A stretch of DNA of 64,000 bases, taken from NCBI RefSeq assembly GCF_900169305.1, contig NZ_FWDP01000003.1, positions 124,001-188,000 of the forward strand, in the 5' to 3' direction. The DNA comes from Marinilactibacillus piezotolerans (lineage in GTDB: Bacteria > Bacillota > Bacilli > Lactobacillales > Carnobacteriaceae_A). Shown here one piece after another: positions 1 through 64,000 of this stretch. Position numbers and translations under genes: made by a program. The first letter of the stretch is position 1, and every line of letters begins with the position of its first letter. The notes under the pieces are model-generated. The model searched no databases, was not told the origin of the DNA, and saw only the letters and a program-made list of their open reading frames with translations.

Positions 1-157
1 AAATACCGTTTGCCAGCATCAGAATCATGACCTGCGGACGAATCTCAAATGTCTCCCATTCAAAGGCTGCCAGACCAATGATCAAGGTATACAGAAGAGA
101 CAGACCCAGTGAAAACGATGCTTGTTTGTAAATAAGAGAATCTTTGTATGATTTCAA
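1..157 (-). CDS. oppC: Peptide ABC transporter permease, OppC-like (5' part only)
   Basis: The window holds only the first 52 or so codons; the gene continues past the left edge. The translation has a short basic cytosolic lead, then a hydrophobic membrane segment (LGLSLLYTLIIGLAAFEW) and the start of a second. It follows the OppB-like gene on the same strand by about 18 bases, the usual oppB-oppC order. A TTG at 157 is the likely start because a near-consensus ribosome site (AAGGAAGTGAT) ends about 7 bases before it; the GTG at 169 lies inside that site. The OppC assignment rests mainly on position and on the topology of the N terminus, because the conserved permease motif lies outside the window. 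Confidence 0.65.
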   Translation of the reverse strand, partial: MKSYKDSLIYKQASFSLGLSLLYTLIIGLAAFEWETFEIRPQVMILMLANGI

Positions 158-175
158 AGTATCGATCACTTCCTT

Positions 176-1624
176 TTAATGTCTTTTGAGATTGGTTCGG
201 ATACGCGGATCAATCAATGCATACAGCATATCGATCACAACATTGATAACGGATAAGACGATTGCAACATAGATGACGCCTCCAAGAACTGCTGGAATAT
301 CAGGGATAAACTGTCTTTCAACGATATAACTGCCGATCCCATTGATATTGAATACCTGCTCCGTAACAGCTGCTCCGCCAAGCACGCCTCCGAATTGCAG
401 TCCAATGATCGTTACGATCGGAATCAGAGCATTCGGCACAGCATGTCGCAGCATCACACGACCGTTGGACAATCCTTTTGAACGAGCAGTCAGAATGTAG
501 TCTTCATTCATGACTTCCAACGTAGACGAGCGGGTCATACGAGCAACAGATGCCATCAGCAAGGTTCCCAGAACAACTGCCGGCATGATCAGAGATGAAA
601 AGTTTTCGGCGTTGTAAGTTGCCGGCAACCAGCCCAGCTCAATGGAAAAGGTTAAGATAAAGATCAAACCTTGCCAGAAACTCGGAATAGAAAGACCGAT
701 CAAAGCAATAAACATAAATACATGGTCAAACAGTGTATTCGATTTGACCGCTGAATAAATCCCCGCCGGCAAAGCAATCACTAATGCAATCAGCAAAGCG
801 AATATAGCCAGCTCCATCGTTACTGGGAAACGTCTCATAATGGTATTGACGACATCCTGGTTTCCTGAATAGGCATTTCCAAGATCGAAGGTGAAGACCC
901 CTTTGATTGTACGCCATAACTGGACAATATAAGGGTCGTCTAATCCATACACTGCATTGAAGTTATCAATCTGCTCTTGTGTCGCCGTTTCACCAATAAT
1001 GTTCCGCGCTGCATCCGATGGTGAAAAGTACAGCAGCGTAAAGACAATCACGGTCACTCCTAAAATGACCAGCATCATCATCAATAACCGTTCAAACAAG
1101 TACTTAACAAACGGATTGGAGTGAATCAGCATAAGCAGATACATCGGAAATCCTATCACCACTGATAAAATGAACAGCGGCAGCTGTCCGATAAATTGCT
1201 CAGTCAGTCCAAGATAAGTGACTTTCTCACGATTAGAATTTTTGAAAATCTCATCTGCTTTCTTATCAACAGCCTTTTTGAATTGCTGGTTGAATAAGTC
1301 ATCGACGCGTTTACTCGTTTCTTTTTCAGATAGTGATTTGTCGAAAAAGGCTTGTTTGTTTCGTTCTTGCTTCAGTAGTTCCGACTTCAATTGCTGATCA
1401 TACCCTTTATCTATCAGCAACTGTCTAGCTTCTTCCCAAACCTGTCCATTTTGCTTTTTGATATATTTCTTATAAATGAATGCAATAAACACAATCAGCT
1501 GGAAAGGAAGTCCCAAAAGAATCAGACCAATGCGATAAAAAGGACTTAAATACGCATTCCCATATTGCCTTTTGATACTTTGAAGAAACGTCTGATCTTG
1601 CTGAGTAATGACTTCATTTTTCAC
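176..1624 (-). CDS. oppB: Oligopeptide ABC transporter permease OppB
   Basis: Integral membrane subunit of a peptide importer. The C-terminal 300 residues are a classical BPD_transp_1 permease with about six helices and the cytosolic coupling loop seen as EDYILTARSKGLSNGRVMLR followed by HAVPNALIPI. At 482 aa it is longer than E. coli OppB (about 306 aa). The extra N-terminal 170 residues contain one hydrophobic segment, a charged Lys/Glu-rich cytosolic stretch and a second helix. Extensions of this kind occur in Lactobacillales OppB proteins. A T-box leader precedes it, so transcription is probably tied to aminoacyl-tRNA charging. The ATPase subunit is encoded divergently at 2198. The exact peptide range cannot be told from sequence. 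Confidence 0.88.
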   Translation of the reverse strand: MKNEVITQQDQTFLQSIKRQYGNAYLSPFYRIGLILLGLPFQLIVFIAFIYKKYIKKQNGQVWEEARQLLIDKGYDQQLKSELLKQERNKQAFFDKSLSEKETSKRVDDLFNQQFKKAVDKKADEIFKNSNREKVTYLGLTEQFIGQLPLFILSVVIGFPMYLLMLIHSNPFVKYLFERLLMMMLVILGVTVIVFTLLYFSPSDAARNIIGETATQEQIDNFNAVYGLDDPYIVQLWRTIKGVFTFDLGNAYSGNQDVVNTIMRRFPVTMELAIFALLIALVIALPAGIYSAVKSNTLFDHVFMFIALIGLSIPSFWQGLIFILTFSIELGWLPATYNAENFSSLIMPAVVLGTLLMASVARMTRSSTLEVMNEDYILTARSKGLSNGRVMLRHAVPNALIPIVTIIGLQFGGVLGGAAVTEQVFNINGIGSYIVERQFIPDIPAVLGGVIYVAIVLSVINVVIDMLYALIDPRIRTNLKRH

Positions 1625-1680
1625 CTGTCTACCTCCTGCTCTTTTGATATTAAATGCGGCAATTCTATAGTATTAGACAT

Positions 1681-1975
1681 AAAAAAAACCCTTAAATACA
1701 GAATATCCTGAATTTAAGGGCGAAAGATTTCATTTCACGGTTCCACCTTAAAGAATGCACAGTCTCATTCCTGCTGCTTGGCTAGGACGGACTCCACATT
1801 TTCTTATTCGATACTCAACGCATAGCTGTTTGAATATCGTTTTGCTGTAACGGGCAAACCCGATATCATCTACAGTACTAATGACCTCAATGATATAACT
1901 CCAAGATGCACTTCCAGACATTCCGCATTATCCCCTTTCAGCAAACAGGGACTCTCTATAAAATTGCAATGATCT
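1681..1975 (-). promoter_or_regulatory. T-box riboswitch leader of the oppBC transcript
   Basis: On the minus strand the conserved T-box AAGGTGGAACCGTG lies at 1749-1736. It is followed by an intrinsic terminator (1720-1681) whose arms CCCTTAAAT and ATTTAAGGG precede a run of eight T. Upstream is a stem I region with the AGAGAG element, a GCTGAAAG loop and a specifier region reading GGAAGTGCATCTTGGAG. Aligned to known T-boxes, the specifier triplet is best read as TGC (1910-1908, Cys), followed by a purine as is usual; a one-base shift would give GTG (Val). Uncharged tRNA would favour the antiterminator and allow oppBC expression. T-box identity is firm; the amino acid is tentative. Confidence 0.9.
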
Positions 1976-2031
1976 GTACTTTTCTTTTCAATGTCTTTTA
2001 CTTATTTTTTAATAGTTTTGTAATTGGCATT

Positions 2032-2060
2032 AATATACCAAATCCAAAATGTATCGTCAA
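2032..2060 (-). promoter_or_regulatory. Promoter of the T-box/oppBC transcript
   Basis: The minus strand reads TTGACG (2060-2055), a 17-base spacer, then TATATT (2037-2032). This places the start near 2025, about 50 bases before stem I of the T-box and 400 before oppB. It is back to back with the promoter at 2091. Confidence 0.75.
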
Positions 2061-2090
2061 GCTTTAAATATTATTTTCATAAATATTTTT

Positions 2091-2120
2091 TTGAAATATT
2101 TTTCCTTTTATGATTATAAT
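2091..2120 (+). promoter_or_regulatory. Promoter of the double-ATPase gene
   Basis: TTGAAA (2091-2096), an 18-base spacer and TATAAT (2115-2120). The start would be near 2127, giving a leader of about 70 bases before the ATG at 2198. Another TTGACA at 2145 has no good -10 partner. Confidence 0.55.
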
Positions 2121-2197
2121 AAACTCGACTTGATTTCTAAAGGATTGACACTCATACTATATTTTAACTATTCCGGCTACAGCCAAGGAGCGAAACA

Positions 2198-3925
2198 ATG
2201 GAAAAACTACTAGAAGTAAAACAGTTATCGATTGAATTTGAACAAGGAGAGACCTTTAATAGAGTAGCTGATCAGGTCCACTTCGATATCAGCAAGGGTG
2301 AAACACTGGGCATCGTCGGTGAGTCCGGCAGCGGAAAAAGTGTTACCGCCCGTTCGATCATGCGCCTGCTTCCGCCGAATGCCCGTAACAACGAAGAAAG
2401 CAAAATTGTCTTTATGGGCAAGGACTTAACCCAATTATCGGAAAAAGAAATGCGCAAAATTCGCGGAAAAGATATTGGAATGATTTTCCAGGATCCAATG
2501 ACTTCTTTGAATCCAACAATGTCGATTGGAGATCAGATCACTGAAAGTATCCGATATCACCAGAAACTGAAGAAAAAAGCTGCAAAAGCAGAAGCTATGA
2601 ATATTATGAATCTTGTCGGAATCAAAGATGTAGCATTTCGTTATGACCAGTACCCTCATGAATTTTCAGGCGGTATGCGTCAGCGGATGATGATCGCTAT
2701 TGCACTGGCCTGCAAGCCGGCACTGCTGATTGCAGATGAACCAACGACTGCACTGGATGTAACGATTCAAGCTCAAGTCTTGGACTTACTGAAAGATATT
2801 CAAAAACAGTTCGGTACTGCGATTATTCTCATCACCCATGATTTCGGGGTTGTAGCCAATATGTGCGATAATGTACTCGTTATGAAAGATGGAGAAATTG
2901 TGGAAAGAGGCGCAACTACGGACGTATTCGAACATCCTCAGCATCCATATACCAAAAGGTTGCTGGATGCAGTTCCCAACCTTAAAAAAGATCAGAAAGC
3001 TCCTTCTGAAAGAGCTGCATCAGAGAAAACGCTCCTGTCTATCAAAGAGTTGCAGAAACACTTTGACTTGGGGAAAGGCGCCGTGCTAAAAGCCGTTGAC
3101 GGCGTCACTCTGGATATTTATGAAGGAGAAACATTAGGGCTCGTCGGCGAATCAGGTTCTGGTAAATCGACTATGGGCAGAACCTTGCTGCGTCTGCATG
3201 AAGCGACCGGCGGAGACGTTTTGTATGAAGGGTTTAATTTGAATACGCTGGATGCAAATGAAATGAAAGATATGCGTAAGCATATGCAATTGATATTCCA
3301 GGATCCATACGCTTCCCTTGATCCGAGAATGAAAGTGGTTGATTTGATCGGTGAAGCCTTGGATGTTCACAAACTCGCTCAGAATAAACAGGATCGTTAC
3401 AATAAGGTTGTTGAATTACTGAAACTGGTCGGTTTAGATCCCGCTTTTGCGAATCGTTATCCGCACGAGTTTTCCGGTGGACAGCGCCAGCGAATCGGAA
3501 TTGCCCGTGCACTTGCCGTGAATCCTAAGTTTATCGTCTGCGACGAACCTCTTTCTGCCCTTGACGCATCCATACAGGCACAAATCGTCGACCTGCTGGA
3601 GGACTTGCAGAAAAAACTGGGACTGACTTATCTGTTTATTGCGCATGACTTGGCAATGGTTAAACGAATCAGTGATCGGGTCGCTGTTATGTACAATGGT
3701 CAGTTAGTAGAAATAGCGGATTCTGAAGAGTTGTTTTCCAATCCGCTCCATCCTTATACTAAAAAACTGCTTGCGGCTATTCCGGTTCCAGATCCGGCTT
3801 ACGAAGCAACTCGAAAACAGACAGTCGATGATTCAGAAATCCCTATACCAGATGCTTCTGCTGCAACATTACAGGAAGTGACCCCTGGACACTGGCTTTC
3901 TGTATCTGCTGACCAAACTGTATAG
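2198..3925 (+). CDS. Peptide ABC transporter double ATPase (DppD-DppF fused)
   Basis: Cytosolic energising subunit carrying both nucleotide-binding domains in one 575-aa chain. Each half has its own Walker A (GESGSGKS, near residues 40 and 333), Q-loop (FQDPMTSLNP and FQDPYASLDP), ABC signature (FSGGMRQR and FSGGQRQR), Walker B (LLIADEPTTALD and FIVCDEPLSALD) and switch His (ITHDF, IAHDL). Each half also has the oligopeptide/dipeptide C-terminal extension with the HPYTK motif. Most peptide importers use two separate ATPases, OppD and OppF; fused forms like this are known from GsiA-type systems. Divergent from the permease genes, so the natural partners are the OppBC proteins at 1-1624. ATG at 2198 is preceded by AAGGAG at 2185-2190. 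Confidence 0.9.
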   Translation: MEKLLEVKQLSIEFEQGETFNRVADQVHFDISKGETLGIVGESGSGKSVTARSIMRLLPPNARNNEESKIVFMGKDLTQLSEKEMRKIRGKDIGMIFQDPMTSLNPTMSIGDQITESIRYHQKLKKKAAKAEAMNIMNLVGIKDVAFRYDQYPHEFSGGMRQRMMIAIALACKPALLIADEPTTALDVTIQAQVLDLLKDIQKQFGTAIILITHDFGVVANMCDNVLVMKDGEIVERGATTDVFEHPQHPYTKRLLDAVPNLKKDQKAPSERAASEKTLLSIKELQKHFDLGKGAVLKAVDGVTLDIYEGETLGLVGESGSGKSTMGRTLLRLHEATGGDVLYEGFNLNTLDANEMKDMRKHMQLIFQDPYASLDPRMKVVDLIGEALDVHKLAQNKQDRYNKVVELLKLVGLDPAFANRYPHEFSGGQRQRIGIARALAVNPKFIVCDEPLSALDASIQAQIVDLLEDLQKKLGLTYLFIAHDLAMVKRISDRVAVMYNGQLVEIADSEELFSNPLHPYTKKLLAAIPVPDPAYEATRKQTVDDSEIPIPDASAATLQEVTPGHWLSVSADQTV

Positions 3926-3954
3926 TCAACGCCTTTGTTTACCTGAAGAAGACT

Positions 3955-3995
3955 AAACCTCCGCTTGCTCGAGATAAGAACAGCGGAGGTTTTTA
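3955..3995 (+). terminator. Intrinsic terminator after the double-ATPase gene
   Basis: CCTCCGCT at 3958-3965 pairs with AGCGGAGG at 3982-3989, followed by TTTTTATA. Confidence 0.85.
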
Positions 3996-4040
3996 TATTA
4001 GTTTTAACGGCGACTTCTCCGATAAAACATCTTTTATTTA

Positions 4041-5708
4041 TTATACTGGTGTTATTTTACATATACCTGCTTCGTAAGGTTTTAGATTGAGTATCTGTCC
4101 TGATTCAGTCCTGTCAGTGTAGTTTGTCAGTATAGTTTTTTTAATTCTCCACTCTTCCGGCACATCAACTGACGTATTTTTCGAAGACAAATTCGCATAG
4201 ACTAGAAAATGACGCTCTTCGCTGCTTCTGATATAAGCGAATACTTGCGGATGCTGTTCAGCAATCAGCGTATAAGTGCCATAAATCAACGTTTTTTCTG
4301 TCTTCCTTAACTGAATCATACGCTTATAAAAATGATAAATAGAATCTGGATCACTTTGCTGAGTCTCAGCATTGAGCGTAGTATAATTAGGGTTTACTTT
4401 CAGCCAAGCTGTCCCTTCGGTGAAGCCCGCTTGTTTTGTATTTTTCCACTGCATCGGCGTTCGTGAATTATCACGACCGTTCGACCAGATATAAGTCATA
4501 ACCTCTTCCTGAGCTTTTCCTTTTTCGATTTCAGACTGATAGTAATTTTTTATTGCAACATCTCTATAATCATCAATGGTATGGTATTTTACATTCGTCA
4601 TCCCCAGCTCTTGTCCCTGATAAATAAACGGTGTCCCTTGCATGAAAAAGTACATGACAGCCAATGCTGTTGCGGACTCTTTATGGTAAGTCTGATCATT
4701 CCCCCATGTAGAAACCACTCTCGGCAAATCGTGATTCTCAATAAATAACGCGTTCCAGCCTTTTTTATCCAGTGCTGCTTGCCACCTTGATAACGAAGTC
4801 TTTAACTGATTTAAATCTAAGCCGCTGCTTTTTGTTCCCCATAACTCGACGTGTTCAAACTGAAAAATCATATTGAAGTAGCCGCTCTCTTCATCAGCCC
4901 AGTGCTCAGCATCGTGGACCGTTACGCCGTTAGCTTCACCAACGGTTACAGCATCATACTGCTTAGTCGTTTTTTCAGTAAATTCAGTCAAGAAAACATC
5001 GATCCCCGGCTGATTGAGATGTCCATCATAGGATTCGACAAACGGCTCTTTCTGGGGATTCGGAAGATCCGGCAAACCTTCCTTTTTCTTGATATGCGAA
5101 ATAGCATCAATACGGAATCCATCAATGCCTTTATCCAGCCACCAGTTGACCATTTCATACAGCCGGTTTCGAACTTCCTGGTTTTCCCAATTTAAATCCG
5201 GTTGTTTTTTAGAAAAGATATGCATATAGTACTCTTCTGTTTCGTCATCATACTCCCAAATCGAACCGCCGAAAATAGATGCCCAGTTATTTGGACGTTT
5301 CCCTTTTTCTTGTCCCGATCTCCAGATATAAAAATCTCGATACTCTGAATCCTTTGATGATTTTGATTCGATAAACCACTCATGTTCATCAGAAGTATGA
5401 TTAATGACCAGATCCATGATCAATCGCATTCCGCGCTTATGCACTTCTTCTAACAGCGCCTCAAAATCTGCCATTGTACCGTATTCTGCAGCGATTTCTT
5501 TATAATCGCTGATATCGTAACCGTTATCATCATTAGGCGACTGATAGATCGGGCAGATCCAGATCAGCTCAATGCCCAGGTCTTCCAGATAATCTAATTT
5601 TTCTATGATACCCTGAATATCCCCGATACCATCTCCATTGGCATCTTTGAAGCTTTTGGGATAGATTTCATACGCTACGGCTTCTTTCCACCATTTTGCT
5701 TTGCCCAC
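4041..5708 (-). CDS. malL: Alpha-glucosidase / oligo-1,6-glucosidase, GH13
   Basis: Cytosolic glycoside hydrolase that removes glucose from isomalto- or malto-oligosaccharides. All GH13 regions are visible: DLVINHTSDEH (region I), GFRIDAISH with nucleophile D201, TVGEANGV with acid/base E258, and NHDLPRV with D327. The length of 555 aa and the N-terminal WWKEAVAYEIYPKSF are typical of subfamily 31 (MalL/DexB/TreC group). No signal peptide. The start is GTG at 5708, with AAGGGGAG eight bases upstream. It lies downstream of the galactan locus but a terminator (5776-5808) intervenes, so it is probably a separate unit. Specificity among oligo-1,6-glucosidase, dextran glucosidase and trehalose-6-phosphate hydrolase is not settled by sequence alone. 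Confidence 0.85.
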   Translation of the reverse strand: MGKAKWWKEAVAYEIYPKSFKDANGDGIGDIQGIIEKLDYLEDLGIELIWICPIYQSPNDDNGYDISDYKEIAAEYGTMADFEALLEEVHKRGMRLIMDLVINHTSDEHEWFIESKSSKDSEYRDFYIWRSGQEKGKRPNNWASIFGGSIWEYDDETEEYYMHIFSKKQPDLNWENQEVRNRLYEMVNWWLDKGIDGFRIDAISHIKKKEGLPDLPNPQKEPFVESYDGHLNQPGIDVFLTEFTEKTTKQYDAVTVGEANGVTVHDAEHWADEESGYFNMIFQFEHVELWGTKSSGLDLNQLKTSLSRWQAALDKKGWNALFIENHDLPRVVSTWGNDQTYHKESATALAVMYFFMQGTPFIYQGQELGMTNVKYHTIDDYRDVAIKNYYQSEIEKGKAQEEVMTYIWSNGRDNSRTPMQWKNTKQAGFTEGTAWLKVNPNYTTLNAETQQSDPDSIYHFYKRMIQLRKTEKTLIYGTYTLIAEQHPQVFAYIRSSEERHFLVYANLSSKNTSVDVPEEWRIKKTILTNYTDRTESGQILNLKPYEAGICKITPV

Positions 5709-5771
5709 TTGTTTTTCTCCCCTTTTTCCCGTTATTTATATACTGTTATTTTACAGAATAATGGACAGAAT

Positions 5772-5808
5772 AAAAAACAAGGACCCTCGAGTTAGAGTTG
5801 TCCTTGTT
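5772..5808 (-). terminator. Intrinsic terminator after ganB
   Basis: On the minus strand AACAAGGAC pairs with GTCCTTGTT and is followed by a T run. It separates ganB from malL. Confidence 0.85.
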
Positions 5809-5831
5809 TGATATTAATATATTTAAAAAGA

Positions 5832-8424
<2,593 letters not shown>

Positions 8425-8442
8425 CTTTTCGTTGAGCTTTTT

Positions 8443-10494
8443 CTATTTTTCGATCACTTTGACTTCGTAGGGTTCTAAAGCAAACTTACCATTGATCATT
8501 TCGTTCGTAAGGACATCTAGTACCTCATGTTCAATTTTGACTGTTTGTTTTTTCTCCGTAAAATTCATGATAAATACAATATCAGTGTCTTCATCCACTT
8601 TTCGACCTTGTACCGACACACCAACCTCATGATCTACTTTAAGGATAGGAGACAGGTTTAATTCGTCGATCAAGTCTTGATAGAACACTTGATTAAAAGC
8701 TTCTTCTAAACGAGCACCAATGTAATAGGCCTGTCCTTTATGGTATTTGTTATACGTAACAGCTGGTGTTTCTGAATAGAAATCTTCTAGATAATTCCCT
8801 ATTACGTCCGCATTTTTGTTTGTTATGATCGTTGCATAATCTTTAACTGTATACATCTTTTCTTTATACGAAATTTTATTTGAGTCTGAAGGATAAAACG
8901 TATCTGTTTCAATTGGTTCAATACCAAAAATATCCTGCAAGTCTTTTTTCCACCCTCCTAGATAAGCCAGATCGCTTTCATTTACTAATCCTGTCATGTA
9001 CCCAGAAACTAAAGTACCTCCAGCTGCTACAAAGTCTTTTAAACGAGTAATTGTTTTTTCACTCATCAAATATAGCATAGGAACGACTAGCAGTTTATAT
9101 TCATTAAAATGATTTTCTTTACTAATTACATCTACTGGTATATCTTTTTCCCAGAAAGCTTGATAATGCTTTTGCAGAGTTTGTGGATAATCTTTCGTCT
9201 GCAAGCCAAATCCTTGAGCGTCTTCCAAAGCCCAATCGCTTTCCCAGTCATACAATAATCCTACTTCAGCTTTTCTTTTTGTTCCTACAACTTTGTCAGA
9301 TAATTTCTCCATCGTTGCACCTACTTGGCTAACTTCTTTAAAAACTCTATTTTCAGCTGAACCATCGTGGTCAACAACAGCCCCATGAAATTTTTCAGAT
9401 GCTCCGCGTGATTTTCTCCACTGGAAATACAAATTGCTGTCTGATCCATGAGCTAACATTTGCATTGAAGACAAGTAATGCATATTAGGTCGTTTAGGTT
9501 TGTTATATTGATGCCAGTTTACAAGACTTGGAGTTGATTCCATCAATAACCATGGTTTTTGTTTCATGCTCTTGAAAGAGTCATTTATAAATGCTACTTT
9601 TGAAGCTAATTCATACGTTTCTTCGTAATCATTGTGCCAAGCTGGATACGCATCCCAGCTAATAATATCCACTTCTTTAGCAAACTTGCTGTAATCTAAT
9701 CCTCTAAACGGTATAAATTCAGGATTATCAGACATGAAGTTTGTTGTAATCGGAATATCTGGTGTAATTTCACGTAAGGGCACAATCTCATTTTTATAAA
9801 AATCAATCGTCTGATCCGTTACAAACCTTCTCCAGTCCAAATTCATCCCATGTACTAAATTTTCTCCAATTGGAGAAGGGGATTCTATCTGATTCCAATC
9901 AGTAATGGTATGACTCCAGAACGGACCCCACCATGCTTGATTTATTTTTTCTAAACTATTATCATAACGTGCTTTCAACCAGCCTCTAAAAGCTTCCTGA
10001 CAAAGATTACAGTGGCATTCTCCACCATATTCATTAGAAATATGCCACAACAATAGTGCAGGATGATTTTGATATCTTTCAGCTAACTTACGATTAATTT
10101 CTTGTGTTTTGCTTCTGTAATATGGCGAAGTATAACAGTGATTGTGCCGAGCTCCATAAAGCTGTTTTCTTCGTAGACTATCAACTCTTAAAACCTCTGG
10201 ATATTTTTTTGCCATCCAGGCGGGTCTTGCTCCACTAGGAGTAGCTAAGATTACTTTCCCCCCAATAGAGTTCATTCGATCAAAAACCTGATCTAACCAT
10301 TCAAAATCATAGACCTCCTCTTCCGGTTCCATACTTGTCCATGAAAACATTCCGACAGATACAGTATTGACCCCTGACTTTTTCATCAGCTCGATATCTT
10401 GTTCCAGTACTTCTGGATAATCTTTCCACTGCTCGGGGTTATAGTCTCCTCCGTGTAGTAATCTACGTTCGCTTGTTACATATTCTTTAGTCAT
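8443..10494 (-). CDS. ganA: Beta-galactosidase, GH42
   Basis: Cytosolic enzyme that releases galactose from imported galacto-oligosaccharides. The N terminus RLLHGGDYNPEQW is a GH42 hallmark. The acid/base E155 lies in HISNEYGG, and the nucleophile E319 in LLMESTPS. Cysteines in GECHCNLC just after the acid/base match the structural zinc cluster of many GH42 enzymes. The middle third is the trimerisation domain (VGLLYDWESDWALE onward) and the end is a small beta domain. 683 aa is normal for the family, with no signal peptide. It follows ganQ by 43 bases on the same strand, matching the ganSPQAB order known from Bacillus subtilis. Confidence 0.92.
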   Translation of the reverse strand: MTKEYVTSERRLLHGGDYNPEQWKDYPEVLEQDIELMKKSGVNTVSVGMFSWTSMEPEEEVYDFEWLDQVFDRMNSIGGKVILATPSGARPAWMAKKYPEVLRVDSLRRKQLYGARHNHCYTSPYYRSKTQEINRKLAERYQNHPALLLWHISNEYGGECHCNLCQEAFRGWLKARYDNSLEKINQAWWGPFWSHTITDWNQIESPSPIGENLVHGMNLDWRRFVTDQTIDFYKNEIVPLREITPDIPITTNFMSDNPEFIPFRGLDYSKFAKEVDIISWDAYPAWHNDYEETYELASKVAFINDSFKSMKQKPWLLMESTPSLVNWHQYNKPKRPNMHYLSSMQMLAHGSDSNLYFQWRKSRGASEKFHGAVVDHDGSAENRVFKEVSQVGATMEKLSDKVVGTKRKAEVGLLYDWESDWALEDAQGFGLQTKDYPQTLQKHYQAFWEKDIPVDVISKENHFNEYKLLVVPMLYLMSEKTITRLKDFVAAGGTLVSGYMTGLVNESDLAYLGGWKKDLQDIFGIEPIETDTFYPSDSNKISYKEKMYTVKDYATIITNKNADVIGNYLEDFYSETPAVTYNKYHKGQAYYIGARLEEAFNQVFYQDLIDELNLSPILKVDHEVGVSVQGRKVDEDTDIVFIMNFTEKKQTVKIEHEVLDVLTNEMINGKFALEPYEVKVIEK

Positions 10495-10537
10495 TCACTA
10501 TTATCCTTTCCGACTTAACCCATCAATATTTTTTCTG

Positions 10538-11386
10538 TTACCCTTTGGTTCCACCAGATGTTAATCCTGAAACAAAATGCTTTTGTAAAAGTAAAAAAGC
10601 AATAGCCACAGGGATACTAATTAAAATTGCACCAGCTGCAAATGTTGTATAACTCGCACCTTGTTTTTGATTTACTAAATCGTAAAGACCTAAAGGTAGT
10701 GTGTAAGTTTCTGGAGATCTTAAGATTGTTGAAGATAGAATAAAGTCTCCAAGCGGACCAGTAAAACTATTCATCGCTACAACTGCCAGCATTGGTCTAG
10801 CTAACGGAAGTAATATTTGCCAAAATATTCTAGTATTTCCTGCTCCATCAATACGAGCACTCTCGTCTAATTCAAATGGAATCGAATCAAAATACCCTTT
10901 CATTAAATACGTATTCATCGGAATCTGACCTCCAATGTATAGCATAATTAGTAACCAATGATTATTCATCATTCCTAGCATTTGAGCCAGCACATAAAGG
11001 GCGATCAAAGCAGAGAACTGCGGAATCATCTGTAGTAACAGAAATAGAATCAACCCATTCTTTCTTCCTTTGAACCTGAATCTAGAAAAAGCATAAGCTG
11101 TAAAAGATACACAAATCAAGGTACCTAACATCGTGAACAAACTTACCTTCATTGAATTTAAATACCATGAAATATACTGTAAGCTTGTTTCTCCAGCAAA
11201 GAGCCTTTTATAGTGGAATAAAGTAGGATTATCTGGAATCATTTTTGTACTGACTAGACTATTCCCCGGATTAAAGCTTGCACCAATCGTCCATAATAAT
11301 GGGTAAATAATTATAACCATTACCGCTATTAATAAAAGATAAGAGAATAGGAGTCGGGTCCGATTACTTTTTTTTGAAGCTATCAT
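10538..11386 (-). CDS. ganQ: Galacto-oligosaccharide ABC transporter permease, MalG type
   Basis: Second transmembrane subunit of the sugar importer. 282 aa with about six helices and the coupling motif ESARIDGAGNTRIFWQILLPLARP near residues 175-198, the EAA loop of the MalG branch. It begins only 3 bases after the MalF-type gene stops, so the two are almost certainly co-translated. Substrate is assigned from the neighbouring galactanase and galactosidase genes, not from the sequence of the permease itself. Confidence 0.88.
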   Translation of the reverse strand: MIASKKSNRTRLLFSYLLLIAVMVIIIYPLLWTIGASFNPGNSLVSTKMIPDNPTLFHYKRLFAGETSLQYISWYLNSMKVSLFTMLGTLICVSFTAYAFSRFRFKGRKNGLILFLLLQMIPQFSALIALYVLAQMLGMMNNHWLLIMLYIGGQIPMNTYLMKGYFDSIPFELDESARIDGAGNTRIFWQILLPLARPMLAVVAMNSFTGPLGDFILSSTILRSPETYTLPLGLYDLVNQKQGASYTTFAAGAILISIPVAIAFLLLQKHFVSGLTSGGTKG

Positions 11387-11389
11387 TTA

Positions 11390-12646
11390 CTAATTCACCC
11401 CTTTAAATGATTTTGTTCTTCTAAACTGCCATAGTGCAATAGTGATGACAAATATAGATAGCAGGATCGTTAGTGCCGCAGCTAACGCATACTGACTTGA
11501 AGTCATCGTTAACGAATAGATCCATGAAACTAAGATGTCCGTTCCACCAGCATTTGAACCTGCAACCGCTGGTCCACCACCATTAAATAGATAGATAATG
11601 TTAAAGTTATTAAAGTTAAATGTATACTGTGTGATAATGATTGGAGATATGGAGATAAAAATCAATGGTAACGTGATGTTCTTAAACTTTTGAATAGCAG
11701 ATGCACCGTCAATAATTGCGGCTTCATATAAATCATCTGGAATCGATTGTAATACTCCAGTAGTCACAATAAATACATAAGGGAAACCTAACCATCCTTG
11801 AATTAAAATCAATGCTACCCTAGTCCAAAACGGATTTGTTAACCACGGAATTGAATCGATACCAAGCGCAGATAAGATTTCGAGGTTAATTGCCCCAAAC
11901 GTTTCATTAAACAGTCCCGCAAATATTAGAATAGTAACAAACCCCGGAACTGCCCATGGCAAAACCAGTATTGTACGAATCAGTTTTTTAAATCTGAGAT
12001 CTTTTTGATTCACTACAACCGCTAAAAATATCCCAATACTCACTTGAAGGGTTGTAGCGACTAACGTCCAGATTATCGTCCAGCTCAATACGTCAATAAA
12101 AGTCGTTCTCCAAATATCTACTGTAAATATTTGAACAAACGTATCAAACCCTACCCAATTAAATAAATTTGCTGGAGGTGAATTATACAAATTGTAATTT
12201 GTGAATGCTAAAGAAAAACTAAATAGAATTGGGAAAATAACAGAAAATATCAATAGTAATAAGGCTGGTCCACTAACTAAGTAAGGATATCCTTGATCAA
12301 TCAAATTAAAATATTGTTCTTTTAATGAGTACAGAGGTAAATTCTCATCTCGTCTCTGTCCTGTTTTGTATGCATCTCTTAGATTAAAATAGTAAAAGCC
12401 AATTCCTAAAGCTACTACTATGACGGCAAGAATTCCCTGAGCTAATAAAAATACAGAATTATCTCTTGGTACTTCTGTTCCTAAAGTAACAATTCCCCAT
12501 AAGCCAATATTCAATAAATCTGCAAAAACAAATCCATATGCTATAGCTAAAATAATAAGACAAATCCCTTTAAGCCATTGCTTATTATAAAGCTGTCCCA
12601 TTCCTGGTACGATTGAAAGTAATATCGCCTTTTTTTTATGCTGCAT
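11390..12646 (-). CDS. ganP: Galacto-oligosaccharide ABC transporter permease, MalF type
   Basis: First transmembrane subunit. 418 aa, longer than minimal family members because about 120 N-terminal residues (starting with basic MQHKKKAILLSIVPG) form extra helices as in MalF/GanP. The EAA loop reads YEAAIIDGASAIQKFKNITLPLIF near residue 310. It lies between the binding protein and ganQ. A strong RNA hairpin sits in the 82-base gap upstream, which may set its level relative to ganS. No ATPase gene is found in the locus; in related Firmicutes a shared MsmX-type ATPase powers such transporters. Confidence 0.88.
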   Translation of the reverse strand: MQHKKKAILLSIVPGMGQLYNKQWLKGICLIILAIAYGFVFADLLNIGLWGIVTLGTEVPRDNSVFLLAQGILAVIVVALGIGFYYFNLRDAYKTGQRRDENLPLYSLKEQYFNLIDQGYPYLVSGPALLLLIFSVIFPILFSFSLAFTNYNLYNSPPANLFNWVGFDTFVQIFTVDIWRTTFIDVLSWTIIWTLVATTLQVSIGIFLAVVVNQKDLRFKKLIRTILVLPWAVPGFVTILIFAGLFNETFGAINLEILSALGIDSIPWLTNPFWTRVALILIQGWLGFPYVFIVTTGVLQSIPDDLYEAAIIDGASAIQKFKNITLPLIFISISPIIITQYTFNFNNFNIIYLFNGGGPAVAGSNAGGTDILVSWIYSLTMTSSQYALAAALTILLSIFVITIALWQFRRTKSFKGVN

Positions 12647-12673
12647 GACTAATATTTTCCTTTCTTAACAATT

Positions 12674-12707
12674 AACGAAGGCATCTCTTACTTGAGATAC
12701 CTCCGTT
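12674..12707 (-). promoter_or_regulatory. Intercistronic stem-loop between ganS and ganP
   Basis: On the minus strand a 14-base arm AACGGAGGTATCTC pairs over its full length with GAGATGCCTTCGTT using two G-U pairs; in the plus-strand transcript the same positions would be A-C mismatches. There is no T run, so it is more likely an mRNA-stabilising or attenuating element than a full terminator. Confidence 0.75.
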
Positions 12708-12728
12708 TCAGTTAGGTATGATTATTTT

Positions 12729-14000
12729 TTAATTCCCACTGTGATTAGCTTCAATTTGATTACGAATAGCTTCGGCCGCTCCATTTAATGCTTCTTCCGG
12801 TTCTGCTGAACCTGTCGCAATTGTTTGTAAAGCTGAATCTGCTGGAGTCCAAACTTCACTCATTTCTGGAATTCCAGGCATTAACACTGAATTACCTGAT
12901 TGTTCAAAAATAGCTTGAGTAGAATCACTTTCAGTAATGACTGGATTGTCTTCCAGCGCTTTGATCGCAGGTACTTCCTGAGTATTTTCATAACGAGTAA
13001 GCTGATTTTCTTCATTTGTTAACCAAAGCACTAATTCTTGAGCTAGCTCTGGATATTCTGAGTAAGAACTGACATTATAACTCTTCACTCCTACAAATGA
13101 ACTCATTGGATCTCCATTTGATAGTTGTGGTAATGGTACAACACCATAGTCGATTCCAGCTTGTTCGTAAGGACCTAAGTTCCATGGACCAGATATTACT
13201 GCTGCCGCTTTTCCTTCACTGAAAAGGGAATCCAAAACATTTATACCTTGCTCTCCAATGATTCCACTCGGGAATAGCCCTTCTGAATAGAACTTTTGAA
13301 TATATTCCGCTGCTTCGATAGCGCCTTCATTATTCAAACCAATATCTTCAACATCATAGTTTCCTTCATCATCTTGAGCGAAAATATATCCGCCATATCC
13401 GCCTATAATACTTTGTGCATAATAGATTTGATCCCACAAGGCTAAGAATCCATACGTTCCGTCTCCTGTAATATTTTCAGAAAACTCATACCACTCATCT
13501 AATGTAGTTGGAAGGTTTTCTTCATCAACTAAATCACGGTTATAATACAGTAGAGTTGTTTCAACAGCATATGGAAGTCCATAAACTTCTCCATCTACCA
13601 TCTGAGATAGCATAGCAGATTCTGTGTACATGTCTTGAACTTCTTGACTGACATCTAATGGCTTTATTAATCCTTCCGTTACTGCAGTACCAATACTGTC
13701 ATGGGGCATAGCGAATACATCTGGTCCGGTTCCTCCCGGTCCATCTAAACGCAAATCTTCCACATTATCCCCATATGGTCTTTCAATGACTTCAACCGTT
13801 ACATCATGTTCTTCTTCAAATGCTGCAATGGCTGCTTCTGTTCCTGCAGATTTATCAATATCTTCCCACACAACTAACGTAGCACCTTCGCTATCTTCCT
13901 GTGCAGCTGATTCACCATCGCTTGATTCCCCTGGTCCACATCCCACTAAAATTGAACTTATTAACAGTCCACTACTCAAGAAATATAACTTATTTTTCAT
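12729..14000 (-). CDS. ganS: Galacto-oligosaccharide-binding lipoprotein
   Basis: Substrate-capture component of the importer, tethered to the outer face of the membrane. The N terminus has a lipoprotein signal (LLISSILVGCGPG; cysteine near residue 21). The mature part (about 400 aa) is an SBP_bac_1/MalE-like protein, with the typical start VVWEDIDKSAGTEAAIAAFE and the VISGPWNL segment near residue 270. First gene of the transport operon, downstream of a cre-bearing promoter. ATG at 14000 with GAAAGGAA about 9 bases before. Galactan-derived substrate is inferred from neighbours. Confidence 0.88.
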   Translation of the reverse strand: MKNKLYFLSSGLLISSILVGCGPGESSDGESAAQEDSEGATLVVWEDIDKSAGTEAAIAAFEEEHDVTVEVIERPYGDNVEDLRLDGPGGTGPDVFAMPHDSIGTAVTEGLIKPLDVSQEVQDMYTESAMLSQMVDGEVYGLPYAVETTLLYYNRDLVDEENLPTTLDEWYEFSENITGDGTYGFLALWDQIYYAQSIIGGYGGYIFAQDDEGNYDVEDIGLNNEGAIEAAEYIQKFYSEGLFPSGIIGEQGINVLDSLFSEGKAAAVISGPWNLGPYEQAGIDYGVVPLPQLSNGDPMSSFVGVKSYNVSSYSEYPELAQELVLWLTNEENQLTRYENTQEVPAIKALEDNPVITESDSTQAIFEQSGNSVLMPGIPEMSEVWTPADSALQTIATGSAEPEEALNGAAEAIRNQIEANHSGN

Positions 14001-14032
14001 TATAATTTATTCCTTTCTCCTGTCGAAAGTTA

Positions 14033-14046
14033 TGTTATCGTTTACA
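14033..14046 (-). promoter_or_regulatory. cre site (CcpA) in the ganS promoter region
   Basis: The minus strand reads TGTAAACGATAACA, agreeing at every constrained position with the catabolite-responsive consensus TGWAANCGNTNWCA. It lies just downstream of the -10, where bound CcpA would block transcription when preferred sugars are present. A LacI-type local regulator could share it. Confidence 0.8.
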
Positions 14047-14055
14047 ATTTTAAGT

Positions 14056-14082
14056 ATATAATTTTTTTACTTTATGTAAACG
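14056..14082 (-). promoter_or_regulatory. ganS promoter with overlapping operator half-site
   Basis: TTTACA (14080-14075), a 16-base spacer and a TATACT -10 on the minus strand. The -35 lies inside CGTTTACA (14082-14075), the inverted copy of the half-site TGTAAACG (14046-14039) in the cre. The two half-sites thus flank the core promoter and could be bound by the adjacent LacI-family repressor. Confidence 0.65.
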
Positions 14083-14144
14083 GTTTTGTTTTACTTTTTT
14101 AGTAAATTTTTTTACTAGTTCGCATACATCTTTGCCTGATATAC

Positions 14145-16509
<2,365 letters not shown>

Positions 16510-16796
16510 TAGGGTTTACTTCCTTTTTTACTATAGTTTGTTGTGATAAGAACAATATGGTCAGCCTCAATACTGGCTATTTCCGGTTTGATAAAAAGCA
16601 ATAACTATACAATATAAAAATCACCTGCATTGTTTTATTAACAAAATTTGACAGTTGGTGAAAAAAGTCAACGAATTAGAGTGATTTCTTTCTATTATTG
16701 TACCATGTATGTGATAAGATACTTTTAATGATTCATGATTTATCTACAAATATGACTAAGTTTTTGTACTTAATTTACTTAAAAGGAGATTCATCA

Positions 16797-19085
16797 GTGA
16801 AAAAACGTCTTAAAAATATTGGATTTATTTTCTTTACAGCTTTACTGATCATTGTATTTGCTCTTCCTGATTCTACTATTTTAGCACATGCACAACAGAC
16901 AGATGAAGAAAAAATGGTCGATATTGTTGTCAGATACCATGATACCGTACCTAATGAAGAAGATCTTGATCCAGCTTATGAAAATGTAAATACATTGAGT
17001 ATTCTGCCGATCCAGACGATGACCGTTCCAGAATCTGCCGTCAAGGAGATCAGCCGCCAAGAGTCAGTCAAACGAGTCAGTTACGATCCAGAAGTAACAA
17101 CTTCTGAAACAAGCAGAACTCTGACAGCAAATGACTGGAATAATCAGATGATCGGATCATTCGATGCTTGGGATGACGGATTTACAGGTGATGGAGTAAA
17201 AGTTGCGGTTATTGACACAGGATTTGCTCCCCATCCAGATATAACTTATGCCGGCGGCCACAGTATCTTTGACGGAAAAGGAGAAGATGCACTCTCTGCA
17301 GATCCTTATACCAACGATCATGATGGTCACGGAACACATGTAGCGGGTATTATCGCCGCTGCTGTCAATTCTCCGGTCCGCGGTATTGCACCCGGTGTAG
17401 AACTATATGGAATTAAAGTTTTTCATAAAACAAAAGGAAACTCAACATCTGCCAGCAATCTGATGGAAGGTGTTCAGTGGGCATATGAAAACGGAATGGA
17501 TGTTATCAATATCAGTTCTGGATATAATACTGATAACCAAGAATATCATGATCTATTTAAAGCCGTGGTGGATGCTGGAATAACCGTTGTCGCAGCTAGC
17601 GGAAATAAGTCAGATGCTAATCCAACAATCGATTATCCGGCTGCTTATCCTGAAGTTATTGCCGTATCCAGTGTAGGTGAAGACACTCAGATCGCTCATG
17701 ATGCTATGATTTCTCCTAAAAATGAACTGGTCGCACCGGGGCAGTCTATCTATGGTCTAAATACTTCTGGGGGCTACCAGACTTTATCCGGTTCATCACA
17801 AGCTACGCCTCATGTCTCTGGGCTGGTTGCCATTTTGAAACAGAAATATAAGACATTGACCGCTGGCCAGATCAGAACAAAACTTCAAGAAAGCGCCATG
17901 GATCTGGGAGCAGACGGTAAAGACAGTACTTATGGATATGGACTTGTCCAGTATCCATCTGAAAAAGAAGACTCTGCTGATTCAGGCGAAGACGAAACAG
18001 GTTCTGAAACACCAGGAAATTCACAGGAGACACCTGAAGAAAATACCGATAATGAACCTTCCAATGACCAAGACGAAACAGACACCGAAGAAGAAACCAG
18101 TGAAAATCAGCCAGAAACAAAACCAGACCCTTCTGAAAATAATCCTGTAGAGGAAAAACCAGAAGAATCACCTGAAACAGAACAGCCACAGACAGAACCT
18201 GAACAAGAAGCCGGCGTTTCAGTAGATACCGTATGGGTTCGTCCTACCGAACGCGAAGGTATGGCTGCTCTCAATGATGAGGATCTCGCAGCTGTAGCCG
18301 ATAATGGATCTCTAGCGGTCTCGTTTGATTATTCCATGAGCAGTTTGACTGACCTGCAGTTGTCCGAGAAGCAGGTTCAAGAAGTAAAAGCTCGTAATCT
18401 GACTATTATGGTCGCTAAGCCAGAAGTTGAATGGGTGATTCCTGCTAGCAACTTCAAACAAGGTACTGCCACTATCCGAGTGACAGATAATCCGAGTATG
18501 GAAACCGCTCAAGCTCAAACAGCCAGCAGTGCACTTTATCAGTTTGAACTGTTTGTAAATGGACAACCGGTCAATGAAATGAACGCAGAAATGACATACC
18601 GCTTCTTTGCAGATTCAGCAACTTCTGATCAGCATCGTTTATATCGCTGGAATTCAACTGATCAACAATGGTCAGAACTTTCCAGTACGTATAGTAAAGG
18701 TGCTTTTGTAGGTACACTGAATCAAACAGGAATCTTAGGCATCTTTTCTCCAGCAGCATTTGCGGCGGCAACCGCTGAGGGAAACGAAACAACTGAAGAG
18801 GAACTAAAAGAAAAAACGGAAAAAGATCCATCTGAAGCTGAAGAAGATAAAGCCGAAGAGTCCGATAAAGAAACGGAAGAAAAAGTTGAAGCGGAGGAAG
18901 CTGACCCATCAGATATCGTTGAAGCTGCAGAACAAGCTTCATCAGAATCCGCATCTAATGAAACAGAAACCGCTCAAGCCGGAGTATCTGAAACAACAGA
19001 TATCCCTTCTCCTTTATTGATTACCGGTGTCGTAGCTCTGCTGTCATTTGGCGGAGGATTCTACTTCTTTGGGAAATCTAAATAG
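16797..19085 (+). CDS. Secreted, membrane-anchored subtilisin-like serine protease (S8)
   Basis: Extracellular protease of 762 aa. In order: signal peptide (about 1-37), I9-like propeptide (to about 110), S8 catalytic domain with Asp140 (AVIDTG), His178 (HGTHVAG) and Ser334 (GSSQATPH), a long acidic Glu/Thr/Pro linker (about 385-475), a beta-rich domain that resembles ZU5-type wall domains (ending in GILGIFSP), a second acidic linker, and a C-terminal helix plus KSK tail. There is no LPXTG, so it would be held by the membrane helix. The GTG at 16797 is the likely start because AAAAGGAGATTCATCA precedes it and the signal peptide begins there; the frame is open further upstream to 16698. Confidence 0.85.
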   Translation: MKKRLKNIGFIFFTALLIIVFALPDSTILAHAQQTDEEKMVDIVVRYHDTVPNEEDLDPAYENVNTLSILPIQTMTVPESAVKEISRQESVKRVSYDPEVTTSETSRTLTANDWNNQMIGSFDAWDDGFTGDGVKVAVIDTGFAPHPDITYAGGHSIFDGKGEDALSADPYTNDHDGHGTHVAGIIAAAVNSPVRGIAPGVELYGIKVFHKTKGNSTSASNLMEGVQWAYENGMDVINISSGYNTDNQEYHDLFKAVVDAGITVVAASGNKSDANPTIDYPAAYPEVIAVSSVGEDTQIAHDAMISPKNELVAPGQSIYGLNTSGGYQTLSGSSQATPHVSGLVAILKQKYKTLTAGQIRTKLQESAMDLGADGKDSTYGYGLVQYPSEKEDSADSGEDETGSETPGNSQETPEENTDNEPSNDQDETDTEEETSENQPETKPDPSENNPVEEKPEESPETEQPQTEPEQEAGVSVDTVWVRPTEREGMAALNDEDLAAVADNGSLAVSFDYSMSSLTDLQLSEKQVQEVKARNLTIMVAKPEVEWVIPASNFKQGTATIRVTDNPSMETAQAQTASSALYQFELFVNGQPVNEMNAEMTYRFFADSATSDQHRLYRWNSTDQQWSELSSTYSKGAFVGTLNQTGILGIFSPAAFAAATAEGNETTEEELKEKTEKDPSEAEEDKAEESDKETEEKVEAEEADPSDIVEAAEQASSESASNETETAQAGVSETTDIPSPLLITGVVALLSFGGGFYFFGKSK

Positions 19086-19096
19086 CGGATAAACAG

Positions 19097-19177
19097 AAAA
19101 GAGATCTCCTGCAAGCACTCACCACAAAGCTCAATCTTTCTAATGAGCTTTATGACTTGCTTGCGGAGATCTCTTTT
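19097..19177. terminator. Large two-tier hairpin between convergent genes
   Basis: Outer arms GAGATCTCC-T-GCAAGC and GCTTGCGGAGATCTC close on an inner hairpin with AAAGCTCA and TGAGCTTT. A T run follows on the plus strand (CTTTTT) and AAAAG precedes it, so it can terminate both the protease gene and the minus-strand gene at 19181. Confidence 0.8.
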
Positions 19178-19180
19178 TCA

Positions 19181-19519
19181 CTATCTGTAACTGTATGAGC
19201 TCCTGCTTCTGCGTTTACCTTTATTTCTGAAATAGAAAACAATTGGGTTCAGTACACTTAATACAACGGTTGCTATAAAACAATAAAACGTAATAGAATC
19301 TCCTCTGAATGAGTAGGCATCTACTATTCTGCTTTCTACGACGAGCAACGTACTTGAAATGGCTAAATGCGATATTGAAATCATCAATATTGAGTAAAGA
19401 TTGATCTTAGAATCTCTTCCCTTTGGAAGCAGCGAAAGAATCAAAAAAACGACTAAAACTCCCAATACTACGTAAAATACTGGGCGAAACTGTGTAAATA
19501 CTTCTACTTGATTATCCAT
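19181..19519 (-). CDS. Hypothetical membrane protein (112 aa)
   Basis: I do not recognise a family. The protein shows three hydrophobic segments (about 13-31, 42-61 and 78-97), separated by a KGRDSK loop, and a very basic tail (RNKGKRRSRSSYSYR). The ATG is preceded by AAAGGAGACAACAA, a good ribosome site. It is the last minus-strand gene of the stretch that starts at 25311, 100 bases after the twin gene at 19620, and might belong to that operon. Confidence 0.6.
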   Translation of the reverse strand: MDNQVEVFTQFRPVFYVVLGVLVVFLILSLLPKGRDSKINLYSILMISISHLAISSTLLVVESRIVDAYSFRGDSITFYCFIATVVLSVLNPIVFYFRNKGKRRSRSSYSYR

Positions 19520-19619
19520 TTGTTGTCTCCTTTATTCTACAATTCTGTAAATTCCATTTTACAGAGGAACAGCAACAAACACAATATCCAGTTCATTTCC
19601 GATTTTTCTTACATAAACT

Positions 19620-20333
19620 TTAGTGTTCCAAACTCGTTCCATTTACACTCTGATACCCTAGATTCCATTCCGGGAATACTTGCGAAGGATGAATAATGGT
19701 TGCAGGAATCTCACCTGTTGCCTGCTCCGCTTCTTCTTGATTGATGTAAAAGGTTTCCAGATAGTTAGGAGATTCAGCATTAAATCCGCTCTCTTCAAGC
19801 CGAGCGTCTGTCAATTGAAAAGCGGCTCCTGCGAGTTGCGTTGGGTCGTCTGTGTAAACCACCTCTCCAGTGTATCGAAAAGCATACTCCCCCTCATCGC
19901 CGATCGCAAAGTAATGACTGTTTCCTGTAGAGCCTAAGTATTGATTGTTAAAGGCTTTCGTTACTTCTGTTTCTTCGTACATTTCCAACTTTTTATAATG
20001 ATCCAGCTGATTCATTGATCGATAAGTTTTGACTAATTCAGGGTCTTCCATTACGGCAGTTCCCATAATCATATAGCGATCCCGAATACCTGGATTCAGA
20101 ATGCTGGACTGCTCGATCCAGGGCTCATATTCAGTATGCTGCCAATAAGCATATCCTGTCATCCCAACCATTAAAAACACGACCGTAAATAATCCGTTCT
20201 TACGTACTTTACTGCCTTTTGTTGTGTAATAAAATAGAAAGATCATTGCTGTCAATGTAATCAGCACAATAACCGCAAGGATGGGTAAAATCATTGTATA
20301 TAATCGTTCCCCATTTATCCAAAAATCATACAT
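19620..20333 (-). CDS. Unknown membrane-anchored protein, twin B
   Basis: 237 aa, no recognised family. Two hydrophobic segments in the first 65 residues (LPILAVIVLITLTAMIFLFYY; FTVVFLMVGMTGYAYW) separated by a basic loop TTKGSKVRKN. The remainder is probably extracellular and shares with its upstream neighbour the motifs NxYLGSxGxxHYFAIGDEG, EYAFRYTGEV, NYLETFYIN and a final TGEIP. Clear tandem paralogue of the gene at 20375, 41 bases apart. ATG preceded by AGGAGGAATAATA. It follows an ABC-2 transporter and lipoprotein on the same strand, suggesting a common task at the membrane surface. Confidence 0.75.
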   Translation of the reverse strand: MYDFWINGERLYTMILPILAVIVLITLTAMIFLFYYTTKGSKVRKNGLFTVVFLMVGMTGYAYWQHTEYEPWIEQSSILNPGIRDRYMIMGTAVMEDPELVKTYRSMNQLDHYKKLEMYEETEVTKAFNNQYLGSTGNSHYFAIGDEGEYAFRYTGEVVYTDDPTQLAGAAFQLTDARLEESGFNAESPNYLETFYINQEEAEQATGEIPATIIHPSQVFPEWNLGYQSVNGTSLEH

Positions 20334-20374
20334 TATTATTCCTCCTGCCGGTCTTTTTCATCTACTAGTATAAA

Positions 20375-21064
20375 CTAAATAGGATTAGAAAAGACCCAGT
20401 TTAGTATTACTTCTGAAATCGGCAAGATCTGTCTTGGTAATTCGCCAGTTACTTTTCCTGCGTCTTCACGATTGATATAAAAGGTCTCCAGATAATGCGC
20501 TGATTCTGCAATAAAGCTCAAAGATTCAAATCGGTTATCTTTTAAAACAAAGACAGATCCGGATACGTAACTGTTTCTATCCGTGTACTCTACTTCACCG
20601 GTATATCGAAATGCATATTCTCCTTCGTCACCGATGGCAAAATAGTGGTTCATACCGCTGGAACCTAAGTAAAGATTGCTGATTTCTCTTTCTGCATTTT
20701 GCTCTTGATACATATCCAAAGCACGAAACTGGTTAGATAAATTAACTTTCCGATTCAGCTCTACAATTTCGGGAGAGACAGGTCTGGCTGAGCCGAAGAT
20801 CTTCCGTTCTGCTCTGATCCCGGGCGTGATCAGGTCTGCTTGCTGCAGCCAGTGATGGTAGTTTGCATGTTGCCAGACTGAGTATCCTAGTCCTCCAGCT
20901 AATACGAAAAGAAGCAATCCACCGAACCGCTTTCTGAATTTGCTGCCTTTATGAGTATAGAATAGGACAAACAGCATACTCCCGATAACAATCAGCAGTA
21001 CAATAGACAGAATAGGTAAGGTTGTTGTATAAAACTGTTCTGCTTCAAGCCAAAATCCAAACAT
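20375..21064 (-). CDS. Unknown membrane-anchored protein, twin A
   Basis: 229 aa paralogue of the 19620 gene. The same layout is seen: N-terminal helix (LPILSIVLLIVIGSMLFVLFYT), basic loop HKGSKFRKR, second helix, then a soluble domain with NLYLGSSGMNHYFAIGDEG, EYAFRYTGEVEYTD and HYLETFYINREDAGKVTGELP. The two differ mainly in the stretch between the second helix and the GS motif (about 65-115). ATG preceded by AAAGGAGAGGCAGCA. It lies 25 bases downstream of the lipoprotein gene. No enzyme motif is visible. Confidence 0.75.
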   Translation of the reverse strand: MFGFWLEAEQFYTTTLPILSIVLLIVIGSMLFVLFYTHKGSKFRKRFGGLLLFVLAGGLGYSVWQHANYHHWLQQADLITPGIRAERKIFGSARPVSPEIVELNRKVNLSNQFRALDMYQEQNAEREISNLYLGSSGMNHYFAIGDEGEYAFRYTGEVEYTDRNSYVSGSVFVLKDNRFESLSFIAESAHYLETFYINREDAGKVTGELPRQILPISEVILNWVFSNPI

Positions 21065-21089
21065 TGCTGCCTCTCCTTTCAGATCCCAG

Positions 21090-21980
21090 TTATTCTGATT
21101 CGATTTTGTTCAGTTCCAGGCTGTGCAGCATCGGCAAGTAGATTTTATCTCCTGTCTCGAATTCGATTGTCGGATCGTTTTCCTGTCCACTTGTCATTTT
21201 TTCCATTTGAAGTTCATACTCTGTACTACTGATCAGTCCATTTTCCCATTGCTCCAGCAAGACTTCTTCAGTCAGCAAGCCTCCAGAAGGGATAAGCTCA
21301 ATGACTCTTGGATTTTCTAGTCCCTGCTGCAGCCAGTACAATATTGTTTTCCTTGGAGCTTGGATATTCGCCAGCTGATATGTCCCCGGTTCAATTTGCT
21401 TACCTACTTCATATTGCCCGGCGATCAACTGATTTCCAGAAGCGGGTAAAGCAGACTCAGTATAAGAAACGGTTATTTCCGGACTGTCTCCGATGACTTC
21501 AACGGTATGTCCCAGTTTTAAATCCACTGTTGCGTATTTTATCCCTGAAGCATCATTGAATAGACTCTCGAAGTAGACTTTTTCTTGATCATCATAAATT
21601 GTAATGTTTCCTACATGAATAATGCGTAAATGAGGAGCAAATTCACTATCAGCACCTTGCAAGACCGCTCGCCCGGCAGGCAGATCTGTTCCTACTTCAT
21701 AAGTTCCCTCTTCTAGTATAATCGGCTCTGCTTCTGTAAAGGATAAAGCAGGTTCCCATAAGTCTGGACTAAGCTCATATCTAAAATAATAGGCTTTTTC
21801 GTCCCCGGTAACTTCCTGTCTTTCTTCATATATTTCAGCAGCTTCTTCATTATACTGAACTGGCTCGCCGTCATACAGCGGTGTACGCAAACCTGTAAAT
21901 CCCGCACATCCAGAAAGCAGACTACCTAAAAAGATGAGAAAGCCAATTCTCACTAACCTACTTATCTGGTTGTTCTGCAT
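21090..21980 (-). CDS. Lipoprotein with two YxVGxDxxPGxY-type repeats
   Basis: 297-aa surface lipoprotein; the signal ends in the lipobox LLSGC. Two related modules are seen: EGTYEVGTDLPAGRAVLQG (about 90-108) and AGQYEVGKQIEPGTYQLAN (about 175-195), each followed by a beta-rich stretch. Such modules occur in many Firmicutes lipoproteins of unknown role. The likely start is the ATG at 21980, which places the signal peptide at the N terminus and overlaps the end of the upstream ATPase gene by 23 bases; the frame is open for a further 48 codons inside that gene. The overlap indicates a shared transcript with the ABC transporter. Confidence 0.75.
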   Translation of the reverse strand: MQNNQISRLVRIGFLIFLGSLLSGCAGFTGLRTPLYDGEPVQYNEEAAEIYEERQEVTGDEKAYYFRYELSPDLWEPALSFTEAEPIILEEGTYEVGTDLPAGRAVLQGADSEFAPHLRIIHVGNITIYDDQEKVYFESLFNDASGIKYATVDLKLGHTVEVIGDSPEITVSYTESALPASGNQLIAGQYEVGKQIEPGTYQLANIQAPRKTILYWLQQGLENPRVIELIPSGGLLTEEVLLEQWENGLISSTEYELQMEKMTSGQENDPTIEFETGDKIYLPMLHSLELNKIESE

Positions 21981-22908
21981 GAGCAGCTTGCCCCCTGTCA
22001 AACGAATGGATCTCCAGACCATAGATGTGAGAATAGTACTCTGATGTTCCAAGCGGTCCAATCTTAATTTCAACATCCTCCAGTTTTCGAATGTGTTGAT
22101 ACAGTGCCATTTGCTGTGCTTCATTCAAGCCTTCAATCGGAATACACAGTACACTATTTCCAAGATGAATCGTTTCTTTCGGCAGTAGATCTGCAGCTTC
22201 CAACGTGCCAGCCTGTGCTTGGGTACAGACAATTCTAAAGTAGTCTGGTTTCGGCTGATGATGATCATTAACTCTATATAGGATTCTGTCTTTCAGAAAA
22301 AAGACTTTATCCGCGTATTCATCCAAATTATCCAACAAATGAGAAGCTACGATAATGATTTTTCCAGATTTTCTCAAGTCGATCAGAATATCTGATACCA
22401 GCGAAACATTTTCGGGATCCAGTCCATTCATTACCTCATCCATAAACATGATGGGCGTATTAGCGGCCACCATCATAGCAAAACATAGACGCTGGCGCAT
22501 TCCTAATGAGTACGTCCCAACCACGCGGTCGACATAATCTCTCATCTGCAGACGATCAATAATCTGCTCTACTTCTTGTTCTCTTCCAGACCAGACTTTA
22601 GCGTACATTTTGATATGTTCTGTGCCTGAAAAGTTGTCATACAAATCAGCTTGATTCGGAAAGAAGGTGATTTTTTCATGAAGGGCCAGTACATCTGATT
22701 CGCTCGCAGAGTACACTGTTTCATCAATCTTGATTTCTCCTGATTTAATTGGGATAAAGCGCATGATCGCATTAAATAAGGTGGTCTTTCCAGTCCCATT
22801 GGGAGCGACCAACCCTATGATCGTACCATTTTCAATTGTAAAACTAATTTTTTCCAGAACCGTTCGTTCACCGTAAGCGACCGTCATGTCTTTTACTGTA
22901 AGTGTCAT
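21958..22908 (-). CDS. ABC-2 type transporter ATPase
   Basis: 316-aa cytosolic ATPase. Walker A APNGTGKTT (near residue 40), signature SLGMRQRLCFAMM (near 139), Walker B PIMFMDEVMNG and switch ASHLLDNLDEYADKVFFLKD are all present. The last 90 residues (ILYRVNDHHQPKPDYF onward) form a family-variable accessory domain, as in ABC exporters of the YtrB/CcmA type. Its ATG overlaps the stop of the upstream permease gene as ATGA, a sign of coupled translation. The first serine of the usual LSGG signature is in the form YSLGM, as in many ABC-2 ATPases. Confidence 0.88.
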   Translation of the reverse strand: MTLTVKDMTVAYGERTVLEKISFTIENGTIIGLVAPNGTGKTTLFNAIMRFIPIKSGEIKIDETVYSASESDVLALHEKITFFPNQADLYDNFSGTEHIKMYAKVWSGREQEVEQIIDRLQMRDYVDRVVGTYSLGMRQRLCFAMMVAANTPIMFMDEVMNGLDPENVSLVSDILIDLRKSGKIIIVASHLLDNLDEYADKVFFLKDRILYRVNDHHQPKPDYFRIVCTQAQAGTLEAADLLPKETIHLGNSVLCIPIEGLNEAQQMALYQHIRKLEDVEIKIGPLGTSEYYSHIYGLEIHSFDRGQAAHAEQPDK

Positions 22909-24098
22909 TTTATCTTCCTCCTCTGCAGGCCGAGTGATTGTGTTGGGATGAGATTGAAAATTTGTTTAAAGCTGATTTCCAGCAAGAGCCATATGCCGAG
23001 TAAGATGAAAGGCAGCTTCCAGAAAACCAGTCCGTCCAATCCATACTGAAATGCGCTTTCTCCTTGCAGAATCCCCTGAATATTGACGTAAAAAGAGGGT
23101 TGCCAGGCAGTTAAAGGCGGTAAACTGTTCCAGATGGCTGGTGCGAAATAAAGTGCAATAACAATCAGAATAGTTAAGTAAATATTCCGTATGATCCAGC
23201 TCAGCCCTGTTGTCAGCAGTAGTATAACTAAACTCAACAGCATTCCTGAACCGATCACCAGCAGCATATACTGCCAGCTGGGTATGTATTCTGAAGCCCC
23301 ATCTATAAAGATTTCGATCGGATATTGCAGCGTGCCGGTTGTTTCAAAAAGCAGACTCACAACGTAACTAATCGCCAAACCAATTAGGGTAACTGTCCAG
23401 ATGATACCCCAGAACATAAAACTGCGCAGCCGCCACTGCTTTTTCCATGGAATCGGCAGCCCTTGAGAAACGCTCCAGTTTTTGACTTGGTCTTTCGTAA
23501 ACGCATCTCCTGCCAGTAAAGCGATAAATATGAATAGAATGACGCCTGTTACTAGTTCGACTTGCTGGATCAGTATCTGAGAAGAGGCAAGCGGATTCCA
23601 CTCAATATCCAGTCCATTTGCTTCAAGCGCTGAATAAAACTTCAAATCCTTCTCTACTTCTGCTCGTGTCGGCAAGTACACTTCTTTTAGCAGTTCGTAC
23701 GATTCAAATTCCGTTGTTTCATGTAAAAATAGATTATTTTCCGCCAGTTCTCGTCCATTGCTTAAATAATCCGACACCACATCTTCAATACCCGCTACTG
23801 TATTTCCTTCCTGCTGCCCTAATATATATTGGTTCAAGCCGATGAGTGTAGCATTTCTTCCCAATGTCCTTTGCACTTCTTCCCCTAATTCCCCATCAAA
23901 ATGAGATTCAGGAATCAATCGGAAAATCTGTTGTGCATCTGCATATTCTCCCCGCAGCTGAATTTCGGGCAATGTTACCTCCTGTTGACGATAGAGTAAG
24001 GAAAATGTTCCGAAAAACACTAAAAAGCCGATAGCCAAAATACGTGTTTTCCAGTCTCTGGCGATTTTCAGCCATTCAAAATAAGCCATCTTTTTCAT
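22905..24098 (-). CDS. ABC-2 type transporter permease (second)
   Basis: 397-aa membrane protein. One N-terminal helix (ILAIGFLVFFGTFSLLYR), a large extracellular loop of about 150 residues, then six or so helices ending with a basic tail. This is the layout of ABC-2 permeases and of exporters for peptides or lipids. The ATG at 24098 is chosen because GAGGAGGAGATCACG lies in front; the frame opens 8 codons earlier. It begins 13 bases after the stop of the related permease gene upstream and is coupled to the ATPase gene downstream. Confidence 0.8.
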   Translation of the reverse strand: MKKMAYFEWLKIARDWKTRILAIGFLVFFGTFSLLYRQQEVTLPEIQLRGEYADAQQIFRLIPESHFDGELGEEVQRTLGRNATLIGLNQYILGQQEGNTVAGIEDVVSDYLSNGRELAENNLFLHETTEFESYELLKEVYLPTRAEVEKDLKFYSALEANGLDIEWNPLASSQILIQQVELVTGVILFIFIALLAGDAFTKDQVKNWSVSQGLPIPWKKQWRLRSFMFWGIIWTVTLIGLAISYVVSLLFETTGTLQYPIEIFIDGASEYIPSWQYMLLVIGSGMLLSLVILLLTTGLSWIIRNIYLTILIVIALYFAPAIWNSLPPLTAWQPSFYVNIQGILQGESAFQYGLDGLVFWKLPFILLGIWLLLEISFKQIFNLIPTQSLGLQRRKIK

Positions 24099-24111
24099 CG
24101 TGATCTCCTCC

Positions 24112-25311
24112 TCATCGTACAAAAGCCTGTCGTGTTATTTTCTTGGCCGCTATAACATTCAGCCCCTCTGTGATCAGTATCGCTGCAGCAATGACTATCA
24201 GTCCGCGACTATAATAATCAGTCAATAGCAGCGCTTCACTGACACGACCGGTGACGATTTTTCCAATTTCCAGATACGTTTGCGGGAACCAGCTGATATC
24301 AATTCCCAGCAGTTCTGTTGTTTCCGGTCCGTAATACAATTGCTGGAACAGGATCATAAAAGCACCGATGATCAATACCACTACTTCTTGCTTGAACAAC
24401 AGACTAAACAGTGTATTCAGTCGTGTTATCAAATAGAAAAACAGTAAAAAATATGGAAGAGCCTTTACAAGGAACGCACCTATTGAATCCAGTGAAATTG
24501 GATTACTGTAACCTGAACCCTCCTGCGCTGACCAATCAAATGCCCCAATAGGCAGTGTTACGGTACCAAAGCCATGAAGCAGACCATTCACTAAGAAGAA
24601 AACAGCTGTCAACACACCATAAAAACACAAGACAACGAATAAAGCAGTACACGACTGCACCAGCAGATAGGTATACCACTTCATAGGTACTCCTGCCTTT
24701 TGTGTCTTTAATTTTCTATCTTTTACCGTTACATCGCTGATCATAAAAATCGCGCCTAAGAAAAGAATGATGGGACCTAGTCCGATCAGAAATAGATGCA
24801 GCTGCTGGAAGCTGGTCCGTTCATGAATCGTGTGAAAACCTAATGGATCGATGTTATTTATGTAAAATTGACTTTTCAACGGAAGAAACTGTGATTCCAA
24901 GGATGTCCCTAGTACCGGAAGACTAATTTCCAGTTCACGATTGACTTCTGTACGCTCTGTAACGTCAGGCCGATAATCAATAGATAAGTATCTTCTGGCA
25001 TCTCCCTGTTTCAAAGCGGTCAGCAACTGTCTCTGATTGACATAGTCATTTGCGGCTGCTTCATAGGCGGAAGTCCCTGTCATAATTGATGGAACCGTTC
25101 TGCCTTGTGCCAGGTTATCTTCCATTGTCTGCTCATTTCCCAGCATTTCGCGTTCCAGCTGCTCAATATCTACTTCATTTTGTCCTGGTATATTCGGTAA
25201 AATAAATACAGCATGGCAGAATACAATGCCTAAGGAAACCACCATGAACAATCGATTTTTCTTATTTCGCCACATATACTTTATCGTCTCTGTTATTAGT
25301 TCTCTAATCAT
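24112..25311 (-). CDS. ABC-2 type transporter permease (first)
   Basis: 399-aa membrane protein with the same general topology as its downstream partner: a helix at about 21-40, a long outside loop (about 45-165) and a bundle of helices to the C terminus. Sequence similarity between the two is low by eye, so they probably form a heterodimer with the ATPase. First gene of the minus-strand cassette 25311-19620. The ATG is preceded by GGAGGAACCGCTTGA. The substrate is unknown; a role in antimicrobial-peptide export or resistance is only one possibility. Confidence 0.8.
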   Translation of the reverse strand: MIRELITETIKYMWRNKKNRLFMVVSLGIVFCHAVFILPNIPGQNEVDIEQLEREMLGNEQTMEDNLAQGRTVPSIMTGTSAYEAAANDYVNQRQLLTALKQGDARRYLSIDYRPDVTERTEVNRELEISLPVLGTSLESQFLPLKSQFYINNIDPLGFHTIHERTSFQQLHLFLIGLGPIILFLGAIFMISDVTVKDRKLKTQKAGVPMKWYTYLLVQSCTALFVVLCFYGVLTAVFFLVNGLLHGFGTVTLPIGAFDWSAQEGSGYSNPISLDSIGAFLVKALPYFLLFFYLITRLNTLFSLLFKQEVVVLIIGAFMILFQQLYYGPETTELLGIDISWFPQTYLEIGKIVTGRVSEALLLTDYYSRGLIVIAAAILITEGLNVIAAKKITRQAFVR

Positions 25312-25565
25312 TCAAGCGGTTCCTCCAACCATTAAGATGAAAATAACTTCATTATTCTTATTTTTTCCTTATGTTCTTTCATTCTAACATACTTCACCTG
25401 CAATAAAAGGATGAATTAAATAAATAAAGAGGAATAAAGCCTAATATCAGTTTATTTTATTTCAAATATATCGTTTATGGGTTAGCTAATTTTATAACCA
25501 CACCCCTTTTTCCGGTTATAAAAATCAGTATACCTTTTAATCGGCCACTATAATTGTAAGATTAT

Positions 25566-26045
25566 TTATGGAGTTTTTTTTAATAACCATGTATCACAAG
25601 CGCTATGTTCTGTACCTTCAAGCGGCTGTTGCAGTGACTCAAATCCATACCTCTTATAGAGATAATTGGCTTTATCCAGAGAAGCAAAGGTCTCAATATA
25701 TAGTTCTTCATAGTGCTGCTCAGCGAACTGGATCCCTTTTTCCATCAGCAGATGCGCATATCCATTTCCTTGCTCACTCGCTTCAATATACAACTTCTGA
25801 AGTTCTCCCGTTTTCGCCGAGTGGTTAAACGGACCAATCCCTCCTCCGCCGATGACTCTGCCTGCTTTTTCCAGCACCCAATATTTGGCATTTGCAGGTT
25901 GATAAATCTCGGACAATTGGAACAAATAAGGATCGTAATAGGCCGTTCCTTTCATATCCAAACCTGCTTCTTTCAGGCTTTCTTGAACGATTTCGCCTAC
26001 TCTCTGATCATCTTCTTTTGTGATCGGTCTAATAATGACTGTCAT
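25566..26045 (-). CDS. GNAT-family N-acetyltransferase
   Basis: 159-aa cytosolic acetyltransferase. The acetyl-CoA-binding motif A is seen as GELQKLYIEASEQGNGYAHLLM (near residues 85-106), followed by the typical C-terminal ANYLYKRYGFESL. The substrate is not predictable. It is transcribed alone between the ABC-2 cassette and the divergently oriented osmoprotectant transporter. Confidence 0.85.
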   Translation of the reverse strand: MTVIIRPITKEDDQRVGEIVQESLKEAGLDMKGTAYYDPYLFQLSEIYQPANAKYWVLEKAGRVIGGGGIGPFNHSAKTGELQKLYIEASEQGNGYAHLLMEKGIQFAEQHYEELYIETFASLDKANYLYKRYGFESLQQPLEGTEHSACDTWLLKKTP

Positions 26046-26172
26046 ATTCGGCCACTCCTTTTATTCAAAAGTATAAGCATCTCTTTCTCTTCTCTCAAGA
26101 CTTTTCTTTAAAAGAAACACTCCACCTTTTGTTATACTGATTCATAACAATAAGTATTAAAAGGAGCTGCCT

Positions 26173-27144
26173 ATGATTCGGTTCGAAAAAGTTTATAAAC
26201 GGTACAATGACACGGATGTTGTTTCAAACTTTACACTGGAAATCAAAAAAGGAGAGTTTTTCGTCTTGATTGGTCCCAGCGGAAGTGGAAAAACAACAAC
26301 TTTGAAGATGATCAATCAGCTGATTGACCTTACCCAGGGATACATACGCATTGAAGGTAAACCGATCAGCGACTTTAACTTACAAGAATTGCGCTGGAAC
26401 ATCGGCTATGTTCTTCAACAAATCGCGTTGTTTCCAAATATGACGGTAGAAGAGAATATACTGATCGTCCCGGAAATGAAAAAATGGTCCAAAGAAAAAA
26501 TGAATGAGCGCGTAGTAGAACTACTGGAAAGTGTAAACTTAGATCCTGAAAAGTACCGCAACAGAAGAATTTCTGAATTGTCCGGAGGAGAACAGCAGAG
26601 AATTGGTGTTGTTCGGGCATTGGCAGCAGACCCTGATATTATCTTAATGGATGAGCCTTTCAGTGCTTTAGATCCGATTACACGAAGCAGTCTGCAGCAA
26701 GATGTGCTGAAACTGCAGAGAAAATTCGAGAAAACCGTCGTCTTTGTTACACATGATATGCAGGAAGCGGTCGATTTAGGAGACCGTATCTGCTTGATGA
26801 ATAAAGGCAGAATCGAACAAGTCGGAACAGCCGAGGACATTCTGGAACATCCTGCTAATGATTTTGTTCAACAGTTCCTTCAAACAGGGTTGCCGCATTA
26901 TCAAAAAGAATCCGTTGTGCAGGATATGATTGATGCCGGTTACTATCAAAACGAACCGCAGGCATCATCCGCTCATTTAACGAGCCAGTCTCCTATAAAA
27001 GAGCTGACAATATCACTTTCTGAATATGAGGCTGTATCGATATCAAACCAGCCTGACACAAAAACGTATACGATCACTAGAGCCGATTTGATTCATTTTC
27101 TGGCTCAAGAAGCGGTTGCTTCAAAGGCAGGTGATCAACGATGA
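26173..27144 (+). CDS. opuCA: Osmoprotectant (glycine betaine/choline-type) ABC ATPase, OpuCA-like
   Basis: 323-aa ATPase of the quaternary-amine importer family. Walker A GPSGSGKTT (near 36), Q-loop VLQQIALFPNMTV, signature LSGGEQQR, Walker B IILMDEPFSALDPITRSSLQ and switch VTHDMQEA are all present. OpuCA proteins usually carry two CBS domains after residue 240 that act as an ionic-strength gate; the 80-residue tail here is too short and shows no clear CBS repeat. The stop overlaps the start of the permease gene as ATGA. ATG preceded by AAAAGGAGCTGCCT. Confidence 0.88.
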   Translation: MIRFEKVYKRYNDTDVVSNFTLEIKKGEFFVLIGPSGSGKTTTLKMINQLIDLTQGYIRIEGKPISDFNLQELRWNIGYVLQQIALFPNMTVEENILIVPEMKKWSKEKMNERVVELLESVNLDPEKYRNRRISELSGGEQQRIGVVRALAADPDIILMDEPFSALDPITRSSLQQDVLKLQRKFEKTVVFVTHDMQEAVDLGDRICLMNKGRIEQVGTAEDILEHPANDFVQQFLQTGLPHYQKESVVQDMIDAGYYQNEPQASSAHLTSQSPIKELTISLSEYEAVSISNQPDTKTYTITRADLIHFLAQEAVASKAGDQR

Positions 27145-28658
27145 ACCTTATTGAAACTTTTCAGCAGCGAAGCGGTGATTTTTGGATCGCTTTACTCGAA
27201 CATATGCAATTATCCTTTATATCGATCTTGATTGCTGTATTGATCGCCGTTCCACTAGGTATCTGGTTGATCGGGCATAAGCGAATCGCAGAACCGATTA
27301 TTCAGTTGACCGCTATTTTCCAAACGATTCCTTCACTGGCATTGCTGGGTCTGCTGATTCCCCTTATCGGAATCGGATCTTTACCCGCTATTATTGCTCT
27401 AGTCGTTTATGCGCTGCTGCCGATTTTAAGAAACACATATACTGGATTGGCTGAAATTGATCCGGCATTGAATGAAGCTGCGGATGCAATGGGGATGAGC
27501 CGGTTTAAAAAGCTGCGCAAAGTACAGCTGCCGATTGCACTGCCGGTGATCATGGCCGGTATTCGTACTGCAATGGTCTTGATCATTGGTACAGCAACCG
27601 TTGCGGCTTTGATCGGAGCCGGCGGATTAGGGAGTTTGATTCTTTTAGGAATAGACCGCGGAAATAATGCGCTGATTATTTTAGGAGCTGTCCCCGCTGC
27701 CTTGCTGGCGATTTTCTTTGATGGACTATTGAGATACCTGCAGAAAACCACTTTTAAGAAAACCATTATCCTGCTGACTGCGACACTAGTAGGATTTGCC
27801 GGTGTAGTCTTTCTTCCACCTCTGTTCAATGAGGAAGAAGATATTATTGTAGCGGGCAAACTGGGAACTGAGCCAGAAATTTTGATGAATATGTATAAAT
27901 ATCTCATTGAAGACCAGTCTGACCTATCCGTGAGAGTCGAGCCGAACTTCGGAAAAACAACTTTCGTATTCAATGCTTTGGAGTCTGGCGAGATTGATAT
28001 CTATCCAGAATTTACCGGGACTGTTCTCTCTACTTTCCTTAGTGAAACACCAGAACCCGGCTCTTCAGAAGAAGACGTGTATGAACGGGCTGCTGCTGGA
28101 TTGGAAGAACAGTATGATATGCAGCTGCTTGAACCTATGGCGTATAACAATACCTACGCTCTAGCGATTCCTTCTGCTTTATCTGAGGAAAGCGACCTTC
28201 AGACGATATCTGATCTGATCCCAATCGCGAGTGACTTGAATGCCGGTTTTACACTGGAATTCAATGACCGAGAAGATGGATATCCAGGCATTCAAGAGCT
28301 GTACGGGGTTACCTTTGGAAATGTCCAGACAATGGAACCGCAACTCAGATACGAAGCCATCGAACGTGGAGATATTGATGTGATAGATGCTTATAGTACG
28401 GATAGTGAAATCCAACAGTATGATCTGACTGTACTGGAAGATGATGAGAATTTATTCCCTCCTTATCAAGGAGCGCCGCTTATGAGAAGCGAGCTGCTGG
28501 AGACGCATCCGGAACTGGATGACATTCTGAATGTTCTAGGCGGAAAAATCACAGATGACCAGATGCGCTCCATGAACTATCAAGTCAATGTAGACGGACT
28601 TTCTGCAGAAGAAGTTGCTAGAGAATTTCTGGTTTCAGAAGGTTTATTGAGTGAATAA
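27141..28658 (+). CDS. Osmoprotectant ABC transporter permease fused to its binding protein
   Basis: 505-aa fusion. Residues 1-210 are a BPD_transp_1 permease with the coupling loop NEAADAMGMSRFKKLRKVQLPIALP. One further helix follows (KTIILLTATLVGFAGVVFLPPLF), and residues 235-505 form an OpuAC-type substrate-binding domain (begins IIVAGKLGTEPEILMNMYKYLIE, with GEIDIYPEFTGTVL). The binding domain is thus held outside the cell by the last helix, and no separate lipoprotein is needed. Glycine betaine, choline or carnitine are the likely ligands; a polyol or other quaternary amine cannot be excluded. Confidence 0.88.
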   Translation: MNLIETFQQRSGDFWIALLEHMQLSFISILIAVLIAVPLGIWLIGHKRIAEPIIQLTAIFQTIPSLALLGLLIPLIGIGSLPAIIALVVYALLPILRNTYTGLAEIDPALNEAADAMGMSRFKKLRKVQLPIALPVIMAGIRTAMVLIIGTATVAALIGAGGLGSLILLGIDRGNNALIILGAVPAALLAIFFDGLLRYLQKTTFKKTIILLTATLVGFAGVVFLPPLFNEEEDIIVAGKLGTEPEILMNMYKYLIEDQSDLSVRVEPNFGKTTFVFNALESGEIDIYPEFTGTVLSTFLSETPEPGSSEEDVYERAAAGLEEQYDMQLLEPMAYNNTYALAIPSALSEESDLQTISDLIPIASDLNAGFTLEFNDREDGYPGIQELYGVTFGNVQTMEPQLRYEAIERGDIDVIDAYSTDSEIQQYDLTVLEDDENLFPPYQGAPLMRSELLETHPELDDILNVLGGKITDDQMRSMNYQVNVDGLSAEEVAREFLVSEGLLSE

Positions 28659-28697
28659 CTTATAAACACACCTGGTACAAAATGAACTGAAAAGTTG

Positions 28698-28747
28698 AAC
28701 TCCATCAGACTCAAGCGATTAAATTCTTGAGTTTGATGGAGTTTTTA
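28698..28747 (+). terminator. Terminator after the osmoprotectant operon
   Basis: AACTCCATCAGACTCAAG pairs with CTTGAGTTTGATGGAGTT (one G-U), followed by TTTAATTG. Confidence 0.9.
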
Positions 28748-28839
28748 ATTGTTTTATTTTTTCAATTATTATTCAAAAAATACTTTTTTGTTAATTATTT
28801 TAGGTTCTCTAATCCATTTCGATTGTATAATTTGTTAGC

Positions 28840-29160
28840 GACTAGTTCTAAGAGTTCCGCTACTATTAAAGGGCTCCAATAGCAATATTGCAACTAGTTC
28901 TGATGAATTCGCTTCATGAAGTGGTTCCAATATCCTTATTGCAACTAGTTCTGATGGATTCGCTTCATGAAGTGGTTCCAATTTCCTTATTAGAACTAGT
29001 TCTGACGGATCCGCTTCATGAAGTGGTTCCAATATCCTTATTAGAACTAGTTCTGATGAATTCGTTTCATGAAGTGGTTCCAATATCCTTATTAGAACTA
29101 GTTCTGACGGATTCGCTTCATGAAGTTGTTCCAATACCCTTATTAGAACAACTTCTAAAG
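28840..29160. repeat. Tandem array of 51-bp units
   Basis: The word AACTAGTTC recurs at 28892, 28943, 28994, 29045 and 29096, exactly 51 bp apart, with degenerate units at each end (28841 and 29147). Each unit holds two palindromes: AACTAGTT, extended to AGAACTAGTTCT in the later copies, and CTTCATGAAG. Units differ by only one to four bases. There are no unique spacers between repeats. The array lies between the terminator of the Opu operon and that of the M20 gene, in a convergent gap. Confidence 0.95.
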
Positions 29161-29172
29161 GATAGACCAGAA

Positions 29173-29215
29173 AAAGCCGAGCAAATTTGTACTGATGTAC
29201 AGTTCTACTCGGTTA
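29173..29215 (-). terminator. Terminator after the M20 amidohydrolase gene
   Basis: On the minus strand AACCGAGTAGAACTGTAC pairs with GTACAAATTTGCTCGGCT around an ATCA loop and runs into TTTTT. A hairpin of the same type is at 62589. Confidence 0.8.
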
Positions 29216-29268
29216 ATCTATATAAAAGAGCTTTACATTCTCTCGTCCCAAGCGCCTTTTTTATTTAA

Positions 29269-30456
29269 TTAACCCTGCTTCAACATAGTTTGTTTAAATT
29301 CTTCTTTCACCGCTTGCAGCAATGGTTCATTTGTAATGAGATCAATTGCCGTTTGCGTGAACGCCGCAATGGTCTTTTCCATTCCGTCATAAGCCGCTTC
29401 TGTTTTCGTGCAGTCTCTGAATTCAACGGTATGGGCCGAAACAAATTTTCCGCTTGTAATCTCGAAATATGGATTAATGGCAGGGACAACCTGACTGACG
29501 TTTCCCATGTCCATTGACCCCATTGAATCACGTTCTTCAACTTGCATTTCGATCCCCAGCTCTTTCATATTCTGATTAAATTGGTTGGACAGTGTCTCAT
29601 TTGTAATCAGATTTTGGTAGCTGGCTTCGTAGTGACCCCACTCCATCTTGCATCCTGCTGCCATCGCACCGGCTTCTGCACATTGAATGACTTTTTCTCT
29701 AAGCTCATTTAAATAAGGCATGTCCATTGCCCGTACATAAAACTCTGCTCTAGTGTAATCAGGGATAATGTTTGCCGCTTCCCCACCCTCTTTTATGACG
29801 CCGTGCACACGAGCAGAAGGTCGAAGTTGTTGTCTGAGGGCATTAATATTATTGAAGGTATTCAAGCAGGCATCCAAAGCATTAATGCCTTCAAAAGGCG
29901 CTGCTGCTGCATGAGAAGTTTTTCCGTAAAAACGGAATTCAACAGCTTCCATCGCCATAGAGGTTCCGCTCGCATAGTAGCCGTCTGATGGATGTGTGCA
30001 GAACGCTACATCAATGTCATCGAAAGTATCGGCAGCTGCCATCGTCACTTTATCTCCATTGGTTTCTTCCGCTGGAGTTCCTAAAACAACGACCGTCCCG
30101 CCGATTTCATCTACCAGTTTAGAAAGGGCTATTCCGGCGCCTGTATCTGTTGTTCCTAATAAATTGTGACCACATCCATGACCAATACCAGGCAGCGCAT
30201 CAAATTCAGAGAGATACGCAATGGCTGGTCCTTCTTTTTCCCCTTTATACACCGCTCTAAAGGCAGTTTCTATACCTAAATAAGGATATTCCACTTCAAA
30301 CCCATGTTTTTCAAGCAAATCAACATGTGCTTTAGAAGAAAGAAATTCCTTATGCCCCAGTTCGGGGTGATCATATATGTATTCACTTAACGCCTGTAAT
30401 TCCGGACGCAATTTTTGAATAACCATTTGGATATTTTTTGTATATACTTTATTCAT
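29269..30456 (-). CDS. M20-family metal-dependent amidohydrolase (AbgB/M20D-like)
   Basis: 395-aa cytosolic hydrolase that probably removes an acyl or amino-acid group from an N-acylated substrate. Seen: SEFDALPGIGHGCGHNLLG, with the metal-binding HGCGHN, then GTPAEETNG with the catalytic and metal Glu pair, and a dimerisation domain starting VEFRFYGKTSHAAAAPFEGINALDA. This pattern is closest to the AbgB-like M20D group (p-aminobenzoyl-glutamate or peptide-like substrates). The ATG at 30456 fits the ribosome site AAGAAGG; the ATG at 30477 has none. Transcribed alone. Substrate uncertain. Confidence 0.85.
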   Translation of the reverse strand: MNKVYTKNIQMVIQKLRPELQALSEYIYDHPELGHKEFLSSKAHVDLLEKHGFEVEYPYLGIETAFRAVYKGEKEGPAIAYLSEFDALPGIGHGCGHNLLGTTDTGAGIALSKLVDEIGGTVVVLGTPAEETNGDKVTMAAADTFDDIDVAFCTHPSDGYYASGTSMAMEAVEFRFYGKTSHAAAAPFEGINALDACLNTFNNINALRQQLRPSARVHGVIKEGGEAANIIPDYTRAEFYVRAMDMPYLNELREKVIQCAEAGAMAAGCKMEWGHYEASYQNLITNETLSNQFNQNMKELGIEMQVEERDSMGSMDMGNVSQVVPAINPYFEITSGKFVSAHTVEFRDCTKTEAAYDGMEKTIAAFTQTAIDLITNEPLLQAVKEEFKQTMLKQG

Positions 30457-30567
30457 TGTCTCTCGACCTTCTTTCATTACGTATAATTTAGATTATTGTA
30501 CCGGTCAGAGAAGAGTCAGTCAATCATTTTAATGAATAAATATTCATAAAAAGACATATTTTATTTT

Positions 30568-30855
30568 TCACACTAACAGGTCTGAATGAACAACCCTTGA
30601 CCCGAAGCTTATACTCATCAGTAAAATGCCGATCAGTATGATCATTCCTGCCGCTTTTTCTGTGGAAACAGGAGCGAAACTGCTGTGATTGAATAAATAA
30701 TACACTGAAGTAGCGAGTATATAAACGATAAAGATTTGAGCATAAAAAAGGAACAAATCAAACTGTGCATCGTATACGTTATGGATTAAATCTGCTGTTA
30801 GATAGATGGTACAAAAGACCATAATATGCCAGTACTTTAATTCCTTTTCTTGCAT
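30568..30855 (-). CDS. Hypothetical membrane protein (95 aa)
   Basis: No recognised family. Three hydrophobic segments at about 10-29, 33-54 and 68-86, with few charged residues between them. The ATG at 30855 has AAAGGAG 8 bases upstream; the TTG just before it is less well placed. Stands alone, between the amidohydrolase and aldolase genes on the same strand. Confidence 0.6.
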   Translation of the reverse strand: MQEKELKYWHIMVFCTIYLTADLIHNVYDAQFDLFLFYAQIFIVYILATSVYYLFNHSSFAPVSTEKAAGMIILIGILLMSISFGSRVVHSDLLV

Positions 30856-31044
30856 CAAGTCAACTCCTTTCTAAATTTGTACCTAATAATAGTCAAAGCC
30901 TATCATAAATAGACTCAAAAAAGGGAGCAACGATTCGTTGCCCCCCTTTAAAAATCAATTATTTCCTGTTTTTCGTCTGAAAAGTTTGCACGGAAAAGCA
31001 TAAACTGCAGAAAAACATACATATCATTTGTGCTGCCTTAATAT

Positions 31045-31075
31045 AAAAGGAGCAGCCATTTAGCTGCTCCTTTCC
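31045..31075 (-). terminator. Terminator after fda
   Basis: GGAGCAGC and GCTGCTCC arms around a short AT-rich loop; the minus strand continues CTTTTATA. A second hairpin (GGGAGCAACG/CGTTGCCCCCC) lies at 30916-30949. Confidence 0.75.
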
Positions 31076-31085
31076 TCACACTGTT

Positions 31086-31979
31086 CTATTCAGGTGAAAC
31101 GGAAGCTTTATAAATAGATTCAATGGCATCCGATAAGTGTTGATTAAATTCTTCATCCGTCTGATCTGCGCTCAAGTCTTCTGACAAGGCGCGAGAGAAG
31201 CTAGCAATAACTCCTTTATTTTGAGACAGTTTCTCGTTTGCTTCATCTCGGCTATAACCGCCGGACAAGGCAACGACTCGGACAACATTCGGATGCTCAG
31301 TAAGTTCTTCGTACTGATTGGCTTTGGTCGGAATCGTTAATTTCAGCATTACTTTTGTTCCTTCGTTTAATTGATCCAAGTGAGACTGGATTTCATTTTT
31401 CAGCAATTCTTCTGATTGTTCTTTGTCTTCGCTGTAAACATCCACTTCTGGTTCAATGATCGGAATCAATCCGGCATCTGCAATCTGCTGTGCTACTTCA
31501 AACTGCTGATCGACGACTTTTTTGATACCATCTTTATTGGCAGATTTGATGACAGAACGCATTTTAGTACCAAATACATTACGGTCTACAGCTCTTTTCA
31601 GCAAAGCATCCAAGTCTGGCATCGGCTTCATGATCTGTACACCATCCACCTCTTCAGCCAGTCCTTTGTCGACTTTCAAGAACGGCACGACGCCTTTTTC
31701 TTCCCATAGATAATCTGACGTATATTTATCATCTATTAAGCGGTCCATCGTATTTTCAAATAAAATAGCCCCTAAAATATGATCTGACGTAAACGCCGGA
31801 CTTTTGATGATGCGGGTTCTCATCTCGTGAACGATCGTAAACATTTCTGCATCTGAAGAATAAGCATCTTCTTCAATACCATATGCTTTTAAGGCTTTCG
31901 GTGTACTTCCGCCGCTCTGATCCAGCGCCGCGATAAATCCTTTTCCTGACTTCATACGTTCGAATTGTTCTTGATTCAA
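31086..31979 (-). CDS. fda: Fructose-bisphosphate aldolase, class I
   Basis: Glycolytic enzyme that interconverts fructose 1,6-bisphosphate with dihydroxyacetone phosphate and glyceraldehyde 3-phosphate through a lysine Schiff base. 297 aa, the length of the Staphylococcus/Lactobacillales class I enzyme. Visible marks are [44 protein letters not shown] and the likely Schiff-base strand MLKLTIPTK. The start is a TTG at 31979, with AGGAAGG six bases before it, and no in-frame ATG is closer than residue 9. Class I aldolase is metal-independent, unlike the FbaA common in Gram-positives. Confidence 0.93.
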
Positions 31980-32091
31980 TTAAATCCTTCCTCTCATTGT
32001 TTTCTTTGTGAAAAGCATCTTTATCTTCTATAGATATTATAACGCTCATTCACCTGAGAATTAAAGGAAAGACGCTTGGCGTATACTTACC

Positions 32092-35000
32092 TTACTTTTG
32101 AATATAAGCTGTACTGCCCGTCGCTGTTTTATCCACAACGATATGTGCAGGAATCCGAGTTTTCAGTTCATCCACATGTGAAATAATTCCGACTAATCTT
32201 CCTTTCTGATGCAGATCCAGTAATGTCTGAACCGCCATATCCAGGGAGTCGGAATCCAGCGTCCCAAACCCTTCATCTACAAATAGTGTATCCACACTGA
32301 CTCCGCCGTTCTGGTTTTGAATGACATCGCTCAGCCCTAATGCTAATGCTAACGATGCTTTGAATGTCTCGCCGCCAGATAAGGTGTGCACACTTCTTTT
32401 TTTCCCGGTATAGTGATCAAAAACTTCCATATCCAGTCCTTGTTTCCCAGCACCTTTTCCGCGTTCTATCTGCCGCTGCAGTTCATAGCGATGATTTGTC
32501 ATCTGGCTGAAGCGCTGATTTGCCGCCAGTAAAATTTCTTCAAAATAAATGCCCAACACATAGCGTTCAAAAGATATGTAGTCGGTCTCTTTTGTTCCAT
32601 TTGCCAGTCTGGAAAGCTCACCTATCAGCTGGTATCTTTCTTCTACTTCTGCACTTTGACCTTGATAAAGTTGAATCGTTTCTTTTGCTTTCTTGTTCTG
32701 AACATAAGCCGTCAGCCATTCGTCTCGCTTAGCTTCCAGTTCCTTCATTTGTTCTTCAGCTGAGTGAAGAGATTCTTGATAGACTTCCAAAGCTTGCAGA
32801 TCATCAACAGTTGCCAATTGTTCTTCTACTTGTTTCAAGCGGTCCTGATTGATGACTGCTGCCTGCTGATAGCTTTCTACCGCTGCTTTATAAGCCGACT
32901 GGACCGACTGCTCAAGTACATACGCTGAAAATGCTTCGCCTAACTGACTGTCTTCTCGCACTTGCTCAAACATCTCTTGTTTTTGTGACAGTTGTGCCTC
33001 AGTTTCAGTGATTTGTTTTTTCGTTGTTTCGATCGCTGCCGCAGCAGCAGACTGTTCATTACTTAACTGATTGACACTCTGTTGAGCTGTTTCATAGTCT
33101 TTTTCGATCGTTTGGATCCTTTGTTCTTTTGTTTTTAACGCTGACTGGATTACCGGTTCAGCATCATATTGCACTTTTTCAGTCATTTCTTCTTTTTCTT
33201 CAAATAATTCTTTTATCCGAGAAACTGCAAAACCATGCTCAGATTGAGCTTTTTGGATAGCCGCTTTTGTCTGGTATTCATTCTGACGAACGGTTTCCAG
33301 TTGAGCTTTCAGTTCTGCCTCTTCAGCAATTTGTTTCTTTGCTTTATCAGCTTCTTTTTTCTGCTTCTTCAGCTCGGCTTGAATTGCTTTTTCTTCTTCC
33401 AGACTGTTTGCATAGGCAGACTCTGCCTCTTGCGGCTCGATATTTAATGATTTGCAGTGCGACTCTATATCTTCAGAGCAGTGTTTCAAAGCTGCTTCGA
33501 TTTGGGTATAGTGCGTCTGTCTTGTTTTTTCTTTATGTTCCAGCTCTTCCAATGTTTCTTTCGTCACAGTTGGTTTCTGCGCCACTGCAACAGCAGGGTG
33601 ATGCGTCGATCCGCATACAGGACACGGTTCATCTGCTTCTAATTCGGCTGCTAGCTGGCTGGCCAAATCAGTATAGTAAGCTTGCTTGGCTTGAACCAAT
33701 TCCAAGTAAGCAGATTTTTGAGCCGCTTTCGCTTCCTCGCAGTCTTCTCTCATGGTGCTCTCTTCTTTTTGAAGGGCACAGATACTTTCCAGCTGTTCTT
33801 TTCTTCGTTCACCTTTATGCAGATCCTCTGTAAGTTGGGTCATAGAATTCTGCAATTCTTGCATTGTCTGGCGCAGTTCTGCAATCAATTCTAGTGTTGC
33901 TTCTATTTTTTGCATTTCTTCAGTAGAGGTTTCCAGTTCTTTTTCGAGCTCAGCCAGTTGCTGATCTGTTTCTTTGGTTTTCTGATGCTGCGTTTGGATC
34001 AGCTCTTCCTTTTCTTTGATCAGACCCATTAATTTCAACTGTTCTTTTAGTTCAACGATTTCATCTCGGAGCGTCTGCAGCTGCTCCATCGCTTTTTTCG
34101 CAGCCGCTAGATTCTCTGCCGCCTCTTTCGACTTTTCAGATAAGTCGGATTCTTTCGTCTTTAATCTAGTCAGTTCATTTTGCTGCTTTTGCAGTTGTGC
34201 GGCGGCTTCTTTAACCGATTGTTCAGCAGTCGCTACCTTTTCTGCCTTTATGTGATCCTGTAAAGCTGCTTCTTTTCGGACGATCTCTTCTTTTTGTTCA
34301 TCCAGTATTTCTTTTTCGCCGCTATACTGCTCTTTTTGCTCTATCCATCCAATCAATTGTTCCTGGAGTTTAACATCTTTTTGCAGCAGCAGAATCGTCT
34401 CTTTCGTCTCTGCTAATGAATGTTCTTCAAGATTGATCGTTTCGTTTAGTATCGTCAGGATACGTTCGACATCAAATTGTTCAATGGCTTTTTCGAGCAC
34501 TTCATTCTCTTTTACAGCGATATTGGCAAAAGCTTGCTGCAGAGCCTGTTCGTAGCTTTTACGCTGATTGGCCAGCGTTCTTTCCTGCTCTTTCAGTTTC
34601 TCCTGAAACCTTTCGATCTGATCTGTCTGGAAAATATTCCGGAAGATTTTTTCTTTTTCTCCGCTGTCTGACTCCAGCATTTTCTTGAATGCCCCTTGCG
34701 GCAGCATAACAATCTGTCTGAACTGATCGTACGTCAGCCCAATCAGCTGCTGTATCTCTTTATTCGCTTCAGAGACTTTTGTAGTGACTTCATGATCATG
34801 ATGAAAAGCAATGTTAGATTGGATCTGTTTAGTTTTTGAACGTGTACCCGGGCCAATCTGCGTTGGTTCCCGGTGGATCAAATAACGGTTCTCTCCTAAT
34901 TCGAATTCCAGTTCCACATAACAAAGATCTGTATCCTTTGAGAATTGCGATTTGAACGTATCTCTCTGGCGCGCATCACCGCTTGCCTGATCAAACAGTG

Positions 35001-35151
35001 CATAGGCGATCGCATCAAAAATGGTCGTCTTTCCTGCTCCTGTTGGTCCGCTTACTAAAAAGAGTGAAGACTGGGCAAGCTGGGTAAAATCAATCTCTAC
35101 TTTCCCTTTATAGGGTCCAAATGCATTCATTGTCAGCCTTAACGGGCGCAT
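32092..35151 (-). CDS. sbcC: Nuclease SbcCD, ATPase subunit SbcC
   Basis: SMC-like ATPase of the SbcCD complex, which opens DNA hairpins and trims protein-blocked ends during repair. Walker A GPTGAGKTTIFDAIAYALF near the N terminus, a long coiled coil with a zinc-hook CPVC (EADEPCPVCGSTHHP) near residue 510, and a C-terminal LSGGETFKASLALALGLSD signature followed by LFVDEGFGTLD. About 1019 aa. The sbcD stop and the sbcC ATG overlap as TAATG at 35153-35149; the ATG two codons earlier (35157) lies too close to the GAGAGGAG ribosome site. Confidence 0.95.
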   Translation of the reverse strand: MRPLRLTMNAFGPYKGKVEIDFTQLAQSSLFLVSGPTGAGKTTIFDAIAYALFDQASGDARQRDTFKSQFSKDTDLCYVELEFELGENRYLIHREPTQIGPGTRSKTKQIQSNIAFHHDHEVTTKVSEANKEIQQLIGLTYDQFRQIVMLPQGAFKKMLESDSGEKEKIFRNIFQTDQIERFQEKLKEQERTLANQRKSYEQALQQAFANIAVKENEVLEKAIEQFDVERILTILNETINLEEHSLAETKETILLLQKDVKLQEQLIGWIEQKEQYSGEKEILDEQKEEIVRKEAALQDHIKAEKVATAEQSVKEAAAQLQKQQNELTRLKTKESDLSEKSKEAAENLAAAKKAMEQLQTLRDEIVELKEQLKLMGLIKEKEELIQTQHQKTKETDQQLAELEKELETSTEEMQKIEATLELIAELRQTMQELQNSMTQLTEDLHKGERRKEQLESICALQKEESTMREDCEEAKAAQKSAYLELVQAKQAYYTDLASQLAAELEADEPCPVCGSTHHPAVAVAQKPTVTKETLEELEHKEKTRQTHYTQIEAALKHCSEDIESHCKSLNIEPQEAESAYANSLEEEKAIQAELKKQKKEADKAKKQIAEEAELKAQLETVRQNEYQTKAAIQKAQSEHGFAVSRIKELFEEKEEMTEKVQYDAEPVIQSALKTKEQRIQTIEKDYETAQQSVNQLSNEQSAAAAAIETTKKQITETEAQLSQKQEMFEQVREDSQLGEAFSAYVLEQSVQSAYKAAVESYQQAAVINQDRLKQVEEQLATVDDLQALEVYQESLHSAEEQMKELEAKRDEWLTAYVQNKKAKETIQLYQGQSAEVEERYQLIGELSRLANGTKETDYISFERYVLGIYFEEILLAANQRFSQMTNHRYELQRQIERGKGAGKQGLDMEVFDHYTGKKRSVHTLSGGETFKASLALALGLSDVIQNQNGGVSVDTLFVDEGFGTLDSDSLDMAVQTLLDLHQKGRLVGIISHVDELKTRIPAHIVVDKTATGSTAYIQK

Positions 35152-36284
35152 TACCATTCTCCTCTCTGAATGTCATTCATCACTTGTTCGATTTCTGTTT
35201 TCTGGTTTTCGTCCATCGTTTCACCTTTATAGGTTTCATAAAAGTCGGCAAATAATTCGACCATCGTTTTCTTCTGCATGGATTCCTGCGTCTGCTGTGC
35301 TTTTTCTGCTGCAACCGTTTCGCGGCTGATGTACTCCAGTCCCATCGCATAAGGATAGCGCCTTCTAAGCTGATTCATGGCATCCATGACATAGTTTTTA
35401 TCTTCCAGCTCAAAGAAGGTATAATGCATAGACTCGTGTTGCATCAGTTCCTCAAACGTTCCACGCAGCACTTGCATGTCTCTCAGCGGTTCGATTTCGA
35501 CAGGTTCCAGCTCAAGTTTGTCTTTTTCGATCTCTACAATCCAGCTTTTCTTTTTGTGCGGCACTTCAGATTTAGAGTATTTTAAAGGAGAGCCGCTGTA
35601 TCTGATTTTATCCCATTTGACTTTCTGTGCCTTGTGCAAATGGCCTAAGGCAACATAGTCAAACGGTTCAAATAGACTGGCATCTACAAATTCAGCGGTT
35701 CCGATACTCAGTGGTCTTTCTGAATCACTATCTTCTACGGATTCTTTGGTCTGATTCACGATATACCCGTGTGCAATCAGAATATTCACTTCTTCCGGAT
35801 TCAGGTTCTCTTTCATTAATTCAACCTGTGCTCTGGTCGCATCTTCTAAATCTTTGATTTCTTCTTGTCCAAGCAATTGTCTGGTTGTGATATGATCCGA
35901 AAACGGCAGCAGATAAAAGTTCATACCTTCAATGGTGACTTTTCTGGTCTCCGTTTTGACGGTTCCTTCAATGAACAAGTTGCTCGTTTCCAGTAATTCC
36001 GCCGCATATTCCAAACGCTCATTACTGTCATGGTTTCCGGCAATCGCCAGCACGGGAATTCCGACTTCCTTGATCAAACGCGTCAGAATGCTGTTTGCTA
36101 GTGTCACCGCTTCTTTAGGCGGAATCGCCCGGTCGTATAAGTCCCCTGCCATGATCAGCACATCAACTTCTTGCTCTTTTACTCTATCTACTAACTGATT
36201 CAGATAATATTCCTGATCCTCCAGCATGGAAAATTCATTGACGATTTTCCCAATATGCCAGTCTGCTGTATGTAAAATCCTCAT
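35151..36284 (-). CDS. sbcD: Nuclease SbcCD, nuclease subunit SbcD
   Basis: Mre11-like metallophosphoesterase that provides the nuclease activity. Motifs in order: MRILHTADWHIG, MAGDLYDRAIPP, AIAGNHDSNERL, LIAHGYI and ALGHLHKAQKV. The C-terminal 120 residues form the capping/dimerisation region. The family-typical start is the ATG at 36284 (377 aa), preceded by GGGTGA; a GTG four codons earlier (36296) is possible. First gene of the sbcDC pair, whose stop and start codons overlap. Confidence 0.94.
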   Translation of the reverse strand: MRILHTADWHIGKIVNEFSMLEDQEYYLNQLVDRVKEQEVDVLIMAGDLYDRAIPPKEAVTLANSILTRLIKEVGIPVLAIAGNHDSNERLEYAAELLETSNLFIEGTVKTETRKVTIEGMNFYLLPFSDHITTRQLLGQEEIKDLEDATRAQVELMKENLNPEEVNILIAHGYIVNQTKESVEDSDSERPLSIGTAEFVDASLFEPFDYVALGHLHKAQKVKWDKIRYSGSPLKYSKSEVPHKKKSWIVEIEKDKLELEPVEIEPLRDMQVLRGTFEELMQHESMHYTFFELEDKNYVMDAMNQLRRRYPYAMGLEYISRETVAAEKAQQTQESMQKKTMVELFADFYETYKGETMDENQKTEIEQVMNDIQRGEW

Positions 36285-36464
36285 TTTTTCTCTCACCCGT
36301 CCCTACTCTATTGTTGCTTTTATTCTAACAAAATCTTTCAGGTATAGAAACATATATTTGGTTTAGTGATTCACGGTGAAACTCTTCCCATTCCCCTATC
36401 TCCTTTTCCTGTATACTGTAAATATAGATTTTTAAAGTTGAACTTTACTAAAGGAGTCGATCTT

Positions 36465-36818
36465 ATGGAGAAAATCAATTTTGATGAACAGTTTGCTTCT
36501 CTTTCAGAATACTGGCAGCCTCAAATCATAGCAGAAGTAAATGATACCCATGTGAAAGCCGTTAAATTGAAAGATGAATTTATCTGGCACAAACATGAAG
36601 AAGATGAGATGTTTCTCGTGATAAAAGGAACACTGACCATAAAGTTTCGAGACAGAGACATCATTTTAGAACCAGGAGAAAGTCTGACCATTCCTAAAGG
36701 TGTGGAACACAAGCCAGTCGCCGATTCAGAAGTTCATGTTTTACTGATTGAACCTAAAGGAACCGTGAATACCGGAGACGCAGAAAGTGAATGGACGTAT
36801 CATCCAGAAAGTCACTAG
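36465..36818 (+). CDS. Cupin-domain protein
   Basis: 117-aa small beta-barrel protein. Cupin motif 1 reads WHKHEEDEMFLVIKGTLTI and motif 2 reads EPGESLTIPKGVEHKPVA; the His/Glu ligands of a metal site are present. The likely start is the ATG at 36465, which has AAAGGAG at the proper distance; the frame is open 33 codons further upstream. Function unknown: proteins of this type include isomerases, dioxygenases and regulators. Confidence 0.85.
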   Translation: MEKINFDEQFASLSEYWQPQIIAEVNDTHVKAVKLKDEFIWHKHEEDEMFLVIKGTLTIKFRDRDIILEPGESLTIPKGVEHKPVADSEVHVLLIEPKGTVNTGDAESEWTYHPESH

Positions 36819-36840
36819 AATAAATGTAATTCTAAAACCA

Positions 36841-36880
36841 TAAAAAGCGATCACCCTATAAAATGGTCATCGCTTTTACT
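36841..36880 (+). terminator. Terminator after the cupin gene
   Basis: AAAAAGCGAT-ACC and GGT-ATCGCTTTTACTTT arms; it can also act on minus-strand transcripts because A tracts precede it. Confidence 0.7.
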
Positions 36881-36907
36881 TTATGTATACTGGTTACGCA
36901 AAAAATA

Positions 36908-37078
36908 TCAGTTGATCCATAACACGATCGTTCCAGCTATGCCAATAATAATGATGAATCCCCCAACTGCTTTATAGGTTCTCTTCCATTTTTCTTCAAC
37001 ATTCTTATGCAGCATTAAAAAGAGTCCAAGTCCTACCATTATTATTCCTGAAAGCAAACTCACTAGTTGTAAAAACAA
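36908..37078 (-). CDS. Small two-helix membrane protein (56 aa)
   Basis: No family recognised. Two hydrophobic segments (LVSLLSGIIMVGLGLFLML; AVGGFIIIIGIAGTIVLWI) separated by a charged loop HKNVEEKWKRTYK. I place the start at a TTG near 37078 because a strong ribosome site AAAAAGGAGAGG lies before it; an upstream in-frame TTG near 37123 has none. Could be a stress-type or accessory membrane peptide. Confidence 0.5.
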   Translation of the reverse strand: MFLQLVSLLSGIIMVGLGLFLMLHKNVEEKWKRTYKAVGGFIIIIGIAGTIVLWIN

Positions 37079-37325
37079 TTTTATCCTCTCCTTTTTAAGG
37101 TTAAATAAACTTGAAAAATACAAATATCTGCACTTAGGTAACCAGCTCGCGCAAAACTTGATGGTCTTTAGTTGAATAGCGTGCTTTAACTATAACATTT
37201 AATCGAAAATAAACCAGCTGCTTATCCCCTATTCAGTAATGTGCTGAAACCGTTTTTGCAACTGCCTCTGTAAAAATCTTTCGATCTGTATTATAGTGAA
37301 TATATAAGTAAAGGAGTGCAAGTTT

Positions 37326-38012
37326 ATGTCAAAATACAAGTTATTTTATATCTCACTAAGCGTTATTCTGCTTGCTGTTAGCGGTTGTTCCAGTGATCAG
37401 AGCAGCCCGGAAGAAGCTGACCAAGCAAATACAGAAAACGCTTCGCCCGCTGCATCCACCATAACGGATGAAGAAGAAACGGATGAATCGGAGCAGCCAG
37501 AAAACACTTCTGTACATAGTGAAACAGACTCTTCGGGTAGCACCTCTTCTGAAACCAGCGTAAACGAAGAAGAATCTACAGAAAAGGATAGTGAAGATAC
37601 AACAGCTTCTGATCCGCTTTCAGCATACTCCAGCGAGCAGATTGAATATGCCCGCATCTGGCTGCAGCTCGGACCGAATCAGGACATCGATACATTAAAC
37701 GTAGAGAAGATACCGAGCGGAACGGCTTTAAACCCCAATGATGAGCACAGTGCAACTTATCCTCATGATGTTGTTCAGCTGTCCGGTACTCGCTTAGTAG
37801 ATGGAAGTATTACGTATAAAAGCAACGGCAATGGAACCATCACCGTATATGATGTACCCCTGCGCTGGGAAGAGAACGTCCCAGAGCTCGAAGTGAAAGA
37901 CGGCGTCAGCGTCTACACACAGGACCTGATTGATTCGGCGCACGATGTCAGCGTGGATGTCGGAGATCCAGAAGCAATTGAAGCTTTGATCAACATTGAA
38001 GACATCCATTAG
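37326..38012 (+). CDS. Hypothetical lipoprotein with acidic Ser/Thr/Glu linker
   Basis: 228 aa. Lipoprotein signal with lipobox LAVSGC (Cys near residue 21). Residues 22-98 are a low-complexity linker rich in Ser, Glu, Thr and Asp. The conserved-looking part follows: YSSEQIEYARIWLQLGPNQDIDTLNV, IPSGTALNP and SITYKSNGNGTITVYDVPLRW, ending near an acidic C terminus. I recall similar proteins in Lactobacillales but no assigned function. ATG preceded by AAAGGAGTGCAAGTTT. Confidence 0.75.
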   Translation: MSKYKLFYISLSVILLAVSGCSSDQSSPEEADQANTENASPAASTITDEEETDESEQPENTSVHSETDSSGSTSSETSVNEEESTEKDSEDTTASDPLSAYSSEQIEYARIWLQLGPNQDIDTLNVEKIPSGTALNPNDEHSATYPHDVVQLSGTRLVDGSITYKSNGNGTITVYDVPLRWEENVPELEVKDGVSVYTQDLIDSAHDVSVDVGDPEAIEALINIEDIH

Positions 38013-38149
38013 TTCAGATAAGGAGCCGCAACTCAGGCAAGTATCTTTCATCACTTGTTTGAGTTATTGTCTATATCAGGTATACTCATAATGATTCCAT
38101 AAGCATATCAGAAGAGTCCATTTAGGATCAGATGAATAAGAGGGGTAAA

Positions 38150-38890
38150 ATGAGAAATATTAAAATGACGATCGAGTATGACGGCTATAGGTACTTGGGC
38201 TGGCAGAGACTCGGTGACACGGATAAGACAATACAGGGTAAAATAGAACAGCTTCTGACAGAAATGACAGGAATGCCCACCGAGATTATCGGTTCTGGTC
38301 GAACGGATGCGGGAACCCATGCCAATGGACAGGTCGCAAATTTTAAAACTGCTTCCGCCATGGAGCTTAAAGAGATGCACGATCGACTGATTCGGTATCT
38401 TCCAAATGATATCATTGTCAAAAAGCTGGAAGAAGTGCCTGAGCGGTTTCATTCTCGGTATCATGCAGTGGGAAAGACCTATCATTATTATGTATGGAAC
38501 CATGCCATACCATCAGCTTTCGAGCGCAACTACAGCTACCAGTATCCTGAACCACTGGATCTCGACAAGATGAATGAAGCCTGCCGCAAGCTGATCGGCA
38601 AACATGATTTTCTTGGTTTTTCAGCACTTAAAAAGTCAAAAAAATCGACCGTCCGTACGATCGAGGATATTGCGATCCATCAAGAAGGAAATCTGCTGCG
38701 TTTCACTTTCACAGGAAATGGTTTCCTTTATAAAATGGTTCGAATTATGATGGGAACGATTCTGGAGATCGGCGCTGGATCAGCCGAACTGGAAGTAATC
38801 GATACGATTTTTGAGAGCAAAGTCAGAAGCAATGCCGGAATGACGGTTCCTTCGCAGGGCCTTTTCCTGGATGAAGTTTACTATGGTTAA
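38150..38890 (+). CDS. truA: tRNA pseudouridine(38-40) synthase TruA
   Basis: Converts U38-U40 in the anticodon arm of tRNAs to pseudouridine. The catalytic Asp is in GSGRTDAGTHANGQVANF. Other marks are the start MRNIKMTIEYDGYRYLGWQ, the FHSRYHAVGKTYHYYVW strand and the C-terminal FLYKMVRIMMGTILEIG. 246 aa is typical. The ATG at 38150 matches the usual N terminus and has GAGGGG upstream; the ATG at 38132 is an alternative. In most Lactobacillales truA follows ecf transporter genes; here it stands alone next to a lipoprotein. Confidence 0.93.
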   Translation: MRNIKMTIEYDGYRYLGWQRLGDTDKTIQGKIEQLLTEMTGMPTEIIGSGRTDAGTHANGQVANFKTASAMELKEMHDRLIRYLPNDIIVKKLEEVPERFHSRYHAVGKTYHYYVWNHAIPSAFERNYSYQYPEPLDLDKMNEACRKLIGKHDFLGFSALKKSKKSTVRTIEDIAIHQEGNLLRFTFTGNGFLYKMVRIMMGTILEIGAGSAELEVIDTIFESKVRSNAGMTVPSQGLFLDEVYYG

Positions 38891-38896
38891 GTAAAT

Positions 38897-38957
38897 AAAA
38901 TAACCAGACACTGACGCTTTAAAAAAGCATCCGCTGTCTGGTTATTTTTATTGCCTA
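38897..38957. terminator. Bidirectional terminator between truA and lox
   Basis: AAATAACCAGACA and TGTCTGGTTATTTTT arms with T runs on both strands, serving two convergent genes. Confidence 0.85.
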
Positions 38958-40073
38958 CTATCTGCTGTTTTTAAACAGTTTTGTATGTTTAATGTCTTCA
39001 ATTGTCTGTGTGCCTGCCAATTGCATGACTCGCGTTAAATCTGTCTCAAAGTATTCAAGTACAGATTTGACCCCTTTCCAGCCGCCTAAAGCTAGGCCGT
39101 AAAGCATCGGACGACCGAGTGCAACAATATCCGCCCCGCACGCAATTGCTTTGAAGACATGCTCTCCGCGGCGGATTCCGCTGTCAAATACAATCGGCAC
39201 GCGGCCTGCAACAGCGATCGCAATATCTTCGAGTACTTCAAATGAGCCAGGCGCTCCATCTAACTGACGACCGCCATGGTTGGAAACCCAGATTCCAGCA
39301 GCTCCGGCACCGATGGCCAGCAGCGCATCTTCCGGTGTTTGGATCCCTTTGACAATGATCGGCAGCTCAGAATAGCTGGACAGAAACTCAACATCTTTCG
39401 GGCTGATTTTCTGTTTGGATTGTGCATAGATGTTATTCAGCGACATACGTTCACCTGATCCAGTCAAATAACGCGAAACGATCGGCATTCCAAAAGGATA
39501 GACAAACTGGTTGCGGATATCTGTTTCTCTATTACCGCTTAATGTTGCATCAGCTGTCAGAATAATGGCAGTAGCACCATCTTTTTTAGCTTCGTCGACA
39601 ATCGCTTTGTTCAGTTCATCGTCTTTACTCATATACAGCTGGAACCAGCGCGGAGATCCATTTAATCCTTTTTCAATTTCTTCAAAAGTCGCACCGGAAT
39701 AGGCACTGATCGACATGATCGTTCCAAATTCAGCAACTCCTCTAGCTGTTCCTGCTTCTTTTGTTTCATGAGCTAATCCATGGGCAGCAATCGGTGCCAT
39801 GATAAACGGAACTTTCAACTTATGATTTAAGATGGATGTACTCAAATCCGGATATTCAACATCCGCCAGTACTCTCGGCAAAATCCCTTTGTCATTGAAA
39901 GAGCTGATGTTGCGCTGTTTTGTATACTCATCTCCAGATGCTCCGGAAATGTAACCAAAGCCGCCTTTCGGAATAATCTTACTTGCTTTTTCTTCCAGTT
40001 CGTACGTATTGATCACATCAATCTCTTTAACTTCTTTTGGTGCATCATATTGTTTCATTTCTTGATTTGACAT
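38958..40073 (-). CDS. lox: L-lactate oxidase (FMN-dependent alpha-hydroxy-acid oxidase)
   Basis: Oxidises L-lactate to pyruvate with oxygen, yielding hydrogen peroxide. 371 aa, as in the Aerococcus viridans enzyme (374 aa). Seen: [32 protein letters not shown] (FMN site), [39 protein letters not shown] and [20 protein letters not shown] with the catalytic His and Arg, then [28 protein letters not shown]. Length and Ala-rich FMN loop favour lactate oxidase over glycolate oxidase or lactate monooxygenase. The ATG at 40073 is preceded by AAAGGATTGAGTTT. With phosphoketolase it could feed acetate and ATP formation under air. Confidence 0.88.
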
Positions 40074-40146
40074 AAACTCAATCCTTTCCTTTACGTAGTA
40101 GACAGTTATCTCCATCTTTGAAAATGTTCAGTTGATTTCTCACTCC

Positions 40147-40176
40147 ATTATAATAGACAATCAAGCGATCACACAA
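40147..40176 (-). promoter_or_regulatory. Promoter of the lactate oxidase gene
   Basis: Minus strand TTGTGT (40176-40171), an 18-base spacer and TATAAT (40152-40147), about 70 bases before the ATG. Confidence 0.6.
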
Positions 40177-40330
40177 TATAAACTGCCCTACACTACATTT
40201 TTCTTTTAACCGGCTTAAAGTGTATCTATTTGTTATTTTTGTTTGGATTTATTTTTTATGTTCTGTATCACTAGTGTTGCAGTAAAATTATACCTTCTTC
40301 CATAACGTAAAAAAGTCCTTTATACTGGGA

Positions 40331-40630
40331 ATGGATGACTTATCCAAGACACACACAAAGGACCACAACACGGATAAGTATAAAACAAAACGAACCATAA
40401 ATAAATGGTTTTCACCAATAAATTTAAAAACAATGAGCCCAACTGCTCAAAAATCGATACGGTCATTTAATGAGTACAGAAAAAAACTGACATTCGAACA
40501 AGTCATGAAACTCTTTCTCTATGCCATCAATGGAGAAAAAGACAGCTTACGCCATATGCACCAAGAGCTCAGAGACTTTCGACCACTAAAAGAAGCGATG
40601 GAACTAGATACGATTCACTATTCGCATTAA
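40331..40630 (+). pseudogene. N-terminal remnant of a transposase (IS4-like)
   Basis: 99 codons whose pattern, WFSPINL, KKLTFEQVMKLFLYAING, SLRHMHQELRD and LKEAMELDTIHYSH, matches the N terminus of IS4-type transposases, where a phrase like SLRDISD and SISHSQLSR occurs. The catalytic DDE core is absent: the frame stops at 40630 and the sequence immediately becomes part of an MFS transporter. Treated as the end of an insertion element left behind after deletion. The family call is by pattern and not certain. Confidence 0.5.
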
Positions 40631-40631
40631 A

Positions 40632-41159
40632 CAAGTAATTAAAACTTCCGCCTATCTTCTGCCGGCATCTTTTATCATAGGTTTCAGTTCATCTATTTAC
40701 TGGACATTTTCAAAAAGTTTTCTTACAGCTGTTTACGGCTGGAATAACAGTGTTTTATTCTGGATCGTAATGTGTATCGCGGGTATCGGAGGTAGCTTGG
40801 CGGGCGTTTTGATCCAATCGAAGGGTATATCTTTTGTTTATAGAATTTTTTTGAATTTACTTATTTTAGCTATAGGACTGATGGTCATTTCACAGACCCT
40901 GATTCTCTACCTTCCCGCTACTCTATTTGGTACAGCTTATATTGCAATGACAGGTATCCTTCTAGTATGGGGAACAAAATGCTTCCCTGAATCTCCAGAT
41001 TTAGGTGTCAATTTATCTTTTCTCTTATTAGGTCTAGGTCAGACCTTTGGTTCTTCATTAGCAGGTTTGGTCATCGAAACATTTTCGTACTCTTATGGAT
41101 TTCTTTTTTTTGCTTTCATAGGTATTTTTGCCCTAATTATTCCTATTAAAATCCGATAA
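40632..41159 (+). pseudogene. C-terminal half of an MFS transporter, 5' end lost
   Basis: An open frame of about 175 codons coding for roughly five to six membrane helices (SAYLLPASFIIGFSSSIYWTF; WIVMCIAGIGGSLAGVLIQ; LILAIGLMVISQTLILYLP; VNLSFLLLGLGQTFGSSLAGLV; FLFFAFIGIFALIIPIK). This equals the second half of a 12-helix major facilitator. It has no start codon or ribosome site at its beginning and abuts the transposase remnant, so the 5' half was lost with the insertion. Best resembles YbfB/YjiJ-type MFS proteins. Confidence 0.65.
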
Positions 41160-41261
41160 TCAATTAGAATAATCCTTAATTTCCGCTTAAAAATAATCCT
41201 GACACTTTTTCTCAACCAGGCACTTCAATTATCCAGGGAACCAGACGTTTCATATTGATTC

Positions 41262-41311
41262 TTTAAGAAAAAAAGCACTTCAGAAAGAGGAGATATCCTT
41301 TTCTGAAGTGC
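41262..41311 (-). terminator. Terminator after glnQ
   Basis: AAAGCACTTCAGAAA and TTTCTGAAGTGCTTT arms; on the minus strand a run of T follows. Confidence 0.9.
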
Positions 41312-41317
41312 TTTCCC

Positions 41318-42046
41318 TTATAATACTTTATCTAAAAAGTCACGGGTACGCTCATGTTTCGGGGTGCTGAAAATTTCTTCAGGTGTGCCTGTCTCAACAA
41401 TATACCCGCCGTCCATAAAAATGACGCGATCCGCCATTTCTCTGGCGAAGCCCATTTCGTGCGTAACGACTACCATCGTCATACCTTCCTGTGCCAGACG
41501 CTTCATAACAGCCAGTACTTCGCCGACCATCTCCGGGTCCAGTGCACTGGTCGGTTCATCGAACAGCATGATATCCGGATCCATCGCTAGCGCTCTAGCT
41601 ATCGCCACACGCTGTTTCTGACCTCCAGATAATGAGCTCGGATAGACCTCCGCTTTATCTTCCATCCCAACACTTTTCAAAAGTTTCAGAGACAGCTCTT
41701 TTCCTTCACTGTTAGACAGTTTTTTCAGCTGTTTCGGCGCAAGCGTAATATTATCCGTTACAGACAGATGCGGAAAAAGATTGAACTGCTGAAAAACCAT
41801 TCCGATATTTTCACGGACATTGTTGATATTTTGAGAAGGATCTGTCAAGTCATGACCATCCACGATGACTTTGCCGCCATTGACTTCTTCCAGCAAGTTC
41901 ATACAACGCAGGAATGTACTTTTTCCTGAACCAGACGGGCCGATGATCACAACGATCTCGCCTTCTTTGACTTCTAGATCCAAACCTTTTAATACTTCTA
42001 AGTCCCCAAAGCTTTTCTTCAGTTGTTCTGTTTTAAGTTTAGCCAT
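41318..42046 (-). CDS. glnQ: Polar amino acid ABC transporter ATPase, GlnQ-like
   Basis: 242-aa ATPase energising an amino-acid importer. Walker [11 protein letters not shown]-loop [13 protein letters not shown], signature LSGGQKQR, Walker [17 protein letters not shown] and switch [21 protein letters not shown] are typical of the PAAT family. The start overlaps the end of the permease/binding-protein gene by 8 bases. Glutamine or another polar amino acid is the expected substrate. Confidence 0.92.
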
Positions 42047-43478
42047 TCTTTACTAGTCTCCTTTCAATCAGATTCGATAGTTTAGTTAATAAAGTGATGA
42101 TGATCAAGTAAATCAACCCTACAATGATCCACATCGAACTTGACTGATAAGAACGCGCAATAATGATACGCCCTGTCTGAGTCAATTCCACTATACCGAT
42201 AACAGAAAGAATAGAAGTATCTTTCAAAGTAATGACAAATTGATTGATCAATGAAGGAATCATAATCTTGATAGCCTGCGGTATTACGACTTTTCGCATT
42301 GAAACGCCGTACGGCAACCCTAAACTGCGGGCAGCTTCTAGTTGGCCTTTTTCTACAGCAGCAATTCCCCCTCGGACTTGTTCAGCAACGTAAGCTGTTG
42401 TATTTAAACTAAGGGTGATTACTCCAGCCATGAATGCTGTAATCTGTATTCCTAATAATTGAGGAACAGTAAAATACATAAAGAAAGCTAAAACGATCAA
42501 TGGTATACCGCGTAAAATCGTTACATAAATATCTGCAATGATATTTAATGCTTTGCTTGGCGTTGCACTGAATAAACCGATAATTGTTCCTGCAAGCAAT
42601 GCAATAGCAAATGAAACAAGGGTTAAAATCAACGTGCGCACTAATCCAGTCATCAATCTGCCGAAGTTCCGTTCAAGCAACCCGAAAAATCCATTGTTGG
42701 CTGCTGCTTCCGGACTTTCACCTAAATATCTTTCTACTATTTCATCATATGTGCCGTCTTCCATGATATTGACTAAACCGGCATTGAACATTTCAAGCAG
42801 CTCAGGATTCTGTTCTTTGTTTACGGCAAATCCATAAGAACTACCTGATTCAGGTTCAGTAGATAAACGCAAGGCCAGTCCTTGTTGGATAGCATACGCC
42901 ATAACAGGATAATCCTCAATAGCAGCATCCGAGTGCCCGGCTAAAACATCCTCATACATTGTAGCAGAGTCTTCAAACTGATTGATTTCAATAGGATAAT
43001 CCTGATTGATTTCCTCAGCTAATTCTGCTCCTACCGTTCCCACTTTAACAGCTACTGTCTTTCCTTCTAGATCAGCGTAGGATTGAATTTCTTCATTATC
43101 CTCTTGCACAGCGACTACTGGACCGGCATCAAAATACGGTTCGGAGAAATCAAAAGCTTCCTCACGTTCGGGCGTAATACTCATCCCGGCAATCATTCCA
43201 TCGACCTGGTTAGTTTCCAGCGCCTGCAGTCCTGCACTGAAGTTCATCGGTCTAAGTTCATATTCGAATCCTTGATCTTCAGCGATCGCTTCTAATATAT
43301 CAATATCAATTCCTACGTATTCATCTTCTTCATTTTGAAATTCAAACGGAGCGTAGGTCACATCCGTTGCAATGATATAGCTTTCGCCTTCAGCACTTAC
43401 TGGCATGGGGAATAACAGCGCCGCGACAAAAGCAACCACTGCAAATAATCCAATTGAACCTTTACTCTTCCTGATCAT
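42039..43478 (-). CDS. glnP: Amino-acid ABC transporter, binding protein fused to permease (GlnPH-type)
   Basis: 479-aa fusion. Signal peptide (1-29, [22 protein letters not shown]), one SBP_bac_3 domain (about 30-255; start [36 protein letters not shown]) and a C-terminal HisM-type permease of five or so helices with the loop [24 protein letters not shown]. Known GlnP proteins of Lactococcus have two binding domains in tandem; this one has a single one. The binding domain is tethered to the membrane by the fusion. Confidence 0.9.
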
Positions 43479-43527
43479 GTTTATTTCACTCGTCCCATCT
43501 GTATTTAATCTATTTACATTAAATTGT

Positions 43528-43556
43528 ATTATAAATCAATTATTCAATTTAAACAA
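43528..43556 (-). promoter_or_regulatory. Promoter of the glnPQ operon
   Basis: Minus strand TTGTTT (43556-43551), a 17-base spacer and TATAAT (43533-43528). The rest of the gap 43557-43778 is AT-rich, with no gene seen. Confidence 0.65.
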
Positions 43557-43775
43557 TATGCTTACAATTTGTTATGTTCTTTATTTAATCGTTGAGACTG
43601 AATTTTATTAATGATTATTCTATACTAATATGGAATATCTGGTATATACCTATATATAATTAAGTGATCAAGGCATTTGCTTTTTTGTATGATATGGTTT
43701 TCATTTATTCAAATCAAATATTAATGTGTATAAAAATTCTATATAGTGTATATTTTTAGCTGCTTTTATCTTTTA

Positions 43776-43814
43776 ATAAAAAAACTGTCTTCCGAAAAAG
43801 ACAGTTTTTTCATT
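43776..43814. terminator. Bidirectional terminator after the first GDPD-like gene
   Basis: AAAAAAACTGTCTT and AAGACAGTTTTTT arms with a short loop. It serves the minus-strand gene at 43885. Confidence 0.85.
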
Positions 43815-43884
43815 AGAAAGTGTATGAAATTTTTTATCAAATTTTTTTGAGCTGCCGACAATTTCTTGACTAACTTCTTTTGAT

Positions 43885-44583
43885 TTATTCTGCCATTTTA
43901 GTTGAGATGCCGCTCTGTCCTTCAATGGTTTTCTCTCTTTGATGAAGATAAGCTAGCGCTCGGCAAGTAGTCACATTATACACATTCTGCGCTTTTAACT
44001 CCTCGATTCTGTCAAATTGATCAACCGTCCAGACAGATAAGCGCAATTGATTTTCATGGCAGTATTCGATCCATTCTTTTGAACATAGGCTTTCGTTGAT
44101 ATTCAATGTATGAATATTATACTTTCGACAGAAATAATGGACCACATCAAAATGGGCTTTTTTTAATTGCTTCACTCCACGGATATTCGGCAGACAGTTT
44201 TCGATATTGTAGAAGATTTTATCCCGATCCCATACAGAAACATGTTCAGGATCAACTTTACCTGAAAAGACAACCCGGTCATATAATTCCCACTTATCCG
44301 CTAACCATTTTACTTCGGCTTCAAGCTTTTCTTCTTTTAAGTCACAGTTCACCATAACAGCAGATTTTTTTCGGAAAGTCGTACGGAATAACGTATCTAA
44401 ACTGAGTAACAGCTCAGCTTCTTCATCTGAATGAATAGCGTCGTGCTTCAAGTACAGCTTTCCATTTGACGCTTTGCGCACATCAATTTCTATCGCTGGA
44501 ACAGGATATTCCATCATTTTTTCTACAAATGTCAAGCTGTTATCAGGTGTTCCATCACTTCCGGAATGAGCAGTGAGAATCAT
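43885..44583 (-). CDS. Divergent glycerophosphodiester phosphodiesterase-like protein
   Basis: 232-aa protein with a GDPD TIM-barrel pattern: ILTAHSGSDGTPDNSL in place of the usual HRG-PENT, then IEIDVRKASNGKLYLKHDAIHS with the E-x-D pair and HD, and a C-terminal LRLSVWTVDQFDRIEEL, the WTVN strand of the family. Arg in HRG is Ser and the Glu in PENT is Asp, so activity may be altered or lost. The neighbouring gene at 45244 has the full motif set. ATG at 44583 preceded by AGGAGGCAACCTTA. Confidence 0.7.
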   Translation of the reverse strand: MILTAHSGSDGTPDNSLTFVEKMMEYPVPAIEIDVRKASNGKLYLKHDAIHSDEEAELLLSLDTLFRTTFRKKSAVMVNCDLKEEKLEAEVKWLADKWELYDRVVFSGKVDPEHVSVWDRDKIFYNIENCLPNIRGVKQLKKAHFDVVHYFCRKYNIHTLNINESLCSKEWIEYCHENQLRLSVWTVDQFDRIEELKAQNVYNVTTCRALAYLHQREKTIEGQSGISTKMAE

Positions 44584-44815
44584 TAAGGTTGCCTCCTTCT
44601 ACTAGTCTATTATCCAATTATAAAAAAAGACTGTAAATTTTTTGCTAGCTATCGTGTTAATAAAATTTTGGGAATTTATCAATTTTGTAAAAATTATCTC
44701 TTTACTTGTTCTAGCGCCTTTTGCATTATCAATAACTAAATCTTAAGTATCAGACAAGGCAGCTATTTATTTAATGTAATGAATCTCAGCATCTATTCGA
44801 TCCTTTATTTATCAC

Positions 44816-45161
44816 TTCTCTTTTTATCTCGCTGAATGCGACCCTTATTCAGTACGTTATTTACCGCTTCTCGTTTTATCTCGCTGAATCCCGCCCTTAT
44901 TCAGTGCGTTATTCACCACTTCTCGTTTTATCTCGACGAATTCACCCCTTATTCAGTACGTTATCTACCACTTCTCGTTTTATCTCGACGAATTCAGCCC
45001 TTATTCAGTACGTTATTTACCGCTTCTCGTTTTATCTCGCTGAATCCCGCCCTTATTCAGTGCGTTATTCACCACTTCTCGTTTTATCTCGACGAATTCA
45101 GCCCTTATTCAGTGCGTTATCTACCACTTCTCGTTTTATCTCGCTGAATCCGACCTTTATT
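44816..45161. repeat. Tandem array of 52-bp units
   Basis: Units begin (TTCTC) at 44816, 44868, 44920, 44972, 45024, 45076 and 45128, exactly 52 bp apart; the last unit is incomplete. The units at 44868 and 45024 are identical, suggesting a 156-bp higher-order duplication. Two internal versions alternate (CTCGCTGAATCC and CTCGACGAATTC). Each unit has CTGAAT/ATTCAG-type inverted repeats. No spacers, and not a multiple of three. It fills the gap between two minus-strand GDPD-family genes; 44584-44815 has no gene that I can support. Confidence 0.95.
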
Positions 45162-45167
45162 TAACAA

Positions 45168-45208
45168 CAAAAAAAGACAGATACCTCTGATTTTTACAGA
45201 GATACCTG
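45168..45208 (-). terminator. Terminator after glpQ-like gene
   Basis: On the minus strand CAGGTATCTCTG pairs fully with CAGAGGTATCTG using two G-U pairs, followed by a T run (TCTTTTTTT). Confidence 0.85.
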
Positions 45209-45243
45209 ACTTAAAGGGTGTTTAATTGTAAAGAGGGAACGGA

Positions 45244-45984
45244 TTAAACAGAAGCTGACTGCTTCTCTTGGATTTTTCTTAATCGATTCGGGAAGTCGGT
45301 GATAATTGCATTGATGCCCGCTTTTTCAGCTTTTTCTAGATCAGCTTTTTCATTCACTGTCCATGTGTTGATCTTGAGGTTATATGAATTCGCTACTTCT
45401 ACTAATTCTTCATCCAGGCATAATGCATGCGGATGAATGTAGTCCATGCCCAGCTCTTTAGTCGTCTGAATGATTCGTTCATTGCAGCCGGCGACTAAAA
45501 GGCCAGTTTGAATGTTCGGATTCAACCTTTTTACGCGGACCATATTTCCTCTATGGAAGGACGAAATGATGATTTGATCTTCTAGATGATAGTCTTCGAT
45601 CAGGTCTAAGACCTTTTCTTCTAGTCCAATATTTTCACTTGTAGCTGTTTTTAACTCAATGTTGGTCACAAAGTTTTTATCTTGCACCCAGTCGAAGTAT
45701 TCCCTTAATGTAGGAATTTTTTGTTCTGGCAATCCTGCTTGAATCTGGCAGTTGATTGAATAAGCCTTCAGTTCATTTAGTGTATGATCTGTCAGATGCC
45801 CTTTTCCATTGGTCAATCGTTCCAATGTCTCATCGTGAAACAAAACAACTTCACCATCTTTGGTTAGTTGTGCATCTAATTCAATTCCGTCTGCACCTGT
45901 TTCGTATGCTTTTTCAAATGCGATCATCGTATTTTCAGGATATTGACCGCTAAATCCTCTATGCGCTAAGTTTAAAGTTTTCAT
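45244..45984 (-). CDS. ugpQ: Glycerophosphodiester phosphodiesterase
   Basis: Cytosolic 246-aa enzyme that hydrolyses glycerophosphodiesters to glycerol 3-phosphate and an alcohol. The start LNLAHRGFSGQYPENTMIAFEKA, followed by GADGIELDAQLTKDGEVVLFHDETLERLTNGKG, has all family residues (His, Arg, both Glu, Asp, second His). The C-terminal INTWTVNEKADLEKAEKAGINAIITDFP completes the barrel. The ATG at 45984 fits GAAAGGATCG upstream and the family start; the longer frame from 46047 has no ribosome site. No signal peptide. Confidence 0.92.
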   Translation of the reverse strand: MKTLNLAHRGFSGQYPENTMIAFEKAYETGADGIELDAQLTKDGEVVLFHDETLERLTNGKGHLTDHTLNELKAYSINCQIQAGLPEQKIPTLREYFDWVQDKNFVTNIELKTATSENIGLEEKVLDLIEDYHLEDQIIISSFHRGNMVRVKRLNPNIQTGLLVAGCNERIIQTTKELGMDYIHPHALCLDEELVEVANSYNLKINTWTVNEKADLEKAEKAGINAIITDFPNRLRKIQEKQSASV

Positions 45985-46244
45985 GATAAAATCGATCCTT
46001 TCAAAGTGGTGTTTATCATGTATAAGAAAAAAGTTAATTATGAACACAACAATCTCAGCTCTATGAAATTCAACGGCTGAGCATTGCTGTCAGATGAATA
46101 TGTATGATGCCTATAAGGTTGTGTGTACTGTCTGAAGCAGATTTCAAACTAAGTATACCAATACTTTGTAAATTTAATGTAGGCAGAATTTATCAATTGT
46201 GTAAATGTTAACCTCTTTAGTACTCAACCAATTCTATTTTATAC

Positions 46245-46272
46245 AAAAAAGCAGGCTTCTCAACCTGCTTTT
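46245..46272 (-). terminator. Terminator after the SDR gene
   Basis: AAAAGCAGG and CCTGCTTTT arms; TTTTTT follows on the minus strand. Confidence 0.8.
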
Positions 46273-46279
46273 CCGCTTC

Positions 46280-47452
46280 TTATAAAAGTTTTTTCATTCC
46301 TGAAAGTTTTTTCTTTTCTAGATGTTTTGCCATTTTCATCAGTTTCTTCATCTCTAATTTCTTTTTCGCCATGATAGCTTTTTTAGTCTTAGAGCCCATA
46401 CTCATCTCTAATCCTGCCAATGCAACTAAAGCCACACCCGCAGTTACGGCAGCTGCTGTCACGCCGGGGTTTGTTCTGACTTTGACCCAGAGACTTTTTG
46501 GTCTATGCCAGCCGATGTTTGTGCCTCGTTCATACAAGTCTTCTTTAGGCTCATAAAGGTTTCCAGCTTCCGGTGCCGGCGCGTCACGATTTTCATCGTA
46601 ATTCGTCTGATAGGTGTTGATTTCCATCATATAGTCCGTTATACGAGGGTAAATCATTCCTACGATAGAAAAGAACTTGGATTGAGACCCAACGTACATA
46701 TCGCGTTTTGGATGTTCTGCTACATTCAAAATGGCTTCTGCAACACTTTCCGGCGGATAGATTACCCCTTTATGGGTAGGCTTTTTATTGATATAACTTG
46801 TTGCGTGATCGGTATACGGCGTATCTACTCTAGCAGGATGAATTTGAGAAATGACTACTGGCGCTTTCTCTTTTTCTAATTCCATTCGAATTGCATCCGT
46901 AAACCCTCTGATTGCATGCTTGCTGGCAGTATAGATGGACTGAACCGGGAACGCTCTGTTTCCTACAACACTGCCCATATTGATGACGGACCCCGGCTCA
47001 TTGCGCTCTTTGTAATGAGCGATTGCACGACGAGTTCCGTATACAATCCCCCAAAAGTTGACATCAAATAAACGGCGCATGTCTTTAACTGGAATTTCTG
47101 CTGAATATCCGTAAATGGTCACAGCGGCATTATTCAGCCACGTATCGAATCTTCCGAATGTGTCGATTGCTTTTTGAGCAATTTTATCGATATCTTCTTC
47201 TTTTGAGACATCTGCGACAACATAGACTGCTTCTGTCCCGCGAACGGCCATTTCTTTTTCTAAAATACTAAGCGCTTCTTCATTTCTAGCTGCTAAGACT
47301 AGCTTAGCTCCTTTATCTGCTGCCATGCGCGCGGTCGTCAGACCAATTCCGCTTGTCGCGCCTGTGATGACCATAACTTGATCTTTTAATGGTTTCAGTT
47401 TCAGCTTCATACTATTTAACGGCATTCCTGTTGCTACTTCTCGTTGTTTCAT
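46280..47452 (-). CDS. Short-chain dehydrogenase/reductase with C-terminal membrane tail
   Basis: 390-aa oxidoreductase. Cofactor motif TGATSGIG, the NNAAV strand, catalytic Ser (INMGS) and YTASK are present, so activity is expected. The SDR fold ends near residue 260; about 60 residues follow that carry a WHRPKSLW motif, then a hydrophobic segment (VTAAAVTAGVALVALAGLEM) and a tail very rich in Lys and Met. Such extended SDRs occur in several Gram-positives; the substrate is unknown. ATG at 47452 preceded by AAGGAGG. Usual SDRs have about 250 aa. Confidence 0.85.
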   Translation of the reverse strand: MKQREVATGMPLNSMKLKLKPLKDQVMVITGATSGIGLTTARMAADKGAKLVLAARNEEALSILEKEMAVRGTEAVYVVADVSKEEDIDKIAQKAIDTFGRFDTWLNNAAVTIYGYSAEIPVKDMRRLFDVNFWGIVYGTRRAIAHYKERNEPGSVINMGSVVGNRAFPVQSIYTASKHAIRGFTDAIRMELEKEKAPVVISQIHPARVDTPYTDHATSYINKKPTHKGVIYPPESVAEAILNVAEHPKRDMYVGSQSKFFSIVGMIYPRITDYMMEINTYQTNYDENRDAPAPEAGNLYEPKEDLYERGTNIGWHRPKSLWVKVRTNPGVTAAAVTAGVALVALAGLEMSMGSKTKKAIMAKKKLEMKKLMKMAKHLEKKKLSGMKKLL

Positions 47453-47548
47453 TCTTACTTTCCTCCTTATAAAAGTGCTTTCTTGGCTATTAGTTACATT
47501 TTAATGAAAATGGTTAAAAACATTCAAATATACCGCTTGGTTTGCTGG

Positions 47549-49921
47549 TTAAGTTAGATCTTGCCATTTCCATTCTGTTACCTCAGGCATATCTTCACCA
47601 TGCTCTCGGATATAAGCATGGTGCTTGGCAATCAACTCATCCATTTTTGCTTCAAAGTGATCCGCTTCAAAGCCATAGACCATTCGTGCTGCATCTTTTG
47701 CCAGACTGAAACGGTCTAATTCATTTAATACCCGCATATCAAATGGTGTGGTTACATCTCCATTTTCTCGATATCCATGAATAGAAATCGGATGGATCGG
47801 GCGGTCAAAGAAGATATCTCTGATCAGACCTTCGTAACTGTGATATGCAAAGAGAATCGGTTTGTCCTTAGTAAAGAAGCTGTCGAACTCACTGTCTGTC
47901 AGTCCATGTTCATCAATCATTGGATGTCTCAGTCTAAATAAGTCTACGATATTGATAAAGCGGATTTTCATTTCCGGGAACTGCTCTTTTAGGATACTAA
48001 CAGCCGCCAGTGCTTCTAAATTCGGCTCAGTACCTGCGGCAGCGATAACAATATCCGGTTCTTGTCCATGATCCGTACTGGCCCATTCAACTTTTTTCAA
48101 TCCATTTTCAGCCAATTCTTCGGCTTCTTCGGCAGAGTAGAATTGCGGACGCGGATGTTTGCTTGAAACCACCAAATTGATGCGCTGTCTGGAGCTGAGT
48201 ACTTTTGACATCACCGCCATCAGCGTATTAGCATCGGCTGGATAATACGCACGGATATACTCCGGTTTCTTCTCTGCCAGATGTGTCACGATTCCAGGGT
48301 CCTGATGAGTGTAGCCATTATGATCCTGCTGATATACTGACGAAGAAGCTATTACATTCAGCGAAGGATAAGAATGTCTCCATTCCAGTTCATCGGCCTT
48401 TCGAATCCATTTAAAATGCTGGGTCAGCATAGAGTCGACTATGCGTAAAAAGCCTTCGTAACTGACGAAGAATCCATGTCTTCCTGTCAGTGTATAGCCT
48501 TCCAGCCAGCCTTCTGCCTGATTTTCAGATAGCTGTGAATCAATGACTCTGCCGGCTGCAGCCATTTCAGCATCATAGGACTCACGTGTCGGTTCCAGCC
48601 ACTGGCGATCGGTTGCATCTAAAACAGCATTCAAACGATTTGAGTTTAGTTCATCTACACTGAAAATACGGAAATGTTCCGGATTTTCTTTCACGATATC
48701 TCGGCTGTATTTACCGAATTCAGTCATATCCTGCTTTTTCTCTCCACCCGGTGTTTGAATTTCTACTGCATATTCCTTCCAGTTCAGCACATTTAGCGGT
48801 TTAGGATCAATTCCTCCGTTAGTGATTGGATTCGCAGACATTCTTTTCTGGCCTTTGGGTGCAATCGACTTGATTTCTTCTTTTAAAGCTCCATTGCCAT
48901 CGAACAATTCTTCAGGTTTGTAGGACTGCATCCATTCAACCAGTGCATCGATATGTTCCATATGATTTTGACTGACAGGAATTGGAATCTGATGCGAACG
49001 GAAAGAATCTTCAATCGGCTTTTCATCCCAATACTCAGGTCCAGTCCAACCTTTTGGTGTTCTCTGAATGACAACCGGCCACTTCGGCATAGCTATAACT
49101 TTTCCGTTATCCATTCTTGCTGACTGCTGGATGGCTTGGATTTTTTCGACCGCTTCGTCTAATTTTTCCGCCATCAATGGATGCATCTTTTCAGGATCGT
49201 CGCCTTTTACAAAGATGGGATCCCAACCTAAGCCCTCAAAGTACTGCGTTAATTCTTCATCTGATTTTCTGGAAAGAATGGTCGGATTAGCAATCTTATA
49301 GCCATTCAGACATAAAATCGGCAAGACCGCTCCATCATTCTTCGGATTGATAAACACATTCGAAAACCATGATGTAGCTAAGGCTCCTGTTTCGGCTTCT
49401 CCGTCTCCAATCGTAACCGCTGCAATCACTTCCGGATTGTCTAAAACAGCACCGGTCGCATGAGAAAGTGCATATCCGAGTTCTCCTCCTTCATGGATGG
49501 AGCCTGGTGTCTCAGGTGCCGCATGAGATCCGATTCCCCCTGGGAAAGAAAACTGTTTGAACAGCTTCTGCATCCCTTTTTCATCTTGAGAAACTTCTGG
49601 ATAGATTTCTGAATACGTTCCATCCAGATAAGCATTAGAAACCATGACTTGTCCGCCATGTCCCGGACCTTCAATAAAGAACAAATTCAAATCGTATTTA
49701 TTTAACACTCTGATTAAATGTGCGTAGGCAAAGTTCTGTCCCGGAATGGTTCCCCAGTGACCAATCGGATTCACTTTTACATCTTTTGCTGCTAATGGTC
49801 TTTTTAATAATGGATTGTCTTTTAGGTACAGTTGTCCAACAGATAAATAATTCGCCGCTCTCCACCAAGCGTCTATTTTATTTAAATAGTCTTTTGAAGA
49901 AAAGTCTTGCTGTTTTGTCAT
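47549..49921 (-). CDS. xfp: Xylulose-5-phosphate/fructose-6-phosphate phosphoketolase
   Basis: Thiamine-diphosphate enzyme splitting xylulose 5-phosphate (and perhaps fructose 6-phosphate) to acetyl phosphate and an aldose phosphate; central to heterofermentation. 790 aa, normal for the family. Seen: [36 protein letters not shown], the TPP-binding region [10 protein letters not shown] and later [17 protein letters not shown]. The ATG at 49921 has AAAGGAGAAGTCATC upstream; the frame opens 25 codons earlier but without ribosome site. Transcribed alone, divergent from srtA. Confidence 0.96.
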
Positions 49922-49955
49922 GATGACTTCTCCTTTATCCTTAGTCGTTACTTTT

Positions 49956-49985
49956 ACTATACTGCTACTAGAAACGCCGAAACAA
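49956..49985 (-). promoter_or_regulatory. Promoter of xfp
   Basis: Minus strand TTGTTT (49985-49980), an 18-base spacer and TATAGT (49961-49956). Confidence 0.55.
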
Positions 49986-50127
49986 CTATATTGCACTGCA
50001 ATCAGCAGAAAAGCAAAATCGTTATAATTTTGTTGCAGAATCCCTGTTAGTTGCTTCCCTTATTTCTTCAATGTCCTGTATACTAGACCTATAAATGAAC
50101 AATGTCATGCTAAAAAGGATGGGGTAA

Positions 50128-50805
50128 ATGCCTGAAAAGAAAAAACGCAGAATAACGACTTACTTGGCGGCCATTTTATTTTTACTAGGAGTTGGTTTTT
50201 TAGCCATTGAACCTTTACAAAACTATATGATTGAACAACAAAGCAAGGAGACGCTGACTGTAGATGCTGCAGATTTTCAAGAGAATCAGTCGCACGATGG
50301 AAACTATGATTTTTCTTCTGTTGAAGAAGTTTCTGTCGAAGATGTCCTTAAAATACAGTTTTCAAGTCAAGAATTACCGGTTATTGGCAGAATCGCCGTT
50401 CCCGAAGTCGGGCTCAACTTGCCTGTGCTTAAAGGGTTATCCAACGAGCATTTGCTGACTGGTGCCGGTACAATGAAGCCTGGTCAGAAAATGGGAGAAG
50501 GAAATTATGCTTTAGCCAGTCATAATATGACAGACCCCTCTCTTTTATTCGCACCTCTGCATCGAGCAGAAATCGGCATGAACGTTTACCTGACAGATGG
50601 AAAACAGTTTTACGTTTATGAAATCAAGCAACACAAAATCATTGAACCCACAGAAGTTTCTGTGATTGAAGATACGGATCAATCGCTGGTTACGCTGATT
50701 ACCTGCAATGTAGACGGGATTAAACGATTGCTCACTCAAGGAATATTAGTTGAAACGGTTCCTGTAGATGAATCAGATGAAATCGCAGCACACTTCAATC
50801 TATGA
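50128..50805 (+). CDS. srtA: Class A sortase
   Basis: Membrane-anchored transpeptidase that cuts LPXTG signals and links proteins to peptidoglycan. 225 aa with an N-terminal signal-anchor (TTYLAAILFLLGVGFLAIEPL), then the sortase domain from about residue 85. Catalytic His132 (ALASHNM), Cys193 (LITCN) and Arg200 are all present. The GanB protein at 5832 carries a matching LPKTR signal and is a plausible client. ATG preceded by AAGGATGGGG. The region downstream contains a ruined surface-protein gene on the other strand. Confidence 0.92.
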   Translation: MPEKKKRRITTYLAAILFLLGVGFLAIEPLQNYMIEQQSKETLTVDAADFQENQSHDGNYDFSSVEEVSVEDVLKIQFSSQELPVIGRIAVPEVGLNLPVLKGLSNEHLLTGAGTMKPGQKMGEGNYALASHNMTDPSLLFAPLHRAEIGMNVYLTDGKQFYVYEIKQHKIIEPTEVSVIEDTDQSLVTLITCNVDGIKRLLTQGILVETVPVDESDEIAAHFNL

Positions 50806-51225
50806 TTCAAACTTATTTGATAGTAAAGATCGTTTCTCGACCGGTAAGCTGAAGGTTACCAAAACACACTGTTGCAACAGCTGTTTGACTAGCGACACTC
50901 CGTTCTCCGAACGTTGCAATGATTTTCACTGCGAACTGTTATCCAGCTGTTAACCCTTCGACCGTAATATTAAGTGATCCATCTTCTTCAACTGCTCCGC
51001 TTAAAAGTGTGATTTCCGCATTTTGTATTTAATACTGCACCTTCTGGAAGGCTAGAAGGTAAGTCCGCTGTGCTTCCGGAGAATACGATAAAATCTTCTG
51101 CAATCGCATTTAATTAAGGTACTATAGGAATATACTTACCTAATTCTGGATCTAGATGGCTATTCTGATACTGGATCTGTTATACCTGAGCCTACAGTAA
51201 TGGAAGCTGGTTCACTAGTTTTTGT
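50806..51225 (-). pseudogene. Decayed gene for an Ig-like-repeat surface protein
   Basis: Reading the minus strand in changing frames gives TSEPASITVGSGITDPVSE (stop), DPELGKYIPIVP (stop), NAIAEDFIVFSGSTADLPSS and LPEGAVLNT, then after a frameshift AEITLLSGAVEEDGSLNITV (stop two lines later) and FAVKIIATFGERSVASQTAV. These are recognisable beta-sandwich repeat phrases of sortase-type surface proteins. At least three stops and two frameshifts make it non-functional. It is adjacent to srtA. From 51226 to 51489 I see only AT-rich sequence and the kinase ribosome site. Confidence 0.65.
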
Positions 51226-51489
51226 TTATTAGTATTACTTATAATAGTTTTTTATCTGATTTGTCTTCTATTGTTCGATATCTGTTTTTCAATCTCGTGT
51301 TTTCCTTGGCATTATACTTGTTTTATTTGTTGAAAATTAATTTTATAATCAAATACATTTATATTTTCTCCCTAACTTCCTCAGCTGATTCATTAAACAT
51401 TGACAGAATTTTTCTCATACTAAATTTTTGTTTTGCTGATTGTGGTATGATAGAAGAGAGAATGCTTTAGTTGAATGGAAGGAGATATA

Positions 51490-52128
51490 ATGTCAGTGAT
51501 TGTATTAGCTGGTATGATCGGAGCAGGTAAAAGTACGTATACGACGTTTATTTCAGAAGAGTTTCAAAGTGAGGCTTTTTATGAACAGGTCGTAGAAAAT
51601 CCGATCCTGGAAAAATTTTATGCAGACCCTAAAAGATGGGCTTTTTCGTTACAGATATTCTTTTTGAATACACGCTTCAGAAGTATTAAGGATGCTTTGA
51701 TTCATCGCCACAATGTGTTGGATCGTTCTATTTATGAGGATGCTTTGTTTACACGTATCAATTATGAAGAAGGCAATATGAGTGAGGCTGAGATGACGCT
51801 TTACACTGACTTGCTGGATAATATGATGGAAGAGTTGACGGAGATTCCTAAGAAAGCACCGGATTTATTGATTTATTTAAGAGGATCTCTGGAAACTCAT
51901 CTGGATAGAATCAAAAAAAGAGGGCGGCCTTTCGAACAAGTCGAAGGAAACCCTGGTTTACTAGATTACTATACTAAATTGCACAGCCGTTATGATGACT
52001 GGTTCAATGAATATGATAAGAGCCCGACTTTGGTGATCGACATTGATTCGGTTGACTTAGAACGGGAAGAAGATCGTATTAAAGTGATGCAGGAAATCAA
52101 AGATGCGTTGATTGCGCACTCCATTTAA
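51490..52128 (+). CDS. Deoxynucleoside kinase
   Basis: 212-aa enzyme that phosphorylates deoxynucleosides for salvage. P-loop VLAGMIGAGKSTYTTFI, then the DRSIYED motif (substrate binding) and the LID with RIKKRGRPFEQ. This pattern is that of the Gram-positive deoxyadenosine/deoxyguanosine kinases (Dak/Dgk). The ATG at 51490 has AAGGAGATATA directly upstream; the ATG at 51475 lies before the ribosome site. The gene is followed after 27 bases by ogt, perhaps in one transcript. Confidence 0.9.
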   Translation: MSVIVLAGMIGAGKSTYTTFISEEFQSEAFYEQVVENPILEKFYADPKRWAFSLQIFFLNTRFRSIKDALIHRHNVLDRSIYEDALFTRINYEEGNMSEAEMTLYTDLLDNMMEELTEIPKKAPDLLIYLRGSLETHLDRIKKRGRPFEQVEGNPGLLDYYTKLHSRYDDWFNEYDKSPTLVIDIDSVDLEREEDRIKVMQEIKDALIAHSI

Positions 52129-52155
52129 ACAGGTAATTTAGAGGAGGGTAAAAGG

Positions 52156-52662
52156 ATGAAGACGATTTATTATTCTGAGGTCTGCTATGGAGAATGGTCT
52201 TTTTATATAGCTGCTTCTGACAAAGGGCTTCTTTATGTAGGGTCTTCCCCAAAACGGTTTGAAGAACTCACAGACTGGTTGGATCATTTGAAGATGGAGA
52301 CAGAACTGGTCAGAGATGATGCACTAATGTCCCTTTACGTCCGGCAGTTCGAAGAATATTTATCTCAAAAACGCCAATCTTTTACCTTCCCGGTTGAATT
52401 GATCGGTACACCATTTCAAATGGATGTTTGGAAAACGCTTCTGACGATTCCTTATGGTGAGACCATTACGTATGGTGAAGTTTCCGCCGCTCTGAACAAA
52501 ACGCCTGGGCACGCTCGAGCTGTCGGCACTGCTATAGGGAAAAACCCATTGCAGATTGTCTATCCCTGCCACCGCGTCGTGCCTAAAACCGGTGCCCCGA
52601 GAGGGTTCAGAGGAGGCCTTCCGATGAAAAAAGCCTTACACGAATTGGAAGGAATCCAATAA
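52156..52662 (+). CDS. ogt: Methylated-DNA-protein-cysteine methyltransferase
   Basis: Suicide DNA-repair protein that moves the methyl group from O6-methylguanine to its own cysteine. The active site is IVYPCHRVVPKTGAPRGFRGGL near residues 136-157, and the winged-helix part TPFQMDVWKTLLTIPYGETITYGEVSAALNKTPGHARAVGTA precedes it. 168 aa is the usual size. ATG preceded by GAGGAGGGTAAAAGG. It lies downstream of the deoxynucleoside kinase. Confidence 0.94.
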   Translation: MKTIYYSEVCYGEWSFYIAASDKGLLYVGSSPKRFEELTDWLDHLKMETELVRDDALMSLYVRQFEEYLSQKRQSFTFPVELIGTPFQMDVWKTLLTIPYGETITYGEVSAALNKTPGHARAVGTAIGKNPLQIVYPCHRVVPKTGAPRGFRGGLPMKKALHELEGIQ

Positions 52663-52715
52663 AAAAACTGTTTCATCTTCCTGTAAACAATCAGGAGATG
52701 AAACAGTTTTTTTAT
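52663..52715. terminator. Bidirectional terminator between ogt and the CPBP gene
   Basis: AAAACTGTTTCATCTTCCTG and CAGGAGATGAAACAGTTTT arms with T/A runs at both ends (one G-U pair). Confidence 0.9.
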
Positions 52716-53476
52716 TGATAGAGCAAGATAAACCCGAGTAAATTGTTCAACATATGATAAACAATCGCTGCTTCAACGGTTTGGGTACGTTTTGCCGCAT
52801 AGGCAAAAATGAATCCCATTCCCATATAAGAAAAAGCAGACGGAATATTATTCGGTCCATGCAATAGACCAAATAGTAAGGCACTTATTATAACCGACAA
52901 CCATGATGCCTCCAATGTGTCACGACGAAACATGACTAGCCCGCGGAAAAGCCACTCTTCCGTAATCGGGGCCGCGATCACAACTGTAAGAAACATTCCC
53001 CAAACAGGAATGATTCCAACCATTTCTTCTATAGCAATTTGGTTCGCTGCTTCAGAATTTTCAAACAGTTCAGCTAGCAGTATTTCCCCTCCGGTCAGTA
53101 AGGCAAATGATAAAGGAATATACCAGGCTAAAAACATCCAGTCTTGTTTGTTTAGACCCGGAATAACTTTCCACTCTTCTCTCGTCAGCTGCTTGCGGTT
53201 GATCAGCGGAATCTTCCGCCACTTAATAACGAGAAACATCAGAAGAGTGCCCAAGACTGCACCTGCAATCAATCCATTTTGAAGAGCCGGATTTAGCACC
53301 GCCATTTCCACTTGCTGATCCGTCAACCCTACCAGCTCATCTGCATTCATGATGATGATCATTATGGCAAAGACAACTCCCATAGCCACTTCCAGAACCA
53401 GCGGCGAACAAAGGATCAGCAGAAAGATTTCTCTTTTCAATATTTTTCGTAGCGGATACCCATTTAATAAGCTCAT
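52712..53476 (-). CDS. CPBP-family intramembrane metalloprotease (CAAX/Abi)
   Basis: 254-aa membrane protein. The signature motifs are present: EEWLFRGLVMFRR (Glu-Glu and Arg, near residue 175), FGLLHGPNN and a third His in YHMLNNLLGF, each within a helix. About six to seven helices in total. Members can process peptides or confer self-immunity to bacteriocins, but many have no known substrate. The ATG at 53476 (MSLLNGYP) follows GGGGATATAAA; the frame is open 13 codons more. No bacteriocin gene is visible near it. Confidence 0.85.
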   Translation of the reverse strand: MSLLNGYPLRKILKREIFLLILCSPLVLEVAMGVVFAIMIIIMNADELVGLTDQQVEMAVLNPALQNGLIAGAVLGTLLMFLVIKWRKIPLINRKQLTREEWKVIPGLNKQDWMFLAWYIPLSFALLTGGEILLAELFENSEAANQIAIEEMVGIIPVWGMFLTVVIAAPITEEWLFRGLVMFRRDTLEASWLSVIISALLFGLLHGPNNIPSAFSYMGMGFIFAYAAKRTQTVEAAIVYHMLNNLLGFILLYQ

Positions 53477-53550
53477 TTTATATCCCCAATCTTTTCTATG
53501 TATGAATTTAAGCATACCAAATCGTTACCTTGAAAGATACTTTTTAAACA

Positions 53551-53586
53551 AAAAAAGCACCGAGAAACACTCTCGGCACCTTTTTG
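53551..53586 (-). terminator. Terminator after guaB
   Basis: On the minus strand GCCGAGAG and CTCGGTGC-type arms precede a run of seven T. Confidence 0.75.
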
Positions 53587-53598
53587 ATTGAGTTTCTG

Positions 53599-55122
<1,524 letters not shown>

Positions 55123-55286
55123 TTATTCATTAAGTTACCACCCATAAACAAACAGGTCAACACTGGAGAAAGACTTGTAAGGACTTTCTAATAAACGGTT
55201 ATTGATAACGTTTTAAAAACGAACTTTTATTTATTATTCGATAAACAACGTACGTTTAAGTTTGTCGCTCTTTTATTTGTTTCCTA

Positions 55287-55329
55287 AAAAAACGCCTTTA
55301 GAGAATTCTCTTCTCTAAAGGTGTTTTAA
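55287..55329 (-). terminator. Terminator after the DUF1129 gene
   Basis: On the minus strand CACCTTTAGAGA pairs with TCTCTAAAGGCG (G-U at the base), followed by TTTTTTT. Confidence 0.85.
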
Positions 55330-55337
55330 CTGTTTAA

Positions 55338-56045
55338 TTAAAAGATAGTACCTTGAATATTTAAGCGACGTTTCAAGTACCATCTGGCCGCAAATGCTGC
55401 AACAGCAATCACTAACAATATTGGATTTGGAATAACGGGATTTATAGCATCTGGAATAATTCCACCTAGTGTCATGAAGAAAATGAATCCAATTAAAGCA
55501 CCAGTCGTGGCCAAAATATACTTGAGGAACCCGCCTTTTTGCCCTGGAACTGGAGCGTATTTGGATATGATCATGAATGCAAATCCACCCAGTAAGAATC
55601 CTAAAATGACCATGAATAGTCTCATAGTAGATTCAGTGCCAAATAATTGACCGATACCTGTAATCCCAGTCATCATTCCGCCTAAAATCAAAGCTCCATC
55701 CAGATAGAGTTTCCACGGTTCAGACTGTACAACCGCTGTCTGCTCGCTGGATGTTTTGTTTTCAGTCAGATAGTCCGCCTGCTCTGTGACAGTTCCATAA
55801 ATTCGACGTGCTGTCATATGCTGCCCCTGCTGTTCGACAATCGTCTTCAGCATGTCATTGAAGATAACGGTTTTCCGTTCTTCAGAAACTCGGCGGTCAT
55901 CCAAACTTCTATTCAACTTCATCATGTATTCACTGTTTTTGTTTGTCAGCTGATCAAACAGCTGAGCGTTCTCTTCTTTTTTCGTTTCTAATTCAGCCGC
56001 TTTGTCCGGCTGATCGATAGCTTCTTTGTTTTTCTTATTAAACAT
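55338..56045 (-). CDS. DUF1129-family membrane protein
   Basis: 235 aa. A soluble N-terminal part of about 110 residues (LFDQLTNKNSEYMMKLNRSLDDRRVSEE), followed by four helices (LILGGMMTGITGIGQLF; RLFMVILGFLLGGFAFMII; ILATTGALIGFIFFMTLGGI; ILLVIAVAAFAARWYL). This matches DUF1129, regularly found directly downstream of ychF in Lactobacillales, with unknown function. It starts 29 bases after ychF ends. Confidence 0.85.
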   Translation of the reverse strand: MFNKKNKEAIDQPDKAAELETKKEENAQLFDQLTNKNSEYMMKLNRSLDDRRVSEERKTVIFNDMLKTIVEQQGQHMTARRIYGTVTEQADYLTENKTSSEQTAVVQSEPWKLYLDGALILGGMMTGITGIGQLFGTESTMRLFMVILGFLLGGFAFMIISKYAPVPGQKGGFLKYILATTGALIGFIFFMTLGGIIPDAINPVIPNPILLVIAVAAFAARWYLKRRLNIQGTIF

Positions 56046-56074
56046 CCGTATAGCCTCCTTTCTTTATTAAAGCT

Positions 56075-57175
56075 TTATACGTTAAATCGGAATAAAATGA
56101 CATCTCCATCTTGGACAACATATTCTTTTCCTTCAGCACGCAGTTTTCCGGCTTCGCGTGCGGCTTTTTCACTGCCCAGCTGATCGTAGTCAGCATAAGC
56201 GATCGTTTCAGCTCGAATAAACCCGCGTTCGAAATCACTGTGGATAACCCCAGCTGTCTGCGGTGCTTTCATGCCTTTACGGAATGTCCAGGCACGTACT
56301 TCTTTCGGTCCGGCTGTAAAGAATGTCGCTAGTCCAAGCAAGTCATATGATGTACGAATCAACTTATCCAGTCCCGGCTCTTCTACACCAAGATCTTCTA
56401 AGAACATAGCTTTTTCTTCATCGTCTAGTTCAGCGATTTCTTCTTCAATAGCCGCTGAGATAGTAACGACTTCTGCACCTTCTTCTGCCGCAATGCTTCT
56501 AACCGTTTCTAAATGCGGATTGCCTTCTGGATCAGCAACGTCTTCTTCCGCTACATTCGCAACGTACAAGACAGGTTTGCTGGTCAATAAGAACAGCGAC
56601 TTGACGATCGGCAGTTCTTCAGGTGTAAACTCGATTGTTCTAACTGGTTTCCCTTCTTCTAAAACTGGTTTGACTTTGTCTAAAACAGCCAGCATTTCTA
56701 CGGCTTCTTTATCTTTTGATTTTGCCTGTTTTCTAACTTTTTCATAACGCTTGTCTACTGAGTCTAAGTCCGCAAGCGCTAATTCCATATTGATTGTTTC
56801 GATATCGTCTGATGGGCTGACTGCACCGGCAACGTGAGTGATGTTTTCATCTTCGAAACAGCGTACGACGTGACAAATAGCATCTACTTCACGAATGTTT
56901 GCTAAGAATTTGTTTCCTAGCCCTTCGCCTTTGCTGGCTCCTTTAACGATTCCGGCGATATCTGTAAACTCAAAAGTTGTTGGAACGACCTTGTCCGGGC
57001 TGACTAATTCAGCCAGTCTGTCTAGACGACGGTCTGGTACTTCAACGATTCCTACATTAGGATCAATGGTTGCAAATGGATAATTGGCTGCTTCTGCGCC
57101 TGCTTTAGTAATGGCATTAAATAGCGTCGATTTCCCTACGTTTGGTAATCCGACGATCCCTGCTGTTAAAGGCAT
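56075..57175 (-). CDS. ychF: Redox-regulated ATPase YchF (OBG-type)
   Basis: 366-aa P-loop protein of the OBG family that binds ATP rather than GTP and associates with ribosomes. P-loop [14 protein letters not shown], then the switch [23 protein letters not shown], and a variant specificity motif NVAEED in place of NKxD. The C-terminal TGS domain begins at [23 protein letters not shown]. Placed in its usual neighbourhood between DUF951 and DUF1129 genes. Confidence 0.95.
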
Positions 57176-57221
57176 GCTTGGTATTCACCTTTCTTTACTT
57201 CCTTATAATGGTCTTCCTAGT

Positions 57222-57422
57222 TTAATCTTTGTCTGCTGCTTTATGCAGTACTTTTTTCATTTTCCGTTCAAATTCTCTGCGGGGCATGAGTATGAGCTGA
57301 CCGCATCCCTGGCATTTGATTCGAATATCCGCACCCATGCGAATAATTTCCCAGCTGTTCGTTCCGCAAGGATGCTGCTTTTTCATTTCCACGATATCAT
57401 GCAGTTCGTAAGATTTTTCCAT
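57222..57422 (-). CDS. DUF951-family protein
   Basis: 66-aa basic protein: DIVEMKKQHPCGTNSWEIIRMG, then ADIRIKCQGCGQLILMPRREFERKMKKV. The cysteines (PCG, CQGCG) suggest a small zinc-ribbon-like fold. DUF951 proteins sit between parB and ychF in many Firmicutes. Function unknown. ATG preceded by GGAGGCAAGAGTT. Confidence 0.9.
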   Translation of the reverse strand: MEKSYELHDIVEMKKQHPCGTNSWEIIRMGADIRIKCQGCGQLILMPRREFERKMKKVLHKAADKD

Positions 57423-57439
57423 AACTCTTGCCTCCTACA

Positions 57440-58321
57440 TCAATCAAAATCAATATCAAGATCTTCTAAAATACGATTCAAGTCATCTTGAGATACATAT
57501 TCAATCTCGATTTTCCCTTTATTTCCTTTTTCTCTAATCATCACACTAGTACCGAATTTATCTGTCAGCAGTTCTTCCGAGCGGCGGATATAAATCGATT
57601 TCTCAGCTTCAGGTTTTGCTTTTGGTTCCGATTTCGGCTTATGATTCGCTTCTGCAACTAGCTGTTCAAGCTGTCTGACTGTCAACCCTTCTTTAACGGT
57701 ACGTCGAGCCAGTTTTGTTAATTTTTTCTTATCTTTCAACCCGAGCAGCGTACGAGCTTGACCATTCGACAGCTGATTTTCCTGCAGTAAATCCTTCACT
57801 TCATTCGGCAGCGTCAATAATCTCAGATGATTGGCGATATACGAACGGCTTTTACCTAACTTTTCTGCCACTTTTTCTTGTGTCATCGACAATTTTTCCA
57901 TCATCATATTGTACGCTTCAGCTTCTTCAAGAGAGGTTAAATCTTCCCTTTGAAGGTTCTCAAGTATCGCGACTTGCATCATTACTTCTTCATCCAATTC
58001 GCGGACAATTGCTGGAACGGCTGATTTTTCAGCCAGTTTAGAGGCTCTGAATCGGCGCTCTCCTGCAATAATCTCATAGCCTTTGACAGAAGACTTACGT
58101 AAAATGATCGGCTGAAGAACACCGGAAACACGGATTGAATTAGCTAGTTCGTTTAAAGCAGCTTCGTCAAAATGTCTTCTTGGCTGATAAGGGTTGGGAC
58201 GGATTTCGTCCAAAGCAATCAGTTCGACGCGTTCATCATCGCGATTCACTTCTTTTTCGAAATCAGGCACATCAAACAATGCATCAATTCCGCGTCCTAA
58301 TCCTTTTTTCTTATTGACCAT
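57440..58321 (-). CDS. parB: Chromosome-partitioning protein ParB (Spo0J)
   Basis: 293-aa CTP-dependent DNA clamp that loads on parS sites and recruits condensin. N-terminal GLGRGIDALF (ParA-binding), the ParB/Srx domain with IRPNPYQPRRHFDE and the C-motif GERRFRAS, the helix-turn-helix (TQEKVAEKLGKSRSYIANHLRLL) and a C-terminal dimerisation domain. It begins inside the 3' end of parA (11-base overlap), so the two are co-translated. A parS-like site is in the leader of rsmG. Confidence 0.96.
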   Translation of the reverse strand: MVNKKKGLGRGIDALFDVPDFEKEVNRDDERVELIALDEIRPNPYQPRRHFDEAALNELANSIRVSGVLQPIILRKSSVKGYEIIAGERRFRASKLAEKSAVPAIVRELDEEVMMQVAILENLQREDLTSLEEAEAYNMMMEKLSMTQEKVAEKLGKSRSYIANHLRLLTLPNEVKDLLQENQLSNGQARTLLGLKDKKKLTKLARRTVKEGLTVRQLEQLVAEANHKPKSEPKAKPEAEKSIYIRRSEELLTDKFGTSVMIREKGNKGKIEIEYVSQDDLNRILEDLDIDFD

Positions 58322-59075
58322 TCATCATCACTTCCTTCGCTAACTCCTGGTAAACTTCTGCGCCTTTTGAACGAAGATCATAGTCAATAATCGATAGTCC
58401 GTAACTTGGTGCTTCTGACAAGCGAATGTTTCTTGGAATGATTGTTGTATAGACTTTTTCGCGGAAGTATTTTTTCACTTCATTTACCACTTCGAAGCCT
58501 AAATTCGTTCTAGCATCCAGCATGGTCAGCAGTACACCTTCCACTTTCAATTCTTTATTGAAATGTTTCTGTACTAAACGAACTGTGTTTAACAGCTGAC
58601 TCAGTCCTTCAAGTGCATAATACTCGCACTGTACAGGAATCAGTACAGAGTCACTGGCTGTAAAAGCATTGATTGTTAAGTGTCCTAGAGACGGCGGGCA
58701 ATCGATCAGTACATAATCGTATTGGTTGCCGATAGTTTCAATCGCTGACTTTAATCTTGTTTCTCTTGCCATCAGGCTGGTCAATTCTACTTCCGCACCA
58801 GCTAACTGAATAGTGGCAGGTACGATAAACAGATTCTCTCGACTAGTCGATAAAACTACTTCTTCGAGCGGGACTTCATTGATCAGTACATCGTAGATAT
58901 CTTTATCTACTTCTCCTTTTCGAATACCTAATCCGCTGGTAGCATTCCCTTGCGCATCCATATCGATCAATAGTATTTTTTTTCCTGCATAAGCAAGAGA
59001 TGCGCCCAAATTGACAGTGGTCGTCGTTTTACCAACACCACCTTTTTGGTTCGCGACGGCAATAATCTGTGCCAT
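58311..59075 (-). CDS. parA: Chromosome-partitioning ATPase ParA (Soj)
   Basis: 254-aa deviant Walker ATPase. AVANQKGGVGKTTTTVNLGASLA contains the signature Lys, followed by LLIDMDAQGNATSGLG and YVLIDCPPSLGHLTINA. No N-terminal DNA-binding extension, as expected for a chromosomal Soj. The ATG at 59075 is chosen because GGAGG then lies 6 bases away; the ATG at 59081 is inside that spacer. Between rsmG and parB on the minus strand. Confidence 0.96.
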   Translation of the reverse strand: MAQIIAVANQKGGVGKTTTTVNLGASLAYAGKKILLIDMDAQGNATSGLGIRKGEVDKDIYDVLINEVPLEEVVLSTSRENLFIVPATIQLAGAEVELTSLMARETRLKSAIETIGNQYDYVLIDCPPSLGHLTINAFTASDSVLIPVQCEYYALEGLSQLLNTVRLVQKHFNKELKVEGVLLTMLDARTNLGFEVVNEVKKYFREKVYTTIIPRNIRLSEAPSYGLSIIDYDLRSKGAEVYQELAKEVMMNGQ

Positions 59076-59114
59076 TTGCATCCTCCAACCTTCTATTTCC
59101 TAATTCTGTCTCGT

Positions 59115-59831
59115 TTATAAGGGACTTTTGTTTGGTGTCCCTGGTTTTCTCGGGTATTTATTTGGGGTTTCTTTCTTTTTATCAATGAGTATAATATGTC
59201 TTTCGCCGGCTTCATTAGGAAGTTCAAAAGAAAAGTCTTCTCTGAATTTGCCCCCTAGTGTGGCGATCGCTTTTTCCGCTTCTTTCATTTCTTCCGGTGC
59301 ATGCGCAGCTTTCATGGCAATAAATACGCCTTCTTTTTTCAGCAGAGGCAAGCAAAGTTCTGCCAGTACACTCATTCGAGCGACCGCTCTCGCTGTCACA
59401 AAATCATACGTTGCACGGTAGACTTTGTTTTGACCAAACGTTTCTGCCCGATCATGCAGCAGCGTTACGTCTGACAAGCCCAGCTTCTCGACGACAACTT
59501 CCAAGAAACCGATTCTTTTTTTCAGTGAATCGACAATCGTGATTTTCAGTTCCGGATAAAGAATTTTCAGGGGGATACTGGGGAAACCAGCACCTGAGCC
59601 TACATCGCATAAGCTGTGGACCCCTTTGCTAAAATCTACATACAGCCCTGCAGTCAGGGAATCATAGAAATGCTTTAAATACACTTCTTCTTTTTCCGTT
59701 ATTGCAGTTAAATTGATTTTCTGATTCCATTCTTGAAGTAATTCTAGATATAGTCTGAATTGAGTCATTTTGTCATCCGTGATCGGCAGACCGCGGCGCT
59801 CTAACTCGGCTTTAAATTCCTCTGGATTCAT
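59115..59831 (-). CDS. rsmG: 16S rRNA (guanine-N7)-methyltransferase RsmG (GidB)
   Basis: Methylates G527 of 16S rRNA. 238 aa. SAM site [37 protein letters not shown] and the later [24 protein letters not shown] strand are family marks. The ATG at 59831 follows TAAAGGAG; the frame is open another 16 codons that overlap the parS-like site. The final 20 residues ([17 protein letters not shown]) are a low-complexity basic tail. It is the first gene of the block, with the usual upstream mnmG absent. Confidence 0.94.
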
Positions 59832-59850
59832 AACCAAAAACTCCTTTAAT

Positions 59851-59866
59851 TTTGACACGTGAAACA
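59851..59866. promoter_or_regulatory. parS-like ParB-binding site
   Basis: The 16-mer TTTGACACGTGAAACA agrees with the parS consensus TGTTTCACGTGAAACA at 13 of 16 positions, with a perfect right half and central CACGTG. Six bases on, a further half-site TGTTTCAC (59872-59879) forms an inverted repeat with the GTGAAACA of this site. It lies about 20 bases upstream of rsmG. Confidence 0.7.
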
Positions 59867-60209
59867 GCATATGTTTCACAGAGTCACTCTCTTCACTTTA
59901 TACTAAATGACCTTTAAATACAATGGTTCTGGGACAATTGTTTCATAAAATTTATAAAAAACACTCTGTTCATTTTTGAGGATTTGAAGATTAAATAATG
60001 GGTTATAATAAATGGTCTTTATTCTTAATAAACCCATTGTTGATATTTTTCGGTTTTTTCTCGTTTACTTAATGACTTATTCATTTAAAACGGCATAGAA
60101 TGATTGTTTTCCCAGAGCAGATTGTGCTTTATCATCTGTATTTTGTGGCAATATTAACAATAGTATAGTATGCTTATAGTGAGGAACTTTTATAAAAGAG
60201 GACGATAGT

Positions 60210-61097
60210 ATGAACCATTCAAAACCGAATTATTTATCCCTTGATCGTATATCCGGGAAACTGATCAGAGAAATCAGAGAAGCAAAAGGATATACTCAAA
60301 AATATGTCGCTCAAGGGACTATGCGGCAGTCTACTTATTCAAAAATTGAAAGAGAAGAGACAGAACCCTCTGCTTCAAAACTTTTTTTAATCTTAGATCG
60401 TCTTGAAATGACTCCGGAAGAGTTTTTATTTATACAAGGTAACTATACTCATACAAAAAAAGGCAACATCATGTACAAGTTTATTAATCAGAAGTATAAC
60501 CTTCCGCATGTACTTGAAGAGTTAAAAGCAGAAGTAGATGAATACTTAAAAGAAAATAATGATACTATTATTAAAGATATCCAGTCGATTTATAAGGGCC
60601 TGATTATCTTCAGTAATACGTCTGATATTAAGCTGACTAGGCAATTTGTAGAGCCTGTCTGGAAACGGATCGAGGCATTTGATGAGTGGCGTTTAACAGA
60701 ACTCTATTTAGTAAACAATATTCTATATTTATTTAGCGCTGAGTCAGCCATTCACATAGCGAATCGTGCAATCCAGCAATTACAGAAATATACAGGGTTT
60801 CAAGTCAGTACAACCTTAAAATTCAACTTTAAATTCAATCTGGTATACCTCTTTATGGATAACCAGCAGTACGACAGAGCTTTAAGTACACTGGATGATC
60901 TGATTCCGGATACTAAAGAGCTGAAAAAACATGATATGCTGGCAGTCTGTTACGTCCGTAAAGGAATCGCTCTACTGCAGTCAGGCGAAGAGAATGGACA
61001 AGAACTAATTGATAAAGGTCTGTTTATGTTAGAAGTGATTGAAGAACTGGAGTTAAAAAGATTGATAGAACAAGAGATGCAGTCCTTCTTGAAGTAA
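60210..61097 (+). CDS. Rgg/GadR/MutR-like transcriptional regulator
   Basis: 295-aa protein. The N-terminal XRE helix-turn-helix reads GKLIREIREAKGYTQKYVAQGTMRQSTYSKIEREETEPSASKL, followed by MTPEEFLFIQG. The remaining 220 residues are all helical, with TPR-like spacing (RALSTLDDLIPDTKEL and similar), as in the Rgg family that senses short peptides. I found no short-peptide pheromone gene near it. ATG at 60210 preceded by AAGAGGACGATAGT. Its target is unknown. Confidence 0.8.
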   Translation: MNHSKPNYLSLDRISGKLIREIREAKGYTQKYVAQGTMRQSTYSKIEREETEPSASKLFLILDRLEMTPEEFLFIQGNYTHTKKGNIMYKFINQKYNLPHVLEELKAEVDEYLKENNDTIIKDIQSIYKGLIIFSNTSDIKLTRQFVEPVWKRIEAFDEWRLTELYLVNNILYLFSAESAIHIANRAIQQLQKYTGFQVSTTLKFNFKFNLVYLFMDNQQYDRALSTLDDLIPDTKELKKHDMLAVCYVRKGIALLQSGEENGQELIDKGLFMLEVIEELELKRLIEQEMQSFLK

Positions 61098-61231
61098 CTT
61101 TTTTGTAAAGAATTTTTACTTAAATAAAAATAAAGGGAACAAACCACCTGTCGATTGGTATACTTTGTTCCCCTTAAGATAAAAACGATAACATTATATG
61201 ACTATTTCAGTTAGTTTTTAAAAATCTGTAG

Positions 61232-61412
61232 TATACTATAGGCAAGTTACGAGATTGAGGCTGAACTCCTATCTATTTTCTCCTTGCTCTAGCCAATACA
61301 TCTTATCGTAGCAGAATAAAATACCTCTACCGTAGTTCGTATATTGCCTCTCAACAGTATATGAACAACCCCGATGATAAGCCTATGCATTGTTGTGTAG
61401 GCTTATTTTTGT
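61232..61412 (+). ncRNA. Candidate structured small RNA with terminator
   Basis: A -10 box TATACT (61232-61237) lies before about 170 bases with no reading frame, which end in the hairpin AAGCCTA/TAGGCTT plus TTTTT (61379-61410). The ends can fold back: TTGAGGC pairs with GCCTC-TCAA, and next to it GAACT (61264-61268) with AGTTC (61334-61338), with further inner pairing possible. A long hairpin with a central bubble recalls 6S RNA, but I cannot confirm that family; the -35 box is weak. Confidence 0.4.
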
Positions 61413-61429
61413 GGACTTAAACTTCGTTG

Positions 61430-62050
61430 CTTGCAGACTAAAATCTGTACATACTCATCATTAAGTTCAGATAACTCAAAACACGGTTAATTTTTAGGGA
61501 GCACTCTTGATTTGGCGAACTTTTTGTCTAATTATGCCGCAGTTTCTGTTTTCATTTTAAACATACCCTTTTTTTAATTACAGCCTTCTTTTTAACCATA
61601 TAATAAACATAGCATCCGATGATAAGTGGCACAGTGTCTTTTCTTCTTATCCAGAATTCATTTACCAGAAATTCTTTTTACTTCTAGTAGAACACCTTAA
61701 AAAGAATAGGCTTACTGAAATGCTGTTAGAATAAATCGTTTTTTTACTACGTTTAGCTTTTATTTCTTCATCCTCTACTGGTAGTTTTGAACTCCTTTTA
61801 AAGATTTTCTTCATTTAATTAAGAAAATCAACCAAGTTTAATAGACAGGATCTTTACAAGTACACAAAAGAGCACTCTGAAAAACCGATATGACGCAGTT
61901 TATCAAGCTGATTCACTCGTTGAATCATATTGAATCATCCCCATTTGCGAAAAAATTCATTTTATGTATACTGAACGTACGAAAAATAAATCTTATTATT
62001 TTCATAGAATATTCATATGACTATGATCAGTTGACTTAGGAGGATTCCCG
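61430..62050 (-). pseudogene. Decayed sequence between Rgg-like gene and GNAT gene
   Basis: No intact gene is seen in this 620-base stretch. On the minus strand a 50-codon frame begins at about 61815 (MKKIFKRSSKLPVEDEEIKA, then KRSKKTIYSNSISVSLFFL) and breaks off; it has the look of the start of a membrane protein. Further fragments (MVKKKAVIKKRVCLK; MKTETAA) follow, each ended by a stop. The original gene cannot be named. Confidence 0.35.
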
Positions 62051-62057
62051 GACGCAT

Positions 62058-62513
62058 ATGTGGCAGTACAAACAGTTGGAAGAATTAAGCGCAAAAGATC
62101 TGCATTTGATCTTACGAGAAAGAACAAAGGTATTTGTGGTGGAACAGGCTGCCGCATATCAGGAAGTCGATGATATCGATCTTTATGCTACACACTTAGT
62201 GAAACGCTGCAAAGATCGTGTAGAAGCTTACTGCCGTGTTTATGTAAAAGACGGCTATGCAAGAATTGGACGCGTTATGGTGCCTGAAAGCTGCCGTAAC
62301 TTAGGATACGGGCGTGAATTACTGCAGGTTGCTCTGAATTATATTGGTGTAAGATATCCTAAAAGAGATATTCAAATTCAAGCAGAAGCCTATTTAAAAC
62401 AGTTTTACGAGTCATTCGGATTCGAGATCATCTCTGACTTGTATTACGACGAGAACATCGCACACTACGATATGAAACTAAAAGCGAAAGTCCCTGCATC
62501 TGTTCAAGAATAA
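62058..62513 (+). CDS. GNAT acetyltransferase, ElaA-like
   Basis: 151-aa protein. The N terminus WQYKQLEELSAKDLHLILRERTKVFVVEQAAAYQEVDDIDLYATHL, including the phrase VFVVEQ and the downstream DxxDxxxxHL, is diagnostic for ElaA-type GNAT proteins. The acetyl-CoA loop is ARIGRVMVPESCRNLGYGRELL and the C-terminal half AEAYLKQFYESFGFEIIS is complete. ATG at 62058 is preceded by AGGAGG at an unusually long distance of about 14 bases. Substrate unknown. Confidence 0.88.
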   Translation: MWQYKQLEELSAKDLHLILRERTKVFVVEQAAAYQEVDDIDLYATHLVKRCKDRVEAYCRVYVKDGYARIGRVMVPESCRNLGYGRELLQVALNYIGVRYPKRDIQIQAEAYLKQFYESFGFEIISDLYYDENIAHYDMKLKAKVPASVQE

Positions 62514-62588
62514 AGTTCAAGATTAAAACAGATTTTTCAATAAGAATAGAAGCTGGTCGAGATATTGAATCAGCTGATAAAAATGGCA

Positions 62589-62634
62589 AAGCCGAGCAGA
62601 ATGGTACTTTTGTATAAGTCTGTTCGGCTTTTCT
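62589..62634 (+). terminator. Terminator after the ElaA-like gene
   Basis: AAGCCGAGCAGA pairs with TCTGTTCGGCTT (one G-U), followed by TTCT. Same kind as the hairpin at 29173-29215. Confidence 0.75.
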
Positions 62635-62639
62635 CTGCT

Positions 62640-62785
62640 TAATCAACTGGTTTTCCTGATCTTTTTGCTCGTTTATTGCGGTAAACAAAACCTTGACCAT
62701 TTCGTCTAATTCCTTGTTGAGCAGATGAGGGGCGCTATATTGGCCGCAGTTTCTCTATCAGCTACGGTTGTTTTCATTTTTTCAA
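62640..62785 (-). pseudogene. Fragment of a coiled-coil or regulator gene
   Basis: The minus strand starts MKTTVADRETAANIAPLIC (about 62779) and is stopped; in another frame LLNKELDEMVKVLFTAINEQ and KDQENQLIKQRKAEQ follow. The helical second part resembles the tails of small plasmid-type MerR/HTH proteins. Its opening words MKT-ETAA recur near 61560. Non-functional. Confidence 0.35.
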
Positions 62786-62790
62786 ATCTA

Positions 62791-63198
62791 CTAGCGTACA
62801 AACGCGATGCCTGTCTTTTCATTATCCGCTTTTGTAAACCCGTTTTTCTCATAGAATTGAATGGTCTTGTCTTGATAATCAGTCATCAGTACTGTCTGCC
62901 GGACCATTTGATTAGCCTCCAGCATCTTTTGTAATAGCGTACTTCCGATCCCTTTCCCCTGATAAGCTTCTTTCACAAGAATATCTTGTATGTACAGAAT
63001 ATAAACGCCATCTCCAACCGCTCGTGTCAGACCCACAAGCTCGTCATCACTCCAAGCGGAAATCACATGCAGGGAATTCGGCACAATGGCTTTCAAAACA
63101 GTTTCATCTTGAGTATAAGCTGTCCACTGTACATCTGTATACAAAGCTCTCAGCTGTTCAATGTCGATGGTTTTTGTTGTTTTATATGTAACGGTCAT
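62791..63198 (-). CDS. GNAT-family N-acetyltransferase
   Basis: 135-aa protein. Motif A is seen as IQDILVKEAYQGKGIGSTLLQKML (near 70-93), followed by TVLMTDYQDKTIQFYEKNGFTK. It resembles the small YhbS-like acetyltransferases of Gram-positives; substrate unknown. Transcribed toward the ElaA-like gene from the opposite strand. Confidence 0.88.
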   Translation of the reverse strand: MTVTYKTTKTIDIEQLRALYTDVQWTAYTQDETVLKAIVPNSLHVISAWSDDELVGLTRAVGDGVYILYIQDILVKEAYQGKGIGSTLLQKMLEANQMVRQTVLMTDYQDKTIQFYEKNGFTKADNEKTGIAFVR

Positions 63199-63300
63199 CT
63201 TTTCACTCCTCGTATAATCAGTTTATCATTTTTATTAGGTAAGACAATATAGAAAAGAAACCAGGTTAAAGACTGGTTTCCTCTCCATTATCATTAACGA

Positions 63301-64000
63301 CTATTTCTCAGAACTAAACCAGCTTTGGGTCCGGTTTGCTATTTTAACCAGAAACAGCATTACTGGGACTTCTACAAGTACCCCGACCACTGTCGCTAAT
63401 GTTGCTCCGGAGTTTAAGCCGAATAGTGAAATCGATAAAGCAACAGACAGCTCAAAGAAGTTGCTGGCACCGATCATTGCTGAAGGAGCAGCAATGTTAT
63501 ACGGCAATTTGCAAGCGTAGGCTCCAAAATAAGTGATGCTGAATATCAAAATGGTTTGTATAATCAGCGGAACTGAAATCAGTAGGATATGAAACGGGTT
63601 CTGCACAATTCGTTCTCCCTGAAACGAAAAGATAGTCACTAAGGTCATCAATAAACCGATCATAGTGACACGGTCGAATTTCTCAATAAAGACATTCTCG
63701 AAGTAACGACTGCCTTTTTGATTGATTACCCATTTTCTCACAACGATTCCTAACGCCAGAGGAACAACAACAAATAATACAGTGGATAAGATCAACGTGT
63801 TCCAAGGAACAACGATGTTTCCGACACCTAAAAGCAGCGCAACGATCGGCGCAAATAATACTAGTATAATAATGTCATTAACAGAGACTTGCACCAATGT
63901 ATAAGCCGGGTCTCCGTTGGTCAGCTTGCTCCAGACGAATACCATCGCCGTACAGGGTGCGGCACCTAATAAAACAGCACCGGCAATATATTCTCTGGCC
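63301..64000 (-). CDS. ACR3-type arsenite efflux transporter (3' part)
   Basis: About 233 C-terminal residues; the gene runs off the right edge. Reading in from the edge the frame gives AREYIAGAVLLGAAPCTAMV and FVWSKLTNGDPAYTLVQVSVNDI, which contains the GAAPCTAMVFVWS motif with the essential Cys of ACR3 arsenite exporters (BASS superfamily). It continues through about six helices to ANRTQSWFSSEK. No ArsR or arsenate reductase gene lies in the window. Likely an arsenite or antimonite exporter. Confidence 0.9.
   Translation of the reverse strand, partial: AREYIAGAVLLGAAPCTAMVFVWSKLTNGDPAYTLVQVSVNDIIILVLFAPIVALLLGVGNIVVPWNTLILSTVLFVVVPLALGIVVRKWVINQKGSRYFENVFIEKFDRVTMIGLLMTLVTIFSFQGERIVQNPFHILLISVPLIIQTILIFSITYFGAYACKLPYNIAAPSAMIGASNFFELSVALSISLFGLNSGATLATVVGVLVEVPVMLFLVKIANRTQSWFSSEK

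Follow-up and report, generated by a model that had tools for sequence, protein, structure and literature searches.

Intergenic tandem arrays of dyad modules at a 51-52-bp pitch as candidate protein-binding sites in two genera of a bacterial family

The non-coding tandem array at positions 44795-45161 of the window, by which we mean the whole stretch of 64,000 nucleotides analysed here, is one member of a set of arrays that share a period of 51-52 bp, close to five helical turns, and a plan of inverted half-sites. We tentatively favor the view that these arrays are operator-like sites that would align putative protein dimers and serve in local chromosome architecture or as boundaries, instead of being the operators of one promoter. 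The pitch, the dyads, the helical phasing, the freely varying spacers, the lack of within-array compensation between half-sites, the tendency to stop at a whole module and the bias toward gene ends fit architecture sites better than RNA structures, REP elements or conventional operators. What we infer comprises the protein itself, its binding to the modules and the function of the arrays.

The array at 44795-45161 and its locus

Tandem Repeats Finder, period scans and the unit steps delimited a family I array of about seven modules on the plus strand at 44795-45161, with a period of 52 and a higher-order period of 156. Tandem Repeats Finder reported period 52 at 44805-45151 (6.7 copies with 87% matches and without indels) and period 156 at 44805-45161 (2.3 copies, 92% matches), the latter outscoring the former. 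The original prediction of seven units in 52-bp steps was confirmed by the six measurable steps of the array, all of which are 52 bp, as was the identical pair of units three units apart, since the unit at 45012 has the same letters as the unit at 44856. The count of seven was kept but the start was moved, as the array is best read as seven modules from a weak one at 44795. Module 1 (44795-44837) is made of a weak right half-site (score 10.8), a spacer and the left half-site TTATCTCGCTGAAT, while module 2 (44847-44889) is made of ATTCAGTACGTTAT (right half), a spacer of 15-17 bp and TTATCTCGCTGAAT (left half), as located by profile hits. Profile hits also defined module 3 (44899-44941), module 4 (44951-44993), module 5 (45003-45045) and module 6 (45055-45097). 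The left half-site of module 7 (45107-45149) is the end of the array, and the next right half-site is absent (score -16.1). All seven modules are on the plus strand.

The array is located in a non-coding gap between two genes read leftward. The upstream gene (45244-46047, minus strand) encodes a glycerophosphodiester phosphodiesterase (GDPD; Pfam PF03009, E 3e-52), and the downstream gene (43885-44583, minus strand) encodes a divergent GDPD-like protein with a weak match to the same domain (PF03009, E 1.8e-5). The strong intrinsic terminator of the GDPD gene (45178-45208, minus strand), with a 12-pair stem and a T tail, lies between that gene and the array. Beyond the array, a promoter-like site of the GDPD-like gene, TTTACA-17-GATAAT (44609-44637, minus strand), was recognized by consensus match only, at a locus where promoter-like sites are no more numerous than in shuffled sequence. 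With a terminator before the array and a promoter-like site beyond it, the gap is therefore probably little transcribed.

The array is read as non-coding, although the argument first put forward for this, that a unit of 52 bp is not divisible by three and so rules coding out, has a gap: the 156-bp period is a multiple of three, and an open reading frame of 103 amino acids crosses the array. Two other observations speak against coding: across arrays, the longest open frame covers part of the stretch only, and family II includes both 51- and 52-bp units. The closest named relatives found were Marinilactibacillus piezotolerans and M. psychrotolerans, with a phosphoketolase 84-85% identical to that of the genome studied here, and the corresponding gap of both species holds no such array.

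The window contains a second array of the same architecture class, a 51-bp tandem array at 28780-29170 (no strand assigned) that belongs to family III. As first claimed, it is unrelated in sequence to the 52-bp array, no pair scoring above 4 in the comparison of 44795-45161 with 28780-29170. Elsewhere in the window, a perfect hexanucleotide repeat of about nine copies of TTCTGG was observed at 6336-6390.

Sequence families, period and module architecture

Searching the genome with the 44795-45161 array revealed related arrays at other loci, and families were defined by pairwise comparison of unit profiles. A profile built from 47 units on sequence only retrieved 10 family I arrays, located at 540, 773, 782, 788, 796, 820 and 965 kb of C1, at 34.5 and 168.8 kb of C2 (the latter being the 44795-45161 array of the window) and at 370.8 kb of C3. 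A second profile retrieved 13 further arrays (family II), and two arrays of the 51-bp type (family III) were found, at 28780-29170 of the window and at C2:262.5 kb. These three families amount to at least 25 arrays, all at 51-52 bp, with further families besides, and several second-genus genomes have the same pitch. The two outcomes named at the outset as refuting, a genome devoid of further arrays and a period not conserved in relatives, were thus not observed, which supports the original suggestion of a genome-wide periodicity near five helical turns, with nucleoid-protein binding as its putative cause. We also observed one gap (L008:12012-13455) in which a family II array is directly followed by a family I array, both at 52 bp.

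The period was strikingly uniform. A lag scan of about 640 kb of the genome, part of which was picked because arrays had already been found there, revealed 20 non-coding tandem arrays, all with a period of 51 or 52 bp or a multiple thereof, while every other periodic stretch lay in coding sequence and had a period that is a multiple of three. When 20 stretches (400 kb) were picked without prior knowledge of arrays, four held arrays, and all four were at 51-52 bp. Furthermore, in G020, which belongs to the second genus of the bacterial family, 10/10 non-coding arrays found in 396 kb had a period of 51-52 bp or a multiple, and two further genomes of that genus exhibited the same pitch. Arrays of the second genus thus have their pitch in common with those of the genome studied here, but often differ from them in sequence. 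No such arrays were found in 400 kb from four genomes of other bacterial families. Among 188 unit steps, 153 were of 52 bp, 31 of 51 bp and 4 of another length, giving a mean step of 51.8 bp, that is, five helical turns of 10.36 bp. In a third genus (G008), we observed non-coding dyad arrays with a 40-41-bp pitch (L179:13070-13415 and L181:5570-5690, for example CACGCAC...GTGCGTG). These arrays, whose pitch is close to four helical turns, may represent a four-turn version of the element.

Units of families I and II follow a common plan, an inverted pair of half-sites of about 14 bp in which the half-sites are conserved and the spacers are not. The consensus is TTATCTCGCTGAAT-n9-ATTCnGCACGTTATTT followed by a poorly conserved spacer in family I, and TGAGTnCGnAgAAT-n9-ATTnTcgnnACTCA followed by a spacer in family II. 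Most of the 31 arrays tested were more dyad-symmetric than their column shuffles (z up to 8.9); taken by itself, the 44795-45161 array gave a modest score (z 2.7). In the genome, the dyad pair GAAT-n9-ATTC repeated at a 52-bp pitch had 90 forward-strand matches vs 1 at a control pitch of 47 bp, the pattern being palindromic, so that the reverse strand counts as well.

The ends of the arrays are informative regarding the functional unit. In 7/8 scorable family I arrays, the last left half-site is without a next right half-site, whereas the first element is a right half-site in only 5/8. Based on these half-site scores, the functional unit is therefore probably composed of a right half, about 15-17 bp and a left half (44 bp), with successive units joined by linkers of 8-9 bp. 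In family I, this module of about 44 bp with two inverted half-sites reads roughly TAnCnCGCTGAAT. A+T content is helix-phased in these units, as its power is greatest at 10.4 bp, the fifth harmonic of the unit, with values of 0.163 in family I and 0.100 in family II (expected, 0.04), and still reaches 0.084 when family I is left out. An informal look at the unit consensus revealed no consistent GTAG or CGTC tag at the unit end. The arrays are not CRISPR-like, since the spacers themselves recur within arrays, leaving no unique spacers between conserved repeats.

Candidate roles and origins of the arrays

If the arrays acted as RNA, the upstream transcript would carry a row of hairpins at its 3' end that stabilise the message or help to process it, and a substitution in either arm of a unit should be accompanied by a compensating one in its partner arm. 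The dyads can pair, and family II as a whole paired above naive shuffles. However, compensation within arrays did not exceed shuffles, either in family I (726 paired cells vs 732 shuffled) or in family II (736 vs 740, and 642 vs 646 for an alternative dyad), and pairing in the family I alignment was lower than in shuffles. The excess in family II lies between arrays (96 vs 90, P ~0.03), as expected if both half-sites track the changing preference of a protein. At the 44795-45161 array, RNA folding was weak, the minus strand folding slightly better than shuffles (z -2.0) and the plus strand little better (z -1.3). A cmscan of the window against Rfam matched no RNA family to the array, its only find being a T-box leader elsewhere (RF00230; 1713-2000, minus strand). 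Moreover, the upstream GDPD gene has its terminator before the array. RNA hairpins were rejected on the absent compensation within arrays and the weak folding, and we give an RNA function little chance of being the right explanation. That the half-sites do not co-vary within arrays argues instead for a dimeric DNA-binding protein.

Such a protein could be a conventional repressor or activator controlling a neighboring gene, here the GDPD-like gene at 43885-44583, upstream of whose promoter-like site the array is located. This explanation seems very improbable, given that the ten flanking genes examined share no common function and that the arrays prefer convergent gaps, which offer no promoter for such a regulator to act on. 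Convergent gaps accounted for 13 of the 32 arrays with usable flanks vs 43 of 330 long array-free gaps (P 0.0003, a value that is inflated, as our P values are in general, because arrays of one family are not independent).

The distribution of the arrays among genomes bears on their origin. Family I has members in the second genus (z 5-6 in unit-profile comparison), family II in G003, a congener of the genome studied here, and in G020 and G023 of the second genus, and family III has a related array in G020. A genome-wide search detected family II in 7/27 genomes of the bacterial family, representing two genera, and gave a single borderline match in 218 further genomes of the order. Therefore, the arrays are clade-restricted and patchy. 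In G021, what seems to be one family II array occurs twice, at C14:68-320 (contig start) and at C49:86104-86611, with identical hit scores and spacing, which suggests breakage or duplication of arrays during short-read assembly. Within the genome studied here, no family I or II array was found in C1:1-540000, a segment that includes the GC-skew switch, vs 23 elsewhere. Because there are no arrays around C1:400 kb, where the GC skew changes sign, clustering at the replication terminus was ruled out. Separately, among the family I and II arrays, 21 of 23 point the same way with respect to the local GC skew. This is probably an orientation relative to the direction of replication, but it may simply reflect a pyrimidine-rich spacer that tracks strand composition.

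Short, palindromic, intergenic units that cluster near gene 3' ends and are dispersed over many loci could have been copied there as REP/BIME-like mobile repeats, by an enzyme such as a REP-associated tyrosine transposase. We consider this rather improbable: the Y1 transposase (PF01797) is absent from the genome and from four congeners, for which reason REP/RAYT mobility was rejected, and the units are arranged head to tail at a fixed pitch. A plasmid or phage origin was likewise rejected, as the plasmids and phages searched yielded no array matches.

The main rival remains neutral minisatellites, in which one or a few ancestral 52-bp repeats would have spread to many gene ends and then, after divergence, been homogenised through unequal crossing-over, so that the pitch is inherited and functionless. 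Families I and II exhibit recognizable kinship between arrays across loci and genera, the syntenic locus of relatives is without the array, the species distribution is patchy, and higher-order repeats of 104 and 156 bp show unit duplication within arrays. The scarcity of indels was rejected as a mark of selection, since the ratio of indels to substitutions between neighboring units (0.061) is not much below that of ordinary intergenic DNA (0.071) in a comparison that counts compensating gaps. Simple indel counts are thus compatible with neutrality, and shared ancestry and concerted evolution could keep the unit length constant. On the other hand, at least three families without recognizable sequence kinship have the same pitch and dyad plan, conservation falls on half-sites and not on spacers, the ends tend to fall on complete modules, and A+T is helix-phased. 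Taken together, we regard a neutral origin as unlikely, though deserving serious consideration.

According to the architecture-site reading that we favor, each module would be bound by a dimer of a putative DNA-binding protein, and the five-turn pitch would align every dimer along the same helix face. Dimers aligned in this way could bind cooperatively and bend or bridge DNA, forming a compact nucleoprotein block. Such blocks might act as local architecture or boundary elements, a role suggested over that of single-promoter operators because they favor gene 3' ends and convergent gaps. Against this reading, related half-sites differ so greatly among the arrays within a genome that recognition by a single protein of high specificity is difficult to imagine; each sequence family would instead have its own protein, paralogous to the others or evolving fast. 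None of the arrays is essential by itself, since the array is absent at the syntenic locus of relatives and the families are patchy across species. With appreciable doubt, we propose more broadly a chromosome-architecture system specific to a clade of two related genera, in which fast-diverging families of dimer sites form five-turn arrays at gene 3' ends, often between convergent genes, where putative proteins would build face-aligned boundary blocks.

Comparison with known systems

Dispersed intergenic repeats of bacteria are usually put down to mobile elements or slippage, and we found no earlier description of arrays such as these in the open-access literature. Mycobacterial interspersed repetitive units (MIRU) and other intergenic minisatellites are tandem repeats of about 50-100 bp present at many loci. 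The arrays described here resemble them in that tandem repeats of one family occupy many intergenic loci (10 arrays in family I, 13 in family II), but differ by a 51-52-bp period common to unrelated sequences, the dyad plan, the helix-phased A+T and a tendency to stop at whole modules. Tandem operator or centromere arrays, such as parC/parS-like plasmid iterons, consist of protein-binding sites set in rows in helical phase. Unlike these, our arrays are dispersed over many chromosomal loci, none having been found on plasmids, and no partition genes were seen among the ten flanking genes examined.

BIME/REP clusters of Enterobacteriaceae and related REPs have been proposed to play roles in DNA architecture (PMC3733652, PMC3116915). 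Like them, the arrays are short palindromic, intergenic, clustered and near gene 3' ends. In contrast, they reside in a genome without a RAYT-type transposase, their head-to-tail units keep a fixed spacing of five turns, and they are built on a 44-bp module of two half-sites, with several sequence families at one pitch. Phased A-tract and curvature signals of bacterial genomes, in which A+T is phased at about 10-11 bp, have been discussed in relation to nucleoid-associated proteins (PMC3940949, PMC3372288). A+T is helix-phased in our arrays as well; yet while those signals are diffuse and genome-wide, the arrays are discrete tandem rows of dyads. Unrelated families that share one five-turn pitch, a dyad plan and phased A+T in two genera make the question of chromosome architecture directly testable, because the half-sites are defined, so that a binding protein can be sought and the pitch can be shifted by half a turn.
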